NCBI GenBank assembly: GCA_030834695.1
Contig: JAUQXK010000117.1
Location: forward strand, 1 to 57,242
Direction: 5' to 3'
DNA length: 57,242 nt
Source of the DNA: Desulfobacterales bacterium
Lineage (GTDB): Bacteria; Desulfobacterota; Desulfobacteria; Desulfobacterales; SpSt-501
Made by a program: the position numbers and the translations under genes
Notes under the pieces: generated by a model
What the model was told of the DNA's origin: nothing
The model's database searches: none
Seen by the model: the letters and a program-made list of their open reading frames with translations, nothing else
Shown: positions 1 to 57,242 of the stretch, one piece after another
Layout of the letters: the number at the start of each line of letters is the position of its first letter
How positions within the stretch are numbered: the first letter of the stretch is position 1

Positions 1-447
1 TCCATCCACGGGGTTCTGAATCACCTCATCATTACCGATATGAACTGGCTCAAGCGATACCGGGCGCTTTCTCCCGAATCCCCCGTGTTGACCGACCCGC
101 AGTTGGACCCGCCCAACCTCTCGTGGAGCCACGATCTCCACGAAGACTTCGCGGACCTGCGGCAAACCCGTGCCTTCGTCGATACGAAATTCCGTGCCTG
201 GTTTGCCGAGTTTCCCATCTCGCGCTCCGACGAGGTCTTCCAGTACCATGATTCGCGCGGGACCCTCCGCAATGCCGTGGCCGGCGCCGCCTTCGAATTT
301 CTGTTCTTGCATCAGACCCACCACCGGGGGCAGATCTCACAGATTCTGGACACGCTGGGACTGCCCAACAACTTCGCGGACAACGCCGCCTATCTCGAAG
401 GACCGGGTGAGAGAGAAACGCCGGCACAGATGATAAAACCACTCTGA
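1..447 (+). CDS. DinB/YfiT-family protein, 5' end outside window
   Basis: The open frame is already running at base 1, so the N-terminus is missing; 148 codons remain. The start of the fragment reads SIHGVLNHLIITDMNW and residues 104-111 read HQTHHRGQ. These are the two histidine-bearing parts of the DinB/YfiT four-helix bundle, whose three histidines usually hold a divalent metal. Members include mycothiol- or bacillithiol-dependent transferases and many uncharacterised damage-inducible proteins; the substrate here cannot be told. It is convergent with the next gene, with only 5 bases between the stops. Confidence 0.85.
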   Translation, partial: SIHGVLNHLIITDMNWLKRYRALSPESPVLTDPQLDPPNLSWSHDLHEDFADLRQTRAFVDTKFRAWFAEFPISRSDEVFQYHDSRGTLRNAVAGAAFEFLFLHQTHHRGQISQILDTLGLPNNFADNAAYLEGPGERETPAQMIKPL

Positions 448-452
448 CTCAA

Positions 453-833
453 TCAGGAAATTGCACAACATCGATTGAACACAGCCTTATTTTCCCCTGA
501 GAACTCAATCCGGCAGTCGCTGATGCCGTTGACCTCGACCCGCACGCGTGGAGGTACCCTGACGGAGAGCCTCTCGACGACATGGCACACCTGCTCCCGC
601 GAACAGTTCCAAAGGTCGATCACGACCGTATCCGTCCACAGCAGCCGGAATTTGACCCTCACTGTATGCAGGCCCCGCAGATGATGTCGATTCAACTCCG
701 CCAGCACGATAGCGTAAAGCATGGATTCCCGTTGGTCGCGCACACGCAGGCATATGATCAGAAAAGCAACCGGTCCCGCGATGCCCAGGAACCCTATCGC
801 CAGTTTGCCGATGCTCGTCAGCAATTCAGCCAT
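453..833 (-). CDS. Small membrane protein of unknown function
   Basis: This encodes 126 residues. One hydrophobic segment (about residues 9-28) is followed by a soluble, arginine- and valine-rich domain of about 95 residues. The ATG is preceded by a strong AAGGGGGG ribosome site about 7 bases upstream, which supports a real gene. I do not recognise the family. The layout suggests a membrane-anchored cytoplasmic domain. It stands alone, convergent with the DinB gene and divergent from the acyltransferase gene. Confidence 0.6.
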   Translation of the reverse strand: MAELLTSIGKLAIGFLGIAGPVAFLIICLRVRDQRESMLYAIVLAELNRHHLRGLHTVRVKFRLLWTDTVVIDLWNCSREQVCHVVERLSVRVPPRVRVEVNGISDCRIEFSGENKAVFNRCCAIS

Positions 834-1041
834 TTGATGCCCCCCTTACCTTGAAGTCGTCTCCATGAGGACTCCCCCATGGGGATGGCTCCATGGTAAT
901 CATCTCGGAGACCCCCTCCCACCCGATTCTTGCGATCGATCAGCGGCCTCTGTGGCTCTGTGGTGAGGATCCCTTGCCGCCCGATTCCATTCGACTTTGG
1001 GAACGAAATGCGGTAGACAGAATCGGCAGGGGAATCGCGAA

Positions 1042-1821
1042 ATGGCGGATCTTTTTTTGACCTCGGGAAGCGCCTACCAAACTGCCGGCCCGCATGCGTC
1101 CTGGCTGGGCCGCTGCTGCCCGACCGCCTTTTTTTACGCCAAGATCCTGGGCATCGTCTACCGGGCTTCTGGACTGGCCAAGAAAAGCTTGTATGATGAT
1201 CAACGCTGGATCGAAAGCAGCCTGACTACGATCCGGGCGCTGGAGGCCGTCGGCGGCCGGTTCGAAGTCCGCGGCCTGGAAAACGTCCGGGGCCTGAAAT
1301 CGCCGGCCGTATTCATCGGCAATCACATGAGCATCCTGGAGACGTTCGTTCTCCCCTGCCTGATCCAACCGATTCGAGACGTAACCTTCGTCGTCAAGGA
1401 AAGCCTGATCACCTATCCCTTCTTCGGCCACGTGATGCGCAACCGCAACCCGGTGGTCGTGGGCCGCGAAAATCCGCGGGAGGACCTCAAGCTCGTCCTG
1501 GAGGAGGGCCGCAAGCGGCTGGAGGCGAACATCTCGGTGGTGATCTTTCCCCAGACCACCCGCAGCGTGGAATTCGACCCCGGCAAGTTCAACTCCTTAG
1601 GGGTCAAACTGGCCAAACGCTGCAACGTGCCGGCGGTGCCCTTCGCACTGAAGACCGACGCGTGGGGGTTGGGAAAACGAATTAAGGACTTCGGCCCGAT
1701 CCGCCCCGAAAAAACCGTTCACTTCCAGTTCGGCGAGCCCATGATGGTTCAGGGGAGCGGCAGGGAGGAGCACAACGCCGTTGTCGAGTTCATCCAGAAA
1801 AATATAGCGGCTTGGAGATAG
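1042..1821 (+). CDS. PlsC-like lysophospholipid acyltransferase family protein
   Basis: This encodes 259 residues. Motif I of the LPLAT superfamily (NHxxxxD) appears as NHMSILE at residues 94-100, with Glu in place of Asp. Motif III (FPEGTRS) appears as FPQTTRS at 169-175. The fold and spacing fit a membrane-associated enzyme that moves an acyl chain from acyl-CoA or acyl-ACP to a lysolipid. Both motif changes suggest a distinct subfamily whose acceptor is unknown. I chose the ATG at 1042 because AGGGGA lies just upstream; a TTG at 997 in the same frame has poorer context. No obvious operon partner. Confidence 0.8.
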   Translation: MADLFLTSGSAYQTAGPHASWLGRCCPTAFFYAKILGIVYRASGLAKKSLYDDQRWIESSLTTIRALEAVGGRFEVRGLENVRGLKSPAVFIGNHMSILETFVLPCLIQPIRDVTFVVKESLITYPFFGHVMRNRNPVVVGRENPREDLKLVLEEGRKRLEANISVVIFPQTTRSVEFDPGKFNSLGVKLAKRCNVPAVPFALKTDAWGLGKRIKDFGPIRPEKTVHFQFGEPMMVQGSGREEHNAVVEFIQKNIAAWR

Positions 1822-1898
1822 CCCCCTCCGCCCTCATAGGATTTCATCCTGTTGGACGGCATCGTCGGCCCCAAGCCGGCTTTCGTCGGAGGTTCGGC

Positions 1899-3656
1899 CT
1901 AAGCGGCCTTCAATAGAAACAGCTGCACGAAGCGCGCATCTAGATCCTCGGCGGCCACCCGGCCGTACTCAGCCTCGATCTCGGCAAACAGGTCCTCGAA
2001 GATACGGCCGAGCTTCTCGGAAATCTCGAAGTCCTTCAGTCCGGTTTCGTGCACCAGCCAGGCGATAAAGCCGGTTTTCATGGAATCGGGGACCCGGCGC
2101 GTTTCAGCCGACTCCGGGGAAGGCGTTCCCGGCAGAAGCCTGCTGAAGAAGGATGCAAAGGCGGGCAACGCCAGCGGTTTCAGTTTGGCTTCCTTCAGAT
2201 CCAGGCAATGGCGCGCCCATTGCGTCAGCAACAGGTTTTTCCAGGTCAGGAAACTGTACTGGGCGGGCGGGTCCAGTTGGGGGTTCATAACCGCCAGCAG
2301 GTGATCGACGGCCTGCACTTGCTCTAAAACCCCCTCGATGCGGGCTGCGTCCTCGACCGATGTGAATTCCCGATACAGCACGCCGGTCTGGTAGTTGTCG
2401 TAGTACTGCGGCTTTTTGAGCAGGATCCCGCCGAGAACCCCCATCCACTGCTCCCCCCAGAAACTCAGCTTCAGACCGGCTTTCGCAAACCAGCACGCGC
2501 TGAGCCAGCGTTCGGCCCGCCATTTGACTTCAAGGGCTCCGCCGAAGCCCAGGCGGAAAAGCTGGATGAGCGGATAGCGGGTCAGGACGGCCGCGGCCTG
2601 GACGGGGTCCGGCTGCGGATCCCCCGACCCCTTCAACCGCTCCAGGCCCATGCTGATATAGCCGCAGGCCTTGGTCACGATTTCACGCAGCTGCTCACGG
2701 CCGCGGACGGTCTTGTGGTCCGCAACGATGATCCGGTTGCACAGGTTGGCGAATTCCCATTGCAGGTGGGTGAGGATCGGCCCCGGTTCGATCCGGGCCA
2801 ACGCTCGGCTGAAATGCGTATCGTCTTTCATCTCTTGCAGCGGATAGGCCGGCACCGGCAGAAGGGTCGTTTCGCTTCCGCGAGGATCCGGTGTGAATTT
2901 CGGCTGCTGCGCGTCAAGCTGGCGGCGGGTCACCGGCTGATAGATGCCGACGGCCTCGTCAAACGGCACAAACCCTTTTTCCGCCAGACGCACGCCGCGC
3001 CAGCGGAGTTCCTCCTCCTCCGTTTCCGCCGGAATGACGTGGGTCGCCTCCAGGAGCAGGCCCTGAAACAGCGGATGATCGTGCTCGGCCAGGCGCTGGA
3101 GGAGTTTCATCAGAAACGCCTGGCGCTCCTCCTCGCCGATGGCGGAGCCTTCGGTGAGCGGCGGCATTTTCAAAACCCGCATGTAGTAAACCTGGTCCAG
3201 GGTGAAAAAACCATCACCGAAATCGGAAGGGTCCTGGTCGTGCTCGCGAACGCGCACTTCGATCGTGTGAAACAGGTAAAATTCGCCGAACGCCAGCCGT
3301 TCGTTCAGAAACCAGCGGATAAAGCGCTTGGGGTTGGCCTCCATCAGGAGATTCATCCAGCGGGTAAGATGGTTCACCTCGATGCGGTCCTTGGCCCAGC
3401 TCTCGAGATCCACGATGTGGTCCCACTGTTTATCCGAAGCGAGCGCCAGCAGGGGCAGCGCATCCTCGGGGCCGATATCGTGCACCAGGAAGTAGAGATC
3501 CGACTCCGGGAAGGAGTGCACCAGCGCCGCCGGCTGCGGATCGGAAAGGATGCGCTCCAGGGCTTGTTCCGGCGGCAGCGACAAAATCTCGCTGCGCCGA
3601 ACCCGCAGCGCTTCGACCCGTTCGCGGATTTGTTTTTCGGGAAGGTGTTCCGTCAT
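1899..3656 (-). CDS. DUF6178-like protein
   Basis: This encodes 585 residues, mostly soluble and rich in Leu, Trp and acidic residues, with no signal peptide. The N-terminal part (LVHSFPESDLYFLVHDIG, then LPLLALASDKQWDHIVDLE) resembles the DUF6178 family that I associate with Desulfobacterota; function unknown. The ATG at 3656 overlaps the stop of the upstream AmpG-like gene by 4 bases (ATGA), so the two are probably translationally coupled. The frame stays open upstream to 4235, but that part runs through the permease gene in another frame and is not coding. Family name from memory. Confidence 0.75.
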   Translation of the reverse strand: MTEHLPEKQIRERVEALRVRRSEILSLPPEQALERILSDPQPAALVHSFPESDLYFLVHDIGPEDALPLLALASDKQWDHIVDLESWAKDRIEVNHLTRWMNLLMEANPKRFIRWFLNERLAFGEFYLFHTIEVRVREHDQDPSDFGDGFFTLDQVYYMRVLKMPPLTEGSAIGEEERQAFLMKLLQRLAEHDHPLFQGLLLEATHVIPAETEEEELRWRGVRLAEKGFVPFDEAVGIYQPVTRRQLDAQQPKFTPDPRGSETTLLPVPAYPLQEMKDDTHFSRALARIEPGPILTHLQWEFANLCNRIIVADHKTVRGREQLREIVTKACGYISMGLERLKGSGDPQPDPVQAAAVLTRYPLIQLFRLGFGGALEVKWRAERWLSACWFAKAGLKLSFWGEQWMGVLGGILLKKPQYYDNYQTGVLYREFTSVEDAARIEGVLEQVQAVDHLLAVMNPQLDPPAQYSFLTWKNLLLTQWARHCLDLKEAKLKPLALPAFASFFSRLLPGTPSPESAETRRVPDSMKTGFIAWLVHETGLKDFEISEKLGRIFEDLFAEIEAEYGRVAAEDLDARFVQLFLLKAA

Positions 3657-4915
3657 GAGGGCATACTCTCGTCGACTTGAGGTGAGACCCGCGCCGGCCA
3701 GGGCGCAAAGCGCGCCAGGACCAGCAACCCCGGTATCGCGGCCAGGGTGCATCCGATGAAAAACCACTCCCAGCCCAGGTGCTTGGCCGCCAGCCCCGTA
3801 GGCGCCGAGGCCAGCACGCGCGGCAGGCCCATGATGCTCGTCAAAAGTGCGTACTGCGTGGCGGTGAACTTTTTGTTGGTCTGGCTGGCCATGAAGGCGG
3901 CAAAGGCGCTCGTCCCCATGCCGCCGGTAATGCTCTCGAAGGCGATCACCCCGGATAGTGCGGCCAGGCTGCAGCCGAGGCGCGCCAGCACCGCGAACCC
4001 GGCGGTAGAAACCGCCTGAAGCACCCCGAAGACCCACAGGCTGCGCCGAATGCCGAACCGCAGCATGAGAACCCCGCCGCCGACGGCCCCGGCAATGGTG
4101 GCCCAGGATCCGAAAAGCTTGACCACCGTACCGATCTCGGACTTGGAAAAACCCAGCTCGAGGTAGAAGGGCGTTGCGATCCCGGCGGCCATGGTGTCCC
4201 CGATCTTGTAAAGCAGAATGAAAGCCAGGACCCACAGGGCACCGTCACGGCGGAAAAAATCCGCAAGGGGTTCCCAACCAGCCTCCCGCAGCGACCGCGG
4301 AGGCCGGCTGTCCACCCGGGGCTCCGGTGTCAGGAGCGTGGTCAGGACCCCGGGGATCAGCCCGGCCGCCAGGATCAGGTAGACCTGGGAAAAGGGGAGG
4401 TAATCGGCCAGGATCAGCCCCCCGCCCGATGCGGCCCACATGCCGATGCGATAGCCGTAGACATACAAGGACGATCCGAGCCCCAGTTCATCGTCCGGCA
4501 GGTCCTCCCGGCGATAGGCATCCACCACGATGTCCTGGGTGGCGCTGAAAAATGCGACCAGCACCGCGCTCACAACCATCCAGCCCGGCTGGGCCACCGG
4601 ATTCGACCCGCCGAGAGCGGCGATCGCAACCATCAAAGCCAGCTGCGCGATGAGCAGCCACCCCCGCCGCCGGCCGAGCCGCAGCGGCGTAAACCGGTCC
4701 AGCACCGGCGACCACAAAAATTTCCAGGAATAGGGCGATTGCACGAGGGTGATCATCCCCACCCATGTCAGATCCACCCCTTCCTCTTTCATCCAGGCCT
4801 GGAGGACTCCCAGCGTCAGCAGCAAGGGCAGACCGCAGGAGAATCCCATGAGCAGCGCGACCATCATCCGGCGGCTGAATAGGGTCTCTCCGACGGATTT
4901 CTTGGATTCGGTCAT
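3653..4915 (-). CDS. AmpG-like MFS permease
   Basis: This encodes 420 residues with about 12 hydrophobic segments. It resembles the AmpG branch of the major facilitator superfamily: MGFSCGLPLLLT in the first helix, QSPYSWKFLWSPVLDRF after helix 2 and FFSATQDIVVDAYR in helix 4. AmpG imports anhydro-muropeptides for cell-wall recycling; the exact substrate here is inferred from family. The ATG at 4915 has GGAG just upstream, and a longer frame to 5026 lacks such a site. Its stop overlaps the DUF6178-like start, which suggests the two products work together at the membrane. Confidence 0.82.
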   Translation of the reverse strand: MTESKKSVGETLFSRRMMVALLMGFSCGLPLLLTLGVLQAWMKEEGVDLTWVGMITLVQSPYSWKFLWSPVLDRFTPLRLGRRRGWLLIAQLALMVAIAALGGSNPVAQPGWMVVSAVLVAFFSATQDIVVDAYRREDLPDDELGLGSSLYVYGYRIGMWAASGGGLILADYLPFSQVYLILAAGLIPGVLTTLLTPEPRVDSRPPRSLREAGWEPLADFFRRDGALWVLAFILLYKIGDTMAAGIATPFYLELGFSKSEIGTVVKLFGSWATIAGAVGGGVLMLRFGIRRSLWVFGVLQAVSTAGFAVLARLGCSLAALSGVIAFESITGGMGTSAFAAFMASQTNKKFTATQYALLTSIMGLPRVLASAPTGLAAKHLGWEWFFIGCTLAAIPGLLVLARFAPWPARVSPQVDESMPS

Positions 4916-5101
4916 GGACTCCACGGGATCCGTTTCGCTGAGACGGCAGCGGAGGCGATAGAAGTGGTTTGATAACCTCGGACCACGCCCGCAGGCAATG
5001 CGCAGGCCGATTCGAAAGCGGAGCAACCTGGATCGGTTGTGAGCCTTTCAAGAGGCCTGCAACGCCGCCCCCGGACGTCAGACGGGGTGATGCAACCACT
5101 T

Positions 5102-5755
5102 CTAGTCATTTCTCCAGTTCCAAGGATCTCCCGGCGGCATATGCTGCCGGATCCAGGTCATCACTTTTTCAAACTCGTCCCGCAGCTCGTGCAAGGCTTT
5201 GCCGCGATGGCTGACGCGGTTCTTTTCCTCGCGCGGGAGCTGCGCGAAGGTCTTGTTGGCGGCCGGGTATAAGAAAATCGGATCATAGCCAAAGCCGTTG
5301 ACGCCGGCAGGCGCCTCGGTGAGCAGCCCCTCGCAGCGGCCTTCATACGTCAGCGCCGGGCCGGAGGGCACCGCCAGCGAAAGCACGCACTCGAAAGCCG
5401 CCCGGCGGTTGCTGCGGCCCTGCATCTCTGCCAGCAGTTTTTGGCAGCGGTCCGCATCGGAGAGCCCCTCGCCGCCGTAACGGGCGGAAAAGACGCCGGG
5501 GGCGCCGTCCAGCGCCGCTACCGTCAGCCCGGAGTCGTCGGCCAGAGCCGGATACCCCAGAACGCGCGCCGTGAAACTTGATTTCTTGTAGGCATTCTCG
5601 TCGAAGGTCAGGCCGTCCTCCTCCACTTCGGGGATCGGCCCGAAATCGGACAGATTCCGGATCTCCAGAGGGAATCCGCGCAGCAGATCCTGAATCTCGG
5701 CTGTCTTGCCCGGGTTTCGAGTGGCAATCACCAATACCGGCTTTTTGAACGCCAT
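5102..5755 (-). CDS. rdgB: XTP/dITP diphosphatase (RdgB/HAM1)
   Basis: This encodes 217 residues, the usual length. The N-terminal ATRNPGKTAEI is the nucleotide-binding SxNxxK region. FDENAYKKS, ADDSGL and GFGYDPIFL are the catalytic and metal-binding motifs, and VSHRGKAL closes the family signature. The enzyme hydrolyses ITP, dITP and XTP to monophosphates and so keeps deaminated purines out of DNA and RNA. The ATG at 5755 was chosen because the protein then starts at the family N-terminus; AAGGAAG lies upstream. It is divergent from recN, so two genome-maintenance genes share one promoter region. Confidence 0.95.
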   Translation of the reverse strand: MAFKKPVLVIATRNPGKTAEIQDLLRGFPLEIRNLSDFGPIPEVEEDGLTFDENAYKKSSFTARVLGYPALADDSGLTVAALDGAPGVFSARYGGEGLSDADRCQKLLAEMQGRSNRRAAFECVLSLAVPSGPALTYEGRCEGLLTEAPAGVNGFGYDPIFLYPAANKTFAQLPREEKNRVSHRGKALHELRDEFEKVMTWIRQHMPPGDPWNWRND

Positions 5756-5795
5756 ACGCGCATCTCGCTTCCTTGGGAATGAACCATCGTTTATT

Positions 5796-5824
5796 ACTTT
5801 AAAAAGTTTACGCCCATGATTCAA
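5796..5824 (-). promoter_or_regulatory. Predicted sigma70-type promoter for rdgB
   Basis: On the minus strand, TTGAAT (-35) and TAAAGT (-10) are separated by 17 bases, about 40 bases upstream of the rdgB ATG. Seen by eye only. Confidence 0.45.
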
Positions 5825-5857
5825 GCGATTTTCATGCGCGGCGCAACCGTGGCGATC

Positions 5858-5885
5858 TTTACATCAGGTGCCGCCCGTGTATAAT
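5858..5885 (+). promoter_or_regulatory. Predicted sigma70-type promoter for recN
   Basis: TTTACA and a perfect TATAAT are separated by 16 bases. This would give a leader of about 45 bases before the recN ATG. No clear LexA box is seen around it, although recN is SOS-induced in many bacteria. Confidence 0.55.
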
Positions 5886-5935
5886 GCGCCCATCCCAATG
5901 GATGCTCCCCCAACCTCCATGCGGCGGCAGTCAGC

Positions 5936-7633
5936 ATGCTGAAAGAACTTTCCATCCGCAACTTCGCCATCATCGATGACCTGCAGATCCAATTCGAATC
6001 GGGTCTGACGGTCTTGAGCGGCGAAACCGGCGCCGGCAAATCCATCATCATCCAGGCCGTCAATCTGCTTCTGGGAAGCCGCGCGGCCGCCGAAATGATT
6101 CGCACCGGCGCCGATTCGGCCGAAATCGAGGCGCTCTTTGACCCCGGCCGCAAATCCCCCGCCGTTCGAACCGCTCGGGATCTGGGCTATGACGCTGCCG
6201 AGGGCCTTCTGGTCCGCCGGGTCATCGCGCGCGCGGAGGGCAACCGGGTGTACGTCAACGGCCGCCTGGCGACCCTGCAGGTTCTGTCCGCCCTGACGGA
6301 GAACCTGGCGAGCATTTCCGGCCAGCACGCCCACCAGGGGCTTCTCAAAGAAGATCAACACCTGATGATTTTGGATCGTTTTGCGGGTCTCCTGCCCTTG
6401 CGCGAGGCGGTTTCAGCCCTTTACCACGACCTTCTGCCGCAGCTGAAAAAACGCGCCGACCTCAAAGCACGTCAGGCTCGCCAGACCGAGCTGACCGAAC
6501 TTCTGGAGTTTCAACAACGCGAGATCGCCGCAGCCGACATCCACCCGGGCGAGGACCGGGAGCTCGAACAGGAACGGCTGCGGCTGAAAAACGCGGAGAT
6601 GCTCTACGAGACGGTTCAGCGCGGCATTGAATCGCTTTACAGCGGCTCCGGCTCGACGCTCGAGCAATTGACTCGGGTTCGACGAGACCTTGAGAAGGTG
6701 GCCCGCTTCGATCCCGTGCTGATGCCGCAATCCGAGGCATGTGCCGAGATCGCCTATCGCGTCGAGGATCTGGTGGAGGCCCTGCGGACCTATCTGAAGG
6801 CGCTCGACATCGACGCCGGCCGGCTGGAAGCGGTGGAGGAGCGGCTCGATCGGCTCAACCGGCTGAAGCGCAAATACGGAGGATCGCTGGAAGCCGTGCA
6901 GGAGAAGCTCGCTCAAAGCTCGGTCGATCTGGCGGCCATCGAAACCATTGCGGTCGAAATCGCGGCGGTCGAAGAACACCTGCACGAGCTGCACGCACGG
7001 ATCGAAAATCAGGCCGCCGCTCTTTCGCAAAAGCGCCGTGACGCGGCCAAGCGCTTTACGGCGCAGGTGGCCCGTGAGCTTTCTCGGCTAAAAATGTCCG
7101 GAACGGAATTCGGGGTGGATCTATCCCTCATCCCGGGAAGTCCGGAAACCGACCCGTTTCTGGCCGCCGGTTCCAGCGCCCTCAGCGAGAGCGGCATCGA
7201 TCGCGCCGTCTTCACCATTGCGCCGAACGTGGGCGAAGAGCTCAAGCCGCTGGCATCGATCGCTTCCGGCGGCGAGCTGTCCCGCGCGGTGCTGGCGCTC
7301 AAGTCCATCCTGGCCGTCACCGAATCCGTGGGGACCATCGTGTTCGATGAAGTGGACGCCGGCATCGGCGGCGCGGTGGCCGAGGTGGTCGGGCATAAGC
7401 TGGCGGAGCTGTCCCGCCATCATCAGGTGATCTGCATCACCCATCTACCCCAGATTGCCAAGTTCGGCGACCATCACTTTCGGATCTCCAAGCTGATCGC
7501 CGATGGCCGGACCCGCACGGCGATCGCCCGCCTCACGCCCGACGGCCGCACCCGCGAGATCGCTCGCATGCTCGGCGGCGAGAAAATCACCCGATTAACC
7601 CTGGAACACGCCAAGGAACTCCTCCAGAAATAA
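5936..7633 (+). CDS. recN: DNA repair protein RecN
   Basis: This encodes 565 residues, full length for RecN, an SMC-like ATPase that acts on double-strand breaks with RecA. Walker A is GETGAGKS at residues 29-36. The middle (about 150-380) is charged and predicted coiled coil. The C-terminal half has the ABC signature region around LASIASGGELSRA and Walker B as IVFDEVDAGIGG, followed by VICITHLPQIA. The first ATG sits at the expected N-terminus (LKELSIRNFAIID). It has its own promoter and is convergent with the cold-shock gene. Confidence 0.97.
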   Translation: MLKELSIRNFAIIDDLQIQFESGLTVLSGETGAGKSIIIQAVNLLLGSRAAAEMIRTGADSAEIEALFDPGRKSPAVRTARDLGYDAAEGLLVRRVIARAEGNRVYVNGRLATLQVLSALTENLASISGQHAHQGLLKEDQHLMILDRFAGLLPLREAVSALYHDLLPQLKKRADLKARQARQTELTELLEFQQREIAAADIHPGEDRELEQERLRLKNAEMLYETVQRGIESLYSGSGSTLEQLTRVRRDLEKVARFDPVLMPQSEACAEIAYRVEDLVEALRTYLKALDIDAGRLEAVEERLDRLNRLKRKYGGSLEAVQEKLAQSSVDLAAIETIAVEIAAVEEHLHELHARIENQAAALSQKRRDAAKRFTAQVARELSRLKMSGTEFGVDLSLIPGSPETDPFLAAGSSALSESGIDRAVFTIAPNVGEELKPLASIASGGELSRAVLALKSILAVTESVGTIVFDEVDAGIGGAVAEVVGHKLAELSRHHQVICITHLPQIAKFGDHHFRISKLIADGRTRTAIARLTPDGRTREIARMLGGEKITRLTLEHAKELLQK

Positions 7634-7636
7634 AAA

Positions 7637-7664
7637 CCGCCGCTCTGCTTCCACAGAACGGCGG
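7637..7664 (-). terminator. Intrinsic terminator of the cold-shock gene
   Basis: An 11-base stem with one mismatch (CCGCCGCTCTG / CAGAACGGCGG) and a 6-base loop is followed, on the minus strand, by a run of Ts. It lies between the convergent recN and csp stops and should end csp transcripts; the plus-strand side lacks a T-run. Confidence 0.8.
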
Positions 7665-7681
7665 ATGGGGTTTACACCCGA

Positions 7682-7882
7682 TCACACTTTTTCGACGTCC
7701 GAAGCCGAGGGTCCCTTGGCGCCCTGCTGGACTTCAAAGCGCACCTTGTCGCCTTCCGCCAGCGATTTGAATCCCTTGCCTTTGATGGCGGAGTAATGCA
7801 CGAAAATATCCTGGCCATCATCTTTTTTAATGAATCCGTACCCCTTTTTCTCGTTGAACCATTTAACAACTCCTTCCGCCAT
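7682..7882 (-). CDS. Cold-shock domain protein (CspA family)
   Basis: This encodes 66 residues, one complete cold-shock domain. RNP1 is seen as KGYGFI and RNP2 as DIFVHYS, the aromatic and basic residues that stack on single-stranded RNA or DNA. It acts as an RNA chaperone in the cytoplasm. A strong GGGAGGAGGA ribosome site precedes the ATG. The leader upstream holds a promoter and a complete terminator hairpin, so expression may be controlled by premature termination or driven from a nearer promoter. It ends in its own terminator. Confidence 0.96.
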
Positions 7883-7946
7883 GATGCTCTTCCTCCTCCC
7901 TTGTTGTGATGGATGATCCCGCGGACGGGCCGCGCCAACGCACCAA

Positions 7947-8073
7947 TAAAAAAAGCAGAGTCATGAATGACTCTGCTTAGAAGCGCATCCTGTTGGAACC
8001 AAGAAGATGGCAGATCGCTGGGTCTGGAAAAACGGCATCACAGAAGCAACCAAAGGCTGATGTTACGCGACGG
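7947..8073 (-). ncRNA. Candidate small RNA or attenuated leader upstream of csp
   Basis: A well-formed promoter on the minus strand is followed about 125 bases later by a perfect 12-base-pair terminator stem with seven Ts, all upstream of the csp ribosome site. The region between has no open frame of note. A CAGCC-TTT-GGTTG hairpin can form near the 5' end, and CATCA/TGATG can pair around it. It could be a free-standing small RNA or a csp leader that terminates conditionally. I do not match it to 6S RNA, SRP RNA or another known family. Boundaries are inferred from the promoter and terminator. Confidence 0.5.
7948..7978 (-). terminator. Strong intrinsic terminator inside the csp upstream region
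   Basis: AAGCAGAGTCAT and ATGACTCTGCTT form a perfect 12-base-pair stem around a 2-base centre, followed by TTTTTTT on the minus strand. It lies about 65 bases upstream of the csp ATG and points the same way as csp. Confidence 0.85.
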
Positions 8074-8078
8074 CAATG

Positions 8079-8107
8079 ACTATCCTCAAAAACAGGCTGA
8101 ATGTCAA
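8079..8107 (-). promoter_or_regulatory. Predicted sigma70 promoter for the csp leader RNA
   Basis: On the minus strand there is a perfect TTGACA, a 17-base spacer and GATAGT as a -10 box. The predicted transcript start is near 8073. Confidence 0.6.
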
Positions 8108-8345
8108 TAAGAAACTGGCTGAATTTAGCGAAATATCGGATGGTTCGGGCCGGCTTCTATATATTGTGCCTTTATCGGGAGTCATACCTATAAGTAGCTT
8201 CTCGGGCGGCAAAATTCGCCTTTTGCCGGAAACATGTTATCATTCCGACAGTTAAACCTGTCTAATGCGGTCATGCCATCCATCGCTGGATCTCGGCTAA
8301 GGGTACGCCGGTTTATTATCTCACGGAGTAGTAAAAGTTGAAGCG

Positions 8346-9833
8346 ATGAGTGCCCGGGGAATGAAAGGCTTCTGGATGATCGGTCTGATGGCAGCCGCAG
8401 CCTTCATGACGCTGTTTCTGATCCGGACGGATGCCTTGCAACGATTCTTCTCCGCGTCGAAATCCCTGACCGATCGGATGGTGCAAAGCGCCGCCGCACG
8501 GGACTCCTGGATGAGTATATTCCAGAACCAGCGCAGGATCGGCTTTGCGCACCGGCGGTTGCTTCCCAAAGCCGTTGGCTATGAACTGGAAGAGAAAGTA
8601 GTCATGCGGATCAACACCATGGGTATGATCCAGAACATCGGCTTGCGCACGCGCGCCGACCTGCTTCCCGATTTGTCGTTGGACCGCTTTGAGTTCGAGC
8701 TCCGTTCGGGAGGCTTCCAGTTTTCGGCACAGGGCGCAGCGACCGGCGAGGCGCTCCGCATCCTCACCGAAACCGCTGGGCACCGGCGCAGCATCGATGT
8801 GCCCATCCGGAAAAAAGTCTACCTGGCTGCAACGCTGATAGACCGCCTGCAGGGCGAGAGCCTTGCACCCGGCGATCGCTATACCTTCGAGGTTTTCGAT
8901 CCGGCCGTCATGGCGCCCACGGAGGCCACGGCCGAGATCATCGGCCGGGAGCCCATTCAGGTAGGGAGCGAAAGCGTCCCGGCAATCCGCATCAGCATGA
9001 GTCTGCGCGGAATGACCCAGACAGCCTGGATTGGCGAAAGCGGCGAACTGCTGCGGGAACGCGGGCTGCTGGGAATGCGGCTGGAAAAAACGACCCCCGC
9101 GGAAGCCCTGAGCGATTTGGGTGCGGAGGCTTCCGAAGATCTCGCGGCGGCGGCGGCGGTCACACCAAACCGCTCCATCCTCGATCCACAGGGGCTCGAC
9201 GTCCTGCGGGTGAGGATCGCCGGAGTCCAAACCGATCGCCTGCAGTTGAAGGGCGGACGGCAGAGCTTCTCCGACGGGGTCCTGACCGTCCGGCGCGAGG
9301 ACCTTGGCGGTCTTCCATCGATGCCTCCTCCGGAGACGCTGCCGCCGCTCGAGCAGGTGTTCCTGAAGCCTGAGCCGCTCATCCAGTCCGATCACGAACG
9401 CATCCGATCCCTTGTCCGGTCGATTCTCGGAGACGGGCCGCCGGCAACACCCTTGGTCCAGGCCAAGCTCTTGATGGATTGGATCCGGCGCAACATCGAG
9501 CCGCGTCCGGTGCTGTCCATGCCGGATGCTCTTTCCACGCTGGGAAACCGCATGGGCGATTGCAACGAGCACGCCATGCTGTTCGCCGCCATGGCCAGGG
9601 CCGCCGGCATTCCGGCTCGGGTGGAGGCCGGCCTCGTGTACATGCAGGGCAGGTTCTACTACCACGCCTGGAACCTGCTGTTTCTCGGTCGGTGGGTCAC
9701 GGCCGATGCCCTCTTCGGCCAGCTGCCGGCGGACGCCACCCACCTGCGCCTGGCCACCGGCTCCACGCACCAGCAGGTGGACCTCGTCGGCGTCATCGGC
9801 GCCATTACGATCGAAATTTTGGACGGAACATGA
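8346..9833 (+). CDS. Membrane-anchored transglutaminase-like protein
   Basis: This encodes 495 residues. One N-terminal hydrophobic segment (about residues 8-26) anchors a long beta-rich region. A C-terminal transglutaminase-like core follows, with the catalytic triad visible as Cys406 in GDCNEHAML, His440 in YYHAWN and Asp454 in VTADALFG. Such papain-like domains act as proteases or amidases rather than cross-linkers in bacteria. The stop overlaps the ATG of the ABC ATPase gene (ATGA), so it is coupled to an exporter and may process or sense what the exporter moves. Target unknown. Confidence 0.85.
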   Translation: MSARGMKGFWMIGLMAAAAFMTLFLIRTDALQRFFSASKSLTDRMVQSAAARDSWMSIFQNQRRIGFAHRRLLPKAVGYELEEKVVMRINTMGMIQNIGLRTRADLLPDLSLDRFEFELRSGGFQFSAQGAATGEALRILTETAGHRRSIDVPIRKKVYLAATLIDRLQGESLAPGDRYTFEVFDPAVMAPTEATAEIIGREPIQVGSESVPAIRISMSLRGMTQTAWIGESGELLRERGLLGMRLEKTTPAEALSDLGAEASEDLAAAAAVTPNRSILDPQGLDVLRVRIAGVQTDRLQLKGGRQSFSDGVLTVRREDLGGLPSMPPPETLPPLEQVFLKPEPLIQSDHERIRSLVRSILGDGPPATPLVQAKLLMDWIRRNIEPRPVLSMPDALSTLGNRMGDCNEHAMLFAAMARAAGIPARVEAGLVYMQGRFYYHAWNLLFLGRWVTADALFGQLPADATHLRLATGSTHQQVDLVGVIGAITIEILDGT

Positions 9834-10558
9834 TCGAGCTGAAGGATCTGACCAAGACCTACGGCAACTACTCGGCGGTTCAGCGCTTGAACCTGCGCAT
9901 CGACAAAGGCGAAATCTTCGGCTTCATCGGACCGAACGGGGCCGGCAAGACGACCACCATCAAGATGATGGGAGGGGTCATGGCGCCGACCGAGGGCGTC
10001 GTCACGATCGCCGGCATCGACATGCAGGCGCAGCCGCAGGAGGCCAAGCGCCGGATCGGCTTCATCCCGGACCGGCCGTTTCTGTACGAAAAGCTCACCG
10101 GCCTGGAGTTCCTGCGATTCACCGCCGATATTTACGGCGTGCCCGAACAGCGGTTTCCGGACAAAGCCACGGCCACCCTATCCACGTTCTCTTTGACGGA
10201 CTGGTCAAACGAGCTGATCGAGTCGTATTCGCACGGTATGAAACAACGCCTGATCATGGCCGCGGCGCTCCTGCACGAACCCCAGGTGCTGATTGTCGAT
10301 GAACCCATGGTGGGGCTCGACCCGCTGGCGATTATCATGGTGAAGAATCTGTTTAAGCGGCTGGCCTCCCAGGGCGTCACCATCTTCATGTCGACCCATA
10401 CGCTCAAGGTCGCAGAAGACATTTGCGACCGCATCGGCATTCTGAACCGGGGCCGCCTGATCGCCAGCGGCACCACGGACGACCTGCGGCGCGAGGCCAA
10501 TGTCAGCAGCGCCGACCTGGAAATGGTTTTCCTGAACCTGACCGGCAACTCGGCGTGA
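9830..10558 (+). CDS. ABC transporter ATP-binding protein
   Basis: This encodes 242 residues, a single ABC ATPase domain. Walker A is GPNGAGKTT, the signature is seen as YSHGMKQRL (Gly-Met rather than the usual Gly-Gly/Gly-Met pair), Walker B is VLIVDEPMVGLDP and the switch histidine lies in MSTHTL. It resembles the drug/lantibiotic/NatA-type export branch. The ATG is fused by overlap to the transglutaminase stop, and its own stop overlaps the GTG start of the permease gene. The three genes form a compact operon. Confidence 0.93.
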   Translation: MIELKDLTKTYGNYSAVQRLNLRIDKGEIFGFIGPNGAGKTTTIKMMGGVMAPTEGVVTIAGIDMQAQPQEAKRRIGFIPDRPFLYEKLTGLEFLRFTADIYGVPEQRFPDKATATLSTFSLTDWSNELIESYSHGMKQRLIMAAALLHEPQVLIVDEPMVGLDPLAIIMVKNLFKRLASQGVTIFMSTHTLKVAEDICDRIGILNRGRLIASGTTDDLRREANVSSADLEMVFLNLTGNSA

Positions 10559-12276
10559 AACGGCTCATCCCGATGCCCTGCGGCCTTCTTCATGACGTGA
10601 GACGTCTGCTGATGCCGCGGACCCTGCCCCTGCTCCGGGGTCGGTGGTCCCGGGGCGGCCGCGGCGGCGCCGGCCGCCTGATCGTGCTCGGCGTTGTCGG
10701 CACGCTTTTCTGGTGCGGCCTTTTTGGGATTTCCTGGCGAGTCCTGCGCTATTTCAAGGGGATCGAGGATATCGGCGATCTACTCGCCTATAAGCTGCTG
10801 TCCATGATTCTGGTCGTGTCCTTCGCCCTCCTGCTCTTCAGCGGCATCCTGACCTCGCTGGCCCGGCTGTTTCTTTCCCGCGACCTTCTGCTGGTTCACT
10901 CTCTGCCGGTTGCGGATCACCGGATTTTCATCGCGCGCTGGATCGACACCACCGCCGACAGCTCCTGGATGGTGATCGTTTTCACCATGCCGGTGTTCCT
11001 GGCATACGGCCTGACCTTCGGCGCCGGAACGATCTACTACGCCGGAACGCTGCTGGCCTTGTTCTTGCTGGCCGTCATCGCCTCAGCGCTGAGTGCCTGG
11101 CTGGTGATGATCGGGGTCATGATCGTCCCCGCCACCCGCATGCGCGGCGTTGTCATCCTGATGGGGGTCCTGCTGTTCGTGGCGCTGTATCTGGCCATTC
11201 GACTGATGCGGCCAGAGCAACTGGTCGACCCGGAGGTGTTCGATTCGGTTCTGGCCTATGTCTCTTCCCTGCAGGCCCCGTCCGCGCCCTTTCTGCCCAG
11301 CACCTGGGCCAGCGACAGCATCCAGGCCGCGCTGGCCGGCAGGGTGGCGAACAGCCTCTTTCACCTGGCGATCAGCGCCAGCTTCGCCGTCCTCATCTTC
11401 TGCCTGGCCGTCATCACCGCCGATGCCGTTTACTTCAAGGGATTCTCCAGGGCCCAGACGGCGGCCACGGCGACCATCCGCCGCCGCGGGTTCAGCGAAC
11501 CGATGTTCCGGTTCTTTCCCGGGCCGGTGCGGGCCTTCACTGTGAAGGAGATCAAGACCTTCCTGCGCGACCAGACCCAATGGACCCAGCTTTTTCTCAT
11601 CGCCGCCCTGCTGGTGATCTACATCTACAACTTCGATGCCTTGCCCCTCGAAAAATCGCCCATCCAGACCGTTTACCTGCAGAACGTGTTCGCGTTCCTC
11701 AACATGGGCCTCGCATTGTTTGTGCTGACGGCCGTAGCCGCCCGATTCGCCTATCCGGCCGTGAGCCTGGAGAAGGAGGCTTTCTGGTTGGTGAAGAGTT
11801 CACCGCTGTCGATCCGGAATTTTCTGTTGATCAAGTTTTTCATCTACTACCTCCCCTTGCTGGCCTTGACCGAAACGCTGATCGTCGGCACCAATCTGCT
11901 GCTCAAGGTGACGCCCTTCATGATGGTCCTCTCCACCGTTACGGTTTTCTTCCTGGTGCCGGGCATTGTCGCCATGGGCATCGGCCTCGGTGCGGCCTAC
12001 CCGGATTTCAAGGCCGAAAATCCGGCTCAAACCGCCAGCAGCTTCGGTGGCCTCGTTTTCATGCTCACGTGCGCCGGCTACATCACGGTAGTGATCCTGC
12101 TGCAGGCCGGGCCGGTGTACCGGCTCTTCATGGCCGACCTGCACGGAGTACCGCTTGCCCCCATCGTCTGGCTCTGGATTGTGGCCGCCTTCGCGGCGGC
12201 TTTCATCTTGAGCGTCCTCGCCATTATTCTGCCGCTGCGGTTCGGCGAAAAACGGCTGCGCCAGACTCATCTTTAA
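10555..12276 (+). CDS. ABC-type exporter permease
   Basis: This encodes 573 residues with about 12 hydrophobic segments in two halves separated by a soluble loop (around residues 300-340). It lacks an ATPase domain and is the membrane partner of the ATPase encoded just before it. I chose the GTG at 10555, which gives a GTGA overlap with the ATPase stop; an ATG at 10573 is the alternative. The length is about twice that of a usual ABC-2 permease, so one chain may form the whole channel. Substrate unknown. Confidence 0.85.
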   Translation: MKRLIPMPCGLLHDVRRLLMPRTLPLLRGRWSRGGRGGAGRLIVLGVVGTLFWCGLFGISWRVLRYFKGIEDIGDLLAYKLLSMILVVSFALLLFSGILTSLARLFLSRDLLLVHSLPVADHRIFIARWIDTTADSSWMVIVFTMPVFLAYGLTFGAGTIYYAGTLLALFLLAVIASALSAWLVMIGVMIVPATRMRGVVILMGVLLFVALYLAIRLMRPEQLVDPEVFDSVLAYVSSLQAPSAPFLPSTWASDSIQAALAGRVANSLFHLAISASFAVLIFCLAVITADAVYFKGFSRAQTAATATIRRRGFSEPMFRFFPGPVRAFTVKEIKTFLRDQTQWTQLFLIAALLVIYIYNFDALPLEKSPIQTVYLQNVFAFLNMGLALFVLTAVAARFAYPAVSLEKEAFWLVKSSPLSIRNFLLIKFFIYYLPLLALTETLIVGTNLLLKVTPFMMVLSTVTVFFLVPGIVAMGIGLGAAYPDFKAENPAQTASSFGGLVFMLTCAGYITVVILLQAGPVYRLFMADLHGVPLAPIVWLWIVAAFAAAFILSVLAIILPLRFGEKRLRQTHL

Positions 12277-12361
12277 TCCTTCCGGACGGCTCGCCCGCAG
12301 GAATCGAGTGCCGGTCGCAGCAACGCCTCCGAAAAAATGACTTTTAAGCCACTAAAATAAC

Positions 12362-12390
12362 TTGCTAATTATATTGGGATCGGCTATTTT
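12362..12390 (+). promoter_or_regulatory. Predicted promoter for the DUF4390 gene
   Basis: TTGCTA and TATTTT are separated by 17 bases, about 105 bases upstream of the ATG. A CCACC-TTG-GGTGG hairpin follows in the leader. Weak consensus. Confidence 0.3.
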
Positions 12391-12496
12391 GAATCATTCA
12401 ACGATAACACCTCCACCTTGGGTGGCTCCTCCCGCAATCGTTTTCGCTTCGGACGCTTTTGGTTCGACAAGGGCGGATGGAAATCCTCGGAACGCC

Positions 12497-13066
12497 ATGA
12501 AATCGCTTTCAACCCATACCTGGGGCATTCCTTTCCTGGTATTTTTCCTGGCGGCGGCGTCGGCCGCCGGCGCCGACCATCCGACCCTTAGCAACATCAC
12601 GGTTTCCAACCCCAACGACGAATTGCTTCTGCATCTGGACTTGGGAGGCTCCTTTTCGGACGCCGTTCGCCAGAATGTCCTGGCCGGGAAAACAACCTCC
12701 TTTGCATTCCAGATTCGGCTCAGCCAGGTACAGGATTTCTGGCTGGACCAAAAGATCGCCGACCTGACCGTAATCCACACCATCAAGTTCGACACCGTTA
12801 AGAAAGAGTTCACGGTGCGGCGATCGTGGACCGGTTATGAAGCCGAAGTCACCCCATCCTTCGAGGAGGCGCAGCGATGGATGAACCACATCGAAGGCCT
12901 CAAGATCGTTTCGCTGAGCCGAATGGAGAAAAACGCCCGCTACGAATTGCAGGCCAAGGCCGAGGTCAGCAAAAAGATCCTGCCGTTCAATCTGCACCAT
13001 GTGCTGTTTTTCGTCTCGTTCTGGGACGAACAGACCGATTGGTACATCATCGACTTCGTCTATTGA
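12497..13066 (+). CDS. DUF4390 domain protein, exported
   Basis: This encodes 189 residues. The ATG at 12497 begins a Sec signal peptide (hydrophobic residues about 9-24, cleavage likely after SAAGA). The rest is one beta-rich domain (NDELLLHLDLGG, then FAFQIRLSQVQDFW) like DUF4390, a periplasmic domain of unknown role. In related genomes such genes often neighbour NtrY-like kinases (from memory); here they neighbour an ABC exporter upstream and rsmD downstream. The frame extends upstream to 12362 but that part is not protein-like. Confidence 0.75.
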   Translation: MKSLSTHTWGIPFLVFFLAAASAAGADHPTLSNITVSNPNDELLLHLDLGGSFSDAVRQNVLAGKTTSFAFQIRLSQVQDFWLDQKIADLTVIHTIKFDTVKKEFTVRRSWTGYEAEVTPSFEEAQRWMNHIEGLKIVSLSRMEKNARYELQAKAEVSKKILPFNLHHVLFFVSFWDEQTDWYIIDFVY

Positions 13067-13157
13067 AGTACACCTCCTTGCCTGCGGGGAGCAGCGGCCC
13101 CGTTCCGCCTCATCTCCGTCCAAGGCGCCAGCGGTTAATTTCCGGAGCAACGATCGA

Positions 13158-13718
13158 ATGTCATTGAGAGTCATTGCGGGGGAGCTCAAGGGCCGTAAGC
13201 TGAGTACGGCGGCGGGTCTGGGGACACGACCGACCGCCGAGCGCACACGCGAGGCGATATTCAGCATCCTCGGGCCCGCAGTCCATCATGCCCATGTGCT
13301 GGATCTTTTCGCCGGCACCGGCGCTTACGGCATCGAAGCGCTCAGTCGCGGAGCGGCCTCCGCCGTGTTCATCGAGGTCGACCGCAAGGCCTGCGCCGTG
13401 CTGACCGGCAACATCCAAACCTGCGGGATGGCCGCCAAGGCGAGGGTCCTGCGCTGGGATGCCTCCCGCAATCTCAGCTGCCTGCGGAACCACGAACCCC
13501 GATTTCAGCTGGTCTTCATGGATCCGCCTTACGGGCGCAACCTGGTGGAACCGGCCCTCTCTCACCTTCACCAGACCCGCTGCGTCACGGACGGCGCGCT
13601 GCTGGTCATCGAGCACGACAAAGACGATCCGCTGCCTGAACCGGCGATGCTCTATCGCCTTCACGATCAGCGCCGATACGGCCGGACCCTTGTGTCTTTT
13701 TTATTGCTCGGGCAATGA
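13158..13718 (+). CDS. rsmD: 16S rRNA (guanine966-N2)-methyltransferase RsmD
   Basis: This encodes 186 residues. RVIAGELKGRKL and PTAERTREAIFSIL form the RNA-binding N-terminus typical of RsmD. VLDLFAGTGAYGIEALSRGA is the SAM-binding motif I. MDPPYG is the DPPY catalytic motif of N2-guanine and N6-adenine methyltransferases. It methylates G966 of 16S rRNA in the 30S subunit. The ATG at 13158 starts exactly at the family N-terminus. rsmD followed by coaD is a common pairing, and that pair is present here with a 150-base gap. Confidence 0.95.
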   Translation: MSLRVIAGELKGRKLSTAAGLGTRPTAERTREAIFSILGPAVHHAHVLDLFAGTGAYGIEALSRGAASAVFIEVDRKACAVLTGNIQTCGMAAKARVLRWDASRNLSCLRNHEPRFQLVFMDPPYGRNLVEPALSHLHQTRCVTDGALLVIEHDKDDPLPEPAMLYRLHDQRRYGRTLVSFLLLGQ

Positions 13719-13869
13719 TAATGCCGAATGGGGTGAAAGCGCCCCGCCGAGCCCCGGGTCATGGTGCACCGGTTTGCTTGCCGGAGTAATACCTTATGTG
13801 CTATGAGGCGGCAAAACCGGCCGCCGACTGCTGCAACCAATCGTCCGACCCTTCGAAAAGGACCGTGCC

Positions 13870-14367
13870 ATGGAACGCATCGCCATCTATCCTGGATCTT
13901 TCGACCCGGTAACCAACGGCCACCTCGATATCATCGAGCGGGGGATTCAGATTTTCGACAAGCTCATCGTGGTCATTTTAAAGAATCCCAAGAAACAGTT
14001 CCTCTTTTCGCCGGAGGAGCGGATCGAAATGCTGAAGACCAGCCTGCAGGATTTCCCCAGCGTGGAGGTGGACACCTACGACGGCCTGCTGGTCGATTAC
14101 GCGGCCCAACGCAAGGCGCATGCGGTTTTACGAGGTTTGCGCGCCCTGTCGGATTTTGAGTACGAATTCCAGATGGCGCTCATGAACCGCCGCCTGAAGC
14201 GGGAGATTCAGACCGTGTTCCTGATGACCGGCATGCGCTGGATCTACACGAGCTCCTCCATCATCAAGGAAGCGGCCATGTTCGGCGGCGACGTCGAAGG
14301 CATGGTGCCGCCGCTGGTGCTCGCTCGTCTCCGGGAAAAATTCCCGATTCTCGCCAACCCCAATTGA
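13870..14367 (+). CDS. coaD: Phosphopantetheine adenylyltransferase
   Basis: This encodes 165 residues, standard length. YPGSFDPVTNGHLDII holds the TxGH nucleotidyl-transfer motif. LRGLRALSDFEYEFQMA binds phosphopantetheine, and YTSSSIIKE corresponds to the family ISSS loop. It catalyses the fourth step of coenzyme A synthesis, joining AMP to 4'-phosphopantetheine. AAGGA lies 8 bases before the ATG. The LysR gene follows 16 bases after the stop, so they may share a transcript. Confidence 0.97.
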   Translation: MERIAIYPGSFDPVTNGHLDIIERGIQIFDKLIVVILKNPKKQFLFSPEERIEMLKTSLQDFPSVEVDTYDGLLVDYAAQRKAHAVLRGLRALSDFEYEFQMALMNRRLKREIQTVFLMTGMRWIYTSSSIIKEAAMFGGDVEGMVPPLVLARLREKFPILANPN

Positions 14368-14383
14368 GGCTGCCTCCTTCGGA

Positions 14384-15280
14384 ATGGATCTCTGGCAACT
14401 GCATATCTTCTGCCGGGTGGTGGAGTGCAAGAGCTTCTCCAAGGCCGCCGAAGCGGTTCATCTTTCGCAGCCGACCGTGAGCAGCCACATCAAGGATCTC
14501 GAAGACCACTTCGGGTGCCTGCTGATCGACCGCCTGTCCAAGGAAGCCGCCCCCACGCAAGCCGGCCGCCTGCTTTATGGGTATGCCCGCAGAATACTCG
14601 CCTTGCGCGATGAAGCCGAGACGGCCCTGGCCCAGCATCAGGGCAGCATGCGGGGCCATCTGGCCATCGGCGGCAGCACGATCCCCGGTGGCTACCTGCT
14701 GCCCCGCGTAATCGGTAAATTCAAAGCCGCATACCCTCAGATTCGGCCCTCGCTCATCATCGCCGATACCCGGCGGATTATCGGCGGAGTGGTCGAGGGC
14801 GCGATCGAATTGGGGGTTGTCGGCGCGGAATCGCGGGATAAGAATATCCTTCAAGAGCGTTTGATTGATGACCAAATGCGCCTGATCGTACCGGCCGATC
14901 ACCCGTGGCGTGCGTTGAAAAAAGTCTTGCTGGATCGGCTGCTGAGCGAACCCTTCATCGTCCGCGAACGCGGCTCCGGAACGCTGATATCCATCCAGGA
15001 GCGACTCAAGCAACAGGGCCGCAGCATTGAGGAACTGAACATCGTAGCGGAAATGGGCAGTACCGAGGCGGTCCGCCAGGGAATCAAGGATGGGATCGGC
15101 GTGTCGATCCTTTCGACGCTGGCGGTGAGCGAGGATCTCGAATCCGGGGCCTTGAAGGCGCTCTCCGTAGAAGGGCTCAACCTGACGCGCGGTCTCTACC
15201 TCACCCGCCATCGCCAGCGCAGCCTATCGCCGCTGGCCAACGCTTTCGTGGAATTCTTAAAGAAACACCTGCAACGGTGA
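14384..15280 (+). CDS. LysR-family regulator, selenium-metabolism type
   Basis: This encodes 298 residues. A winged HTH (about residues 1-60; FSKAAEAVHLSQPTVSSHIK) is followed by a LysR substrate-binding domain (about 90-295). The N-terminal pattern MDLWQLHIFCRVVE and the GGSTIPGGYLLPRVIG stretch resemble the group annotated as selenium metabolism-associated LysR regulators, known from selenium-using deltaproteobacteria; this is from memory and should be checked. No selenium gene is adjacent, so its targets lie elsewhere. It likely binds a small-molecule effector. Confidence 0.88.
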   Translation: MDLWQLHIFCRVVECKSFSKAAEAVHLSQPTVSSHIKDLEDHFGCLLIDRLSKEAAPTQAGRLLYGYARRILALRDEAETALAQHQGSMRGHLAIGGSTIPGGYLLPRVIGKFKAAYPQIRPSLIIADTRRIIGGVVEGAIELGVVGAESRDKNILQERLIDDQMRLIVPADHPWRALKKVLLDRLLSEPFIVRERGSGTLISIQERLKQQGRSIEELNIVAEMGSTEAVRQGIKDGIGVSILSTLAVSEDLESGALKALSVEGLNLTRGLYLTRHRQRSLSPLANAFVEFLKKHLQR

Positions 15281-15367
15281 TGGATTGCTCCGGCGATTCG
15301 ATCGGCCCGAATGGGTCCTGTCGTCAGGAGGGGCAGCGGGATTTCGGCGGCTGCACCGGACATCCGC

Positions 15368-16027
15368 TCAGGGTTCCGGCCAGCCGTGTTCCCCCACCAG
15401 CTTGACAAACCGGCAGCCTCCCAAGTTGCTCTGGCGGACACCCGTTTTTTCCTTGACGAGTTTGATCAAGTCTTGGGAATGCGGGTTGCCGACCGGAGCA
15501 ACGAGCCGTCCGCCGACGGATAGTTGATTAACCAGAACCACGGGAATCTTCGGTGTTCCGGCCGTGATGATGATGGCGTCGAACGGGCTTTCTTCCTCCC
15601 AGCCCTTGGAGCCGTCGCCGTAGCGGGTGACGACATTGAACAGACGCAACTCATCGAATAGTCGCCGGACCTGCAAATAGAGCGCCCGGATGCGCTCGAT
15701 GGTGTATACGCGATAAGCGATCCGGGCCAGAACCGCCGCCTGGTATCCGGAGCCGGTTCCGATTTCCAGGACCCGGTCCTCCCGGCTCAGCTGAAGGGCC
15801 TGCGTCATTTCCGCCACGATGTAGGGCTGAGAAATAGTCTGCTGCTCGCCGATCGGAAGAGGAAAATCACCGTAGGCCTGGTCGCGCAAGGCTTCGCTAA
15901 CGAAAATATGGCGCGGAACCTTGCGCATGGCTTCCAGAACGGCCGGGTCGCTGACACCCCGGGCCTCGATCTGCTGACGCACCATCTCTTCTCTGAGCCG
16001 CTGATGCTTTAGGGATTCCTTTTCCAC
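15368..16027 (-). CDS. pcm: Protein-L-isoaspartate O-methyltransferase
   Basis: This encodes 219 residues. [18 protein letters not shown] is the isoaspartate-binding signature, and [16 protein letters not shown] is SAM motif I. It methylates abnormal isoaspartyl residues so that aged proteins can be repaired. I chose the GTG at 16027 because GGAAAGG lies 6 bases upstream and the predicted promoter (16063-16091) would start transcripts near 16056. An in-frame ATG at 16072 would then lie upstream of the RNA start. It is divergent from the K+ channel gene. Confidence 0.93.
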
Positions 16028-16062
16028 CGAACACCTTTCCGGCGGCCTAAACCGCTTCGGGT

Positions 16063-16091
16063 TTTCTATCAACTCGGCCGATGCCGGTCAA
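16063..16091 (-). promoter_or_regulatory. Predicted promoter for pcm
   Basis: On the minus strand, TTGACC and TAGAAA are separated by 17 bases; the predicted start is near 16056. Confidence 0.45.
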
Positions 16092-16114
16092 GTTTCCAGA
16101 CGGGGTCGGGCATC

Positions 16115-16143
16115 TTTCAACCCTCCACCGGATCTGCTAATAT
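16115..16143 (+). promoter_or_regulatory. Predicted promoter for the K+ channel gene
   Basis: TTTCAA and TAATAT are separated by 17 bases. The -10 is good and the -35 weak. The predicted start is near 16150, which places the in-frame ATG at 16154 almost at the RNA end and favours the start at 16199. Confidence 0.35.
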
Positions 16144-16198
16144 CCTACTGGACATGGGCCGCCGAAACATCGGCGGATTTTCCGGGAGGGGCAACGGC

Positions 16199-17197
16199 AT
16201 GTGGCCACCGCGGCATTTTCTGATCATCGTGACATTGCTGATATCCATCGTCGCGGCGGGCACGATCGGCTTCGAGCTGATCGAGGGCTGGGGGTTCATG
16301 GACGCCCTGTACATGACGGTCATCACCATTTCCACCGTCGGCTACCAGGAAATCCGCCCATTGGGGGAGGCCGGCCGGATATTCAACATGGTCCTCATTT
16401 TCTTCGGCCTCGGCACCACCACCTATGTCGCCGCCAGTGTCGTGCGGTTCATGGTGGAGGGCCGTATCCGAGCCATCATGGGGAGGCGCCGCTTGGACAG
16501 AAGAATCGATCGGTTGAGGAACCACTACATCGTCTGCGGCTACGGCCGAATCGGGCGGATTCTCTGCCAGACATTGCAGCAGAAGCCGGTCGATCTGGTA
16601 GCCGTTGAAAAAAGTCCGGACCTCGTCCCCGTGATGGAGCAGGACCGGGTCTTGTTTGTCCAGGGCGAGGCCACGAGCGAAGAAACGCTTCAGCGGGCGG
16701 GAATCGCGCGGGCCCGGGGTCTGGTGGCGGTCCTCGGAACCGATACCGACAACGTGTTTCTGGTGTTGACGGCCAGGCAGCTGGCCCCGCAGCTGATGAT
16801 CATCGCCCGGGCCGGCCGTGAAGAATCCAAAAGCAAGCTACGGGCCGCGGGTGCGAATATTGTTGAATCCCCTTACGAAATGGGCGCGTTCCGGCTCGCC
16901 CAGCGGATCATGCGACCGGCGGTGACCAGCTTCCTGGATTCCGCCTTTTCGGACACCCGTAAAGATATTCAGATGGAGGAGCTGGCGGTGAGCCACGACT
17001 CCCCGTTGGCACATCTGACTTTAAAAGACTCGGGCATCCGCCAGAAGTACAATCTAATCATCATCGCCATTAAAAACACCGACGGGGCCATGCTGTTCAA
17101 TCCATCCTTCGAAACCACGATCCGTCCCGGCGATACGGTCATCGCCGTCGGTGAGGTGGAAAACCTGGACCGGCTTGAAAATACGTTGAGCCCGTAG
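16199..17197 (+). CDS. TrkA-type potassium channel protein (Kch-like)
   Basis: This encodes 332 residues. Two membrane helices (about 7-25 and 60-80) flank a pore loop whose selectivity filter reads TVGYQE at 46-51, with Gln where canonical K+ channels have Gly. A TrkA-N/RCK Rossmann domain follows (IVCGYGRIGRIL), then a TrkA-C domain (about 245-330; DTVIAVGEVENL). It should form a ligand-gated cation channel in the inner membrane. The ATG at 16199 has GGGAGGGG at good spacing; another ATG at 16154 lacks a ribosome site. Confidence 0.9.
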   Translation: MWPPRHFLIIVTLLISIVAAGTIGFELIEGWGFMDALYMTVITISTVGYQEIRPLGEAGRIFNMVLIFFGLGTTTYVAASVVRFMVEGRIRAIMGRRRLDRRIDRLRNHYIVCGYGRIGRILCQTLQQKPVDLVAVEKSPDLVPVMEQDRVLFVQGEATSEETLQRAGIARARGLVAVLGTDTDNVFLVLTARQLAPQLMIIARAGREESKSKLRAAGANIVESPYEMGAFRLAQRIMRPAVTSFLDSAFSDTRKDIQMEELAVSHDSPLAHLTLKDSGIRQKYNLIIIAIKNTDGAMLFNPSFETTIRPGDTVIAVGEVENLDRLENTLSP

Positions 17198-17241
17198 ATC
17201 GGGAGGGGGACCCGTTAAAAAAACTCCGATCGCATGTCCTT

Positions 17242-17319
17242 TCGAGCGCAGCGAGAAATCTTTCGGTTGCAACGTGCTAAAAAAAGATTCCTCCCTGAGG
17301 TCGAAATGGCAGATTCACT
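17242..17319 (-). repeat. Dispersed about 80-bp repeat, copy 1
   Basis: Read on the minus strand, this matches 21887-21966 along its length with a few mismatches. Shared blocks include GCCATTTCGACC, GGGAGGAAT and CCGAAAGATTTCTCGCTGCG. It lies between the K+ channel stop and the cyclo-ligase stop. It does not encode protein. Confidence 0.75.
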
Positions 17320-17460
17320 TCCAAGTTGGGTCATTTTCTGTGGGAGCGGCGTTCCAGCCGCGACGATCGAGGCTGAAAGCCTCTCCCGCCAAAAAACGTT
17401 CTTGCCGATAAAGTGGCGCCGCGCGCCATGGCTGGCTGGGCACGACGTCTTACGAGTTCA

Positions 17461-18048
17461 TCAAATTTTATAGATGATCCGTTTGTCGGTGATGATGATA
17501 TCCACGTGCTTGTCGTGCGACTCGGTGGGGACTTGCGGGATGATTTGCTCTTCGAAGGCGAGGGCCACCTTGCGCGTCGTGGCCGGCAGATCCGGGATGA
17601 AGCGATCGTAATAGCCGCGGCCGGAACCGATGCGTGCTCCCTTTTCGTCAAACGCCATGCCGGGAATGATGGCGATGTCGATTTTCTGAAGGGGGACCGG
17701 CTTGCACCGGGACGGATTGGGCTGGGCCACGCCGCGGGGCCCCGGCGACAGGTCCTTGTCCGGATGGTCGACTTTCAAGGTGGTCACCTTGAGCCGCTCG
17801 GAATCAAATGCCGGCAATACGACAATCTTGTTGAAGTCATAGGCACGCTTGAGGATGGCCTTCGTACGGACCTCGTTTTCACCGTCGATATACAGCAGAA
17901 CGATTCGAGCTTCCAAGAAATTGGCAAACCCAAACAACTTGGACTCAATGGCTTTGGTTCTTTCGGCGCGCTGTTTTTCCGACATGCCGTTAATGGCCTT
18001 GGCGATATCTTTCCGGATTTGCTCTTTCGTCGATCTAATTTCGTCCAT
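17461..18048 (-). CDS. 5-formyltetrahydrofolate cyclo-ligase
   Basis: This encodes 195 residues. KEQIRKDIAKAINGM gives the N-terminal substrate and ATP contact, and the family hallmark RIGSGRGYYDRF (about residues 140-151) forms the nucleotide-binding loop. It converts 5-formyl-THF to 5,10-methenyl-THF using ATP. GGGAGAG lies 6 bases before the ATG at 18048; a frame extending to 18144 lacks such a site. It is divergent from serS. In other bacteria this gene is often linked to 6S RNA, which I do not see next to it. Confidence 0.93.
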   Translation of the reverse strand: MDEIRSTKEQIRKDIAKAINGMSEKQRAERTKAIESKLFGFANFLEARIVLLYIDGENEVRTKAILKRAYDFNKIVVLPAFDSERLKVTTLKVDHPDKDLSPGPRGVAQPNPSRCKPVPLQKIDIAIIPGMAFDEKGARIGSGRGYYDRFIPDLPATTRKVALAFEEQIIPQVPTESHDKHVDIIITDKRIIYKI

Positions 18049-18172
18049 GCGTTCTCTCCCTGCGGTGAAGAGGCTGTGGGTAAGGGAATATCCATTGACT
18101 AAATCCAAAGGCCTGTGTATGGATTTTATTGCCCGATGACCCATCAGTCAAACAAGCTATTAAATTTATTAT

Positions 18173-18178
18173 TATAAT
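18173..18178 (+). promoter_or_regulatory. Perfect -10 box immediately before the serS start codon
   Basis: TATAAT ends 6 bases before the serS ATG, in an AT-rich stretch with no ribosome site. No clear -35 is seen. If used, the serS mRNA would be leaderless. Confidence 0.35.
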
Positions 18179-18184
18179 CGATTT

Positions 18185-19459
18185 ATGCTGGAAATCAAGC
18201 GAGTAAGACAAAATTTAGCGGAAGTCGAAGCGGCCCTCGGCACCCGGGGGCCGGGCGTAGATATTGGTCCTTTCAAATCCGTGGACGATCAGCATCGCAA
18301 GACGCTTCTGGAGATCGAAACGCTGCGCCACCGGCGCAATGTCGTTTCGGATGAAATCGCCCGCTTGAAAAAGGCCGGCGAACCGACCGAAGCGTTGATG
18401 GGGGAGATGCGCACGGTCGCCGCGCGCGTCAAGGAGCTGGAAAAGGCGCTCGCCGAAACCCAGGAGGCGCTCAACCGCATCCTGATGGGCATCCCCAACC
18501 TGCCCCACGCCTCGGTTCCGGTGGGACGGGACAGCTCCGAAAATCCGGTGGTCAAGACCCGGGGAGAGCCGACGCGCTTCGAATTCGAACCCAGGGCGCA
18601 TTGGGACATCGGCGCCGCCCTCAAGATTCTCGACCTGGAACGCGCCACCAAGATCACCGGGGCGCGCTTCCCGCTTTATTTCGGAGCCGGGGCCAGGCTG
18701 GAGCGGGCTTTGATCAACTTCATGCTGGACGTCCACACGACTGCAAACGGCTACCGGGAGGTCCTGCCGCCCTTCATCGTCAACCGCCAGTCAATGACCA
18801 GCACCGGTCAGTTGCCGAAATTCGAGCAGGACCTTTTCAAGCTGGAGCAGTGGGACTATTTTCTGATCCCGACGGCCGAAGTGCCGTTGACCAACATCCA
18901 TCAGGACGAGATCCTGGACGAAGAAGCGCTCCCGCTTTATTACACGGCGTATACCCCCTGTTTTCGATCGGAAGCCGGTTCGTACGGCAAGGACACCCGC
19001 GGTCTGATTCGCCAGCATCAGTTCAACAAAGTGGAACTGGTCAAGTTCTGCACGCCGGAGGCCTCCTACATAGAACTGGAGAGCCTTTTGGTTCAGGCCG
19101 AATCCATCCTGGCCAGGCTCGGAATCCCCTATCGCGTGGTGCTGCTGTGCACGGGAGACATGGGATTTTCCGCAGCCAAAACATACGACATCGAAGTGTG
19201 GATGCCTGCCCAGAGCACTTATCGGGAAATCTCCTCCTGCAGCAATTTCGAGGACTTTCAGGCCCGCCGGGGCAATATCCGATTTCGGCGCAAGGGCAAA
19301 AAGGGCACCGAACTGGTCCACACCCTCAACGGGTCCGGGCTGGCGGTCGGCCGCACGTTCGCGGCCATCCTGGAAAACTTTCAGCGCGCCGACGGGTCGG
19401 TCGTGATCCCCGAGGCGCTCAGGCCCTACATGGGCGGAATGGAAATTCTCGCGCCGTGA
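18185..19459 (+). CDS. serS: Seryl-tRNA synthetase
   Basis: This encodes 424 residues, a full class II enzyme. The N-terminal arm (about 1-110) is the tRNA-binding coiled coil. The catalytic core shows [10 protein letters not shown], motif 2 as [14 protein letters not shown] and motif 3 as [10 protein letters not shown]. It charges tRNA-Ser, and also tRNA-Sec in selenocysteine users. The start fits the family exactly but has no Shine-Dalgarno sequence. Its stop overlaps the GTG of thrC (GTGA). Confidence 0.97.
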
Positions 19460-20982
19460 AGATCGACGAGTTCCCGAAAGACATTCAGCCGCACCTGCTC
19501 CCGTCCCATGAGGGCCGTCTGGTCTACCGCTGTCTGGGGTGCGCGGCGCAGTTCGAAATCGAGCAATTGCTGTATGTCTGCCCGGAATGCCGTCAGGTGC
19601 TGCTGCTCGAAGACACCAACTTCGAGCGGCTCAAGGCCGCTTCGGGCGCCTTCTGGCGGCGGATTTTCGACTACCGCAAAATGCTGACGGTGCCGGCCTT
19701 GCGGGGCATCTACCGCTACCATGAATTCATCGGTCCGGTCATCCCCCTGGATGCCGTACTCTATCTGGGAGAGGGCCACACCCCGGTGGTGTCGGCCAAC
19801 GTCCCGCTGCGGGATGAACTCGGCATCGACTTCTATTTTAAAAACGACGGCCAGAATCCGAGCGCCTCCTTCAAGGACCGCGGAATGGCCAGCGCCCTGA
19901 GCTATATCCATAGCCTGATCCGGCGCGGAATCCTGTCCGAAGTATTGGCCGTCTGCGCCTCGACCGGCGACACCTCCGCAGCGGCCGCCCTCTACGGCGC
20001 CTACCTGAAGCCGCGGGTCAAATCGGCTGTTCTGCTGCCGCACAAAAAGGTGACGCCCCAGCAGCTGTCCCAGCCGTTGGGCAGCGGAGCCACCGTGTTT
20101 GAAATTCCCGGCGTGTTCGACGACTGCATGAAGGTGGTCGAAGCGCTCTCCGACGAATACCCCGTGGCCCTGCTCAACTCCAAGAATGCGTGGCGCATCC
20201 TCGGCCAGGAGTCCTATTCGTACGAGATCGCCCAAGACTTCGAATATGACGTGTCGCGATTGGCGGTGGTCGTCCCCATCGGCAACGCCGGCAACATCAC
20301 GGCCGTCATGAGCGGGTTCCTGAAATTTTGGGAAGCCGGAGTCATCACCGCGCTTCCCAAAATCGTCGGAGTCCAATCCGATCATGCCGACCCGGTGGTT
20401 CGCTACTACCGGGAACCGCAGGCCGACCGGCGACGCTTTGCCCCCGTCACGGTCCGGGCCAGCGTGGCCCAGGCCGCCATGATCGGCAACCCCGTGTCCA
20501 TGCCGCGGGTGATTCACATGGTGGAGCGCTACAACCAGACCGCCGGCCGCCAACGGGTATTTTTCGCCGCCGTCACGGAACAGGAGATCATGGACTGGCA
20601 GCTGGCCGCCAACCGCAACGGGCACATCGCCTGCACCCATGGCGGCGAAACGCTGGCCGGCCTGCGCGTGGCCCGCGAGCGCGGCTGGGTGCAGCCCGGG
20701 GACATCGCCGTTCTCGATTCAACGGCCCACGCGCTTAAGTTTTCGGGGTTTCAGGACATGTACTTCGAAAACCGGTTCCCGGAGGAGTTCGGGATCCGGC
20801 CGAATCCGGCCCTGATCAACCAGCCGGTCTACATCCGCCCCAAGGACCTTGAGAAAGTGCCCGCTCCCGGACACCCGCTTAAGGACGAGGAGTTCCAGCG
20901 CTTTGTGCGCCGGACGGCGGAAGACATCGCCGACCGTCTCGGACTCCGCAAACATGCTGGACCCGGCCGGCACTCGGGCTGA
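19456..20982 (+). CDS. thrC: Threonine synthase
   Basis: This encodes 508 residues. The N-terminal extension carries a small zinc-ribbon-like pattern (CLGC, then CPEC, about residues 27-50). The PLP enzyme core has SASFKDRGM with the cofactor lysine, and PIGNAGNI as a phosphate-binding loop. It converts O-phosphohomoserine to threonine. The GTG at 19456 overlaps the serS stop, so the two are co-translated, an unusual pairing of threonine synthesis with serine charging. The extension makes it longer than a standard short-type enzyme. Confidence 0.93.
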
Positions 20983-21058
20983 AAAGAAAGCGCCGAATCC
21001 CCCCAATCCCGATCGATAGACAGGCCTCGTAACGGGCCTGAAGACAAGGTGGTCTACG

Positions 21059-21856
21059 ATGAGAAACTGGCTGTATCCGAAGGCAACCGTTGTGCTCCTC
21101 GCCCTGTGGCTGGCTGCCTGCGCTGCGTCCACTCCACCCGGCCCCGCCGGTTCTCCCGACCTCCCCGCCGGAGAGCGCAATAAGGCCGCGGCGGAAGCCA
21201 CCCGCAATCTCGGCGAGGCCTATCTGGGGGGCGGAAATTTACAGGCGGCCTTGCGGGAACTCAAGAAAGCCGAAAGCATCGACCCGCAGGATCATATCAC
21301 GCAGTATGACATCGGGCTCGTTTACTACTACCGCGAACGCTACGACCAAGCCATTCCGCATTTCGAGAAGGCGATTCAGCTCAAGCCTGATTTCGCACCG
21401 GCGATCAACGGCCTCGGCAACGCGTATTCCGCCAAGGGCGATTGGGACAAGGCGATCGAGGCCTATCAAAAAATCATCGAGGATGTCTTTTACGGCACGC
21501 CCCACTTTGCGCTCTCGAACATGGCCCTGGCGTACTACCAGAAGAACGATTACGTCCGCGCCGAGAAATATTTTCTGGAGGCTTTGAAGCTGAGCCCCGA
21601 CTTTGTGAATGCGCTGGGCGGCCTGGCAACGACGTACATGGCCCAGGGACGCTACGAGGAGGCGGCCCAAAGACTCGAGCGGGCGGTGCGCAAGGAGCCC
21701 AAGCTGGCCCAGCTGCATTTCGAGCTCGGCAGGGCGTATCGCGGCCTCGGCAACTCGGGCAAGGCCCGCGACGAATTCCAGCGGGCGGCGCAGCTCGCTC
21801 CGGATTCGCCCCTGGCCGACGAAGCCCAGCGGGAGATGAAAACGCTGTCGCCCTGA
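21059..21856 (+). CDS. TPR lipoprotein, PilF/PilW-like pilotin
   Basis: This encodes 265 residues. A lipoprotein signal peptide ends in LAAC (Cys about residue 21). About five to six tetratricopeptide repeats follow (for example ITQYDIGLVYYYRERYDQAI and FALSNMALAYYQKNDYVRAE). Length, lipobox and TPR array resemble PilF/PilW, the outer-membrane lipoprotein that helps the PilQ secretin assemble. It is convergent with pilQ, which supports this role, but TPR lipoproteins are many and the name is inferred. Confidence 0.8.
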   Translation: MRNWLYPKATVVLLALWLAACAASTPPGPAGSPDLPAGERNKAAAEATRNLGEAYLGGGNLQAALRELKKAESIDPQDHITQYDIGLVYYYRERYDQAIPHFEKAIQLKPDFAPAINGLGNAYSAKGDWDKAIEAYQKIIEDVFYGTPHFALSNMALAYYQKNDYVRAEKYFLEALKLSPDFVNALGGLATTYMAQGRYEEAAQRLERAVRKEPKLAQLHFELGRAYRGLGNSGKARDEFQRAAQLAPDSPLADEAQREMKTLSP

Positions 21857-21886
21857 TTCCGGATGAGCTCGCAAAAGGGCGGGTTG

Positions 21887-21966
21887 AGTGAATCGGCCAT
21901 TTCGACCACCGGGAGGAATTCAATTTTTTAACGCATTGCATCCGAAAGATTTCTCGCTGCGCTCGA
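21887..21966 (+). repeat. Dispersed about 80-bp repeat, copy 2
   Basis: Partner of 17242-17319 in opposite orientation. The last 25 bases are nearly identical in both copies, while the middle T-rich part differs by small indels. It lies just after the TPR lipoprotein gene. Confidence 0.75.
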
Positions 21967-22024
21967 TATGACGTGTGGGGGGGATCTTTGGCGAGTCCAT
22001 CCATCCCTTAATTCTTTCAAAAAG

Positions 22025-22060
22025 AAAAAGCGAATGACACGAAGGTGCCATTCGCTTTTT
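22025..22060. terminator. Bidirectional intrinsic terminator between the TPR gene and pilQ
   Basis: AAAAAGCGAATG pairs with CATTCGCTTTTT, and an inner CAC/GTG continues the stem past one mismatch. There is an A-run on the left and a T-run on the right, so it can work for both converging genes. Confidence 0.9.
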
Positions 22061-22080
22061 TTATTGAGGCTCGGCCCGGC

Positions 22081-24384
22081 TTAGATGGTCCGGCGCTGCT
22101 CCAGTTGGATGATGCGCGGGGTGATGAAGATGAGCAGCTCGTTCTTGCTGGTTTCCACTCGTTCGGACCGGAACAGCCAGCCGAGGGCCGGCAGCTTTCG
22201 CAGCCCGGGGATGCCCTGATCCGTCAGTTTTTTAGTATCCTTCAGGATGCCGCCGATGACAATCGTGTCTCCGTCTTCCACCAGGATCTCGGTTTTGGCT
22301 TCGTTGGTCGAAAGCGCTGGCTCCGGAGCCGTGGGATCGACGACGTCGTTCTTGGTGATGAAGATATTCATGACGATGCGCCGGTCCTGCGAAATATTCG
22401 GCGTCACCTCCAACAGCAGGTCGACGTCTTTGAATCGCACGGTGGCATTGCCGGAGGAATCGCGTTCCAGGTAGGGGACCTCCAGGCCCTGCTTGATGGT
22501 GGCCTTCTTGCTGTTCAACGTGATGATTTTCGGGGCCGAAATGATCGTGGCCTTGCCTTCCAGCTCACTCGCTGTCAGCTTGGCATCGACAATCGAGATG
22601 TTGGTGCCGAACAAGGTCGAGAAATTGAATCCGATCGAGTTGTCGGTTCTATATGTCGAAGGGATGTTATTGGCCGCGAACGTGGTCGGGCCGGTTTTCA
22701 GCGCTCCGCCGATCTTGAAGGCCTCAACGGTGATGGTTCCCCAATCGAATCCGATTTCACGGTTGAAACTGCTGTTGGCCTCCACCACGCGGGCCTCGAT
22801 GATCACTTGGGCCGTCACACGGTCGATCCGGTCGACGATGGCTCTGGCCTGTTTCACTTTTTCGGCGATGTCGGTGAAAATAACCTGGTTGTTGCGTTCA
22901 TCCACCGTGGCCTTGCCGCGGGTGGGCGTCAGAATGTTGGTCAGATGCGGCAAAACTTCGGATTTGGCATTGGAGTAGTTGACCGGGATGTATTCGGTGA
23001 CCAGCGGCTCACCCTCTTCTTCCTGTTTTTTCGCGTCTTGTTCCGCCTTGAGCTGGGCCTGGCGCATCTTCTCTTCCTGCTGCAGGGTTGCAAGAGAAGC
23101 GATGCGGATGATGTCGCCCTCACGGACCATGCCGAGCTGGTTCATCTTGAGCACCAGATCAAGCACCTGATCCCAGGGAACCGGCCGCTGCAGAGCCAGG
23201 GTCACCTTGCCGGTGACGTTTTTGTCGATAGCGAAGTTCTTGCCGCTGATTTCCTGGAGGATCCGGAAGACATTCTTGATATCGGTGTCGTAGAAATCGA
23301 GAGCGATCTTTTCACCGGTGAACGCTTTATCGCCGGACATGGATTCCGAAACCGTAGATGTTTTCTTGACGGCGATCGGGGCCGGGGCCGGTTTGGCCGC
23401 TGCGCTTTTCATGGCGACCGGCCCGCCGGCCGCGTCCGCCGCGGGAACCGAAGACGCCGGTGTTTTCCAGGCCGGCGGCTCGGCGTTTTCATAAGGTTTC
23501 GGCGGAACCGAAGACGCTGCAAAATTGATCCGGATCATGTTGCCGACCTGCTCGGACGTGTAGACAACGCTCTCGCGAAGGTCAATGGCCACAACGGTTT
23601 CGTTTCGACCCTGGCCGGGTGTCACCCGATCGACGGCGCTTTCGAAACGGGTGGTGATCAACGCGCGCCGGTGCTGCTCAGGAACGCTGGTGTTGAGCAG
23701 GCGCACGTTCACGCGTTTGTCATCGACCTTCTGGAGATCGTACTGCACGGGTCGGGTGGTCCCGATGATGACGACGGATTTTCCCTCTGGCTCGTCAGCG
23801 AATTCGACCCGGTTGACGGACGCCGGCGACTCGGTTGCGGCCGGAATTGGTTTGACCGGTACGGGAGCCGGGGTCGTTGCCGAAGCCAGTTTCAGGCCCG
23901 GTTCGTTCACCGCGACTTCGGAGTCCCCGACTTTGATGATCAGGGTGTTTTCAACGGCTTCCGCCGAATATTTTTTCAAATAAGGTTTCTGGGTGTCGAT
24001 CACCAGGCGGACCTTGTCCGGATAGGCCATATGCCGGACCTGCTGAACCGGTCCGCTCGGGGGTGCGGTGCGCTGCTCGCCCTTGTAGGTGCTGCGAAGG
24101 CCCGGCAGATCGAAAACGATGCGGGGCGGGTTGTCGGCGATGGTGAAGGCTTTGTAATCACGCAGCGCGCCGTCGGCCTCGATGGTGATCACCACGCCGT
24201 CTTTCGACGGCACCGTGCTGACCGTTTTAAGAGCCGTCGCCGCCGGTTCAAGCGGCTTTTCGGCACCCGTGCCTTTCACCTGGGCAACGCCGGGGGACGC
24301 ACCAACCGCCAGGGCGGCAACCAGCAGGGCGGCAAGAATCACAGAGGCCAAACGGTTTCGACGATTACTAAGATTGGTCATCAT
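22081..24384 (-). CDS. pilQ: Type IV pilus secretin PilQ
   Basis: This encodes 767 residues. A signal peptide (about 1-35) precedes two AMIN-like peptidoglycan-binding domains (about 60-160 and 190-300). A secretin N-terminal/STN region follows (FYDTDIKNVFRILQEISG), then N-domains and the C-terminal secretin channel (VPYLERDSSGNATVRFKDVDL region; GIPGLRKLPALGWLF). It forms the outer-membrane ring through which the pilus passes. It is the last gene of the pilMNOPQ operon; GGAGAG precedes the ATG, and one base separates it from the pilP stop. Confidence 0.96.
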   Translation of the reverse strand: MMTNLSNRRNRLASVILAALLVAALAVGASPGVAQVKGTGAEKPLEPAATALKTVSTVPSKDGVVITIEADGALRDYKAFTIADNPPRIVFDLPGLRSTYKGEQRTAPPSGPVQQVRHMAYPDKVRLVIDTQKPYLKKYSAEAVENTLIIKVGDSEVAVNEPGLKLASATTPAPVPVKPIPAATESPASVNRVEFADEPEGKSVVIIGTTRPVQYDLQKVDDKRVNVRLLNTSVPEQHRRALITTRFESAVDRVTPGQGRNETVVAIDLRESVVYTSEQVGNMIRINFAASSVPPKPYENAEPPAWKTPASSVPAADAAGGPVAMKSAAAKPAPAPIAVKKTSTVSESMSGDKAFTGEKIALDFYDTDIKNVFRILQEISGKNFAIDKNVTGKVTLALQRPVPWDQVLDLVLKMNQLGMVREGDIIRIASLATLQQEEKMRQAQLKAEQDAKKQEEEGEPLVTEYIPVNYSNAKSEVLPHLTNILTPTRGKATVDERNNQVIFTDIAEKVKQARAIVDRIDRVTAQVIIEARVVEANSSFNREIGFDWGTITVEAFKIGGALKTGPTTFAANNIPSTYRTDNSIGFNFSTLFGTNISIVDAKLTASELEGKATIISAPKIITLNSKKATIKQGLEVPYLERDSSGNATVRFKDVDLLLEVTPNISQDRRIVMNIFITKNDVVDPTAPEPALSTNEAKTEILVEDGDTIVIGGILKDTKKLTDQGIPGLRKLPALGWLFRSERVETSKNELLIFITPRIIQLEQRRTI

Positions 24385-24385
24385 G

Positions 24386-25210
24386 TTACAGCTCTCCAGG
24401 AGGCTTCGGAAGGGTTATTTCCTTCTTCTGGGTTATGGTTTTGCCGAAAGCGTCTTCAAATTCTTCCTCGACCAAGACCTTGTCGATGGCGATGTTCACG
24501 ACTTTGCCGGAGTTCATGCCGACGTAGGTGCCCTCCCGGAGGATATACCCCTTGCCGGAGGATTCCTCGACCAGCGCCCGATTGCCGCTCGGCGCCGCGA
24601 TAATGGCCACCAACTTCAACTGACCCAGGTCTATTTTTTCGAGCGGGCTTTGAGGATCGCGCTTCTTGGCCTTGAGCTTGGCCGCGGCGGCCGCCACGGA
24701 TTCATCCCGCAGCAGCGCTTCGAAAGGATCCACTTTTCCCTTGGCGTTGTAGGGCGCCTGCGCATGGAGGTTGAGCAACGCCGCCGCTTGCGCGTCCGTG
24801 ACCGCCAGCTTCTTGGTCTGGGGTTCCGGCGCCGGCACGGGGGGCTGAGTCGCTACCACCGGCCGGATCGGCTCGACGATCCGCGCAGGCGTGGAACCCG
24901 CCGCCGGGGATGCCTCGGCTCGCCTCGACACCGCCGGTTCAATGGCCACGGGCGCGGGCACCGATGCATCCTGTGTCTTCACAGCGGCCACCAACGGCGG
25001 CGCTGGTTCCGCTGCGGGAGCAGCGGATACCGACACCGGCAACGCCGCGGCTTGGGACGGTTGCGGAAGCATCTCGGCCGAACCGCTGATCTTCTTGCGG
25101 ACGACTTGGGGATGCGCTGCAGCCAGGTCCGAGTCGGCGCAGCTTGCCAGCATCAGCACCGTTCCCAGCAGGCAGACGAAAGTTTGAATACGGGCGAGAT
25201 AGTTTTTCAT
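24386..25210 (-). CDS. pilP: Type IV pilus inner-membrane lipoprotein PilP
   Basis: This encodes 274 residues. A lipobox (MLASC, Cys about 24) is followed by a long Ala/Pro-rich linker (about 50-135), far longer than in typical PilP. The conserved C-terminal domain comes last: LEKIDLGQLKLVAII, then GKGYILREGTYVGMNSGKV. It links the PilNO inner-membrane complex to the PilQ secretin. It sits 18 bases after pilO. The extended linker suggests a wide periplasm to span. Confidence 0.93.
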   Translation of the reverse strand: MKNYLARIQTFVCLLGTVLMLASCADSDLAAAHPQVVRKKISGSAEMLPQPSQAAALPVSVSAAPAAEPAPPLVAAVKTQDASVPAPVAIEPAVSRRAEASPAAGSTPARIVEPIRPVVATQPPVPAPEPQTKKLAVTDAQAAALLNLHAQAPYNAKGKVDPFEALLRDESVAAAAAKLKAKKRDPQSPLEKIDLGQLKLVAIIAAPSGNRALVEESSGKGYILREGTYVGMNSGKVVNIAIDKVLVEEEFEDAFGKTITQKKEITLPKPPGEL

Positions 25211-25228
25211 AAGCGCATCACGGATGGG

Positions 25229-25939
25229 TTACAGGTTCGCTTTCTTGAGATTCGTTTTTGACTTGGCGTCGTCTTTTCCGGCATTCGGCTTAACCCCCGG
25301 CTTGGCCGCAGGCCCCGGTTTCGGCGGAGCCGAGGGCGGCGGTTCCACGAACTTGTAGGTGACCGCCGTGCAGGCCGTGCTGAGGTCTTTAGGATCCTTG
25401 ACATCCTTGCTGCGGTTGATGGTGATGTTGTTGATGTTGACGATCCGCGACAGCCGAGCCACCTTGTCGAAGAAGATGGCCAGGTTGTGATAATCCCCGC
25501 GAATGTTCATCGCGACCGGGATTTCCGCGTAGAATTCTCGCCGGGTTTCGGCCTTCGGTTCAAAGAGCAGAAACTCCAGCCCCACCTCCTGGCCCGACTT
25601 CGAGATGCTGGTCAGCAGAGAGGGAATCTCCTCCTTCTCCGGCAGGGCGCTCATGGCGATTTTGAACTGGGCCTCGGCCTCCTGCATCTTGGCCTGAAAC
25701 TTTCCCAATTCGGCCGCATTGATCTTGGCGGTGGCCAACTTTTTCTCAAGGCCCTGCAGGCGCTGTTCCAGCGAAGAGATTTCTTCGTATTTCGGCAGAA
25801 ACATGAACCATACAGAGGCCCCGATCAGCAGGACTAACAAACCGGCGACAATGGCCACTCGCTGCCAGAGAACGAGTTTTTCAACCTTCTCCAGAAGGGC
25901 GTTTCCGGATTTCTTGAGTACATCCGCTTTCGTATCCAT
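25229..25939 (-). CDS. pilO: Type IV pilus alignment protein PilO
   Basis: This encodes 236 residues. One membrane helix (about 27-47) is followed by a coiled coil (about 50-95) and a ferredoxin-like periplasmic domain (EIPSLLTSISKSGQEVGLE, MNIRGDYHNLAIFFDKVARL). The C-terminus is a Pro/Lys-rich tail not usual in PilO. It pairs with PilN in the inner-membrane alignment complex. The ATG overlaps the pilN stop by one base. Confidence 0.94.
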   Translation of the reverse strand: MDTKADVLKKSGNALLEKVEKLVLWQRVAIVAGLLVLLIGASVWFMFLPKYEEISSLEQRLQGLEKKLATAKINAAELGKFQAKMQEAEAQFKIAMSALPEKEEIPSLLTSISKSGQEVGLEFLLFEPKAETRREFYAEIPVAMNIRGDYHNLAIFFDKVARLSRIVNINNITINRSKDVKDPKDLSTACTAVTYKFVEPPPSAPPKPGPAAKPGVKPNAGKDDAKSKTNLKKANL

Positions 25940-26529
25940 TATTTCTTGGCCCCGACTTCTTCCGTGGTTTTGGTTTCCGCTTTTTGCACCTTTTTCTTAT
26001 GGCAAGCGATTTCAAAGCTCTTGACCGTCGTCTTCTGGACTTCGACCTGTTTGAGGGTCTTGAGATTGACCGCCGAAAACAACCCGCTGCCTTCCAGGCG
26101 CAGCATGAAATCCGCCACCGTTTTGTCGTCCATGGCGATGCCGCTGATGTTGACCAGATCGGCTTTCATGTCCAGGGCGGTGTACCACATGCGCTTGTCG
26201 ATCATCACCTGCGACAGCGTGTCCATCAGGCGCACCGGCTCGTATCGGTTGGCCTCGAGATCCCGGATGACCGCCAGTTTTTTGTTCAGGTTGTCCAGCT
26301 TTTTCTTGATCTCTTCGATTTCCTTGTTGATCTTTTCGTACTTTTCCAGCTCGGTCTGAGTGGTCGTAATCCGACGGCTCAGATCATCGATCTGGCTGCT
26401 GAGCAACAGATTGACCCCGAAAATCGCCACCACGGCCAGAATCAGCGACAGCACGAAGACCGACAGCTGGCGACGGATGTTTTCCTTCTTACGGGCAGAC
26501 CGGAACGGCAGTAGGTTGATGCGTATCAT
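25939..26529 (-). CDS. pilN: Type IV pilus alignment protein PilN
   Basis: This encodes 196 residues. The short cytoplasmic N-terminus begins MIRINLLPFRSARKKE; INLLP is the conserved motif that docks into PilM. One membrane helix (about 23-43) follows, then a coiled coil (about 45-90) and a small periplasmic domain. It is the PilM-binding half of the PilN-PilO dimer. The start overlaps the pilM stop by 4 bases. The C-terminus is rich in Lys and Glu. Confidence 0.95.
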   Translation of the reverse strand: MIRINLLPFRSARKKENIRRQLSVFVLSLILAVVAIFGVNLLLSSQIDDLSRRITTTQTELEKYEKINKEIEEIKKKLDNLNKKLAVIRDLEANRYEPVRLMDTLSQVMIDKRMWYTALDMKADLVNISGIAMDDKTVADFMLRLEGSGLFSAVNLKTLKQVEVQKTTVKSFEIACHKKKVQKAETKTTEEVGAKK

Positions 26530-27581
26530 TTGTCGTCAACTTTCCTCAGTGCGAGTCCCATTGCGACGGCGGCTTGGGGAGCGATTTGTCGGATATAGTC
26601 CGGTTCAAACGCCTTTTCATCCAGCACAATTTTCTTGAACGGATTGAGCGTTTCCACCTGAGCGGAGGACTCCGCGGCGAGCAGCTTTCGAAACTCGACA
26701 ATATGGGCGCCGCCGCCGCTCAGAAGGATGCGCTTGATGGGGTCATCCGGATAGTTGGTGTAGAAGAAGTCCAGGGCCCGGCGGATTTCGGTGCACCAGT
26801 CCGTGACCACCGAAGTGGTGATCTGGTTGAGCTCATCCGCGGACATTTTGTTGGAGGTTTCGCCGAATTTGAGAAGCTCTGCCTGATCGTAGGAACAATC
26901 GAGCAGCGACATGATCTTCTGGTTGACTTGCAGGCAGCCCAGTGCCACATCGCGCATGAACACCGAGGAATTACCCTTAAGGATGTTCAGCGATGTCTTG
27001 CTGGCGCCGATGTCGAGCAAGGCGATGTTCTCGTTTTCAATATCGTAATTGGCTTCAAAAATGTTCTGTAAAGCGAACGCCTCGACATCGACGATGCAAG
27101 GAGTGAGCCCGGCGAGGGTCACCAGATTAATGTAGTCGTTCACCATTTCCTTCTTGGCGGCGACCAGGAACACACTCATCTGATTGGGGTTGTTTTCATT
27201 TTCGCCGAGGATCTGGAAATCCAGGTTCACATCGCTGATATCAAAGGGGATGTATTGCTCGGCTTCGAAATGAATGGTTTCCTGGAGTTGCTGCTCGGGC
27301 ATCGTCTGGACATTGATCTTCTTGACGATGACCGAATAACCGCCGATGGAAACGGCTACGTTGTTTTCCCGGATCTTGCTCGATTTTAAAAGCTGGCGGA
27401 TGGTTTCGGCCGCCGTGTCCGGATCGCTGATGGCACCATCTTCAATGGCGCCGACCGGAATGTCCGCCATTCCGAAATGCTTCAGCTTGGGACCGCTCTT
27501 GGAATCGACGATCTCGGCGACTTTCACCGAACGCGATCCGATGTCCAGGCCTACGAGGGAGTCATTTTTTCCGAATAGCAT
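26526..27581 (-). CDS. pilM: Type IV pilus actin-like protein PilM
   Basis: This encodes 351 residues. LVGLDIGSRSVKVAEI is the first phosphate loop, ALLDIGASKTSLNIL the second and ILLSGGGAHIVEF the adenosine loop of the actin/FtsA fold. It forms a cytoplasmic ring that binds the PilN tail and connects assembly motors to the membrane complex. It lies 9 bases after the small XRE gene and is the first structural gene of the operon. Confidence 0.97.
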   Translation of the reverse strand: MLFGKNDSLVGLDIGSRSVKVAEIVDSKSGPKLKHFGMADIPVGAIEDGAISDPDTAAETIRQLLKSSKIRENNVAVSIGGYSVIVKKINVQTMPEQQLQETIHFEAEQYIPFDISDVNLDFQILGENENNPNQMSVFLVAAKKEMVNDYINLVTLAGLTPCIVDVEAFALQNIFEANYDIENENIALLDIGASKTSLNILKGNSSVFMRDVALGCLQVNQKIMSLLDCSYDQAELLKFGETSNKMSADELNQITTSVVTDWCTEIRRALDFFYTNYPDDPIKRILLSGGGAHIVEFRKLLAAESSAQVETLNPFKKIVLDEKAFEPDYIRQIAPQAAVAMGLALRKVDDK

Positions 27582-27590
27582 GGGAGGCGC

Positions 27591-27788
27591 TCAATCCTTG
27601 AAAATTTTAGGTTTGTCCGACGGTCTGAACCCCAGCGCCAGCAGGATCTTGCGCTGTGTCTCCATCCGGCACGGCATGCCTTTTTCGATACGCGAAATCG
27701 TGATCGGCGACAGTTCAGCCTGCTTGGCGAGTTCGGTTTTGCTCATGAGAAGCGATTCGCGCACGATTTTGAGATTGTTTTTGGCCAT
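27591..27788 (-). CDS. Small XRE-family HTH protein heading the pil operon
   Basis: This encodes 65 residues, essentially one helix-turn-helix domain (MSKTELAKQAELSPITISRI) with a short basic tail. It is a DNA-binding protein that probably acts as a dimer. Its place directly before pilM on the same strand, 9 bases apart, suggests it controls the pilus operon and itself. AT-rich dyads upstream (27811-27830, 27883-27900) are possible binding sites. Target and direction of control are inference. Confidence 0.85.
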   Translation of the reverse strand: MAKNNLKIVRESLLMSKTELAKQAELSPITISRIEKGMPCRMETQRKILLALGFRPSDKPKIFKD

Positions 27789-28303
27789 CGCTCAAGCGTG
27801 AATATTCAGGTTAATGAGTCTTATAATTAATGATGATGGGCTTCCAGGTTCGGTTTTTATGTATATCGGCCGTCAACTAACTTTAATTATGCTCAATTAA
27901 CTAAATTTATCTTTCCATGGGCCGCGTTGGGCCGGAGCATCGCGATCACAGGCTCGATCGCATATCGTAGCAAATTTTGCGCCACTGCGCGGTTGCCGGC
28001 CAACCCTTCAGAGGCCTATTCATTATACAGCCTGATTTCAAAAGGTTAAAACCGAAACCCGCTTGGATCCTCGATCCGCAGGATGCCCTTTCGTCTGCCG
28101 TGCGCCAATGTCTGTGCTTTTTCGTCGACATACCGTCAAATTTTTGTAATTCACGCTCATCTGCGTCCGGCTCGGTGGGGTGCACACGTTGGGAACGGCC
28201 GGGTGCGCTTCGGCCGGGGTCGCGCCGGCCTTTGCCGATGAGTGGGATATCGGCCCCGGCACCTAAAACTTTAACTCGAATTTGAGGCTTTTTCGTTGCG
28301 GCC
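27789..28303. other. Non-coding divergent region between the pil operon and the kinase gene
   Basis: About 515 bases. The left third is AT-rich with TTAAT/ATTAA dyads. The right part is GC-rich with no convincing gene; an open frame on the minus strand here runs on into the kinase gene and is not protein-like. A GCCGAT/ATCGGC hairpin lies near 28236-28256. I see no riboswitch I can name. Confidence 0.5.
27883..27900. promoter_or_regulatory. Possible operator: AT-rich inverted repeat upstream of the XRE-pilM operon
   Basis: TTAATT, 6 bases, AATTAA: a perfect 6-base dyad about 95 bases upstream of the XRE start. A looser TTAAT/ATTAA dyad lies at 27811-27830. These could bind the XRE protein, but no experiment or comparison backs this. 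Confidence 0.3.
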
Positions 28304-28332
28304 TTGAAACTGCCTGAGTTTACTTCTATACT
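28304..28332 (+). promoter_or_regulatory. Predicted promoter for the two-component genes
   Basis: TTGAAA and TATACT are separated by exactly 17 bases; predicted leader about 30 bases. Confidence 0.6.
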
Positions 28333-28368
28333 TTTCAAAACGATTGCACGGGGATTCAACCATTGCGA

Positions 28369-29799
28369 ATGGACCGAACAATATCCGAAGAGCGCATCAA
28401 GCCGTTTCGCCTCGTCAAGTATTTCACTTTCAGCGGGCTGGTGGTGATCTTTCTGGTCACCATCATCCTCGCCATTCTGAACACCCACTGGGTCAAATCC
28501 ATGCAGCGCAAGAAGAGCGAAGATTATGCGCACGCCTTGATCGAAAACCTCAACCACCAGGTCTTTCTCCAGTTTATCTTGCCGATCGGCATGAAGTTCG
28601 GCAAAGTCCAGCTCCGCAATCAAGAGCAGTTCGAGCGCATGGATAACGTGGTCCGCAGCACCCTGCACAGTTTCAAGGTGGAGGACCTCAATATCTACAG
28701 CATGAGCAACACCATCTCCTACAGCTTCGACGAGACGCGCATCGGCGTCAAGGCGTTTGGCGGCACCGCGATCGAACAGGCCAAAAGCGGACGGTCCTCC
28801 TCCAAGCTGGTCCAACGCGGCAGTTTCCTTGAGATCCTGGCGGGGTTTCCCAAGGAGGTGCGGCTGGTCACGTTTGCGCCGCTGCGGTGGGAGGAGCCGT
28901 TGGGCCGCATCACCGATCCGGTGCTCGGAGTGGTCGAAGTGGTGCAGGATTTATCCGAGGACTACCAGACCATTTTTCGCATCCAGATCCTGGTGGTGAT
29001 CACCTGCACGGTGCTGATGGGGGCTCTGCTGGTGGTCCTGGTGTTCGTCGTCAAACGCGGGGAGTCGATCATCGAACGGCGAGCTGAAGAACGCATGCGC
29101 TTAAAAGAGCAGCTGAGCCGGGTGGAGCGGATGTCGGCGATGGGTGAAATGGCGGCCGGCATTTCGCATGAGATCCGCAACCCACTGGGGATCATCCGCA
29201 GCTCGGCCGAGCTCCTGAAAAAAAAGGTGGCCAAGGTCGATCCCTCCAACGCCCTGCCCGACATCATCGTGGAGGAGGCCAGCCGCCTGAACGGCATCAT
29301 CACTGATTTCATCAACTTTGCCCGCCCCCGCAACCCTAAGCTCAATCCGTGCCGGGTGGACGACGTGATCGAAAAGACGTTGACCTTTCTGGCCACCCAA
29401 ATCGAGGAGCGCGGCTATACCATCGAGAAGACCTACCAGAGCCCGCTCCCGGAAATCATGGCAGATGCTCCCATGCTGCACCAGTCGTTTCTCAACCTTT
29501 TCATAAACGCCATGCAGGCCATGCCGGACGGCGGCCGCATCGGCGTAAGCCTCCGCGCCGAGGGCGGCCAGGCCCGCATCGAAATCGAGGATGCCGGCCC
29601 CGGGATTCCGGCGGATCTGTCGGACAAGATCTGGGATCCGTTTTTCACCACCAAGGACAAAGGGACCGGCCTGGGGCTGGGGATCGTCAAGAACATCGTC
29701 GAAGCCCATGGCGGGACGATCCGCATCGCCAACCGCGAACCGCAGGGCGCCCGCGTGACGATCGATCTGCCGGTGCGCAAACCCGAAGGCGACGCCTAG
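28369..29799 (+). CDS. Membrane sensor histidine kinase, NtrB-like
   Basis: This encodes 476 residues. Two membrane helices (about 20-38 and 203-227) enclose a periplasmic sensor of about 160 residues. The kinase core has the phospho-acceptor His267 in GISHEIRNPLGI. The N box is FINAMQAMPDGG, G1 is IEDAGPGIP and G2 is GTGLGLGIVKNIVEAHGG. It phosphorylates the regulator encoded 2 bases downstream. The ATG at 28369 is far from the GGGG stretch, so the TTG at 28363 is a possible start. Its divergence from pil genes suggests, but does not prove, a PilS-like role. Confidence 0.9.
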   Translation: MDRTISEERIKPFRLVKYFTFSGLVVIFLVTIILAILNTHWVKSMQRKKSEDYAHALIENLNHQVFLQFILPIGMKFGKVQLRNQEQFERMDNVVRSTLHSFKVEDLNIYSMSNTISYSFDETRIGVKAFGGTAIEQAKSGRSSSKLVQRGSFLEILAGFPKEVRLVTFAPLRWEEPLGRITDPVLGVVEVVQDLSEDYQTIFRIQILVVITCTVLMGALLVVLVFVVKRGESIIERRAEERMRLKEQLSRVERMSAMGEMAAGISHEIRNPLGIIRSSAELLKKKVAKVDPSNALPDIIVEEASRLNGIITDFINFARPRNPKLNPCRVDDVIEKTLTFLATQIEERGYTIEKTYQSPLPEIMADAPMLHQSFLNLFINAMQAMPDGGRIGVSLRAEGGQARIEIEDAGPGIPADLSDKIWDPFFTTKDKGTGLGLGIVKNIVEAHGGTIRIANREPQGARVTIDLPVRKPEGDA

Positions 29800-29801
29800 C
29801 C

Positions 29802-31184
29802 ATGGAAACCATTCTGATCGTCGACGACGAAAAAAACTACCTGCTGGTGCTCAGCGCCGTGCTGGAGGAGGAAGGCTATGAGGTGCTGACCACGGCCAGC
29901 AGTCTGGAAGCCCTGGAGATTTTAAAGGCCTCGGATGTCGACCTGGTGCTTACCGACATGAAGATGCCCGGCATGGACGGCATCGAGGTGCTCGAGCAGA
30001 TCAAGACCCGCGATCCGGAGCTGCCGGTGATCATGATGACCGCCCACGGCACGGTCGACAAGGCGGTGGAGGCCATGCAGAAGGGCGCCTACAGCTACAT
30101 CCTGAAGCCCTTCGACAACGAGCGGCTGACGCTGTACGCCAAGAAAGCCATCGCAACCTACGAGGTGGTCAAGGAAAACCGCCGCCTGCGCAACGCCGTC
30201 GAGTCGCAATACCAGTTCGGCAACATCATCGGCAAGAGCAAGTCCATGCGCGATGTCTTCGAAATCATCCAAAAGGTAGCACCTTCGAACGCCACCGTTC
30301 TGATCGAAGGGGAGAGCGGGACAGGCAAAGAGCTGGTCGCCAAATCCATCCACTTCAACAGCCCGCGGCGGGACGACCCCTTCGTGGCGGTCAATTGCTC
30401 GGCGCTGGCGGAGAGCCTGCTCGAAAGCGAGCTGTTCGGCCATGAGCGAGGGGCCTTCACCGGTGCGGTGTCGAGCAAAAAAGGCCGCTTCGAACTGGCC
30501 CACGGCGGGACGCTTTTTCTGGATGAGATCGGCGAGTTATCCGCCAACCTCCAGGTCAAACTGCTGCGCGTGTTACAGGAAAAAACGATCGAGCGTGTGG
30601 GCGGGGTGCGGTCGATTGCGGTGGATATCCGGGTGATCGCCGCCACTAACCGAAACCTAAAGGAAGAATTGCGGGCCGGGCGTTTTCGCGAGGATTTATT
30701 TTACCGCCTGAATGTCGTCCACATAGCGATCCCTCCCCTGCGACTTCGTTGGGAGGACATCCGATTGCTGGTAGACCATTTTATCAAAAAATATGCATCT
30801 TCAAATCAATCGGCTGTTCCCGTGCAGGGACTGTCGCAAGAGGTCATCCGACTATTTTACGAATACAATTGGCCCGGGAACATCCGTGAGCTGGAAAACG
30901 TCATCGAGCGGGCGATTATCTTATGCGAGGACGGTCTAATCACGATAAAAGATCTGCCCAACTGGTTCAAGAACAACGTCTTCAACGCAAGAATGATCGA
31001 TAACATCCCCACCGGCGCTAAGCTCTATGAGACATTGGAATTAATTGAAAAGGAAATGATTGAGCGGGCCCTCAAAATGGCCGACAACGTTCAATCCCAT
31101 GCCGCCGCGATCCTGGGCATCGGCAAAAGCGGCCTCAACCAGAAAATCAAGAAATACAACCTGGAAGTGGGCGCCAAGAGTTGA
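29802..31184 (+). CDS. Sigma54-dependent response regulator, NtrC family
   Basis: This encodes 460 residues. The receiver domain (1-120) has Asp8, Asp9 and phospho-acceptor Asp52 (LVLTDMKMPG). The AAA+ domain has Walker A GESGTGKE, the sigma54-contact loop GAFTGA and TLFLDEIGE as Walker B. A Fis-type HTH closes the protein (AAAILGIGKSGLNQKIKKY). It activates sigma54 promoters when phosphorylated by the kinase encoded upstream. Its stop is 16 bases from the stop of the convergent TPR gene. Target genes are not visible here. Confidence 0.94.
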   Translation: METILIVDDEKNYLLVLSAVLEEEGYEVLTTASSLEALEILKASDVDLVLTDMKMPGMDGIEVLEQIKTRDPELPVIMMTAHGTVDKAVEAMQKGAYSYILKPFDNERLTLYAKKAIATYEVVKENRRLRNAVESQYQFGNIIGKSKSMRDVFEIIQKVAPSNATVLIEGESGTGKELVAKSIHFNSPRRDDPFVAVNCSALAESLLESELFGHERGAFTGAVSSKKGRFELAHGGTLFLDEIGELSANLQVKLLRVLQEKTIERVGGVRSIAVDIRVIAATNRNLKEELRAGRFREDLFYRLNVVHIAIPPLRLRWEDIRLLVDHFIKKYASSNQSAVPVQGLSQEVIRLFYEYNWPGNIRELENVIERAIILCEDGLITIKDLPNWFKNNVFNARMIDNIPTGAKLYETLELIEKEMIERALKMADNVQSHAAAILGIGKSGLNQKIKKYNLEVGAKS

Positions 31185-31200
31185 CCGCGGGCGGCGGCCC

Positions 31201-31890
31201 TCAGCTGTTGAGGCGTTCCCGGACCATGTTGACGTAAACGGAGTCCTGGTGGTCGCCCAGGAGACGGTTGAACGCCGTGGCGCTTTTCTCCGAGTCGCCC
31301 AGGCGCGCATAAAGATCGCCCAGGTGAAACAGCACGTCGTCCTGGAGATTCTTCTGGGCCGCTGACAACGCCTGCTCGAAATAGGCCACGGCCGTCGCAT
31401 AGTCCTTGAGCCCCTCGTGGGCGTATGCCAGGCTCTTCAGCAGCAGGAAGCGCATCAGCGGGTCGTCTGCAAAGCGCGCCAGCGACGCTTGATAAAGCTC
31501 GGCGGCCTGCTTGAAATCGCCGGCTTCATAGCACAGGTTCGCATACAGCACGCGCGCGATGCTTCCGTTCGAACGATTGCCGTAGTCATCGAGGATCCGC
31601 CGGAAATCCTCCGCGACCCCCTGAACGGCCTTGTCTTGGGATGTTTCGGCGCGCAGGCGCTCGTACTTGGCAAGGACCTGCGCAAGCTGCGCCGCCGCCG
31701 CCGACTCCCGCCACCCCGAGTAGCCGATATAGCCCGAGAAAAGAACCACTGCCAGCAGCACGCCGAAACAGACCGCGCCGATGGCCTTCTTGTAAGTCGC
31801 GATAAAACCCAGCATCCGGGATGAAAGCGTGATGAATTCATCCGGTTCCTTCAGCAGTTCCTTGCGTGTCTTTTTCGCCGCTGCCGCCAC
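31201..31890 (-). CDS. Membrane-anchored TPR protein, YfgM-like
   Basis: This encodes 229 residues. A basic cytoplasmic N-terminus is followed by one membrane helix (about 38-56) and periplasmic tetratricopeptide repeats (VLYANLCYEAGDFKQAAELY, then VLFHLGDLYARLGDSEKSAT). The layout resembles YfgM-type proteins that assist folding at the translocon. The GTG start at 31890 has AAGGAGGT about 5 bases upstream. It is the last gene of a minus-strand run that starts at the FmdB gene. Confidence 0.8.
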   Translation of the reverse strand: MAAAAKKTRKELLKEPDEFITLSSRMLGFIATYKKAIGAVCFGVLLAVVLFSGYIGYSGWRESAAAAQLAQVLAKYERLRAETSQDKAVQGVAEDFRRILDDYGNRSNGSIARVLYANLCYEAGDFKQAAELYQASLARFADDPLMRFLLLKSLAYAHEGLKDYATAVAYFEQALSAAQKNLQDDVLFHLGDLYARLGDSEKSATAFNRLLGDHQDSVYVNMVRERLNS

Positions 31891-31917
31891 AGGTACCTCC
31901 TTGATCGGCCGAAGCCT

Positions 31918-32964
31918 TTACGTGGGCGAAGCCGCCCCGCCCGTTGCTTGAACCGACGACGCGTCGCTCGACGGATGCGGCGGTTCCAAAAGTTGCCTGA
32001 TCCGCTGCCAGCCCGCTTCCGGGATGCTGGCCCCCAATACCTGACAGACCTCGTAGCCGCAGGCCGATCCGATCGCCCCGGATTTCTCCAGCGAGTATCC
32101 CGAAACCAGGCCGAAGAGGAAACCCGACGCCCACAAGTCTCCGGCCCCGGTCGTGTCCACCGCCCGGCCGTCGCCCTGGGCCGGCACGCTCACCACCCGG
32201 CCGTCGGCGGCGATCAGGCTGCCCCGCGGACCGAGCTTGAGGGCGGCGATCCGAGCCTCGCAACTTAGAGCCGAAAGCGCCTGCTCCGGTTCGGACCGGC
32301 CGGTGAAGGCGCGGGCCTCGTCTTCATTGGCGATCAGGATGTCCACATACTCGCGGACGATGTCCGCCAGGAAGTCCCGCGACTGGGCCACCACGTTGTA
32401 GCTGGCCAGATCGAGCGACACCCGCGCTCCCGCCGATCGGGCTGCCCTCAGTGCGGCCACGATCAGCTGCGGATTGAACAAGAGATAGCCCTCGATGTGC
32501 ACGACGGCTGCATCGGCGAAATAATCCTCCCGCAGGTCCTCGGGCCGGGTTTCGGAAGCGGCCCCTAAAAAAGTCAACATCGAGCGCTCGGCGTCCGGCG
32601 TGATGATGGAAAGCACGCGGCCCGTCGGCGTATTGGACCGTGCGAGCCTCGGCTCCACCCGCCGGTTTCGCAGGGCATTTTCAAAGAAATTCCCCATCGC
32701 CCCTTGGCCGCAGGTGCCCACGAAACGGGCGGCGCCCCCGAGCTGGCCGACGCCCACCGTGGTGTTGCAGGCCGATCCGCCGGGCACGATGGCGGGAGGG
32801 CTGGAGGCCTTGGCGAGCGTCTGGTCGATGTGGGCGTTGTCCACATAGACCATTCCGCCCTTGACGGCGCCCGAGCCCGCAAGAAACTCGTCGCTCTCTT
32901 TTGCTAGAATATCCACCAGGGCCGAGCCGACGCCCACGATCACATGCTTTCGGTTGAAATCCAC
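31918..32964 (-). CDS. PfkB-family sugar/nucleoside kinase
   Basis: This encodes 348 residues. VIVGVGSALVDILA opens the ribokinase fold. PGGSACNTTVGVGQLGG is the first PfkB signature, and VDTTGAGDLWASGFL the second, with the catalytic Asp in GAGD. The sequence resembles the adenosine kinase/fructokinase subgroup with ATP as donor; the acceptor is uncertain. I chose the GTG at 32964 because GGAAAGG lies 6 bases upstream; an ATG 14 codons further up lacks such a site. It lies 27 bases before the TPR gene. Confidence 0.88.
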   Translation of the reverse strand: MDFNRKHVIVGVGSALVDILAKESDEFLAGSGAVKGGMVYVDNAHIDQTLAKASSPPAIVPGGSACNTTVGVGQLGGAARFVGTCGQGAMGNFFENALRNRRVEPRLARSNTPTGRVLSIITPDAERSMLTFLGAASETRPEDLREDYFADAAVVHIEGYLLFNPQLIVAALRAARSAGARVSLDLASYNVVAQSRDFLADIVREYVDILIANEDEARAFTGRSEPEQALSALSCEARIAALKLGPRGSLIAADGRVVSVPAQGDGRAVDTTGAGDLWASGFLFGLVSGYSLEKSGAIGSACGYEVCQVLGASIPEAGWQRIRQLLEPPHPSSDASSVQATGGAASPT

Positions 32965-33019
32965 GTAAACCCTTTCCGATCTTCGAACGCGATATCGTTC
33001 TCCCAAATAAAGTCGTTTT

Positions 33020-33066
33020 TAAAATCCCCCCACCCCCCTTTGTCAAAGCGGGAGAAGAGGGGAAGG
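33020..33066. repeat. C-rich dispersed repeat fragment
   Basis: AAAATCCCCCCACCCCCCTT, then CAAAGCGGGAGAAGAGGGG, resembles the core of the element at 36174-36323. It lies between the SH3 and PfkB genes, and no terminal inverted repeats are seen. It may also form a weak hairpin. Confidence 0.5.
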
Positions 33067-33090
33067 TCGCCCCCCCCCGTTTCCGGACGG

Positions 33091-33522
33091 CTACCAGACC
33101 AGCGAGTCGTGCAGCCACCCCTTGTCGCCGTCGGCATGCTCGACCTGGATCCAGCGGCCGTCGCGCTTGAGCACCTTGAAGGGGATGCCTTTGTCGATCT
33201 TGATCAGGACCGCCTGCTCGGTTCCGGGGCCGGCGCGCAGCTGGCACCCGTTCTGCTTGGTGACCACCGTGGGAGTCTTGTCCACGAGCGACTTGTGGAT
33301 CCAGCCGCTGTCGCCCTCGTAGTCCTTGAAGCGGATCCAGACGCCGGAGGTTTCGATGACCTCGATGGGGTAGTATTTCTCGACCTTCCAGAGCACGTCC
33401 TGATTGGGACCCGGACCCGACCGGATGTTGGCGTCCGTGGCGCTGACCGCCATCCGCTCCGCCGCGTGGGCGGCCGGGCCGATCAGGAGCATTCCCAGCA
33501 AAATCGACGCAAACCACCGCAT
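33091..33522 (-). CDS. Exported double SH3-domain protein
   Basis: This encodes 143 residues. A signal peptide (about 1-20, cleavage after AHA) is followed by two bacterial SH3 repeats: ANIRSGPGPNQDVLWKVEKY...GWIHKSLV, and CQLRAGPGTEQAVLIKIDKG...GWLHDSLV. Such repeats bind peptidoglycan or peptide ligands in the periplasm. It lies in the same-strand run between the phosphatase and the PfkB gene; gaps are about 20 and 126 bases, the latter holding a repeat fragment. Confidence 0.9.
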   Translation of the reverse strand: MRWFASILLGMLLIGPAAHAAERMAVSATDANIRSGPGPNQDVLWKVEKYYPIEVIETSGVWIRFKDYEGDSGWIHKSLVDKTPTVVTKQNGCQLRAGPGTEQAVLIKIDKGIPFKVLKRDGRWIQVEHADGDKGWLHDSLVW

Positions 33523-33541
33523 GGCTCATCGCCTTTCAGCT

Positions 33542-34189
33542 TCAGGCAAAATAGAATTCTTCCTCGGGCAGCTGCACGCAGGTCAGCTTGTTGCCGTAGA
33601 CGGCGCCGGTGTCGATCCCGATCTTGTTCGGCTCCACCCGAGGTTCATCGAAGGGGGTGTGGCCGAAGATCACTCGTTTTCCGAACGCGTGCCGGCTGTC
33701 GATGAAGTGCTCGCGGATCCAGAGCAGATCCTCCGGGCGTTGGCTCTCCAACGGCAGGCCCTTGCGCAAACCGGCGTGCACGAAGATATAATTTTCCGTC
33801 TCAAACATCAATCGCAAAGACTCGAAAAACCGCAGATGCGCCTCCGGAATCGGGTAGCGCCCCGGGGCGCTCGCCTTACGCAGATAGCTGTCCAGCGTCT
33901 GCTGCCCGCCGTTGTAGAGATAGGTCATGCGGTCTTTGCCGGAGAGGTAATCCGCCAGCATCTGCTCGTGGTTGCCCTTGAGAAACACCGTGCCGGGCCG
34001 CCGCTCCTGCAGCTCGATCAAATGCTGCACCACCTCGAAAGACTGCGGTCCCCGGTCGATGTAGTCGCCCATGAAAACCAGCCGGTCCCGCTCCCAGTCG
34101 ATCGGGATCCCTCCCAGCAATCGGACCAGAGGCTCGTAGCAGCCGTGAATGTCGCCGATGGCAAAAATCCGCTCCACGAAGCTCCTCAC
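33542..34189 (-). CDS. PPP-type metallophosphatase (Ser/Thr phosphatase or ApaH-like)
   Basis: This encodes 215 residues. The PPP motifs are complete: GDIHG, GDYIDRG, GNHE, a later His (FVHAG) and GHT. These bind two metals. Bacterial members act as protein serine/threonine phosphatases or on diadenosine tetraphosphate; the sequence does not decide. The GTG start overlaps the stop of the radical SAM gene (GTGA). Confidence 0.92.
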   Translation of the reverse strand: MRSFVERIFAIGDIHGCYEPLVRLLGGIPIDWERDRLVFMGDYIDRGPQSFEVVQHLIELQERRPGTVFLKGNHEQMLADYLSGKDRMTYLYNGGQQTLDSYLRKASAPGRYPIPEAHLRFFESLRLMFETENYIFVHAGLRKGLPLESQRPEDLLWIREHFIDSRHAFGKRVIFGHTPFDEPRVEPNKIGIDTGAVYGNKLTCVQLPEEEFYFA

Positions 34190-35121
34190 CAGCGCCTGAA
34201 CGGTGGTTGGCGCTGATCCAGCCGGGTGATCCCTTCCGCGATGGCTTCGCGCACCGCCCGGCGGTATTCATCCGGCGACAGCGCCGCCTCCAGCCCGGGA
34301 ACCTCGTCCGCCCGCCCGCAGGGCCGGTACTGGGACATGACGTTGACATAGGTCCGCGGCGATACTTCGCGGGCGATAAACCGCATGACCGGCTGAGTGC
34401 CGGCCAGACCGCCGGGCATGACCAGGTGCCGGACCAGCAGCCCGCGCAGGGCGATGCCGCGATCGTCCAGCTCCAGGTCGCCCACCTGCCGGTGCATCTC
34501 CAGCAGCGCCTGGCAAGCCGTCTCGGGATAGTCCGGCGCGTTGCAGGCGTTGCGGGCGACTTCCGGATCCCAAAATTTAAAATCCGGCATGTAAATGTCA
34601 ATCACGCCGTCGAGCAGCCTCAGGGTTTCGATGCGGTCATAGCCCCCGGAGTTGAAGACCAGCGGAACGTTCAGCCCGGCGGGAACCGCCAGCTCCAGCG
34701 CGGCCAGGATCTGGGGGACGACATGGCTCGGCGTGACGAAATTAATGTTGTGGCATCCCTGCCGCTGCAGCGCCAGCATGATTCCGGCCAGCTGCTCGTC
34801 GGTGGCTTTCTCGCCGATGCCTTCGTGGCTGATCTCGAAGTTCTGGCAGAACAGGCACAGCAGGTTGCAGTGCGCAAAGAAGATCGTGCCGGAGCCGTTT
34901 GCGCCGACCAGCGGCGCCTCCTCGCCGAAATGGGCATTGAAGCTGGAAACGAGCGCCCGGCGGCCGGTGCGGCAGACCCCGGTCGACCCGGACAGGCGGT
35001 CCGCCCGGCACATCCGCGGGCACAGGGTGCAGCTCGACATCCGCGCGCGGGCTTCGGCGAGGTTCCGGCGCAGCAGACCACTCTTATGGGCCTGAATGTA
35101 AGCTGGTTCGAATCTCGGCAT
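34186..35121 (-). CDS. Radical SAM protein, PflX/COG1313 type
   Basis: This encodes 311 residues. The N-terminal cysteine cluster CTLCPRMCRADRLSGSTGVC may hold extra iron or iron-sulphur. The radical SAM motif CNLLCLFC (CxxxCxxC) lies within GTIFFAHCNLLCLFCQN. NINFVTPSHVVPQIL is typical of COG1313, related to pyruvate formate-lyase activating enzymes. Its target protein is unknown and no glycyl-radical enzyme is nearby. I chose the ATG at 35121. It is coupled by overlap to the phosphatase gene. Confidence 0.88.
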   Translation of the reverse strand: MPRFEPAYIQAHKSGLLRRNLAEARARMSSCTLCPRMCRADRLSGSTGVCRTGRRALVSSFNAHFGEEAPLVGANGSGTIFFAHCNLLCLFCQNFEISHEGIGEKATDEQLAGIMLALQRQGCHNINFVTPSHVVPQILAALELAVPAGLNVPLVFNSGGYDRIETLRLLDGVIDIYMPDFKFWDPEVARNACNAPDYPETACQALLEMHRQVGDLELDDRGIALRGLLVRHLVMPGGLAGTQPVMRFIAREVSPRTYVNVMSQYRPCGRADEVPGLEAALSPDEYRRAVREAIAEGITRLDQRQPPFRRW

Positions 35122-35161
35122 GGTGTCTTTCGCAGGTCGCGGCCGGCCGCCGCTGAAAGGA

Positions 35162-35842
35162 TCAACGCTCGGAGGATTCAACGACGATTTTCTGGGCCAG
35201 GCCGCGCCCGAGGGCGTAACGTTTCAGATCCACGGCGACAGCCAGCTGGCCCTGGCCGTCGTTGGTGATGATCTCGATGCGGTCGCCCTGCCGCAGGCCC
35301 ATCGCCAGAAGCCTCATCCGCACGCTGGCGCCGCCGCTGATCTCGCGGATCACCAGCCGCTCGCCGGCCTTGGCCATCGTCAGCGGCATCTGCCGCGAGC
35401 GCTCCTTCAGGCAGTCGGCGCAGATCCCGTAGATCTCCATTTTGTGCCGCAGCATGTGGAACCCGTGTGTGGCGGCAATCTGGATCTGGTATTTTTCGAG
35501 GCGGTCTTCCTTGAACTCGATGATCCGGCCGCACTTGGTGCAGATCATGTGGTCGTGGTGATCGCCGAGATGGTGATGCTCGTAACGCACGACCCCGTTG
35601 TCGAACCGGCTCTGGCGGGCGAAGCCCAGGCGGCTCAGCATCTTCAGCGTATCCCGGACGAAGTCCGGCGAGAGCTTCATGCCGCTGCGGTCCAAATGCC
35701 CGGCCAGCTCGTCCACGGTGACATGCTTTTCCATCGACAGGAAGGCTTCCAGGACCTTGAAGCGGTCCTCGAAATTCTCGACGCGCTCCTGCTGGAAAAG
35801 CTTGCGGAACTGCTCTTTCTCCTGAGTGTGCAGCGGAGTCAT
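35162..35842 (-). CDS. Fur-family regulator fused to a FeoA domain
   Basis: This encodes 226 residues. Residues 1-150 are a Fur-type repressor: a winged helix (about 20-90), an HHHLGDHHDH metal site and two zinc Cys pairs, CTKC at 101-104 and CADC at 141-144. Residues about 152-222 are a FeoA/SH3-like domain (ISGGASVRMRLLAMGLRQGD). FeoA normally helps the FeoB iron pump or serves as a metal-sensing tail in DtxR proteins. The fusion suggests an iron sensor whose DNA binding is tuned by the C-terminal domain. It lies 40 bases before the radical SAM gene and 13 after the FmdB gene. Confidence 0.9.
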   Translation of the reverse strand: MTPLHTQEKEQFRKLFQQERVENFEDRFKVLEAFLSMEKHVTVDELAGHLDRSGMKLSPDFVRDTLKMLSRLGFARQSRFDNGVVRYEHHHLGDHHDHMICTKCGRIIEFKEDRLEKYQIQIAATHGFHMLRHKMEIYGICADCLKERSRQMPLTMAKAGERLVIREISGGASVRMRLLAMGLRQGDRIEIITNDGQGQLAVAVDLKRYALGRGLAQKIVVESSER

Positions 35843-35855
35843 GCGGGGAACGCCG

Positions 35856-36101
35856 TCAGCGGGAGTGCCCGGGGATTTCCCAGGTGGTGCAGGAGCCGCT
35901 CGAACAGGTGCGGGTCTGGGCGGAGCCGCCTCCGCTTTTGCCCGAATCGGGCGCCATCGCGTAGCAGGTCTTGCTCAACACCCGCTCGAACTCCTCGGAG
36001 CCGCATTTCGGGCAGCACGCCTCGACCTCTTCCTTTTTTTTAAGGACGAGGATCTCGAAGCATTCGTTGCAGGACAGACACTTGAATTCGAAAATAGGCA
36101 T
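35856..36101 (-). CDS. FmdB-family zinc ribbon protein
   Basis: This encodes 81 residues. MPIFEFKCLSCNECFE with a CxxC, then CCPKCGSEEF, forms the zinc ribbon of the FmdB regulatory family. A Ser/Gly-rich tail ends in CSSGSC. Function is not established for the family. The ATG at 36101 begins at the family N-terminus with GGAGAGG upstream. It appears to head the minus-strand run that continues through Fur-FeoA, the radical SAM gene and the phosphatase. Confidence 0.9.
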   Translation of the reverse strand: MPIFEFKCLSCNECFEILVLKKKEEVEACCPKCGSEEFERVLSKTCYAMAPDSGKSGGGSAQTRTCSSGSCTTWEIPGHSR

Positions 36102-36173
36102 GAAACCGGCCTCTCCATTCGCTTGGGATATGACAGACCCGCTCAATAATAATTGTTGCGAGTTCCGTAAATA

Positions 36174-36323
36174 TTATAAATGGTCTCATGATTGTCTGGA
36201 TCTGCCGTTGGAAATCTCCCCCCACCCCTCTTTTTCCAAGAGGGGGACTGCCTCCCTTTGATAAAGGGAGGTCAGGAGGGATTTGCATTTATCCATTCAG
36301 TTCAAATTTGAGACCGTTTATAA
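36174..36323. mobile_element. MITE-like element with terminal inverted repeats
   Basis: A 150-base segment bounded by TTATAAATGGTCTCA and TGAGACCGTTTATAA (14 of 15 paired). Inside is a nested inverted C/G-rich repeat (36212-36284; AAATCTCCCC to GAGGGATTT). No coding capacity. The ends resemble those of the elements at 37341, 43368 and 48499. It lies between the moaE stop and the FmdB start. Confidence 0.65.
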
Positions 36324-36363
36324 GTATCGTCGATGCCGTCGGCCTTGTCAAGGAATCCTGATT

Positions 36364-36723
36364 TTACAGGAAATATTCGGTCTTCTCGGTCACTGTCGTC
36401 TTGATGAGGTTGAGGGTATCGGCAAGGACGGCGATCACGTTCTCGCGGATGTCCCCGGCGACGATCAGCACCATAACGTCCTCGCCCACGGCCAGGTCTT
36501 GGTCTTCGGCGATGGCTACAAGGATGTCGAGGATGCCCGGACGCCGGCGCTGCTCCGCAAGGATCTGCTCCAGGCGCCGGTGGTCCACCCCGACCCGCAG
36601 CCCCTTGACCCGCCGGCCGTCGCGCGAAGTCCCCCGCACCACGCCGTTATGCGCCAGCAGCATGCCGGCCCTGCTGAAATCGGGATTCCGGCGGATATCG
36701 GCGATCATGCCTGCGATGTCCAT
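36364..36723 (-). CDS. moaE: MoaE-like molybdopterin synthase large subunit
   Basis: This encodes 119 residues, shorter than E. coli MoaE (about 150). GMLLAHNGVVRGTSRDG matches the family start and LAVGEDVMVLIVAGDIR its core. Two lysines near the end (108 and 114) are candidates for the catalytic Lys pair. It would add sulphur to cyclic pyranopterin together with MoaD, which is not nearby. The ATG shares one base with the mobA stop, so they are coupled. The shortness leaves activity open. Confidence 0.75.
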   Translation of the reverse strand: MDIAGMIADIRRNPDFSRAGMLLAHNGVVRGTSRDGRRVKGLRVGVDHRRLEQILAEQRRRPGILDILVAIAEDQDLAVGEDVMVLIVAGDIRENVIAVLADTLNLIKTTVTEKTEYFL

Positions 36724-37340
36724 TAGCCCTCCGTTGCGCTGCCGGCCGCCAGCATCTGCTCGGCCCGCGCCAGGTCTTCCGGGGTGTTGACGTTGAAAAA
36801 CGAAACCAGCTCCGGGTCCTTCTCCCGCAGCCGCTCCTCCGGGATCTTCTTGATGCGGCCTTTTTGAAGCGCCAGCTGGATCTTGAGCTTGTTCGCCCGC
36901 AAATGGTCTTCCGCGACTTTCAGACAACGCTTGGAATACGCCGCGCAAAGCGGCTCGAGGCCTTTGGATGTCTGCGGAATGACCAGGTCGTCAGCGGGGT
37001 CGGTCAGCTCCAGGAGCGTTTCGACGACCTCTTTCTTTAAGAATGGAGTGTCGCAGGCCGAAAAGAACGCAAACGGATGGTTGGCGTAAAACAGCCCCGC
37101 ATGCACCCCGGTGAGCGAGCTTCGAAAGGGAAAGATGTCGCTGACGATCAAGGCATCCCACTCCAGGAACTCAATCGGATTGTTCGTCACCAGGATGATC
37201 TCGTCGAAAACCTGCCGATAGACCGCAAACAGCCGATCCAGAATCCGCACCCCGCCCACGCGCAAAAAGGCCTTGTTTACGCCCCCATACCGCGTGCTCA
37301 ACCCGCCGGCAAGAATCACCCCCGAACACGAATGCTTCAT
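36723..37340 (-). CDS. mobA: Molybdenum cofactor guanylyltransferase MobA
   Basis: This encodes 205 residues. The nucleotide-binding LAGGLSTRYGGVNKAF is a variant of LAGGxSxRMGxDK. LTGVHAGLFYA and FSACDTPFLKKEVV hold the metal-binding Asp, and SFFNVNTPEDL is the usual C-terminal motif. It joins GMP to molybdopterin. The ATG follows directly on the end of a MITE-like element (37341-37470), so the element supplies the bases before the start codon; a promoter candidate lies beyond it at 37488-37516. Confidence 0.92.
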   Translation of the reverse strand: MKHSCSGVILAGGLSTRYGGVNKAFLRVGGVRILDRLFAVYRQVFDEIILVTNNPIEFLEWDALIVSDIFPFRSSLTGVHAGLFYANHPFAFFSACDTPFLKKEVVETLLELTDPADDLVIPQTSKGLEPLCAAYSKRCLKVAEDHLRANKLKIQLALQKGRIKKIPEERLREKDPELVSFFNVNTPEDLARAEQMLAAGSATEG

Positions 37341-37470
37341 TTATCAACGGCCCCGAAATAGCATCGTCATGCCGGACCCGATCCGGCATCCAGGGTTCAG
37401 AGCCTGCCCCAGACACGATCCGGGATCCGCCGGAATGACGAAGCAAGGACAAGTATCAGATGTTCAATAA
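37341..37470. mobile_element. MITE-like element abutting the mobA start codon
   Basis: It begins TTATCAACGGCCCCGAAATA, the reverse complement of the right ends at 43507-43526 and 48661-48680 with four mismatches. It then has GTCATGCCGGAC and, inverted, GCCGGAATGAC, and ends near TGTTCAATAA. The outer ends pair loosely. No coding capacity. Confidence 0.55.
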
Positions 37471-37694
37471 CACGTTGGATTGTCGTGAGGATAGAAAAAT
37501 CGCGGGATGAAATCAAGCGGGGACCTCGAAGATGGAAATATGGCAGGCTGGAATCAATTTTTAAGCGGCGATGATGTGCTGCCTTGACATAGGTTTGCAG
37601 AAGGCCTGGCTTTAAAGAACACCGGGAAGCCACCCAACAGAGCTTTGCCCACCGGTGCTCTGATCGGCCGAACGGATTTGCTTCATGCCGTGTT
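37471..37694. other. Non-coding gap between mobA and wrbA
   Basis: About 225 bases after the repeat element. It holds a candidate mobA promoter and nothing else I can identify. An open minus-strand frame crosses it and enters wrbA in a wrong frame; it is not protein-like. Confidence 0.4.
37488..37516 (-). promoter_or_regulatory. Predicted promoter for mobA-moaE
   Basis: On the minus strand, TTGATT and TATCCT are separated by 17 bases. It lies upstream of the repeat element, so the element would be transcribed as the mobA leader. Confidence 0.35.
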
Positions 37695-38306
37695 TTAGTT
37701 GGCAAGCCTGGAGGCGATTGTTGCCACATGTGCACCCTGGAACCGGGCTGCCTGCAGTTCGTTTTCAGTGGGTGCCCTCTCTCCCTGAGTTCCTGCAATA
37801 GTCGACGCTCCGTACGGAGAGCCGCCTGTAATCTCATCATTGCGCATCTGGCCCTGAAAGCTGTACGGCAGCCCCACGACAACCAATCCGTGGTGCAACA
37901 AGGTGATGATGAAACTGAGAATCGTGGATTCCTGGCCGCCGTGCTGGGTCGCGGAGCTCGTGAATACACTGCCGACCTTGCCGACCAACGCGCCTTTGGC
38001 CCACAGCCCGCCGGTAGCGTCCAGGAATTGCCGCATCTGGCCGCACATGTTGCCAAAACGGGTCGGCGTACCAAAAATGATGGCGTCTGCGGATGCAAGT
38101 TCGTCTACAGTGGCGATGGGGACATTTTCAAATTTTTTCTGCGCTTCAACAGCCCCCATTTTGGCCAGCACCTCCTGCGGCAGCGTTTCGGGAACCCTGC
38201 GCAAGGCCACCTCGGCCCCTTTGACCGTTTTGGCCCCTTCAGCAACAGCCTCGGCCATACGATTGACGTGGCCATACATGGAGTAATACACGACTAGAAC
38301 TTTCAT
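37695..38306 (-). CDS. wrbA: NAD(P)H:quinone oxidoreductase WrbA
   Basis: This encodes 203 residues, full length for Wrb[21 protein letters not shown] is the FMN phosphate-binding loop. [19 protein letters not shown] and the [11 protein letters not shown] stretch contact FMN. The flavodoxin-like tetramer reduces quinones by two electrons and protects against redox cycling. GGGAGGAGCC stands before the ATG. It stands alone, divergent from the HEAT-like gene. Confidence 0.96.
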
Positions 38307-38603
38307 GGCTCCTCCCTTTGTTTATTGACGTTATAATCTGTGGGCGTCTGCGGAGGAACATATTCACGGAGCTGCGCTCCGTCCAGCCCCGTGCCGGTTT
38401 CCGGGTCCCTTATAAAGCACGCGCAATGGTGACCAATCTCTTAATCATCAATCGAGATTTGACACATATATGATTCCCTTTGGGTGTGAACTCTGCATCG
38501 TCCGCCCGCCGCCTCCCATATTAAAGCTTTAACATAACTGCCCGATAGATAAACCTAGAGGCATTGGATCTGCCTTTGATGTCTCAGAAGCGGATGAAGA
38601 TCG
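38307..38603. other. Divergent non-coding region between wrbA and the HEAT-like gene
   Basis: About 297 bases. The part near wrbA has a TATAAC stretch that could be a -10 box. AATCGAGATTTGACAC at 38450-38465 is a half-copy of the palindrome at 42105-42156. No gene is seen. Confidence 0.4.
38450..38465. repeat. Half-copy of the 42.1-kb palindromic repeat
   Basis: AATCGAGATTTGACAC differs at one base from the right arm of the 42105-42156 palindrome; the left arm is absent. Confidence 0.55.
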
Positions 38604-40826
38604 ATGCAATCCACTGACAGCATAGCGCTTGCGAAGGACGAGACCGAGTCCACCGCCGGGCTCGACCTCAATCACCTGATCAAGGCGCTCATCGAGATGA
38701 ACATCGCCCGCAAGAATGTGCTTTTTTATCCGGGGCGCCATCGCCAAGTCAAGAAGAGCATCGATCTCGCGCACGGCTGTCTCAGCCTCTCCCTTGAAGC
38801 GATCGATGAAATCACATTGGTAATCGCCAAGGAATCCTTCTCGGTCGGCGGCTGCCTTCTGGATCCGTCCAATTCGGTGCTGCAAGAGCTGCGGGCCGTT
38901 TTCAAGGCCAAAAACATCGCTTCGTTGACGTTCCGGCAGGGGCTCTCGAGGAACGAACTGGCCGGGTTCCTGCTTCGAATCACGCGCAGCGAAGAAAGCG
39001 CCGATTTCCAAGCAACGAACGACGAGTCGCCCCTGCAGGAAGCCTTCACCGAAAATGTCCGCATTCAAGCTGTGGACTACTCGAAATTCTCCCACCTCGA
39101 GGAAACGGTCATCCACCGGAAGGGCGCTCAGGGCGCCCAAAAACCGCGCGATTCGGTCTGGAACGATTTCGTGCACGGCTTGGCCAGCGGCATCCTGATA
39201 GATCCCAACGACGCCCAGCCGGCCGAGTTCGTCCGCCGGCCTTCTCCGTCAGGCATCGCCGGCCACCTGAACCGCCTCGAGGAGATTGAAACAGAGCTTC
39301 TCAAAAAATACGAAGATGTGATCAAAGACCACCTCCTGAATGCATCGGAGGGCAGCGATCCGCAGCGCGATTCGAGCTGGAGCGATCTGTGCCGCTGTTT
39401 CGAGCAACTCAAACCGGTGCTCCGCAATCAATTCCTGGCCGTGACCTTTGACCAGTGCGCCCTCCAGACGAATCCGGAGTCTCTGGAACCCCTTTTGGGC
39501 CGCCTGCCACTCAAGCTGCTGATCGATATGCTGAAGTCGGCAACCAGCGGAAAAAAGGAAATATCGCCGTCCCTCTTGAACTTTGTCGGCAAAATGCTGA
39601 ATGCGCGCGGCGCCAAGGCGCAATCGCCCGAGCATGAGGCGGCCCGATGTATGGCCCAAGAGATCGACGCCCTCGCCGCGCCTGAGATGGCCGGCACTCT
39701 TTTCAAAAAGGAAAATTTTGGCGCCTATGTAACACCGGAGTATGAAAAAAAACTGAAGCAATTGGTCCTCCCCCGGGCCCCGCAAGCAGCAAACGAGGAA
39801 GGCCTGATAGACACCCAAAGCCACCTGAAAACCTTGAGCGAGGACCATCTGGCCGCGCACATCGTCGAAGCGGGGATCGCCTTGATGTCCGGCCAACTCG
39901 ATGCGGAGTTGTATCGGGAGATCGCCGAGCAGCTGGTCAGGCTGGCGAGCGATCTCGCCAAAAAAGCCAATATCGGCCTGCTTTCAAAAATGCAGCAGTT
40001 GTTCCTGGACCACAGTCGGATGGAGCCGGCCGACGCCAAATGCGCGGCCGCCCGCGCGGCCCTCGACCAGCTGCGCGGCCCCCGGTTTATCCGCTCGTTG
40101 CGAGCGGCGATAGAAGCCTCTGGCCGCTGGACCGAGCCCGCGGCCACGGCCTTTCTCTTGGCACTGGGGTCCAACGCGGTCCCCGAGGCATTGCATCTGT
40201 ATTTGCAGCATAACGAGGAGCAGCGAGAGGAATGGCTGGCCGTCCTGATCGAACGATATCCGCAGCACCTGCTGAAAGAGGTCATCAAAAGGATTCAGCT
40301 TTACGCCGGTGCCCACACGGTGGAGCTGCTGATGGTTTTCGAAAAGCTGGGGGACCCGGCGTGCAGTCCCTGTGTCAGGCCCTTTTTGCAGCACCCGGAT
40401 GAAGCTGCGCGGTTTCAAGCGCTGAAGCTCCTGCTGAGTTTCAACGACGAGGAAGGCGTCAGGTGTTTACGGAAGCTGCTCGACTCGAGAAACAACCAGG
40501 ATTTCCTGGCGGCCTTGGACCTGGCTGAAATATATTCAGTGGCAAGGGTCGCCGCGGACTTGGCCAAGCGCCTGAAGACACGGTTTCTTCTTTATCGATC
40601 GGACGTGATCTGCAATGAAAGGATACTGCTGGCGCTGGAGAACTTCGGGTATCGGGTGGCAGTCAGCGATCTCGAGCGCCTGAACCGCATCCGCTTCTCC
40701 TTCTACCCGCAGCAATTGGCGCGCATGAAGTCAGTGGTTTCTGCAATGCTCTTGAAACGAACACCGGTGCCGAAATCGGATAGAGCCAGGGGGACGGCCG
40801 TACGCCATGACGCCAACGCTCAATGA
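38604..40826 (+). CDS. Large HEAT-like repeat protein paired with HD-GYP
   Basis: This encodes 740 residues with no signal peptide or membrane helix. Residues about 22-128 form a domain that aligns with the N-terminus of the HD-GYP protein encoded next: LFYPGRHRQV, then FSVGG, then ASLTFRQGLSRNELAGFL. The rest is mostly alpha-helical; the C-terminal third (about 560-700) looks like HEAT/armadillo repeats (CVRPFLQHPDEAARFQALKLL, VRCLRKLLDSRNNQDFLAALD). It is likely a cytoplasmic scaffold for a c-di-GMP phosphodiesterase. The stop lies 20 bases inside the HD-GYP gene. No named function. Confidence 0.75.
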   Translation: MQSTDSIALAKDETESTAGLDLNHLIKALIEMNIARKNVLFYPGRHRQVKKSIDLAHGCLSLSLEAIDEITLVIAKESFSVGGCLLDPSNSVLQELRAVFKAKNIASLTFRQGLSRNELAGFLLRITRSEESADFQATNDESPLQEAFTENVRIQAVDYSKFSHLEETVIHRKGAQGAQKPRDSVWNDFVHGLASGILIDPNDAQPAEFVRRPSPSGIAGHLNRLEEIETELLKKYEDVIKDHLLNASEGSDPQRDSSWSDLCRCFEQLKPVLRNQFLAVTFDQCALQTNPESLEPLLGRLPLKLLIDMLKSATSGKKEISPSLLNFVGKMLNARGAKAQSPEHEAARCMAQEIDALAAPEMAGTLFKKENFGAYVTPEYEKKLKQLVLPRAPQAANEEGLIDTQSHLKTLSEDHLAAHIVEAGIALMSGQLDAELYREIAEQLVRLASDLAKKANIGLLSKMQQLFLDHSRMEPADAKCAAARAALDQLRGPRFIRSLRAAIEASGRWTEPAATAFLLALGSNAVPEALHLYLQHNEEQREEWLAVLIERYPQHLLKEVIKRIQLYAGAHTVELLMVFEKLGDPACSPCVRPFLQHPDEAARFQALKLLLSFNDEEGVRCLRKLLDSRNNQDFLAALDLAEIYSVARVAADLAKRLKTRFLLYRSDVICNERILLALENFGYRVAVSDLERLNRIRFSFYPQQLARMKSVVSAMLLKRTPVPKSDRARGTAVRHDANAQ

Positions 40827-41961
40827 GCAAAATGAGATCGGTCAGCTGGTAGCCGGGCTGAGCGCGGCGATCTCCGGCATGCGCCTGTACGCGGAAAAAC
40901 ATCCGAAAACAGTCGCCCTGCTGGATCAGGCCTACGCCGGGATCGCCCAGCGTGCGACCAGCCGGGAGAAGACGACGGCCATGATCGTCGATGATGAGTT
41001 GCTGTGGGACGGCACCGCGCTGAAAGGCAAAGTCTCCCAGCTGACGTCGTTTGTCAAGGAATTGCGGGCCGTCGGGATTGAAAGCATCTGCTTCCACAAG
41101 GGAATCACCCGCTCCGAGATAACCGATTTTCTAAAAACCCTTGCTTCGAACCAAGCGGATTCCCTGCCCAGCAGCGCCCATGTGAAGCTCGGCAAACTCC
41201 GACTGAGCTGCAAAGAACCTGACCTCTGTCCGATCGGCGAAGCGGATCAGCAGCGCGTGGCCGCGTTTCTGGCTCTCCGCGACAAGAAATACCCGCAGGT
41301 CCGGGAAATATCCCACGGCATATCTCGCCATCGCAACTTCGAAATCAAGGGCGTAGAGGATGTCGTGACAACGTTCGTCCGGGGGTTCGCCGAAAACATC
41401 AACCCCATCCGCCTCCTTATCCAAATGAAAGTAGGCGACGAATACACCTACACCCACATGGTCAACGTCTGCATCTTGACCATGAGCCAAGCGGAATCAT
41501 TGGGATTTCCCGCGGAGTATCTCTTTCAGATCGGCGTGGCCGCCATTCTGCACGATGCGGGCAAGCTGTTTATTCCAGCGGAGATCCTGAACAAGCCCGG
41601 CAAACTGACCAATGAAGAACGATTGATCGTCGAAACGCACTCGCTGAGAGGCGCCAGCTACATCCTGAAGCATGATGCGCTTCCCAAGCTCGCCGTGCTC
41701 GGGGCATTGGAGCATCATATCAAATACGATGGCACCGGATACCCTGCCATCCCGACGTCTTATCAGCCCAACATCATCAGCCAGATGATCGCCATCTCCG
41801 ATGTGTTCGACGCCATGCGAACCCGGCGTTCGTACAAGGAACCGAAACCCGTTAAGGACATCGCTGCGGTGCTCCTGAAGGAAAAAGGCAGCGCGTATCA
41901 CCCGCAGCTGGTGGACAATTTCTTGAAACTCATTCAGGAGGAACCAAACGGCCTGCGCTGA
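40807..41961 (+). CDS. HD-GYP domain protein (putative c-di-GMP phosphodiesterase)
   Basis: This encodes 384 residues. The N-terminal domain (about 10-105) is shared with the upstream HEAT-like protein. The HD-GYP domain (about 195-375) has HD at 249-250 in ILHDAGKLFIP, a later His in ETHSLRG, and HHIKYDGTGYP at 303-313, so the metal ligands and GYP motif are intact. It should hydrolyse cyclic di-GMP. There is no receiver domain, so the N-terminal domain is the likely input. It overlaps the upstream gene by 20 bases. Confidence 0.92.
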   Translation: MTPTLNEQNEIGQLVAGLSAAISGMRLYAEKHPKTVALLDQAYAGIAQRATSREKTTAMIVDDELLWDGTALKGKVSQLTSFVKELRAVGIESICFHKGITRSEITDFLKTLASNQADSLPSSAHVKLGKLRLSCKEPDLCPIGEADQQRVAAFLALRDKKYPQVREISHGISRHRNFEIKGVEDVVTTFVRGFAENINPIRLLIQMKVGDEYTYTHMVNVCILTMSQAESLGFPAEYLFQIGVAAILHDAGKLFIPAEILNKPGKLTNEERLIVETHSLRGASYILKHDALPKLAVLGALEHHIKYDGTGYPAIPTSYQPNIISQMIAISDVFDAMRTRRSYKEPKPVKDIAAVLLKEKGSAYHPQLVDNFLKLIQEEPNGLR

Positions 41962-42418
41962 TCCGTGCCGCACTCCCTCCGGCATTCATCCAGGCCCAAA
42001 CGCCTCCCAGATTTGCCGGTATCGAAAACAGCACACCAGACGATCGTTTACCATCCCCACGGCCTGCATGAAGGCGTAGCAGACAGAAAATATAGGGAAT
42101 ATAGGGTGTCACATCTCGATTATTGACTTTTAATTCACTAATCGAGATGTGACACCTTTTGCATTCTGACCTTCTTCCCATTGACACGGCCATAGGCCGG
42201 GTTAACTTTTTGCCGTACTCAGATAAAAACTTCTTCCTCAAAGCACCTTCTCCTGATGTCTTAGGGGCCTTTTAATTTGTGCTTTTCTGGATTTGTGACG
42301 ATGGCCCGGTGTAACCCGGGTGCACCGAATCGGATCATCATAAGAAATGGGTTTTATCCCATTGTTCTTGATTTCAGTTTGCCATTTCCCGTTTTAACCT
42401 GTCAGTCTCGTTTAAGCT
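41962..42418. other. Non-coding region with palindromic repeat
   Basis: About 457 bases, more AT-rich than the surroundings. It holds two tandem AATATAGGG units near 42089-42106 and then the long palindrome. No gene is seen; the open frames on the minus strand are not protein-like. Confidence 0.45.
42105..42156. repeat. 18-bp perfect palindromic repeat (REP-like)
   Basis: GGTGTCACATCTCGATTA and its exact reverse complement are separated by 16 bases and followed by TTTT. A half-copy lies at 38450-38465, so it is a dispersed unit, not only a terminator. It could still end transcripts from the HD-GYP gene. Such units are often moved by REP-associated transposases; none is in this window. Confidence 0.7.
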
Positions 42419-42835
42419 ATGCATACGAACTCCCCAATGAAATCTCAAAAGATCAAAATCGCAATCGTGGATAATAAGGCCATCTTCAGGGAGTCTCTAA
42501 GGAGGCTCGTTGAAAAAGAGCCTGACCTTGGTGTGGTAGCAGATGCAGAGCTTAACCTTGACGGGATCAAAAAAGTGGGAAAGCACAAACCGGACGTTAT
42601 TCTGATGAACAGAAACGAGCCTTTCACTGATGGCTTGCAGGACACCAAAATAGTGATTTCGAAGTTTCCTGATACCAAAGTGATCATTCTGTCAATGCCT
42701 TCCGAAAGAACCGTGGCGGCTACTTTATGCGAGGCGTGGGTATGCCATAACTTGTGCAAAAATTGTAGTACCGAGGAGATCTTTGCTGCAATTAGGAAGG
42801 AGCTTCCTCAAGGGTGGGGAAGGGAAAAACCATGA
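42419..42835 (+). CDS. Degenerate response-regulator receiver protein
   Basis: This encodes 138 residues, a single receiver-like fold (IKIAIVDNKAIFRESLRRLV) of the NarL type with no output domain. The acidic pair is reduced to Asp-Asn. The phospho-acceptor position reads VILMNRNEP, with Asn for Asp (Asn58 if the second ATG at 42437 is used). A Lys is kept in NLCKNCS. It probably cannot be phosphorylated and may work by binding a partner. Neither ATG has a ribosome site. Base composition is more AT-rich than its neighbours. The stop overlaps the next start (ATGA). Confidence 0.7.
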   Translation: MHTNSPMKSQKIKIAIVDNKAIFRESLRRLVEKEPDLGVVADAELNLDGIKKVGKHKPDVILMNRNEPFTDGLQDTKIVISKFPDTKVIILSMPSERTVAATLCEAWVCHNLCKNCSTEEIFAAIRKELPQGWGREKP

Positions 42836-43086
42836 GAACTGATCTGTACACCAAGATCATTCTGACCATCATAGCAGTATGCCTTTCGATCAACTTGATC
42901 AAGGAAGTACCCTTGTTTTCGATTGCTAAAGCCCAAGACTATCGGGAGGTTTACAGGGTTCCTCTACCGATCAACCTTGTTCAGATGAGTGGCAGTGACC
43001 TCAGCCAGGTGGGAGGTCTACTCCCAGTAAGGGTAGTGGGACCAGTGCAGGCGGTGGAACCAGTGCAGGTAGTGGTAAGAGAATAA
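42832..43086 (+). CDS. Small exported or membrane protein
   Basis: This encodes 84 residues. MRTDLYTKIILTIIAVCLSI is a basic start plus one hydrophobic helix, ending in IAKAQD, which could be a signal cleavage site or a membrane anchor. The remaining 45 residues are Val/Pro/Gln-rich. AAGGG lies 8 bases before the ATG at 42832, and the start overlaps the receiver-like gene. Similar short proteins with this N-terminus occur in deltaproteobacteria (from memory); no function is known to me. Confidence 0.65.
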   Translation: MRTDLYTKIILTIIAVCLSINLIKEVPLFSIAKAQDYREVYRVPLPINLVQMSGSDLSQVGGLLPVRVVGPVQAVEPVQVVVRE

Positions 43087-43519
43087 GGGTAGAGTAGAGG
43101 GCAGATCAAAAGCCACATGCTGCTTACATTTCGTCGCACAGACGGGAAATGAGGACAGGGCTGAATTTATCATTTTCTAATTTAACACTCGCATCCAATG
43201 CATCGAGGCGCGCTTTTCTATGCAGGAGACCTGACATAAAAGGCATCTCCCGCCTAAATTGATATTTTCAGCCCCGTTCCCTTCATTGCGAAGTGTTTCC
43301 CGATTCCCGCGTTGCTGAAAACTCCGGCCTTCCAGATCCAACAAATCAACAAATCGCGCTTTACATTGTCATTCCGGCATGCCCCGGATTACCAATTTCC
43401 GGGACAGGCTTTTAGCCGGAATCCACTGAATTCAACCCGTTCTGGATGCCCCCGTATCGTGGTACGGGGCTGGCTGGCAGGCTTATCACGTCCGGCATGA
43501 CGGTACTATTTCGAGACGG
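43087..43519. other. Non-coding region with two mobile-element relics
   Basis: About 433 bases holding the inverted-repeat relic at 43147-43288 and most of the repeat at 43368-43526. No gene is seen. Confidence 0.5.
43147..43288. repeat. Inverted-repeat relic with AATGAGGACAGGGCTGAA ends
   Basis: AATGAGGACAGGGCTGAATT on the left and, inverted, AATGAAGGGAACGGGGCTGA on the right enclose about 100 bases without coding capacity. I associate ends of this kind with REP-associated tyrosine transposase elements in this phylum, from memory. Confidence 0.5.
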
Positions 43520-43526
43520 TTAATAA
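43368..43526. mobile_element. MITE-like repeat, copy nearly identical to 48530-48680
   Basis: GTCATTCCGGCATGCCCCGG through GAGACGGTTAATAA matches 48530-48680 almost base for base, with an extra 8 bases near 43470. The right end covers the stop codon of the DMT transporter gene. The left inverted end seen in the 48.5-kb copy is missing here. Confidence 0.8.
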
Positions 43527-44464
43527 TTTCCAAAGGGGGTTTTTTTAAAAGCTATCCGTGCGAGCAGGCGGCCGTCAATCGCCGCCAGTCCCACCCCGAT
43601 CAGCCCCATCCCTATGAAATGCCTCCCGGCAAGCTGCTCGTCGAGAAAGACGGTCCCTAGAAAAATGGCGCTGACGGGGATCAGAAAGGTCACCAGCAGG
43701 ATGTTGGTCGCGCCCGCCGTGGCCAGCACGCGAAAGTAGATGATGTAGGCCAATGCGGTGGATATCGTCGCCAGCCCCAATACCGCCCACAACACGGATG
43801 CCGCCGGAATAGGGAGCTGCCAGGGTTGGTCCACTGCCAGCACCACCGGCAGCAGCATGATCGCGGATGCGCTCAACTGCCCGGCGGCGGCAATGACGGG
43901 GTGCACTCCCAGGCGTTGGAAACGCCTGCCGTATATTCCTGCGAACGCATAGCACCCCGCAGCCCCGAGCACGGATAATTGAGCCAGGACGTTCGCGCCC
44001 AACCCCCGCAGCGCCTCCGGGCCGATGATGACGCTGACGCCCGCCAGCCCGACCAGCACCCCGATCAGACGGTTTGCGGTCAGTTTCTCGTCCTGGGTCA
44101 AGAAATGTGCGACGATGACCGCGAACACCGGAGTGGTTGCGTTCAGAATCGAAGCCAAACCGCCGGGAATGTGGGTCTGCCCCCAGAAGATCAGGCTGAA
44201 CGGTATCACATTGTTGAGAAGCCCGATGCTGAAAAAAGCCGACCAGGTTTTCCGATCCCCCGGCAGGCGCAGACCGACCGCCGGCACAATGAAGGCCAGC
44301 ACGGCAGCGGCCAACGCCACCCGCAGGAAAACCAGGGTCAGCGGCGGCAGCGCCTTTACGGCGATGGCAACGAAAAAAAACGTGCCGCCCCAGATGACCG
44401 AAAGCCCCAGCACGAGACCCCAGTCGCGCAGCCCCATGGTGCGGTTGACAGTGGACTCTTTCAA
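43520..44464 (-). CDS. EamA/DMT-family transporter
   Basis: This encodes 314 residues with about ten hydrophobic helices in two EamA repeats (SVIWGGTFFFVAIAVKALPP in the first; GQLSASAIMLLPVVL and ALAYIIYFRVLATAGATNIL in the second). Members export amino acids or other metabolites; the substrate cannot be read. GGAGAGG lies just before a TTG at 44464; an ATG at 44437 is the alternative. The last codons and the stop lie in a repeat element, so the C-terminus may have been rewritten by its insertion. Confidence 0.88.
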   Translation of the reverse strand: MKESTVNRTMGLRDWGLVLGLSVIWGGTFFFVAIAVKALPPLTLVFLRVALAAAVLAFIVPAVGLRLPGDRKTWSAFFSIGLLNNVIPFSLIFWGQTHIPGGLASILNATTPVFAVIVAHFLTQDEKLTANRLIGVLVGLAGVSVIIGPEALRGLGANVLAQLSVLGAAGCYAFAGIYGRRFQRLGVHPVIAAAGQLSASAIMLLPVVLAVDQPWQLPIPAASVLWAVLGLATISTALAYIIYFRVLATAGATNILLVTFLIPVSAIFLGTVFLDEQLAGRHFIGMGLIGVGLAAIDGRLLARIAFKKTPFGNY

Positions 44465-44747
44465 GCATCCTCTCCTTTGCGATGATTTACTATAACCAGG
44501 CCGCAGCTGTGCCACAACCCGTTTCTTGCGGTTTTTCCTATCTCAGGGTGATGTCTATCTATAGCTGCCGAAGTGTGGGAGGTAGACGACCTTGTTTAAA
44601 GCGCCACCGGAATAAGGGCGACGGGGCGAAATTTGTCGCTTTTTCCGGATACCTGTGAGGGTGGAGTTCCCGCCAGATGCTGTCTGGAACGAGTCCATAG
44701 GAGAAATGTGGTATAGTAGAAAATTAAAACGAACGAACGGAGGCAGA

Positions 44748-45611
44748 ATGCCAAGAATGATTGGAAGAATCGGGAGAATTTTTTTTCTGCTGCTGGTTTG
44801 CGCCTTTCCGGCCGATTCCCAAGACAACACGAACCGATTAGTTCAAGAGCTGTTCGTCAAGTCGGGACTAGATCAGCTGACGGAGCGGCTCCCGATGATT
44901 GTTCAGCAGGGGATCCATCAGGCATTTACGCAAGATCAAAACCTGAAAAAACTTCCGACCCAGACCTTCCAGGAGATCATGGATTCAGCGGCCAGCGCCT
45001 ATGAATCTCAGAAATTAAGGAACATCATGCTGAGGTCATTCGCCGGCAAGATGGATGATGCCGAAATCAAATCGGTCATTCAATGGCTGGATTCGCCGAC
45101 CGGTGTAAAATGCACGGACCTCGAAAAACAATCATTAACTCCCGAAGGGCTCCAGGAGCTATCCCGGTTCGCGGAGAAGATCCAAAAAATGCCGCCGCGG
45201 CCCGAGCGGCTGAATCTCATCGGGGAACTTGACCGGGCTACCAAGGCTACGGCCACATCCGTCGAAATTTTCATCAACTCGAACCTGGCCGTTGCAACGG
45301 CGGTAACCCTCTCCCTTCCACAGGAGAACCCCGTGCCTCTTTCAGAGATCAGAAAGAAGTTTGAAGCCAGCCGGGTTGCCATCGAAAACGCCCTGCGGGA
45401 GCAGACCCGGATCAGCTTGCTTTACACCTATCGCTCGCTCTCGGACAGCGAAATTCAGGAGGTCATCAATTTTGCCGACTCACCCGCCGGAAGCAAATTC
45501 AACGCTGTCGGCATCGAGGCATTTCAGAGGGCCATGGTCGAGGGCGGGATGGATTTTGGTCAGGCGGTTGCAAGGGTATTTGAACATATGAACAAAAAAA
45601 GAGATATTTAG
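44748..45611 (+). CDS. Exported DUF2059-like protein
   Basis: This encodes 287 residues. A signal peptide (about 1-21) is followed by an alpha-helical protein with two related halves: DDAEIKSVIQWLDSPTGVKC near 105-125 and SDSEIQEVINFADSPAGSKF near 245-265. The paired DSPxGxK motif resembles DUF2059, a periplasmic family of unknown function. GGAGG lies 5 bases before the ATG at 44748. It may be co-transcribed with the glycosylase gene 50 bases on. Confidence 0.75.
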   Translation: MPRMIGRIGRIFFLLLVCAFPADSQDNTNRLVQELFVKSGLDQLTERLPMIVQQGIHQAFTQDQNLKKLPTQTFQEIMDSAASAYESQKLRNIMLRSFAGKMDDAEIKSVIQWLDSPTGVKCTDLEKQSLTPEGLQELSRFAEKIQKMPPRPERLNLIGELDRATKATATSVEIFINSNLAVATAVTLSLPQENPVPLSEIRKKFEASRVAIENALREQTRISLLYTYRSLSDSEIQEVINFADSPAGSKFNAVGIEAFQRAMVEGGMDFGQAVARVFEHMNKKRDI

Positions 45612-45661
45612 AAATCTGGAGATCTTCGGACGAAGCGTCCTGTGGGACGGGGGTAATCTAC

Positions 45662-46264
45662 ATGTCGCTTTTTCAGTACGGACCGGCAGAAATCGATTAC
45701 TTGGCACGCCGCGACCGGAAGCTTGGCAGGGCGATCGGCCGGATCGGCATGATCGAGCGGCAGGTCATGCCGGACCTGTTTGAGGCCCTGGTCCATTCCA
45801 TCGTGGCCCAGCAGATCTCGCGGAAGGCCGCCGATACCGTGTGGGCGAAGCTCGCCGAACGGCTCTCGGGCGTCACGCCCCTCAAGGTCGCCGGCACCGA
45901 TGTTTCCGATATTCAAAAATGCGGCCTTTCGATGCGCAAGGCCCGATATATCCAGGGGATTGGCGAGGCTGCCATGAGCGGCAGGCTGGATGTTTTGAAA
46001 TTAAGGGAAATGCGCGACGAAGAAGTTATCGAAAAGTTGTCGTCCTTTCCCGGCATCGGTGTCTGGACGGCCGAAATGCTGCTGATTTTCTCGCTATGCC
46101 GGCCGGATGTTGTGAGCTGGGGGGATTTGGCTATCCGGCGCGGCATGATGAATCTGTACGGATTAAAAGCGCTTTCGAAAACTCATTTCGACCGCTACCG
46201 CAAAAAATACTCGCCCTGCGGATCGGTTGCATCGCTCTACTTGTGGGCGTTGTCGGTCGGTTAA
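45662..46264 (+). CDS. DNA-3-methyladenine glycosylase, AlkA/HhH-GPD type
   Basis: This encodes 200 residues. LFEALVHSIVAQQISRKAAD opens the HhH-GPD fold. The helix-hairpin-helix is SFPGIGVWTAEMLLIFSL, and the catalytic Asp lies in VVSWGDLAIRRG. It removes alkylated bases from DNA as the first step of base excision repair. There is no iron-sulphur cluster motif after the domain, as expected for AlkA. It is convergent with tctA, with about 120 bases between. Confidence 0.92.
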   Translation: MSLFQYGPAEIDYLARRDRKLGRAIGRIGMIERQVMPDLFEALVHSIVAQQISRKAADTVWAKLAERLSGVTPLKVAGTDVSDIQKCGLSMRKARYIQGIGEAAMSGRLDVLKLREMRDEEVIEKLSSFPGIGVWTAEMLLIFSLCRPDVVSWGDLAIRRGMMNLYGLKALSKTHFDRYRKKYSPCGSVASLYLWALSVG

Positions 46265-46383
46265 CGAGCGTCGACACTCCTTTTGATGCTTCGAGCACTT
46301 GTCGCGGGTTATCCCGCTTCCGCCGGGAAATCACCGAGAGTCGCCACGGAAACATTTTTTTCAATGGGAGTCTGATTCCAGAC

Positions 46384-47892
46384 TCAGCTCGCTTCTTCCT
46401 TGGGTATTTCCTCCCTCTTCTTGCGGAGCCAGGGGATAAGCGGAGAGATCAAGAGGATGACCGCGATGACCAGAGAAACGGCCGCCAGCGGTCGGGTGAA
46501 GAAAATGGAGAAATCCCCCTGGGACGTGATCAGCGACTTGCGCAGGTTGTTTTCCATCATCGGCCCGAGGACGAAAGCCAGGACCAGCGGCGCACCCTCG
46601 TAATCGAATTTCTTCATCAAGTAGCCCACGATCCCGAAAATGAGCATGACATAGATGTCGAAGACCGAATTGTTGACGCTGTAGACGCCGATAAGGCAGA
46701 AGAGCAGAATCAGGGGAAACAGGATTTTGTAGGGGACCTTGAGGATCTGAACCCAGATGCCGATCAGGGGCAGGTTGAGAATCAAGAGCATGAAGTTCCC
46801 GATGTACATGCTGACAATGACCCCCCAGAACAAGTGAGGATTCTGCTTCATCATCAGCGGCCCGGGCGTTACCCCGTGGATCATGAAGGCACCGAGCAGC
46901 ATGGCCATGATCACATTGGGCGGGATGCCCAGCGTCATGAGCGGGATGAAGGCGCCTCCCGTGGCCGCATTGTTGGCCGCCTCCGGCCCGGCCACTCCCT
47001 CGACGGCCCCCTTCCCGAAGCGCTCCGGATGCTTGGACAGCTTCTTTTCGAGGGCATAGGACAGAAACGAAGAAATGACCGCCCCGCCGCCGGGAAGGAC
47101 GCCCAGCAGAAACCCGAGAAGCGACCCCCTGGCAATGGGACCGGTGCTGTCCTTCCAATCCCTGGCCGTAGGCAGGAGCCCCTTGATCGTGGTCTTTAGG
47201 ACGTCTCTTCGCACGACCTGCTCGATGTTCAGCAAGACCTCCGATACTCCGAAGATGCCCATGACGATCGGCACCAGGCCGACGCCGTCGAGCAATTCCA
47301 TTCTGCCGAATGTGAATCGCGGGCGCGCCGTCATGGTGTCCAGGCCGATCAGCCCGAGGACGATGCCAAAGGCGGCCATGATGAGGGCTTTGGGCATGGA
47401 CCCGTGGGCCAGGTAAATGAGGATCGTGAGACCCAGCATCATCAGGGTGAAATACTCCGGAGGCCCGAACTCGAGGGCGAACCGGGCCAGGGGAGGGGCC
47501 AGGAGCATCAGGCCGAGAACGGAGATGGTCCCGGCGATGAAGGAGCCGAATGCGGCAATGCCCAAGGCCGGGCCGGCGCGTCCCTGCCGGGCCATCTTGT
47601 AGCCGTCGAGGCAGGTGACCACGGAAGCTGCTTCGCCGGGTATGTTGACCAGGATCGAGGTCGTGGACCCGCCGTACATGGCGCCGTAATAAATGCCGGC
47701 CAGCATGATGATGGCCGCTTCGGGGGTGGCCTTGAAAGTGGAGGGAAGCAGCAGGGACATGGCCCCGACGGGCCCTATCCCCGGCAGCACGCCGATCAAG
47801 GTTCCGATGAACACCCCGACGAAGCAATAAAGCAGATTCTCCGGCCGGAGGGCGACCGAGAAACCGATTCCCAGGTAATTCAAAAGGTCCAT
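46384..47892 (-). CDS. tctA: Tripartite tricarboxylate transporter, large membrane subunit
   Basis: This encodes 502 residues with about 12 hydrophobic helices. GTLIGVLPGIGPVGAMSLLL and YGAMYGGSTTSILVNIPGEA are the two conserved TctA loops that line the substrate path. It forms the channel of a Na+- or H+-driven carboxylate importer with TctB and the periplasmic TctC. It is encoded directly after tctB (6 bases from the tctB stop to its ATG) and is the last gene of the cluster. Confidence 0.96.
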   Translation of the reverse strand: MDLLNYLGIGFSVALRPENLLYCFVGVFIGTLIGVLPGIGPVGAMSLLLPSTFKATPEAAIIMLAGIYYGAMYGGSTTSILVNIPGEAASVVTCLDGYKMARQGRAGPALGIAAFGSFIAGTISVLGLMLLAPPLARFALEFGPPEYFTLMMLGLTILIYLAHGSMPKALIMAAFGIVLGLIGLDTMTARPRFTFGRMELLDGVGLVPIVMGIFGVSEVLLNIEQVVRRDVLKTTIKGLLPTARDWKDSTGPIARGSLLGFLLGVLPGGGAVISSFLSYALEKKLSKHPERFGKGAVEGVAGPEAANNAATGGAFIPLMTLGIPPNVIMAMLLGAFMIHGVTPGPLMMKQNPHLFWGVIVSMYIGNFMLLILNLPLIGIWVQILKVPYKILFPLILLFCLIGVYSVNNSVFDIYVMLIFGIVGYLMKKFDYEGAPLVLAFVLGPMMENNLRKSLITSQGDFSIFFTRPLAAVSLVIAVILLISPLIPWLRKKREEIPKEEAS

Positions 47893-47898
47893 AGGGCG

Positions 47899-48357
47899 TC
47901 AACTCCCCAGCAAGCCCGGCGGGAGCTGGCACTGCAGCCAGAGCCGGAATACGCCGTAGGCGGCCAGCGTGCTGACGACCGCACCCAGGATGGCCCAGGA
48001 CCACCGTTGGGGCTCGACCGCCTTGAAAAGAAAGATCAGCAGCAAGATGGTGGCCGGGATGAACCCCAGCGGGGTCAGGAGATAGGCGTAGATGAACAGC
48101 ACGGCCAGGACGGAAACGATTTTCTTCCACGAGATTCCCGCCCAGACGGCTTTCATCTCTCCTGCGGTGGCTGTCTGTCGAATCGCTCGGGCGAGGATGC
48201 CGCAAGACAGCCCGACCATGATAACCCCGACCCAGAAAAACATGAACCCGCCGCCGGGGTCGTGCAGGTTGCCGAGCTCCAGCTCATAACCGCCCCAGCA
48301 AATCCCGATCCCCATCACCGCCCAAAAGAGCGAACTGATGATGTCTCTGCTCCGCAC
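47899..48357 (-). CDS. tctB: Tripartite tricarboxylate transporter, small membrane subunit
   Basis: This encodes 152 residues with four hydrophobic helices, the usual TctB layout (LFWAVMGIGICWGGYELEL; LTPLGFIPATILLLIFLF). I chose the GTG at 48357 because GGAGG lies 5 bases upstream; in-frame GTGs further up to 48399 have poorer context. The gap to tctC is 332 bases, unusual for this operon, because a repeat element has inserted there. Confidence 0.9.
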   Translation of the reverse strand: MRSRDIISSLFWAVMGIGICWGGYELELGNLHDPGGGFMFFWVGVIMVGLSCGILARAIRQTATAGEMKAVWAGISWKKIVSVLAVLFIYAYLLTPLGFIPATILLLIFLFKAVEPQRWSWAILGAVVSTLAAYGVFRLWLQCQLPPGLLGS

Positions 48358-48498
48358 CTCGACCTCCACGGCAGCTTCCCTCAGCCCCACAAACCACACA
48401 CCCAGCGAGAAGCCTTCATCTCCCCAAGACAGCCCGGCTGCGGTCTTGCGTCGGCAAGCCAGGCGGCTGCACCTGGCTTGCCGACGTCATGCAGGCGT

Positions 48499-48680
48499 TT
48501 ATTAACGGCCTCATAATTATCTTTACGTCGTCATTCCGGCATGCCCCGGATTATCAATTTCCGGGACAGGCTTTTAGCCGGAATCCAGTGAATTCAACCC
48601 GTTCTGGATGCCCCCGTATCGTGGTACGGGGCGGGCTTATCACGTCCGGCATGACGGCAATATTTCGAGACGGTTAATAA
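48499..48680. mobile_element. MITE-like element inside the tct operon
   Basis: TTATTAACGGCCTC on the left and GAGACGGTTAATAA on the right are imperfect terminal inverted repeats. Inner arms GTCATTCCGG and CCGGCATGAC form a second nested pair. From 48530 on it is nearly identical to 43368-43526. It separates tctC from tctB. No coding capacity. Confidence 0.75.
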
Positions 48681-48689
48681 AAAGGGAAT

Positions 48690-49664
48690 TTACTCCTTTT
48701 TCAGGCCTAGCACTTCCGCATTCTCTTTTTCTTCCCGATACAGCTCCTGGGTGAATTTGGTGTAGTCTTCGGAATTTTTATAGAAGGGAACCATATAAAA
48801 GTCATCCAGGATCTTCTTGAAGGAAGGCTCATCCATTGCTTTCTTGAAGGCATCGTGAAGGACCTTGACCACCTGGGGGTCCATGCCTTTGGGCCCGGCG
48901 ATGCCGAACGGCGAGTAGGCTACGATATCATAACCGAGCTCTTTCAGGGTGGGGACATCGGGCCATTTCTTGGTCCGCTGCTCCGTCCAGACGGCCAGAA
49001 GGCGGAGGTCGCCGGATTCGACCTGAGGGGCCCACCCGGACGTCTCGGCGCCGACCATGACGTGGCCGCCCATGGTCGCGGTGATGACCTCGATTCCGCC
49101 CTTTTGCGGGACGTGGATCCATTTGATCCCCTCTTTATGGGCGAGCTTTTCCATGGTGACATGCTGCATCACCCCGACCCCCGGCGTCGCATAAGTGACC
49201 TTGCCCGGATTGGCTTTGGCAAAATCCAGGAGCTCCTTCAGGGTCTTCCAGGGGGCGTCTTTCTTGACGACGATGCCGTAGGTATAGCCGGTGAGCTGGA
49301 TGACATAGGTAAAATCTTTGAGGGGGTCCCAAGTTGTCTTCATGGTATGGGGCAAGCGGAATACGCCCATCGGAATCTGGGACAGAGTGTAGCCGTCCGG
49401 CTTGGCCGTGGCCGCCATGGTGGCCGGCCCCACCGTGCCGCCGCCGCCCGGTTTGTTTTCCACGATTACCGGCTGGCCCAGCTGCTTGGCCGCGTTCTCC
49501 GCCAGGATCCGCATGCAGGTGTCCGTTGATCCGCCCGCGGCCCAGGGCACGATCAGGGTCACCGCCTTGACAGGAAAGTCTGCGGCTGCCGCCGGCAAGA
49601 CGCTTCCGCACAAAACCATAACGGCCAACAGCCATCGCATCGCCTTCATTGCGCTTTTCGCCAT
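48690..49664 (-). CDS. tctC: Tripartite tricarboxylate transporter substrate-binding protein (Bug family)
   Basis: This encodes 324 residues. A signal peptide (about 1-25, cleavage after AAA) exports it to the periplasm. VTLIVPWAAGGSTDTCMRIL and ENKPGGGGTVG are the ligand-binding loops typical of Bug proteins. It captures a carboxylate and hands it to TctAB. AAGGAGG lies 6 bases before the ATG at 49664. Its linkage to a dehydrogenase and a BKACE enzyme suggests a hydroxy or keto acid as ligand. Confidence 0.94.
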   Translation of the reverse strand: MAKSAMKAMRWLLAVMVLCGSVLPAAAADFPVKAVTLIVPWAAGGSTDTCMRILAENAAKQLGQPVIVENKPGGGGTVGPATMAATAKPDGYTLSQIPMGVFRLPHTMKTTWDPLKDFTYVIQLTGYTYGIVVKKDAPWKTLKELLDFAKANPGKVTYATPGVGVMQHVTMEKLAHKEGIKWIHVPQKGGIEVITATMGGHVMVGAETSGWAPQVESGDLRLLAVWTEQRTKKWPDVPTLKELGYDIVAYSPFGIAGPKGMDPQVVKVLHDAFKKAMDEPSFKKILDDFYMVPFYKNSEDYTKFTQELYREEKENAEVLGLKKE

Positions 49665-49686
49665 GATCAACCTCCTTGGTTTGCGG

Positions 49687-50556
49687 TTATTTTAGAAGTG
49701 GTTTCAGCCCCAGGATCGCCCGGGCCTCGTCCGGAGTGGCCGGCTCCTTGCCCAGCTCCCTGGCGATTCGCACCGCCCGCGCCACCAGTTGGGCATTGGT
49801 GGCCAGCTCTCCCTTGCGGTAGTAAAGGTTGTCCTCCAGCCCCACCCGGACGCAGCCGCCCAGAATCATGGCCATGGTGGTCAGCGGAAGCTGGGCCGTT
49901 CCGACGGGCGTGCAATTGAATATGGCATCGGCCGGCAGGAAATCGTGCAGCAGCATCAGCATCTTCGGCGTTGCATCGCAGGCTCCCTGATATCGCATGC
50001 CCATCACCAGGTTGATGTAATACGGCTTGTCCACCAGACCCTTTTCAATGACCGCATTCACCTCCCGAAACATGGCCAGATCGTAGACTTCCATCTCCGG
50101 TTTGACGCCCAGCGCTCTCATTCTGGAGACATACGATTCGATTTCATGGGGCATGTTCGACCATGGAATCCCGGCGTACTTTCCGGAAATCCGCATCATG
50201 CTTCCCATGTTCAGCGAAGCCATTTCCGGCGCGGCCTTCAGGCATTCGATCCGCTGCTCCTGGGTCAGGTTGGGGCCTCCCCCGGTACTGTACTGGATGA
50301 TCACTTCGCATTTCCGGCGAATCCCGTCGCGGATCGTCCCGAAGATCTCGGGGTTGGACGTGTTCTCACCGCTTTGGTCGCGGGCATGAATATGGACGAT
50401 GGCCGCCCCTTCATTGTAACAGGCATAGGACGAAGCGACGATTTCATCGGGCTGTTCAGGAACGTTGGGATTCATGGACTTGTTTACCAGGGCGCCGGTT
50501 TGGGCCACTGTGATGATGACTTTGTCTCTGGGGAGCTGCAGCGGCATGGCATTCAT
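49687..50556 (-). CDS. BKACE-family beta-keto acid cleavage enzyme
   Basis: This encodes 289 residues. AAIVHIHARDQSGENTSNPE carries the HxH zinc site of the BKACE (DUF849) family. YSTGGGPNLTQEQRIE and HIE-type downstream motifs follow, and CVRVGLEDNLYYRKGE is the conserved C-terminal active-site region. The family condenses a beta-keto acid with acetyl-CoA and splits it to acetoacetate and a new acyl-CoA. Its ATG overlaps the dehydrogenase stop (ATGA), so the keto acid is probably made by that enzyme. Substrate not known. Confidence 0.93.
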   Translation of the reverse strand: MNAMPLQLPRDKVIITVAQTGALVNKSMNPNVPEQPDEIVASSYACYNEGAAIVHIHARDQSGENTSNPEIFGTIRDGIRRKCEVIIQYSTGGGPNLTQEQRIECLKAAPEMASLNMGSMMRISGKYAGIPWSNMPHEIESYVSRMRALGVKPEMEVYDLAMFREVNAVIEKGLVDKPYYINLVMGMRYQGACDATPKMLMLLHDFLPADAIFNCTPVGTAQLPLTTMAMILGGCVRVGLEDNLYYRKGELATNAQLVARAVRIARELGKEPATPDEARAILGLKPLLK

Positions 50557-51515
50557 CCTTTTTCAGGTGTGATAAAAAAATCGAGGGACTTGAGGACCTT
50601 CAGCAGCTTGTCGTCCCTCTCCTTTAAAACCTCTTCATATTTTCGGCCCGAGTAATCGTAAAAGCCTCTTCCGGTCTTGACTCCGAAGTCCCCCTTTTCC
50701 ACCAGATCGAAAAGGCTTTTGGGTCGATTATCCAGCGGGGGTTCTAAAAAATCAGGGTTCTCCAGGTTCCTCGCGCTCAGGTCAAGGCCCGTAAAATCAT
50801 ACCGCTGCACCAGACCCAGTACCATCATGCGGGGAGCCAGGCTTGCCTTCACCGCTAGATCCAGCTGGTCGGCGGTGATGTAGCCGTTGTCCAGCAGGAA
50901 AAAGGTTTCACGGCCCAGGATTCTAAGCATGCGGTTGATCGCGAAACCCGGCACGAATTTCTGCATCACGATGGGGGTCTTGCTCGCCCGGCGGAGAAGC
51001 GCAACCATCGTATCGACGGTATCCTCACTGCTCCCGGGGCCGCGCACGACCTCCACCAGCGGCATGATCTGCGGCGGGGCAAACCAGTGGGCGATCACGG
51101 TGCGGCGCTGCCGTCTTTCCGGCGTCACCTTGAAGATGTCGAGAAAGGACGTGTTGCTCGCGATGAGCGCATCGTCCTTGCAGCAAGCATCCAGTTGTCG
51201 GAACAGGTTGCCCTTGGTCTCCAGATTCTCCACGATGCATTCAACGACCAGATCGGCATCGCCGGCCGCGGTTTCGAAGTCGGTTGTATAGCGTAACCGT
51301 TTTAGGACCGGCTCGACCTCGACCGGCCGAAGCATATCGTGCTGCACGAAAGTCTCGAGGCTCGTCCTGACCACCTTCACGGCCCGTTCATGCTCTTCCG
51401 GCACCTTGCTCCAGACGGTCACGGAGCATCCGCTCTGGGCAAAGACCTGCGCGATCCCCGGCCCCATGGTTCCGCAGCCAAGCACGGTCACCTTGCGAAT
51501 CTCATCCAGCTTCAT
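50553..51515 (-). CDS. 3-hydroxyacyl-CoA dehydrogenase-family oxidoreductase
   Basis: This encodes 320 residues. VTVLGCGTMGPGIAQVFAQS is the NAD-binding Rossmann loop. The catalytic His sits in AHWFAPPQIMPLVEVVRG, a variant of HxFNPxxxMxLVE, and GDFGVKTGRGFYDY marks the C-terminal domain. It should oxidise a 3-hydroxy acid or its CoA ester to the 3-keto form. AGGAG precedes the ATG at 51515, and a LacI-type operator lies at 51533-51548. It is the first gene of the BKACE/Tct operon. Confidence 0.92.
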   Translation of the reverse strand: MKLDEIRKVTVLGCGTMGPGIAQVFAQSGCSVTVWSKVPEEHERAVKVVRTSLETFVQHDMLRPVEVEPVLKRLRYTTDFETAAGDADLVVECIVENLETKGNLFRQLDACCKDDALIASNTSFLDIFKVTPERRQRRTVIAHWFAPPQIMPLVEVVRGPGSSEDTVDTMVALLRRASKTPIVMQKFVPGFAINRMLRILGRETFFLLDNGYITADQLDLAVKASLAPRMMVLGLVQRYDFTGLDLSARNLENPDFLEPPLDNRPKSLFDLVEKGDFGVKTGRGFYDYSGRKYEEVLKERDDKLLKVLKSLDFFITPEKG

Positions 51516-51532
51516 TATCAACGCTCCTATTT

Positions 51533-51548
51533 CTGAAAACGTTTGCAA
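51533..51548. promoter_or_regulatory. Predicted LacI-family operator upstream of the dehydrogenase gene
   Basis: Minus-strand TTGCAAACGTTTTCAG: a near-palindrome with an AAACGTTT core, matching the site at 52650-52665. It lies about 18 bases before the dehydrogenase ATG, where bound repressor would block transcription. Confidence 0.7.
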
Positions 51549-51587
51549 CAAATCGCCAAACAAAAACCCATCCTGCGCACGGGCATT

Positions 51588-52637
51588 CTATGCCTGCCTC
51601 TGGCTCCTCACGGCACAGGTCGAATCCCGGATGATCAATTCCGAGGGGATAACGACATGCCTTTCGGGGCAGGAACCGTTTTCGATCAGCTGAATCAGCA
51701 TTTGGGCAACGGTCTGCCCGATCCTTGTCACCGCGATCTTGACGGTGGTCAAAGGAGGTTGAAATAAATCCAGGACGTCCGATGAGCCGATGGCCACAAC
51801 CGATATGTCTTCGGGAATCTTCAGGCCGCGGAGGTTGATTTGATGCAGCGCCCCGGGAGTGACGGTGTCGTTGATGCAGATGACACAGGTGGGCCGCTCG
51901 GGCAGATCCAGAAGGCGGCCCATCAGGCGGAAACCATCGGTCTTGGAAAAATCGCTCTCAACGATATAGTCGGAATGATAGGTTAATCCCCGGTCCTTGA
52001 ATGCTGCCTGGTAGGCCTTGAAGCGTTCGACGGAGTATTTGGAGTTGGACGTACCGAGTATAAAAGCGATTTTGCGATGGCCGAGGTCGAGCAGGTAGCT
52101 GACCGCTCGATAGACACAGCGGACATTCTCCGAGTTGACGCTCGGGATGTCGATTCTGGAATTCTCCAGGAAGCCAGGCACCACCACCGCCGGAACGGCC
52201 TTGGTTTCAAGCTCGGCGATGTTCTCGTCGTCCAGCCGGTTGCCGATCACGATGACCCCGTCCACCAGCCGACGAAAATACAGGGACGCGTAACTCCCCT
52301 TCTCGTTGATGCTCAGCGTCAGTTTATAGCCATTTTGGTTGGCGATCTCGCTGATGCCCAGAAGCATCTGAGAGTAATAAGGACTCTGAAAGGCGAACTC
52401 ACCGGTACGCGGGATGATAAGCCCCAGGACCCCGATGCGCCTTTGAACTAGCGCCTTGGCGGAGGAGTTCGGCAAGTAGCCGAGATCGTTTGCGATTCGC
52501 TTGATGGTGTCTCTCAGCTCCGCCCGCACCCCGCGCTTGTCGTTCAGGGCGCGCGAAACCGTCGAATAGGAAATCCCGGCCTTTTGGGCGATCTCCTTGA
52601 TCGTCGGGGATGCAAGGTCGGTCTTTGCTTTCGCCAT
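51588..52637 (-). CDS. LacI-family transcriptional regulator
   Basis: This encodes 349 residues. An N-terminal HTH (TIKEIAQKAGISYSTVSRAL) and hinge helix (LPNSSAKALVQRR) precede a periplasmic-binding-like effector domain. It is likely a repressor released by a small catabolite. It lies 72 bases before the dehydrogenase gene, same strand, with CAAACGTTTG-type sites in front of both, which supports control of the operon and of itself. Effector unknown, probably the substrate imported by Tct or a product. Confidence 0.94.
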   Translation of the reverse strand: MAKAKTDLASPTIKEIAQKAGISYSTVSRALNDKRGVRAELRDTIKRIANDLGYLPNSSAKALVQRRIGVLGLIIPRTGEFAFQSPYYSQMLLGISEIANQNGYKLTLSINEKGSYASLYFRRLVDGVIVIGNRLDDENIAELETKAVPAVVVPGFLENSRIDIPSVNSENVRCVYRAVSYLLDLGHRKIAFILGTSNSKYSVERFKAYQAAFKDRGLTYHSDYIVESDFSKTDGFRLMGRLLDLPERPTCVICINDTVTPGALHQINLRGLKIPEDISVVAIGSSDVLDLFQPPLTTVKIAVTRIGQTVAQMLIQLIENGSCPERHVVIPSELIIRDSTCAVRSQRQA

Positions 52638-52645
52638 GGCACCTG

Positions 52646-52673
52646 ATTATTACAAACGTTTGCATATAGTCAA
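52646..52673 (-). promoter_or_regulatory. Predicted lacI-family gene promoter with operator in the spacer
   Basis: On the minus strand, TTGACT and AATAAT are separated by 16 bases, and the spacer holds the CAAACGTTTG operator. The predicted RNA start (about 52639) is almost at the ATG, so the mRNA may have little or no leader. Confidence 0.55.
52650..52665. promoter_or_regulatory. Predicted LacI-family autoregulatory operator
   Basis: TTACAAACGTTTGCAT has a perfect 10-base palindrome, CAAACGTTTG, lying between the -35 and -10 boxes. Confidence 0.75.
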
Positions 52674-52706
52674 GAAAATCTCTCGGGCAGCGGATCCATC
52701 CAGCCG

Positions 52707-53855
52707 TTAGTTCTGGAAGCACTCCCGTATGTTGAGCCCGGCTGCGACGATGGTGTCCCTATCCCCGCAGGCCATGTTGAGCTGCTCCTGGGTCAGGTTC
52801 CTGGCTCTTCCCAGGTCGGCCCCGATCAGCACGGCTCCCTCGAATACGGCTCCAGCCAGGTCGGCCTCGCTGAAACGAGCACGGTTGAGATGCGCCATCC
52901 TAAAAACAGCCCCCCTGAGATTGGCTTTTTCCAGGTTGGCGCTTTCAAGCACGGCGTCCGAAAGATCGGTGTCGACCATTTCCGCTTCCTTCAGCACGGT
53001 GTTGACCAGCATGCTGCCTTTCATGCTCGACCAGGAAAGCTGGGCTTTTTCAAAATTGGCGCTTCCGAAGTCGGATTGGTTCAAAGTTGCACCGATTAGG
53101 TTCGCGTTCTTGAAGGCAGCGTGCGGAGCATAGAGATGGGTCAAATCCATACGGTAGAATACCGATTCGTTAAAAACGGCTTTTTCAGCCTGAGCGCCGG
53201 CCAGCCGGAAGCCCATCAGGTTCAGATTGCTGAGGTTGGCTCCGGACACACATATGGGTATACTGGCATTAAGATTGAAGAGCGGGCTGATCGGCAGGAG
53301 GAGCAGCCCGCAAACGATTGCGATAGCGATGGCCGAAGCGGTTTCCTTCTTGCGCAGGCGCTGGTAGAAAAAGTAAACCGCCAGGATGAGCGTGGTTAGA
53401 ACCATCAGCGTTCCTACGTAGGCAGCATAACCCGGATTCACCCGTGTTTTGATATAAAACATGAGCAAAATCAAAGGAGTAAATCCGAAAAAGATGATGC
53501 TGCTGCACATTTTCGCGGGTTTGGAGTTCAGGTTGAAAATGTAAACCTGTTTTTCGGTGTGCGGCAGCCCATCGTATTTCCGCACCTCTTCCATGAACAA
53601 GATTAAATAAACGGTTATGCCGAGCAGAGCGATCGGCCCGATGATGAGAAAGGTCAGAAAGTCCACCTCCATCGATACAAATGGTATTCTGATTTTTCCG
53701 CCGTTCTTGATGACCATTTCATCCGGCTGGGTGAGGGTCAGCGCACAAAAGAAGCCGAATGAAAGCAAAGTGAACAGAATGCGGTTGATGTTGTTTGAAA
53801 GTTCCGTGTGTCGTTCTCTCAACGTCGCGATATCACTTTCCGAATACGTCTCCAT
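52707..53855 (-). CDS. Pentapeptide-repeat membrane protein
   Basis: This encodes 382 residues. The N-terminal half has four or five hydrophobic helices (about 28-44, 67-88, 118-137, 143-165, 178-195). The C-terminal half is a pentapeptide-repeat helix with A(D/N)LxxA units (SGANLSNLNLMGF, FKNANLIGATLNQSDFG, LESANLEKANLRGAVF, FSEADLAGAVFEGAVLIGAD). It ends NLTQEQLNMACGD, a common cap of such proteins. The right-handed four-sided helix usually binds other proteins; partner unknown. Its promoter candidate lies at 53911-53939. Confidence 0.9.
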   Translation of the reverse strand: METYSESDIATLRERHTELSNNINRILFTLLSFGFFCALTLTQPDEMVIKNGGKIRIPFVSMEVDFLTFLIIGPIALLGITVYLILFMEEVRKYDGLPHTEKQVYIFNLNSKPAKMCSSIIFFGFTPLILLMFYIKTRVNPGYAAYVGTLMVLTTLILAVYFFYQRLRKKETASAIAIAIVCGLLLLPISPLFNLNASIPICVSGANLSNLNLMGFRLAGAQAEKAVFNESVFYRMDLTHLYAPHAAFKNANLIGATLNQSDFGSANFEKAQLSWSSMKGSMLVNTVLKEAEMVDTDLSDAVLESANLEKANLRGAVFRMAHLNRARFSEADLAGAVFEGAVLIGADLGRARNLTQEQLNMACGDRDTIVAAGLNIRECFQN

Positions 53856-53910
53856 TTGACACCCCCCGTTCGATGGTCAGGTGGTACACTTTTCATTACC
53901 GTATTTGGGT

Positions 53911-53939
53911 ATATTATTGCATTACCGTCGACACTACAA
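53911..53939 (-). promoter_or_regulatory. Predicted promoter for the pentapeptide-repeat gene
   Basis: On the minus strand, TTGTAG and TAATAT are separated by 17 bases. A direct repeat CATTACCGT occurs at 53894-53902 and 53920-53928, the second copy within the spacer; it may be an operator. Confidence 0.4.
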
Positions 53940-54064
53940 TCTGGACTGCGGTGCCTGCCCCGGGGCACAATCGGGGGCGGTCGGAGTGGCGGTTTTTTAC
54001 GAGGCCGCCGGGATTGAGTGATATGAAATTGGGATCGTTTGGGGCCATTTCGGAATCAAACATA

Positions 54065-54094
54065 TTGAAATCGTGCAGGAGTGTGGGATAGATA
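54065..54094 (+). promoter_or_regulatory. Predicted promoter for the mogA/moaB gene
   Basis: TTGAAA and TAGATA are separated by 18 bases, about 40 bases before the ATG. I do not recognise a Moco riboswitch in the leader. Confidence 0.35.
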
Positions 54095-54131
54095 TAAAGC
54101 AAACCGCCTCACTCCATTCGGAGGGCCGTCC

Positions 54132-54638
54132 ATGGGAACCGCCGAGCATAAAAAAAGCGCGCCGAAAAAGGTCTCCATCGCCATCCTGACCCTTTCCACG
54201 ACCCGCACCATTGAAGAAGATGCCAGCGGACGGTGGATCAAGGAGATGGCGGCCGGAATCGGCCACGAGATCGTCTGCCACCGGGTCATCCCCGACGACG
54301 CCGCGACCATCACGATGACGGTGCGGGAGATCACCGAAAACCTGGAGCCGCAGATCCTGCTGATGAACGGCGGCACCGGCATCACCCCGCAGGACGTGAC
54401 CATCGAGGCCGTCAGCCCCATGTTCACCAAGACCCTCTCGGCCTTCAGCCCCCTGTTCGCCCAGCTCAGCATGCAGGAGATCGGGTCGGCGGCCATCATG
54501 TCGCGCGCGGCGGCCGGCCTCATCGGCGCCACCGTGGTATTCTGCATGCCGGGCAGCCTCAACGCCTGCAAGCTCGCCTGCACCCGGTTGATCTTCCCGG
54601 AACTGGGGCACCTGGTCAAGCATTTGAAAGGCGCTTGA
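54132..54638 (+). CDS. moaB: Molybdenum cofactor biosynthesis protein MogA/MoaB
   Basis: This encodes 168 residues. LTLSTTRTIEEDASGRWI, MNGGTGITPQDVTIEAV and MSRAAAGL are the molybdopterin-binding motifs of the MogA/MoaB fold. It adenylates molybdopterin before molybdate insertion. GGAGG lies 8 bases before the ATG at 54132. It is apart from mobA-moaE (36.4-37.3 kb), so the pathway is scattered in this genome. MoaB is chosen over MogA because the length and N-terminus look MoaB-like. Confidence 0.92.
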   Translation: MGTAEHKKSAPKKVSIAILTLSTTRTIEEDASGRWIKEMAAGIGHEIVCHRVIPDDAATITMTVREITENLEPQILLMNGGTGITPQDVTIEAVSPMFTKTLSAFSPLFAQLSMQEIGSAAIMSRAAAGLIGATVVFCMPGSLNACKLACTRLIFPELGHLVKHLKGA

Positions 54639-54810
54639 AACAAGCCCTTTCGGGTGCATTCGGCAGGGGGTGGGAGCGGCCCTTTCGGGCCGCGCCGCTT
54701 GCAATTTCACCTGCAACTTCATATAAGCAATTCTGAATGTTAACCTGGGATATAATCCCTGCCTGCAGACTGCCCGGCGGGGATATTTTTTCACGCAAGA
54801 GGAGGATGTG

Positions 54811-55950
54811 ATGGCTGTGCAACAGGCCAAGACCAAGGTGTGTTCTTGGAATGAATGGGACCCGCTCAAACATGTCATCGTGGGCCGCGCGGACGGCACC
54901 ATGGTTCAGGCGCCGGAGCCGGCCGTGGAGCGCAACTGGCCGGAGTATGGTTTTCCGCTGGGGGCCTACGGGCGGCTGCCGAAGGAAATGGAGGACAAGG
55001 CCAACGAGCAGTTGGACAACTTCGCGCGCATCCTGGAGAAGCGCGGCCTCCGGGTCGACCGGCCCACGCCGATCGATTTCAGCCAGGCGGTCCAGACGCC
55101 CGACTGGAAGCAGGCGACGATGTTCGGCTGCATGCCGCCGCGGGACGTCCTGCTCACCGTGGGCCCTGAAATCCTCGAGGCCACCATGTCCTGCCGCAGC
55201 CGCTGGTTCGAGTTTCTGGTCTATCGGCCGCTGCTCGAGCGCTATTTCCAGGAAGACCCGAATTTCCGCTGGGAGGCGGCGCCCAAGCCGCGTCTGACCG
55301 AGGGCACATACAAGAAGGACTACTGGAAGATCTTCGACACCCTGAGCGAGGAGCAAAAGCTCAAACGCACCCAGGCCCGGGACTGGGTGTTGACCGAGGC
55401 CGAGCCCTGCTTCGACGCGGCCGACGTCGCCCGCTGCGGCAAGGACCTGATCGTGCCGCAGTCCACGGTGACCAACGCCGCCGGAATCAGCTGGCTGCGC
55501 CGGCACTTCCCCGAGCATCGCGTCCACTCCGTGATCTTCAAGGAAGACGCGCCGATGCACATCGACGCCACCTTCGTGCCGCTCCGGCCGGGGCTGGCGC
55601 TCTCCAACCGCCAGCGCAAGCCGCTGACCCCGGAGATGGTCGAGCTGTTCAAGAAAAACGACTGGCAGATCGTCGAGTGCGCCAAACCGGCCCACGACAA
55701 GAAAGCCAAGCTCTCCTTCTGCAGCGTGTGGCTGTCGATGAACATCCTCATTCTCGATCCCAAGACCGTGTGCGTCGAAGCCGAAGAGAGGGAGCAGATG
55801 GAGCAGTTCGACAAGCTCGGCTTCGAGGTGGTGCCGGTGCCGTTCTGGGACGTGGCGGCCTTCGGCGGCGGCCTGCACTGCGCGACCGCGGACGTGTACC
55901 GCGAGGGGACCCTGGAAGACTATTTTCCGCGCCAGGTTCCCGGCTTCTGA
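54811..55950 (+). CDS. Glycine amidinotransferase-like protein (AGAT family)
   Basis: This encodes 379 residues. It closely follows the L-arginine:glycine amidinotransferase pattern. The catalytic Asp lies in EPCFDAADV (Asp205 region), His250 in PMHIDATF and Cys357 in GGGLHCATADV. CMPPRDVLLTVGPEILEA and WLSMNILILD are further family blocks. The enzyme moves an amidino group from arginine to an amine, classically glycine to give guanidinoacetate; the acceptor here is unknown. AGAGGAGG lies 5 bases before the ATG at 54811; a GTG one codon earlier is possible. Confidence 0.92.
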   Translation: MAVQQAKTKVCSWNEWDPLKHVIVGRADGTMVQAPEPAVERNWPEYGFPLGAYGRLPKEMEDKANEQLDNFARILEKRGLRVDRPTPIDFSQAVQTPDWKQATMFGCMPPRDVLLTVGPEILEATMSCRSRWFEFLVYRPLLERYFQEDPNFRWEAAPKPRLTEGTYKKDYWKIFDTLSEEQKLKRTQARDWVLTEAEPCFDAADVARCGKDLIVPQSTVTNAAGISWLRRHFPEHRVHSVIFKEDAPMHIDATFVPLRPGLALSNRQRKPLTPEMVELFKKNDWQIVECAKPAHDKKAKLSFCSVWLSMNILILDPKTVCVEAEEREQMEQFDKLGFEVVPVPFWDVAAFGGGLHCATADVYREGTLEDYFPRQVPGF

Positions 55951-55985
55951 GGCGGCCCGTAATAAGGACCAGGGAGGATAGCCCC

Positions 55986-57137
<1,152 letters not shown>

Positions 57138-57242
57138 CTACATGTGCCGATAGGAGTTAACCCTCCCGAATCCGGACCCGTTTGTATTCATGTACGCGCG
57201 CAAGGAGGCGGTGCTCTCGAGCACCAAAACTGTGGGATGCTG
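57138..57242. other. Window end, no gene seen
   Basis: The last 105 bases hold no open frame of note and no clear terminator. Confidence 0.3.

Follow-up and report, generated by a model that had tools for sequence, protein, structure and literature searches.

The window, by which we mean the whole 57,242-nucleotide stretch of a Desulfobacterales contig that was analysed, encodes a HEAT-repeat protein and, directly downstream on the same strand, a predicted HD-GYP phosphodiesterase. The open reading frames 38604-40826 and 40807-41961 both exist and overlap by the 20 bases given in the first-pass annotation of this DNA. The two genes and their parts, including the N-terminal domain of each product (ND), are as follows:

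38604..40826, + strand: HEAT partner gene, 740 amino acids (open reading frame; HEAT_2 above cut-off; AlphaFold model mostly helical, mean pLDDT 77.6)
38655..39104, + strand: ND of the HEAT partner, residues ~18-167 (profile match and pairwise alignment with the other ND)
38727..38741, + strand: Y42-P-x-x-H46 motif of the HEAT partner ND, in the turn joining helices 1 and 2
39156..40754, + strand: helical HEAT/ARM-type arm of the partner, residues ~185-717 (AlphaFold secondary structure; fold matches)
40807..40826, + strand: 20-base overlap of the HEAT partner gene and the HD-GYP gene
40807..41961, + strand: predicted HD-GYP phosphodiesterase gene, 384 amino acids (open reading frame; HD_5 at 8.1e-20; fold match to 4mcw)
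40807..41211, + strand: ND of the HD-GYP protein, residues 1-135 (profile matches)
40888..40902, + strand: Y28-x-x-x-H32 motif in the ND of the HD-GYP protein
41206..41391, + strand: linker of the HD-GYP protein, residues ~134-195 (low confidence, pLDDT mostly <50)
41374..41940, + strand: predicted HD-GYP catalytic domain, residues 190-378

HEAT_2 scored 30.3 bits in the partner (cut-off 27.7) and was found at E 0.01 in all 59 long partners scanned (74 were aligned) and in all 14 short partners scanned (28 are in the tree described below). The fold matches of the partner were HEAT/ARM solenoids, mostly over residues 400-740; for the best of them (Z 12.8, rmsd 9.3 over 309 residues) the tool warns that the likeness may reflect a common arrangement. 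In the HD-GYP protein HD_5 scored 71.7 bits (cut-off 27.2) and HD 39.7 bits (cut-off 22), and HD_5 was present in 79 of 79 enzymes scanned.

The HEAT partner and the HD-GYP protein begin with related copies of the ND, of about 110-130 residues. An N-terminal domain common to both had been proposed from an alignment by eye, and pairwise alignment, profile search and hhalign all detected the homology. The limits then given were right for the HEAT protein (residues 22-128) and about 11 residues too short for the HD-GYP protein (residues 10-105), as the full local alignment paired HEAT residues 23-130 with HD-GYP residues 9-116 free of gaps. Its raw score of 75 compares with 29.3 +/- 4.8 for shuffled sequences, and none of 2000 shuffles reached it. 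Pairwise BLASTP of the two N-termini returned no match, a result that we set aside as a test of homology because the full local alignment and the profiles do detect one. A profile of 15 NDs, from which every HD-type ND was excluded, matched the HD-GYP protein of the window at E 2.4e-13 and all 79 HD-GYP proteins searched with it, matched none of 374 reversed decoys, and among the 295 open reading frames of the window found nothing beyond the two genes, the ND of the HEAT gene being itself a member of the profile. The two ND families, with four sequences each, were aligned by hhalign with a probability of 98% (E 2.5e-13). In a search of the window's own genome the ND profile matched the HEAT partner at E 2.2e-43 and the HD-GYP protein at E 1.7e-38, both sequences being profile members. 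In the AlphaFold models of both proteins the ND has the same order, helix-helix-strand-strand-helix-strand-helix-strand, with a short additional helix before the final strand in the HEAT protein.

Neither Pfam nor NCBIfam has a model that covers the ND. Scans of 19 ND members found two Pfam families, each in one of the 19, and one NCBIfam family in two of them, at 20.3 bits against a cut-off of 275. The weak ND matches to Pox_I1, DUF6101, the TTC3 helical domain, PilM, RAP-1 and, in NCBIfam, KdgR were rejected, as they lay below the cut-off where one was shown or concerned only one or two members. We also judged the six PDB sequences that the ND profile matched up to E 1 to be chance; the best, a cytochrome c555 trimer (5.2e-6), had no stretch passing by itself, and the next was at 0.002. 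The lists from whole-protein fold searches were filled by the HD-GYP or HEAT parts. Within the ND, the Y-P-x-x-H motif of 74 partner proteins keeps its Tyr in all 74 and its His in 69, with Asn in the remaining five, and the YxxxH motif of the long-type enzymes, that of the window included, keeps Tyr in 76 and His in 75 of 79; both residues are kept in all 28 short-type HD proteins.

In many sulfate reducers, metal reducers and related bacteria the two genes remain neighbours. In a survey of the conservation of the pair, which the first-pass annotation had presented as coupled, a HEAT-partner frame lay directly upstream of 115 of 117 distinct ND-HD-GYP genes, from Desulfobacterota, Nitrospirota and a few other labels. 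A partner was counted when it lay on the same strand, between a 700-base overlap and a 500-base gap, and matched a partner profile (built from the 80 loci described next, or from 14 short partners) with the match reaching into the HEAT arm. Of the two genes without such a frame, the first has upstream DNA that runs to 55 bases and the second is truly alone (locus L199); locus L169 was scored as a miss despite an upstream partner frame because its HD gene is frame-broken. The partner frame was found for 80 of 82 HD genes in loci with organism names and 48 of 49 in other loci, 11 genes being common to both sets. The 80 loci with organism names are the best 80 of 318 found by a profile built from paired HD proteins, so that unpaired relatives ranking lower may have escaped notice. 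Among the other stretches, 20 and the opening three or four of another batch were picked for two ND-profile matches close to each other (among the matches listed), and 14 surround matches of earlier searches. A fairer sample is given by 19 HD genes in stretches picked mainly by the length of the HD-type frame, though at least one of these, locus L206, showed a visible tandem; the partner adjoins 18 of the 19, the exception being L199, and two of the 19 (L194 and L206) are also among the 80 loci.

The genes overlap in 57 of 107 distinct complete pairs, in 32 of these by 4 bases, and a near relative (L026) has the identical 20-base overlap. Whole pairs stand in tandem at locus L163 and, with one broken partner, at locus L175. 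Trichlorobacter thiogenes ATCC BAA-34, which is available in culture, carries the pair at locus L182. Among six other genomes of the window's genus, three of them 80-87% complete, only one holds the pair, which may thus be dispensable there. Enzyme and partner distances correlate (r 0.82 over 72 pairs, 0 of 999 permutations), as linked genes would in any case. The 80 loci have no constant third gene, the largest neighbour family occurring in 16 of them at scattered positions. One scan of viral contigs with the HD protein found no relative, PADLOC at E 0.01 matched no anti-phage defence family with either protein, on which account a defence role for the pair was set aside, and Rfam at the gathering score had no match in the window and six of the 80 loci. 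The HEAT partner and the HD-GYP gene are almost certainly a conserved functional unit: since the genes stay adjacent and their products have related front domains, the two proteins probably work as one. The partner resembles other bacterial HEAT-repeat proteins (PF13646) in having HEAT_2 repeats above the cut-off, but is set apart from them by its ND and by its fixed pairing with an HD-GYP gene.

We built a tree of 262 NDs, from which rows with E >1e-8 and identical rows had been removed. Alignment A9 was made without three of the 81 ND-HD proteins from loci with organism names (L121, L164 and L172). The tree has three groups: enzyme NDs, partner NDs and NDs of other proteins. The 118 enzyme NDs form one clade with no other ND inside (support 0.886), and the opposite half of the tree holds 113 NDs, 108 from complete partners and five from fragments or disrupted partner genes, all at loci with an ND-HD gene. 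Some of the other ND proteins have the architectures GGDEF-AAA-ND-ND-HEAT or ND-HEAT-cNMP_binding-PilZ.

In the reading that we favour, the HEAT protein is likely to serve the phosphodiesterase as a dedicated partner, attached to it by the ND and controlling or placing it, by analogy with RcbA for RcbB. The genes, in the order partner then enzyme, would encode one c-di-GMP-degrading unit, in which binding between the two NDs, of separate clades, would link the HEAT protein to the phosphodiesterase; we consider such contact reasonably probable. The first-pass annotation had likewise proposed that the two proteins dimerise by way of this domain, with the large one as scaffold or regulator, and this proposal is partly supported. 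The HD-GYP domain, which a probably flexible linker tethers to the ND, would hydrolyse c-di-GMP, as its conserved residues suggest, while the arm of about 530 residues may bind a target, a signalling partner or a site in the cell, by which the enzyme would be placed or switched on or off. A regulating or placing role for the HEAT protein has, in our estimate, a better than even chance, and its outcome would be local control of c-di-GMP. RcbA and RcbB of Vibrio vulnificus (PMC12282931) are bicistronic, the N-terminal domains common to both interact, and the partner de-represses the c-di-GMP enzyme. The window pair is likewise co-encoded, with a shared N-terminal domain and one protein that carries a predicted c-di-GMP enzyme. 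The shared domain of RcbA/RcbB is TPR and the enzyme a GGDEF cyclase, whereas in the window pair the ND is predicted to have an alpha/beta fold, the enzyme is a predicted HD-GYP phosphodiesterase and the partner bears a HEAT arm; among the listed family matches there was no TPR model in the proteins of the window and its relatives, and no GGDEF match in the HD-GYP enzyme. No description of the HEAT/HD-GYP ND pair was found in the open-licence literature searched.

A shared domain can also stem from duplication without contact. The ND might be a sensor or target-binding domain that each protein uses separately, the two answering to the same signal or third partner without touching and the HEAT protein acting as a parallel effector in the operon. 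We regard this as possible though doubtful: in the fetched stretches the ND also occurs in proteins that do not adjoin an HD-GYP ND gene, and YxxxH is kept in both proteins, as a common ligand site would be, but the strictly kept gene order and adjacency, the separate clades of enzyme and partner NDs and the tandem NDs within one chain (GGDEF-AAA-ND-ND-HEAT) fit contact between NDs better.

A second alternative concerns the enzyme, which could hydrolyse another cyclic dinucleotide, such as cGAMP, or be a non-catalytic c-di-GMP receptor, with the HEAT protein relaying its state. PmGH of Persephonella marina (4mcw; PMC4159591), a c-di-GMP enzyme, is the top match of the HD-GYP protein both in sequence and in fold; the likeness is limited to the catalytic part (residues 191-384; E 1.5e-24, Z 22.7, rmsd 2.5 over 185 residues). 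Seven of the eight PmGH metal ligands are kept, H189, H221, D222, H250, H276, H277 and D305 aligning with H217, H249, D250, H278, H303, H304 and D332, and these positions, together with the Lys and the GYP motif, are conserved in 78 or 79 of 79 enzymes. The eighth ligand, E185, which marks the trinuclear subgroup, aligns with Tyr213, next to Glu212, and the consensus HHExxDGxGYP reads HHIKYDGTGYP (seven of eight fixed letters), with HHI for HHE. These departures speak for the alternative, as do the short-type relatives, in which the G of DG is mostly another residue, a cGAMP phosphodiesterase of V. cholerae among the sequence matches (5z7c, 2.5e-17), and cGAMP signalling as reported in Geobacter sulfurreducens. 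The kept ligands and the closeness to PmGH argue against it, as does the report that PmGH E185A still hydrolyses c-di-GMP, though far less, and that GYP mutants lose little activity (PMC4159591). We consider the alternative unlikely, and the enzyme probably active on c-di-GMP, as judged from its sequence.

That the pair is an ordinary operon of functionally unlinked proteins with duplicated N-termini is highly improbable, common as overlapping genes are and readily as duplication yields shared domains, given that 107 distinct complete pairs are conserved, that the 80 loci lack a constant third gene, and that the pair occurs in tandem as one block.

A bacterium frequently encodes numerous enzymes for making or breaking c-di-GMP, and the manner in which each one serves its own target is unsettled. 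A phosphodiesterase with a dedicated repeat protein, perhaps joined to it by NDs, offers a testable case of partner-controlled, local breakdown of c-di-GMP in sulfate reducers, Geobacter relatives and Nitrospirota, and naming the ND would make further proteins of the network recognisable. More tentatively, the ND might be an undescribed assembly domain that wires the c-di-GMP network, with its separate clades coupling HEAT arms to a phosphodiesterase in trans (the window pair), in cis to a diguanylate cyclase (GGDEF-AAA-ND-ND-HEAT), or else to c-di-GMP/cyclic-nucleotide receptors (ND-HEAT-cNMP-PilZ), and with ND-ND pairing setting which enzyme serves which HEAT target. The window's genome has 10 matches to GGDEF, 14 to HD_5 and 15 to PilZ.

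Two genes make up the pair considered here:

38604-40826, + strand: HEAT partner gene, an open reading frame of 740 residues with HEAT_2 above cut-off
40807-41961, + strand: putative HD-GYP phosphodiesterase gene, an open reading frame of 384 residues with HD_5 and HD matches

The two reading frames overlap by 20 bases, as the first-pass annotation had stated. A near relative (L026) encodes proteins 94-95% identical to this pair and keeps the 20-base overlap, and the nearest named record among the best 80 of 318 loci, a Desulfobacterales MAG (isolate Prado118; L108), encodes an HD protein that is 95% identical.

The same annotation had recognized by eye a domain shared by the two N-termini, and this domain (ND) is a real homology. 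BLASTP of one N-terminus against the other returned no match. Full local alignment joined residues 23-130 of the HEAT protein with residues 9-116 of the HD protein without a gap at a score of 75, which none of 2000 shuffles reached (29.3 ± 4.8), and a profile-profile comparison of four HD-type with four HEAT-type sequences gave an E-value of 2.5e-13. A profile of 15 NDs, including that of the HEAT gene and excluding every HD type, picked up the window's HD protein (E-value 2.4e-13) and found all 79 HD proteins given; it matched none of the 295 window open reading frames beyond the HD and HEAT genes, and none of 374 reversed decoys. In AlphaFold models the elements of ND are identical in kind and order in the two proteins:

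HD protein: helices 5-27 and 33-53; strands 55-61 and 64-67; helix 77-88; strand 93-97; helix 102-114; strand 126-129
HEAT protein, matching elements in order: 22-41, 47-66, 69-74, 79-81, 91-102, 105-111, 116-127, 152-156

The HEAT protein has a short additional helix at 130-133. Confidence is high across most of ND in both models, and the whole-protein models (pTM 0.53 and 0.45) do not fix the relative placement of the domains. The most conserved feature of ND is Y-x-x-x-H, at the turn between helices one and two. Searches of Pfam and NCBIfam found no model covering ND.

The HEAT partner and the ND-HD gene form a conserved module. In a first survey of 58 genomes, comprising the window's own and its relatives, the full pair was present in the window's genome and three others (G005, G009 and G019), and within the genus in one of six other genomes. 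When 297 genomes from the phylum, counting that of the window, were searched with the ND profile, at least 113 gave matches, and among the matches listed many were two neighbouring genes. From this list we fetched 40 stretches, more than half of them picked for two close hits, and 20 further ones (one a repeat) picked mainly by HD-type frame length. By record titles, the best 80 of 318 named loci come from several Desulfobacterota lineages, Geobacter, Trichlorobacter and Nitrospirota, joined by a handful of MAGs that carry the label Syntrophomonadaceae or Chloroflexi. A complete ND gene lies directly upstream of 73 of the 82 HD genes in these 80 loci. An all-frame search, which recovers broken or cut genes, found the HEAT partner for 80 of these 82 genes and for 48 of 49 in the unnamed loci; the two sets have 11 genes in common, and when distinct ND-HD genes are counted once, 115 of 117 have a partner. 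At L132, where the partner was not found, only 55 bases of upstream DNA are available; L169, whose HD gene is broken, was missed by the search, yet its partner is present. Among the ND-HD genes found, only that at L199 (2537-3871, - strand) lacks a HEAT partner despite plenty of DNA upstream. The two genes overlap in 57 of 107 distinct complete pairs, by exactly 4 bases in 32, and these overlaps are perhaps overstated because starts were taken as the longest possible. Two loci carry two pairs in tandem, both whole in L163 and one with a broken partner in L175. No constant third gene accompanies the pair across the best 80 of 318 named loci. At L172 (5342-6972) the HD gene shares one continuous frame with a HEAT-arm piece, with an earlier HEAT piece in another frame, which is either a fusion or a frame error.

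A tree built from 262 NDs places every one of the 118 enzyme NDs in a single exclusive clade (support 0.886). The opposite half holds 113 NDs, 108 from complete partners and five from broken genes or fragments at loci that also have an ND-HD gene (L091, L092, L146, L169 and L175). A third group contains 31 NDs from other proteins, none in a pair. Enzyme and partner groups are each split into long and short types, with one long-type enzyme and eight long-type partners on the short side. For this tree of a single short domain, midpoint-rooted and moderately supported, the simplest reading is that enzyme and partner NDs diverged long ago and were then inherited jointly. For 72 pairs, the matrix of distances between catalytic domains agrees with that between HEAT arms (r 0.82; none of 999 permutations reached it), which shows joint inheritance and not contact.

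ND also heads other proteins. In four loci (L028, L030, L103 and L104) it precedes HEAT together with cNMP_binding and PilZ, the latter slightly under cut-off in L028; at L033 these parts are divided between two adjacent genes. In some ND-headed proteins HEAT is the sole domain found, two (L027, L029) have weak GGDEF-like ends below cut-off, and several are without a Pfam match, as is the third ND protein of the window's genome (L094, 2968-5214, - strand, 748 aa; none at E 0.001). Proteins of about 1370-1460 residues in L093, L102 and L105 carry two NDs in tandem; in L093 two such genes are consecutive, the second reaching the end of the fetched stretch. One L093 protein and the L105 protein (about 1450 residues) read GGDEF-AAA_16-ND-ND-HEAT. 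Such a single chain, with its cyclase followed by two NDs and then the HEAT arm, resembles the pair in having two NDs; the likeness is one of analogy and not descent, as both tandem NDs fall in the third group, outside the enzyme and partner clades.

Aligned with PmGH, the HD-GYP phosphodiesterase of Persephonella marina (4mcw), the HD-GYP protein has seven of eight metal ligands (as listed in PMC4159591). D211 and K253 correspond to PmGH D183 and K225, and Tyr213 aligns with PmGH E185. All 79 enzymes have E212, H217, D250, K253, H278, H303, H304, GYP and D332, and 78 have H249; the His/Asp ligands and GYP are kept in 28 of 28 short-type enzymes. PMC4159591 also reports that PmGH E185A still hydrolyses c-di-GMP, much reduced, and that mutating the GYP residues costs little activity. 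The HD-GYP protein is thus likely to be active, perhaps with two metals. Since the window's genome has 10 GGDEF, 14 HD_5 and 15 PilZ matches, it probably both produces and senses c-di-GMP.

The nearest published logic found is that of RcbA/RcbB of Vibrio vulnificus, two co-encoded proteins with a common N-terminal TPR; according to PMC12282931, RcbB represses its cyclase through its own TPR, and RcbA relieves this repression and anchors RcbB. For the pair we propose this arrangement with ND and a phosphodiesterase instead; contact through ND, the direction of control, the signal and the target we infer. It is not a member of the RcbA/RcbB family, as tests for TPR and for GGDEF found neither. 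In the open-licence literature we found no description of HD-GYP with HEAT repeats, in Geobacter or together with c-di-GMP, nor of HEAT repeats with a diguanylate cyclase and PilZ or in Desulfobacter, though such proteins may be described elsewhere; two Xanthomonas genome papers and a jumbo-phage paper concerned, by title and start of abstract, other subjects.

Two further genes of the window were also noted:

35162-35842, - strand: FUR and FeoA domains in one protein
42419-42835, + strand, downstream of the pair: small stand-alone receiver domain (PF00072, 4.2e-13)

The usual phosphate-accepting residue of receiver domains is D. The receiver at 42419-42835 may be a pseudo-receiver, because N takes this position in its block PDVILMNR.
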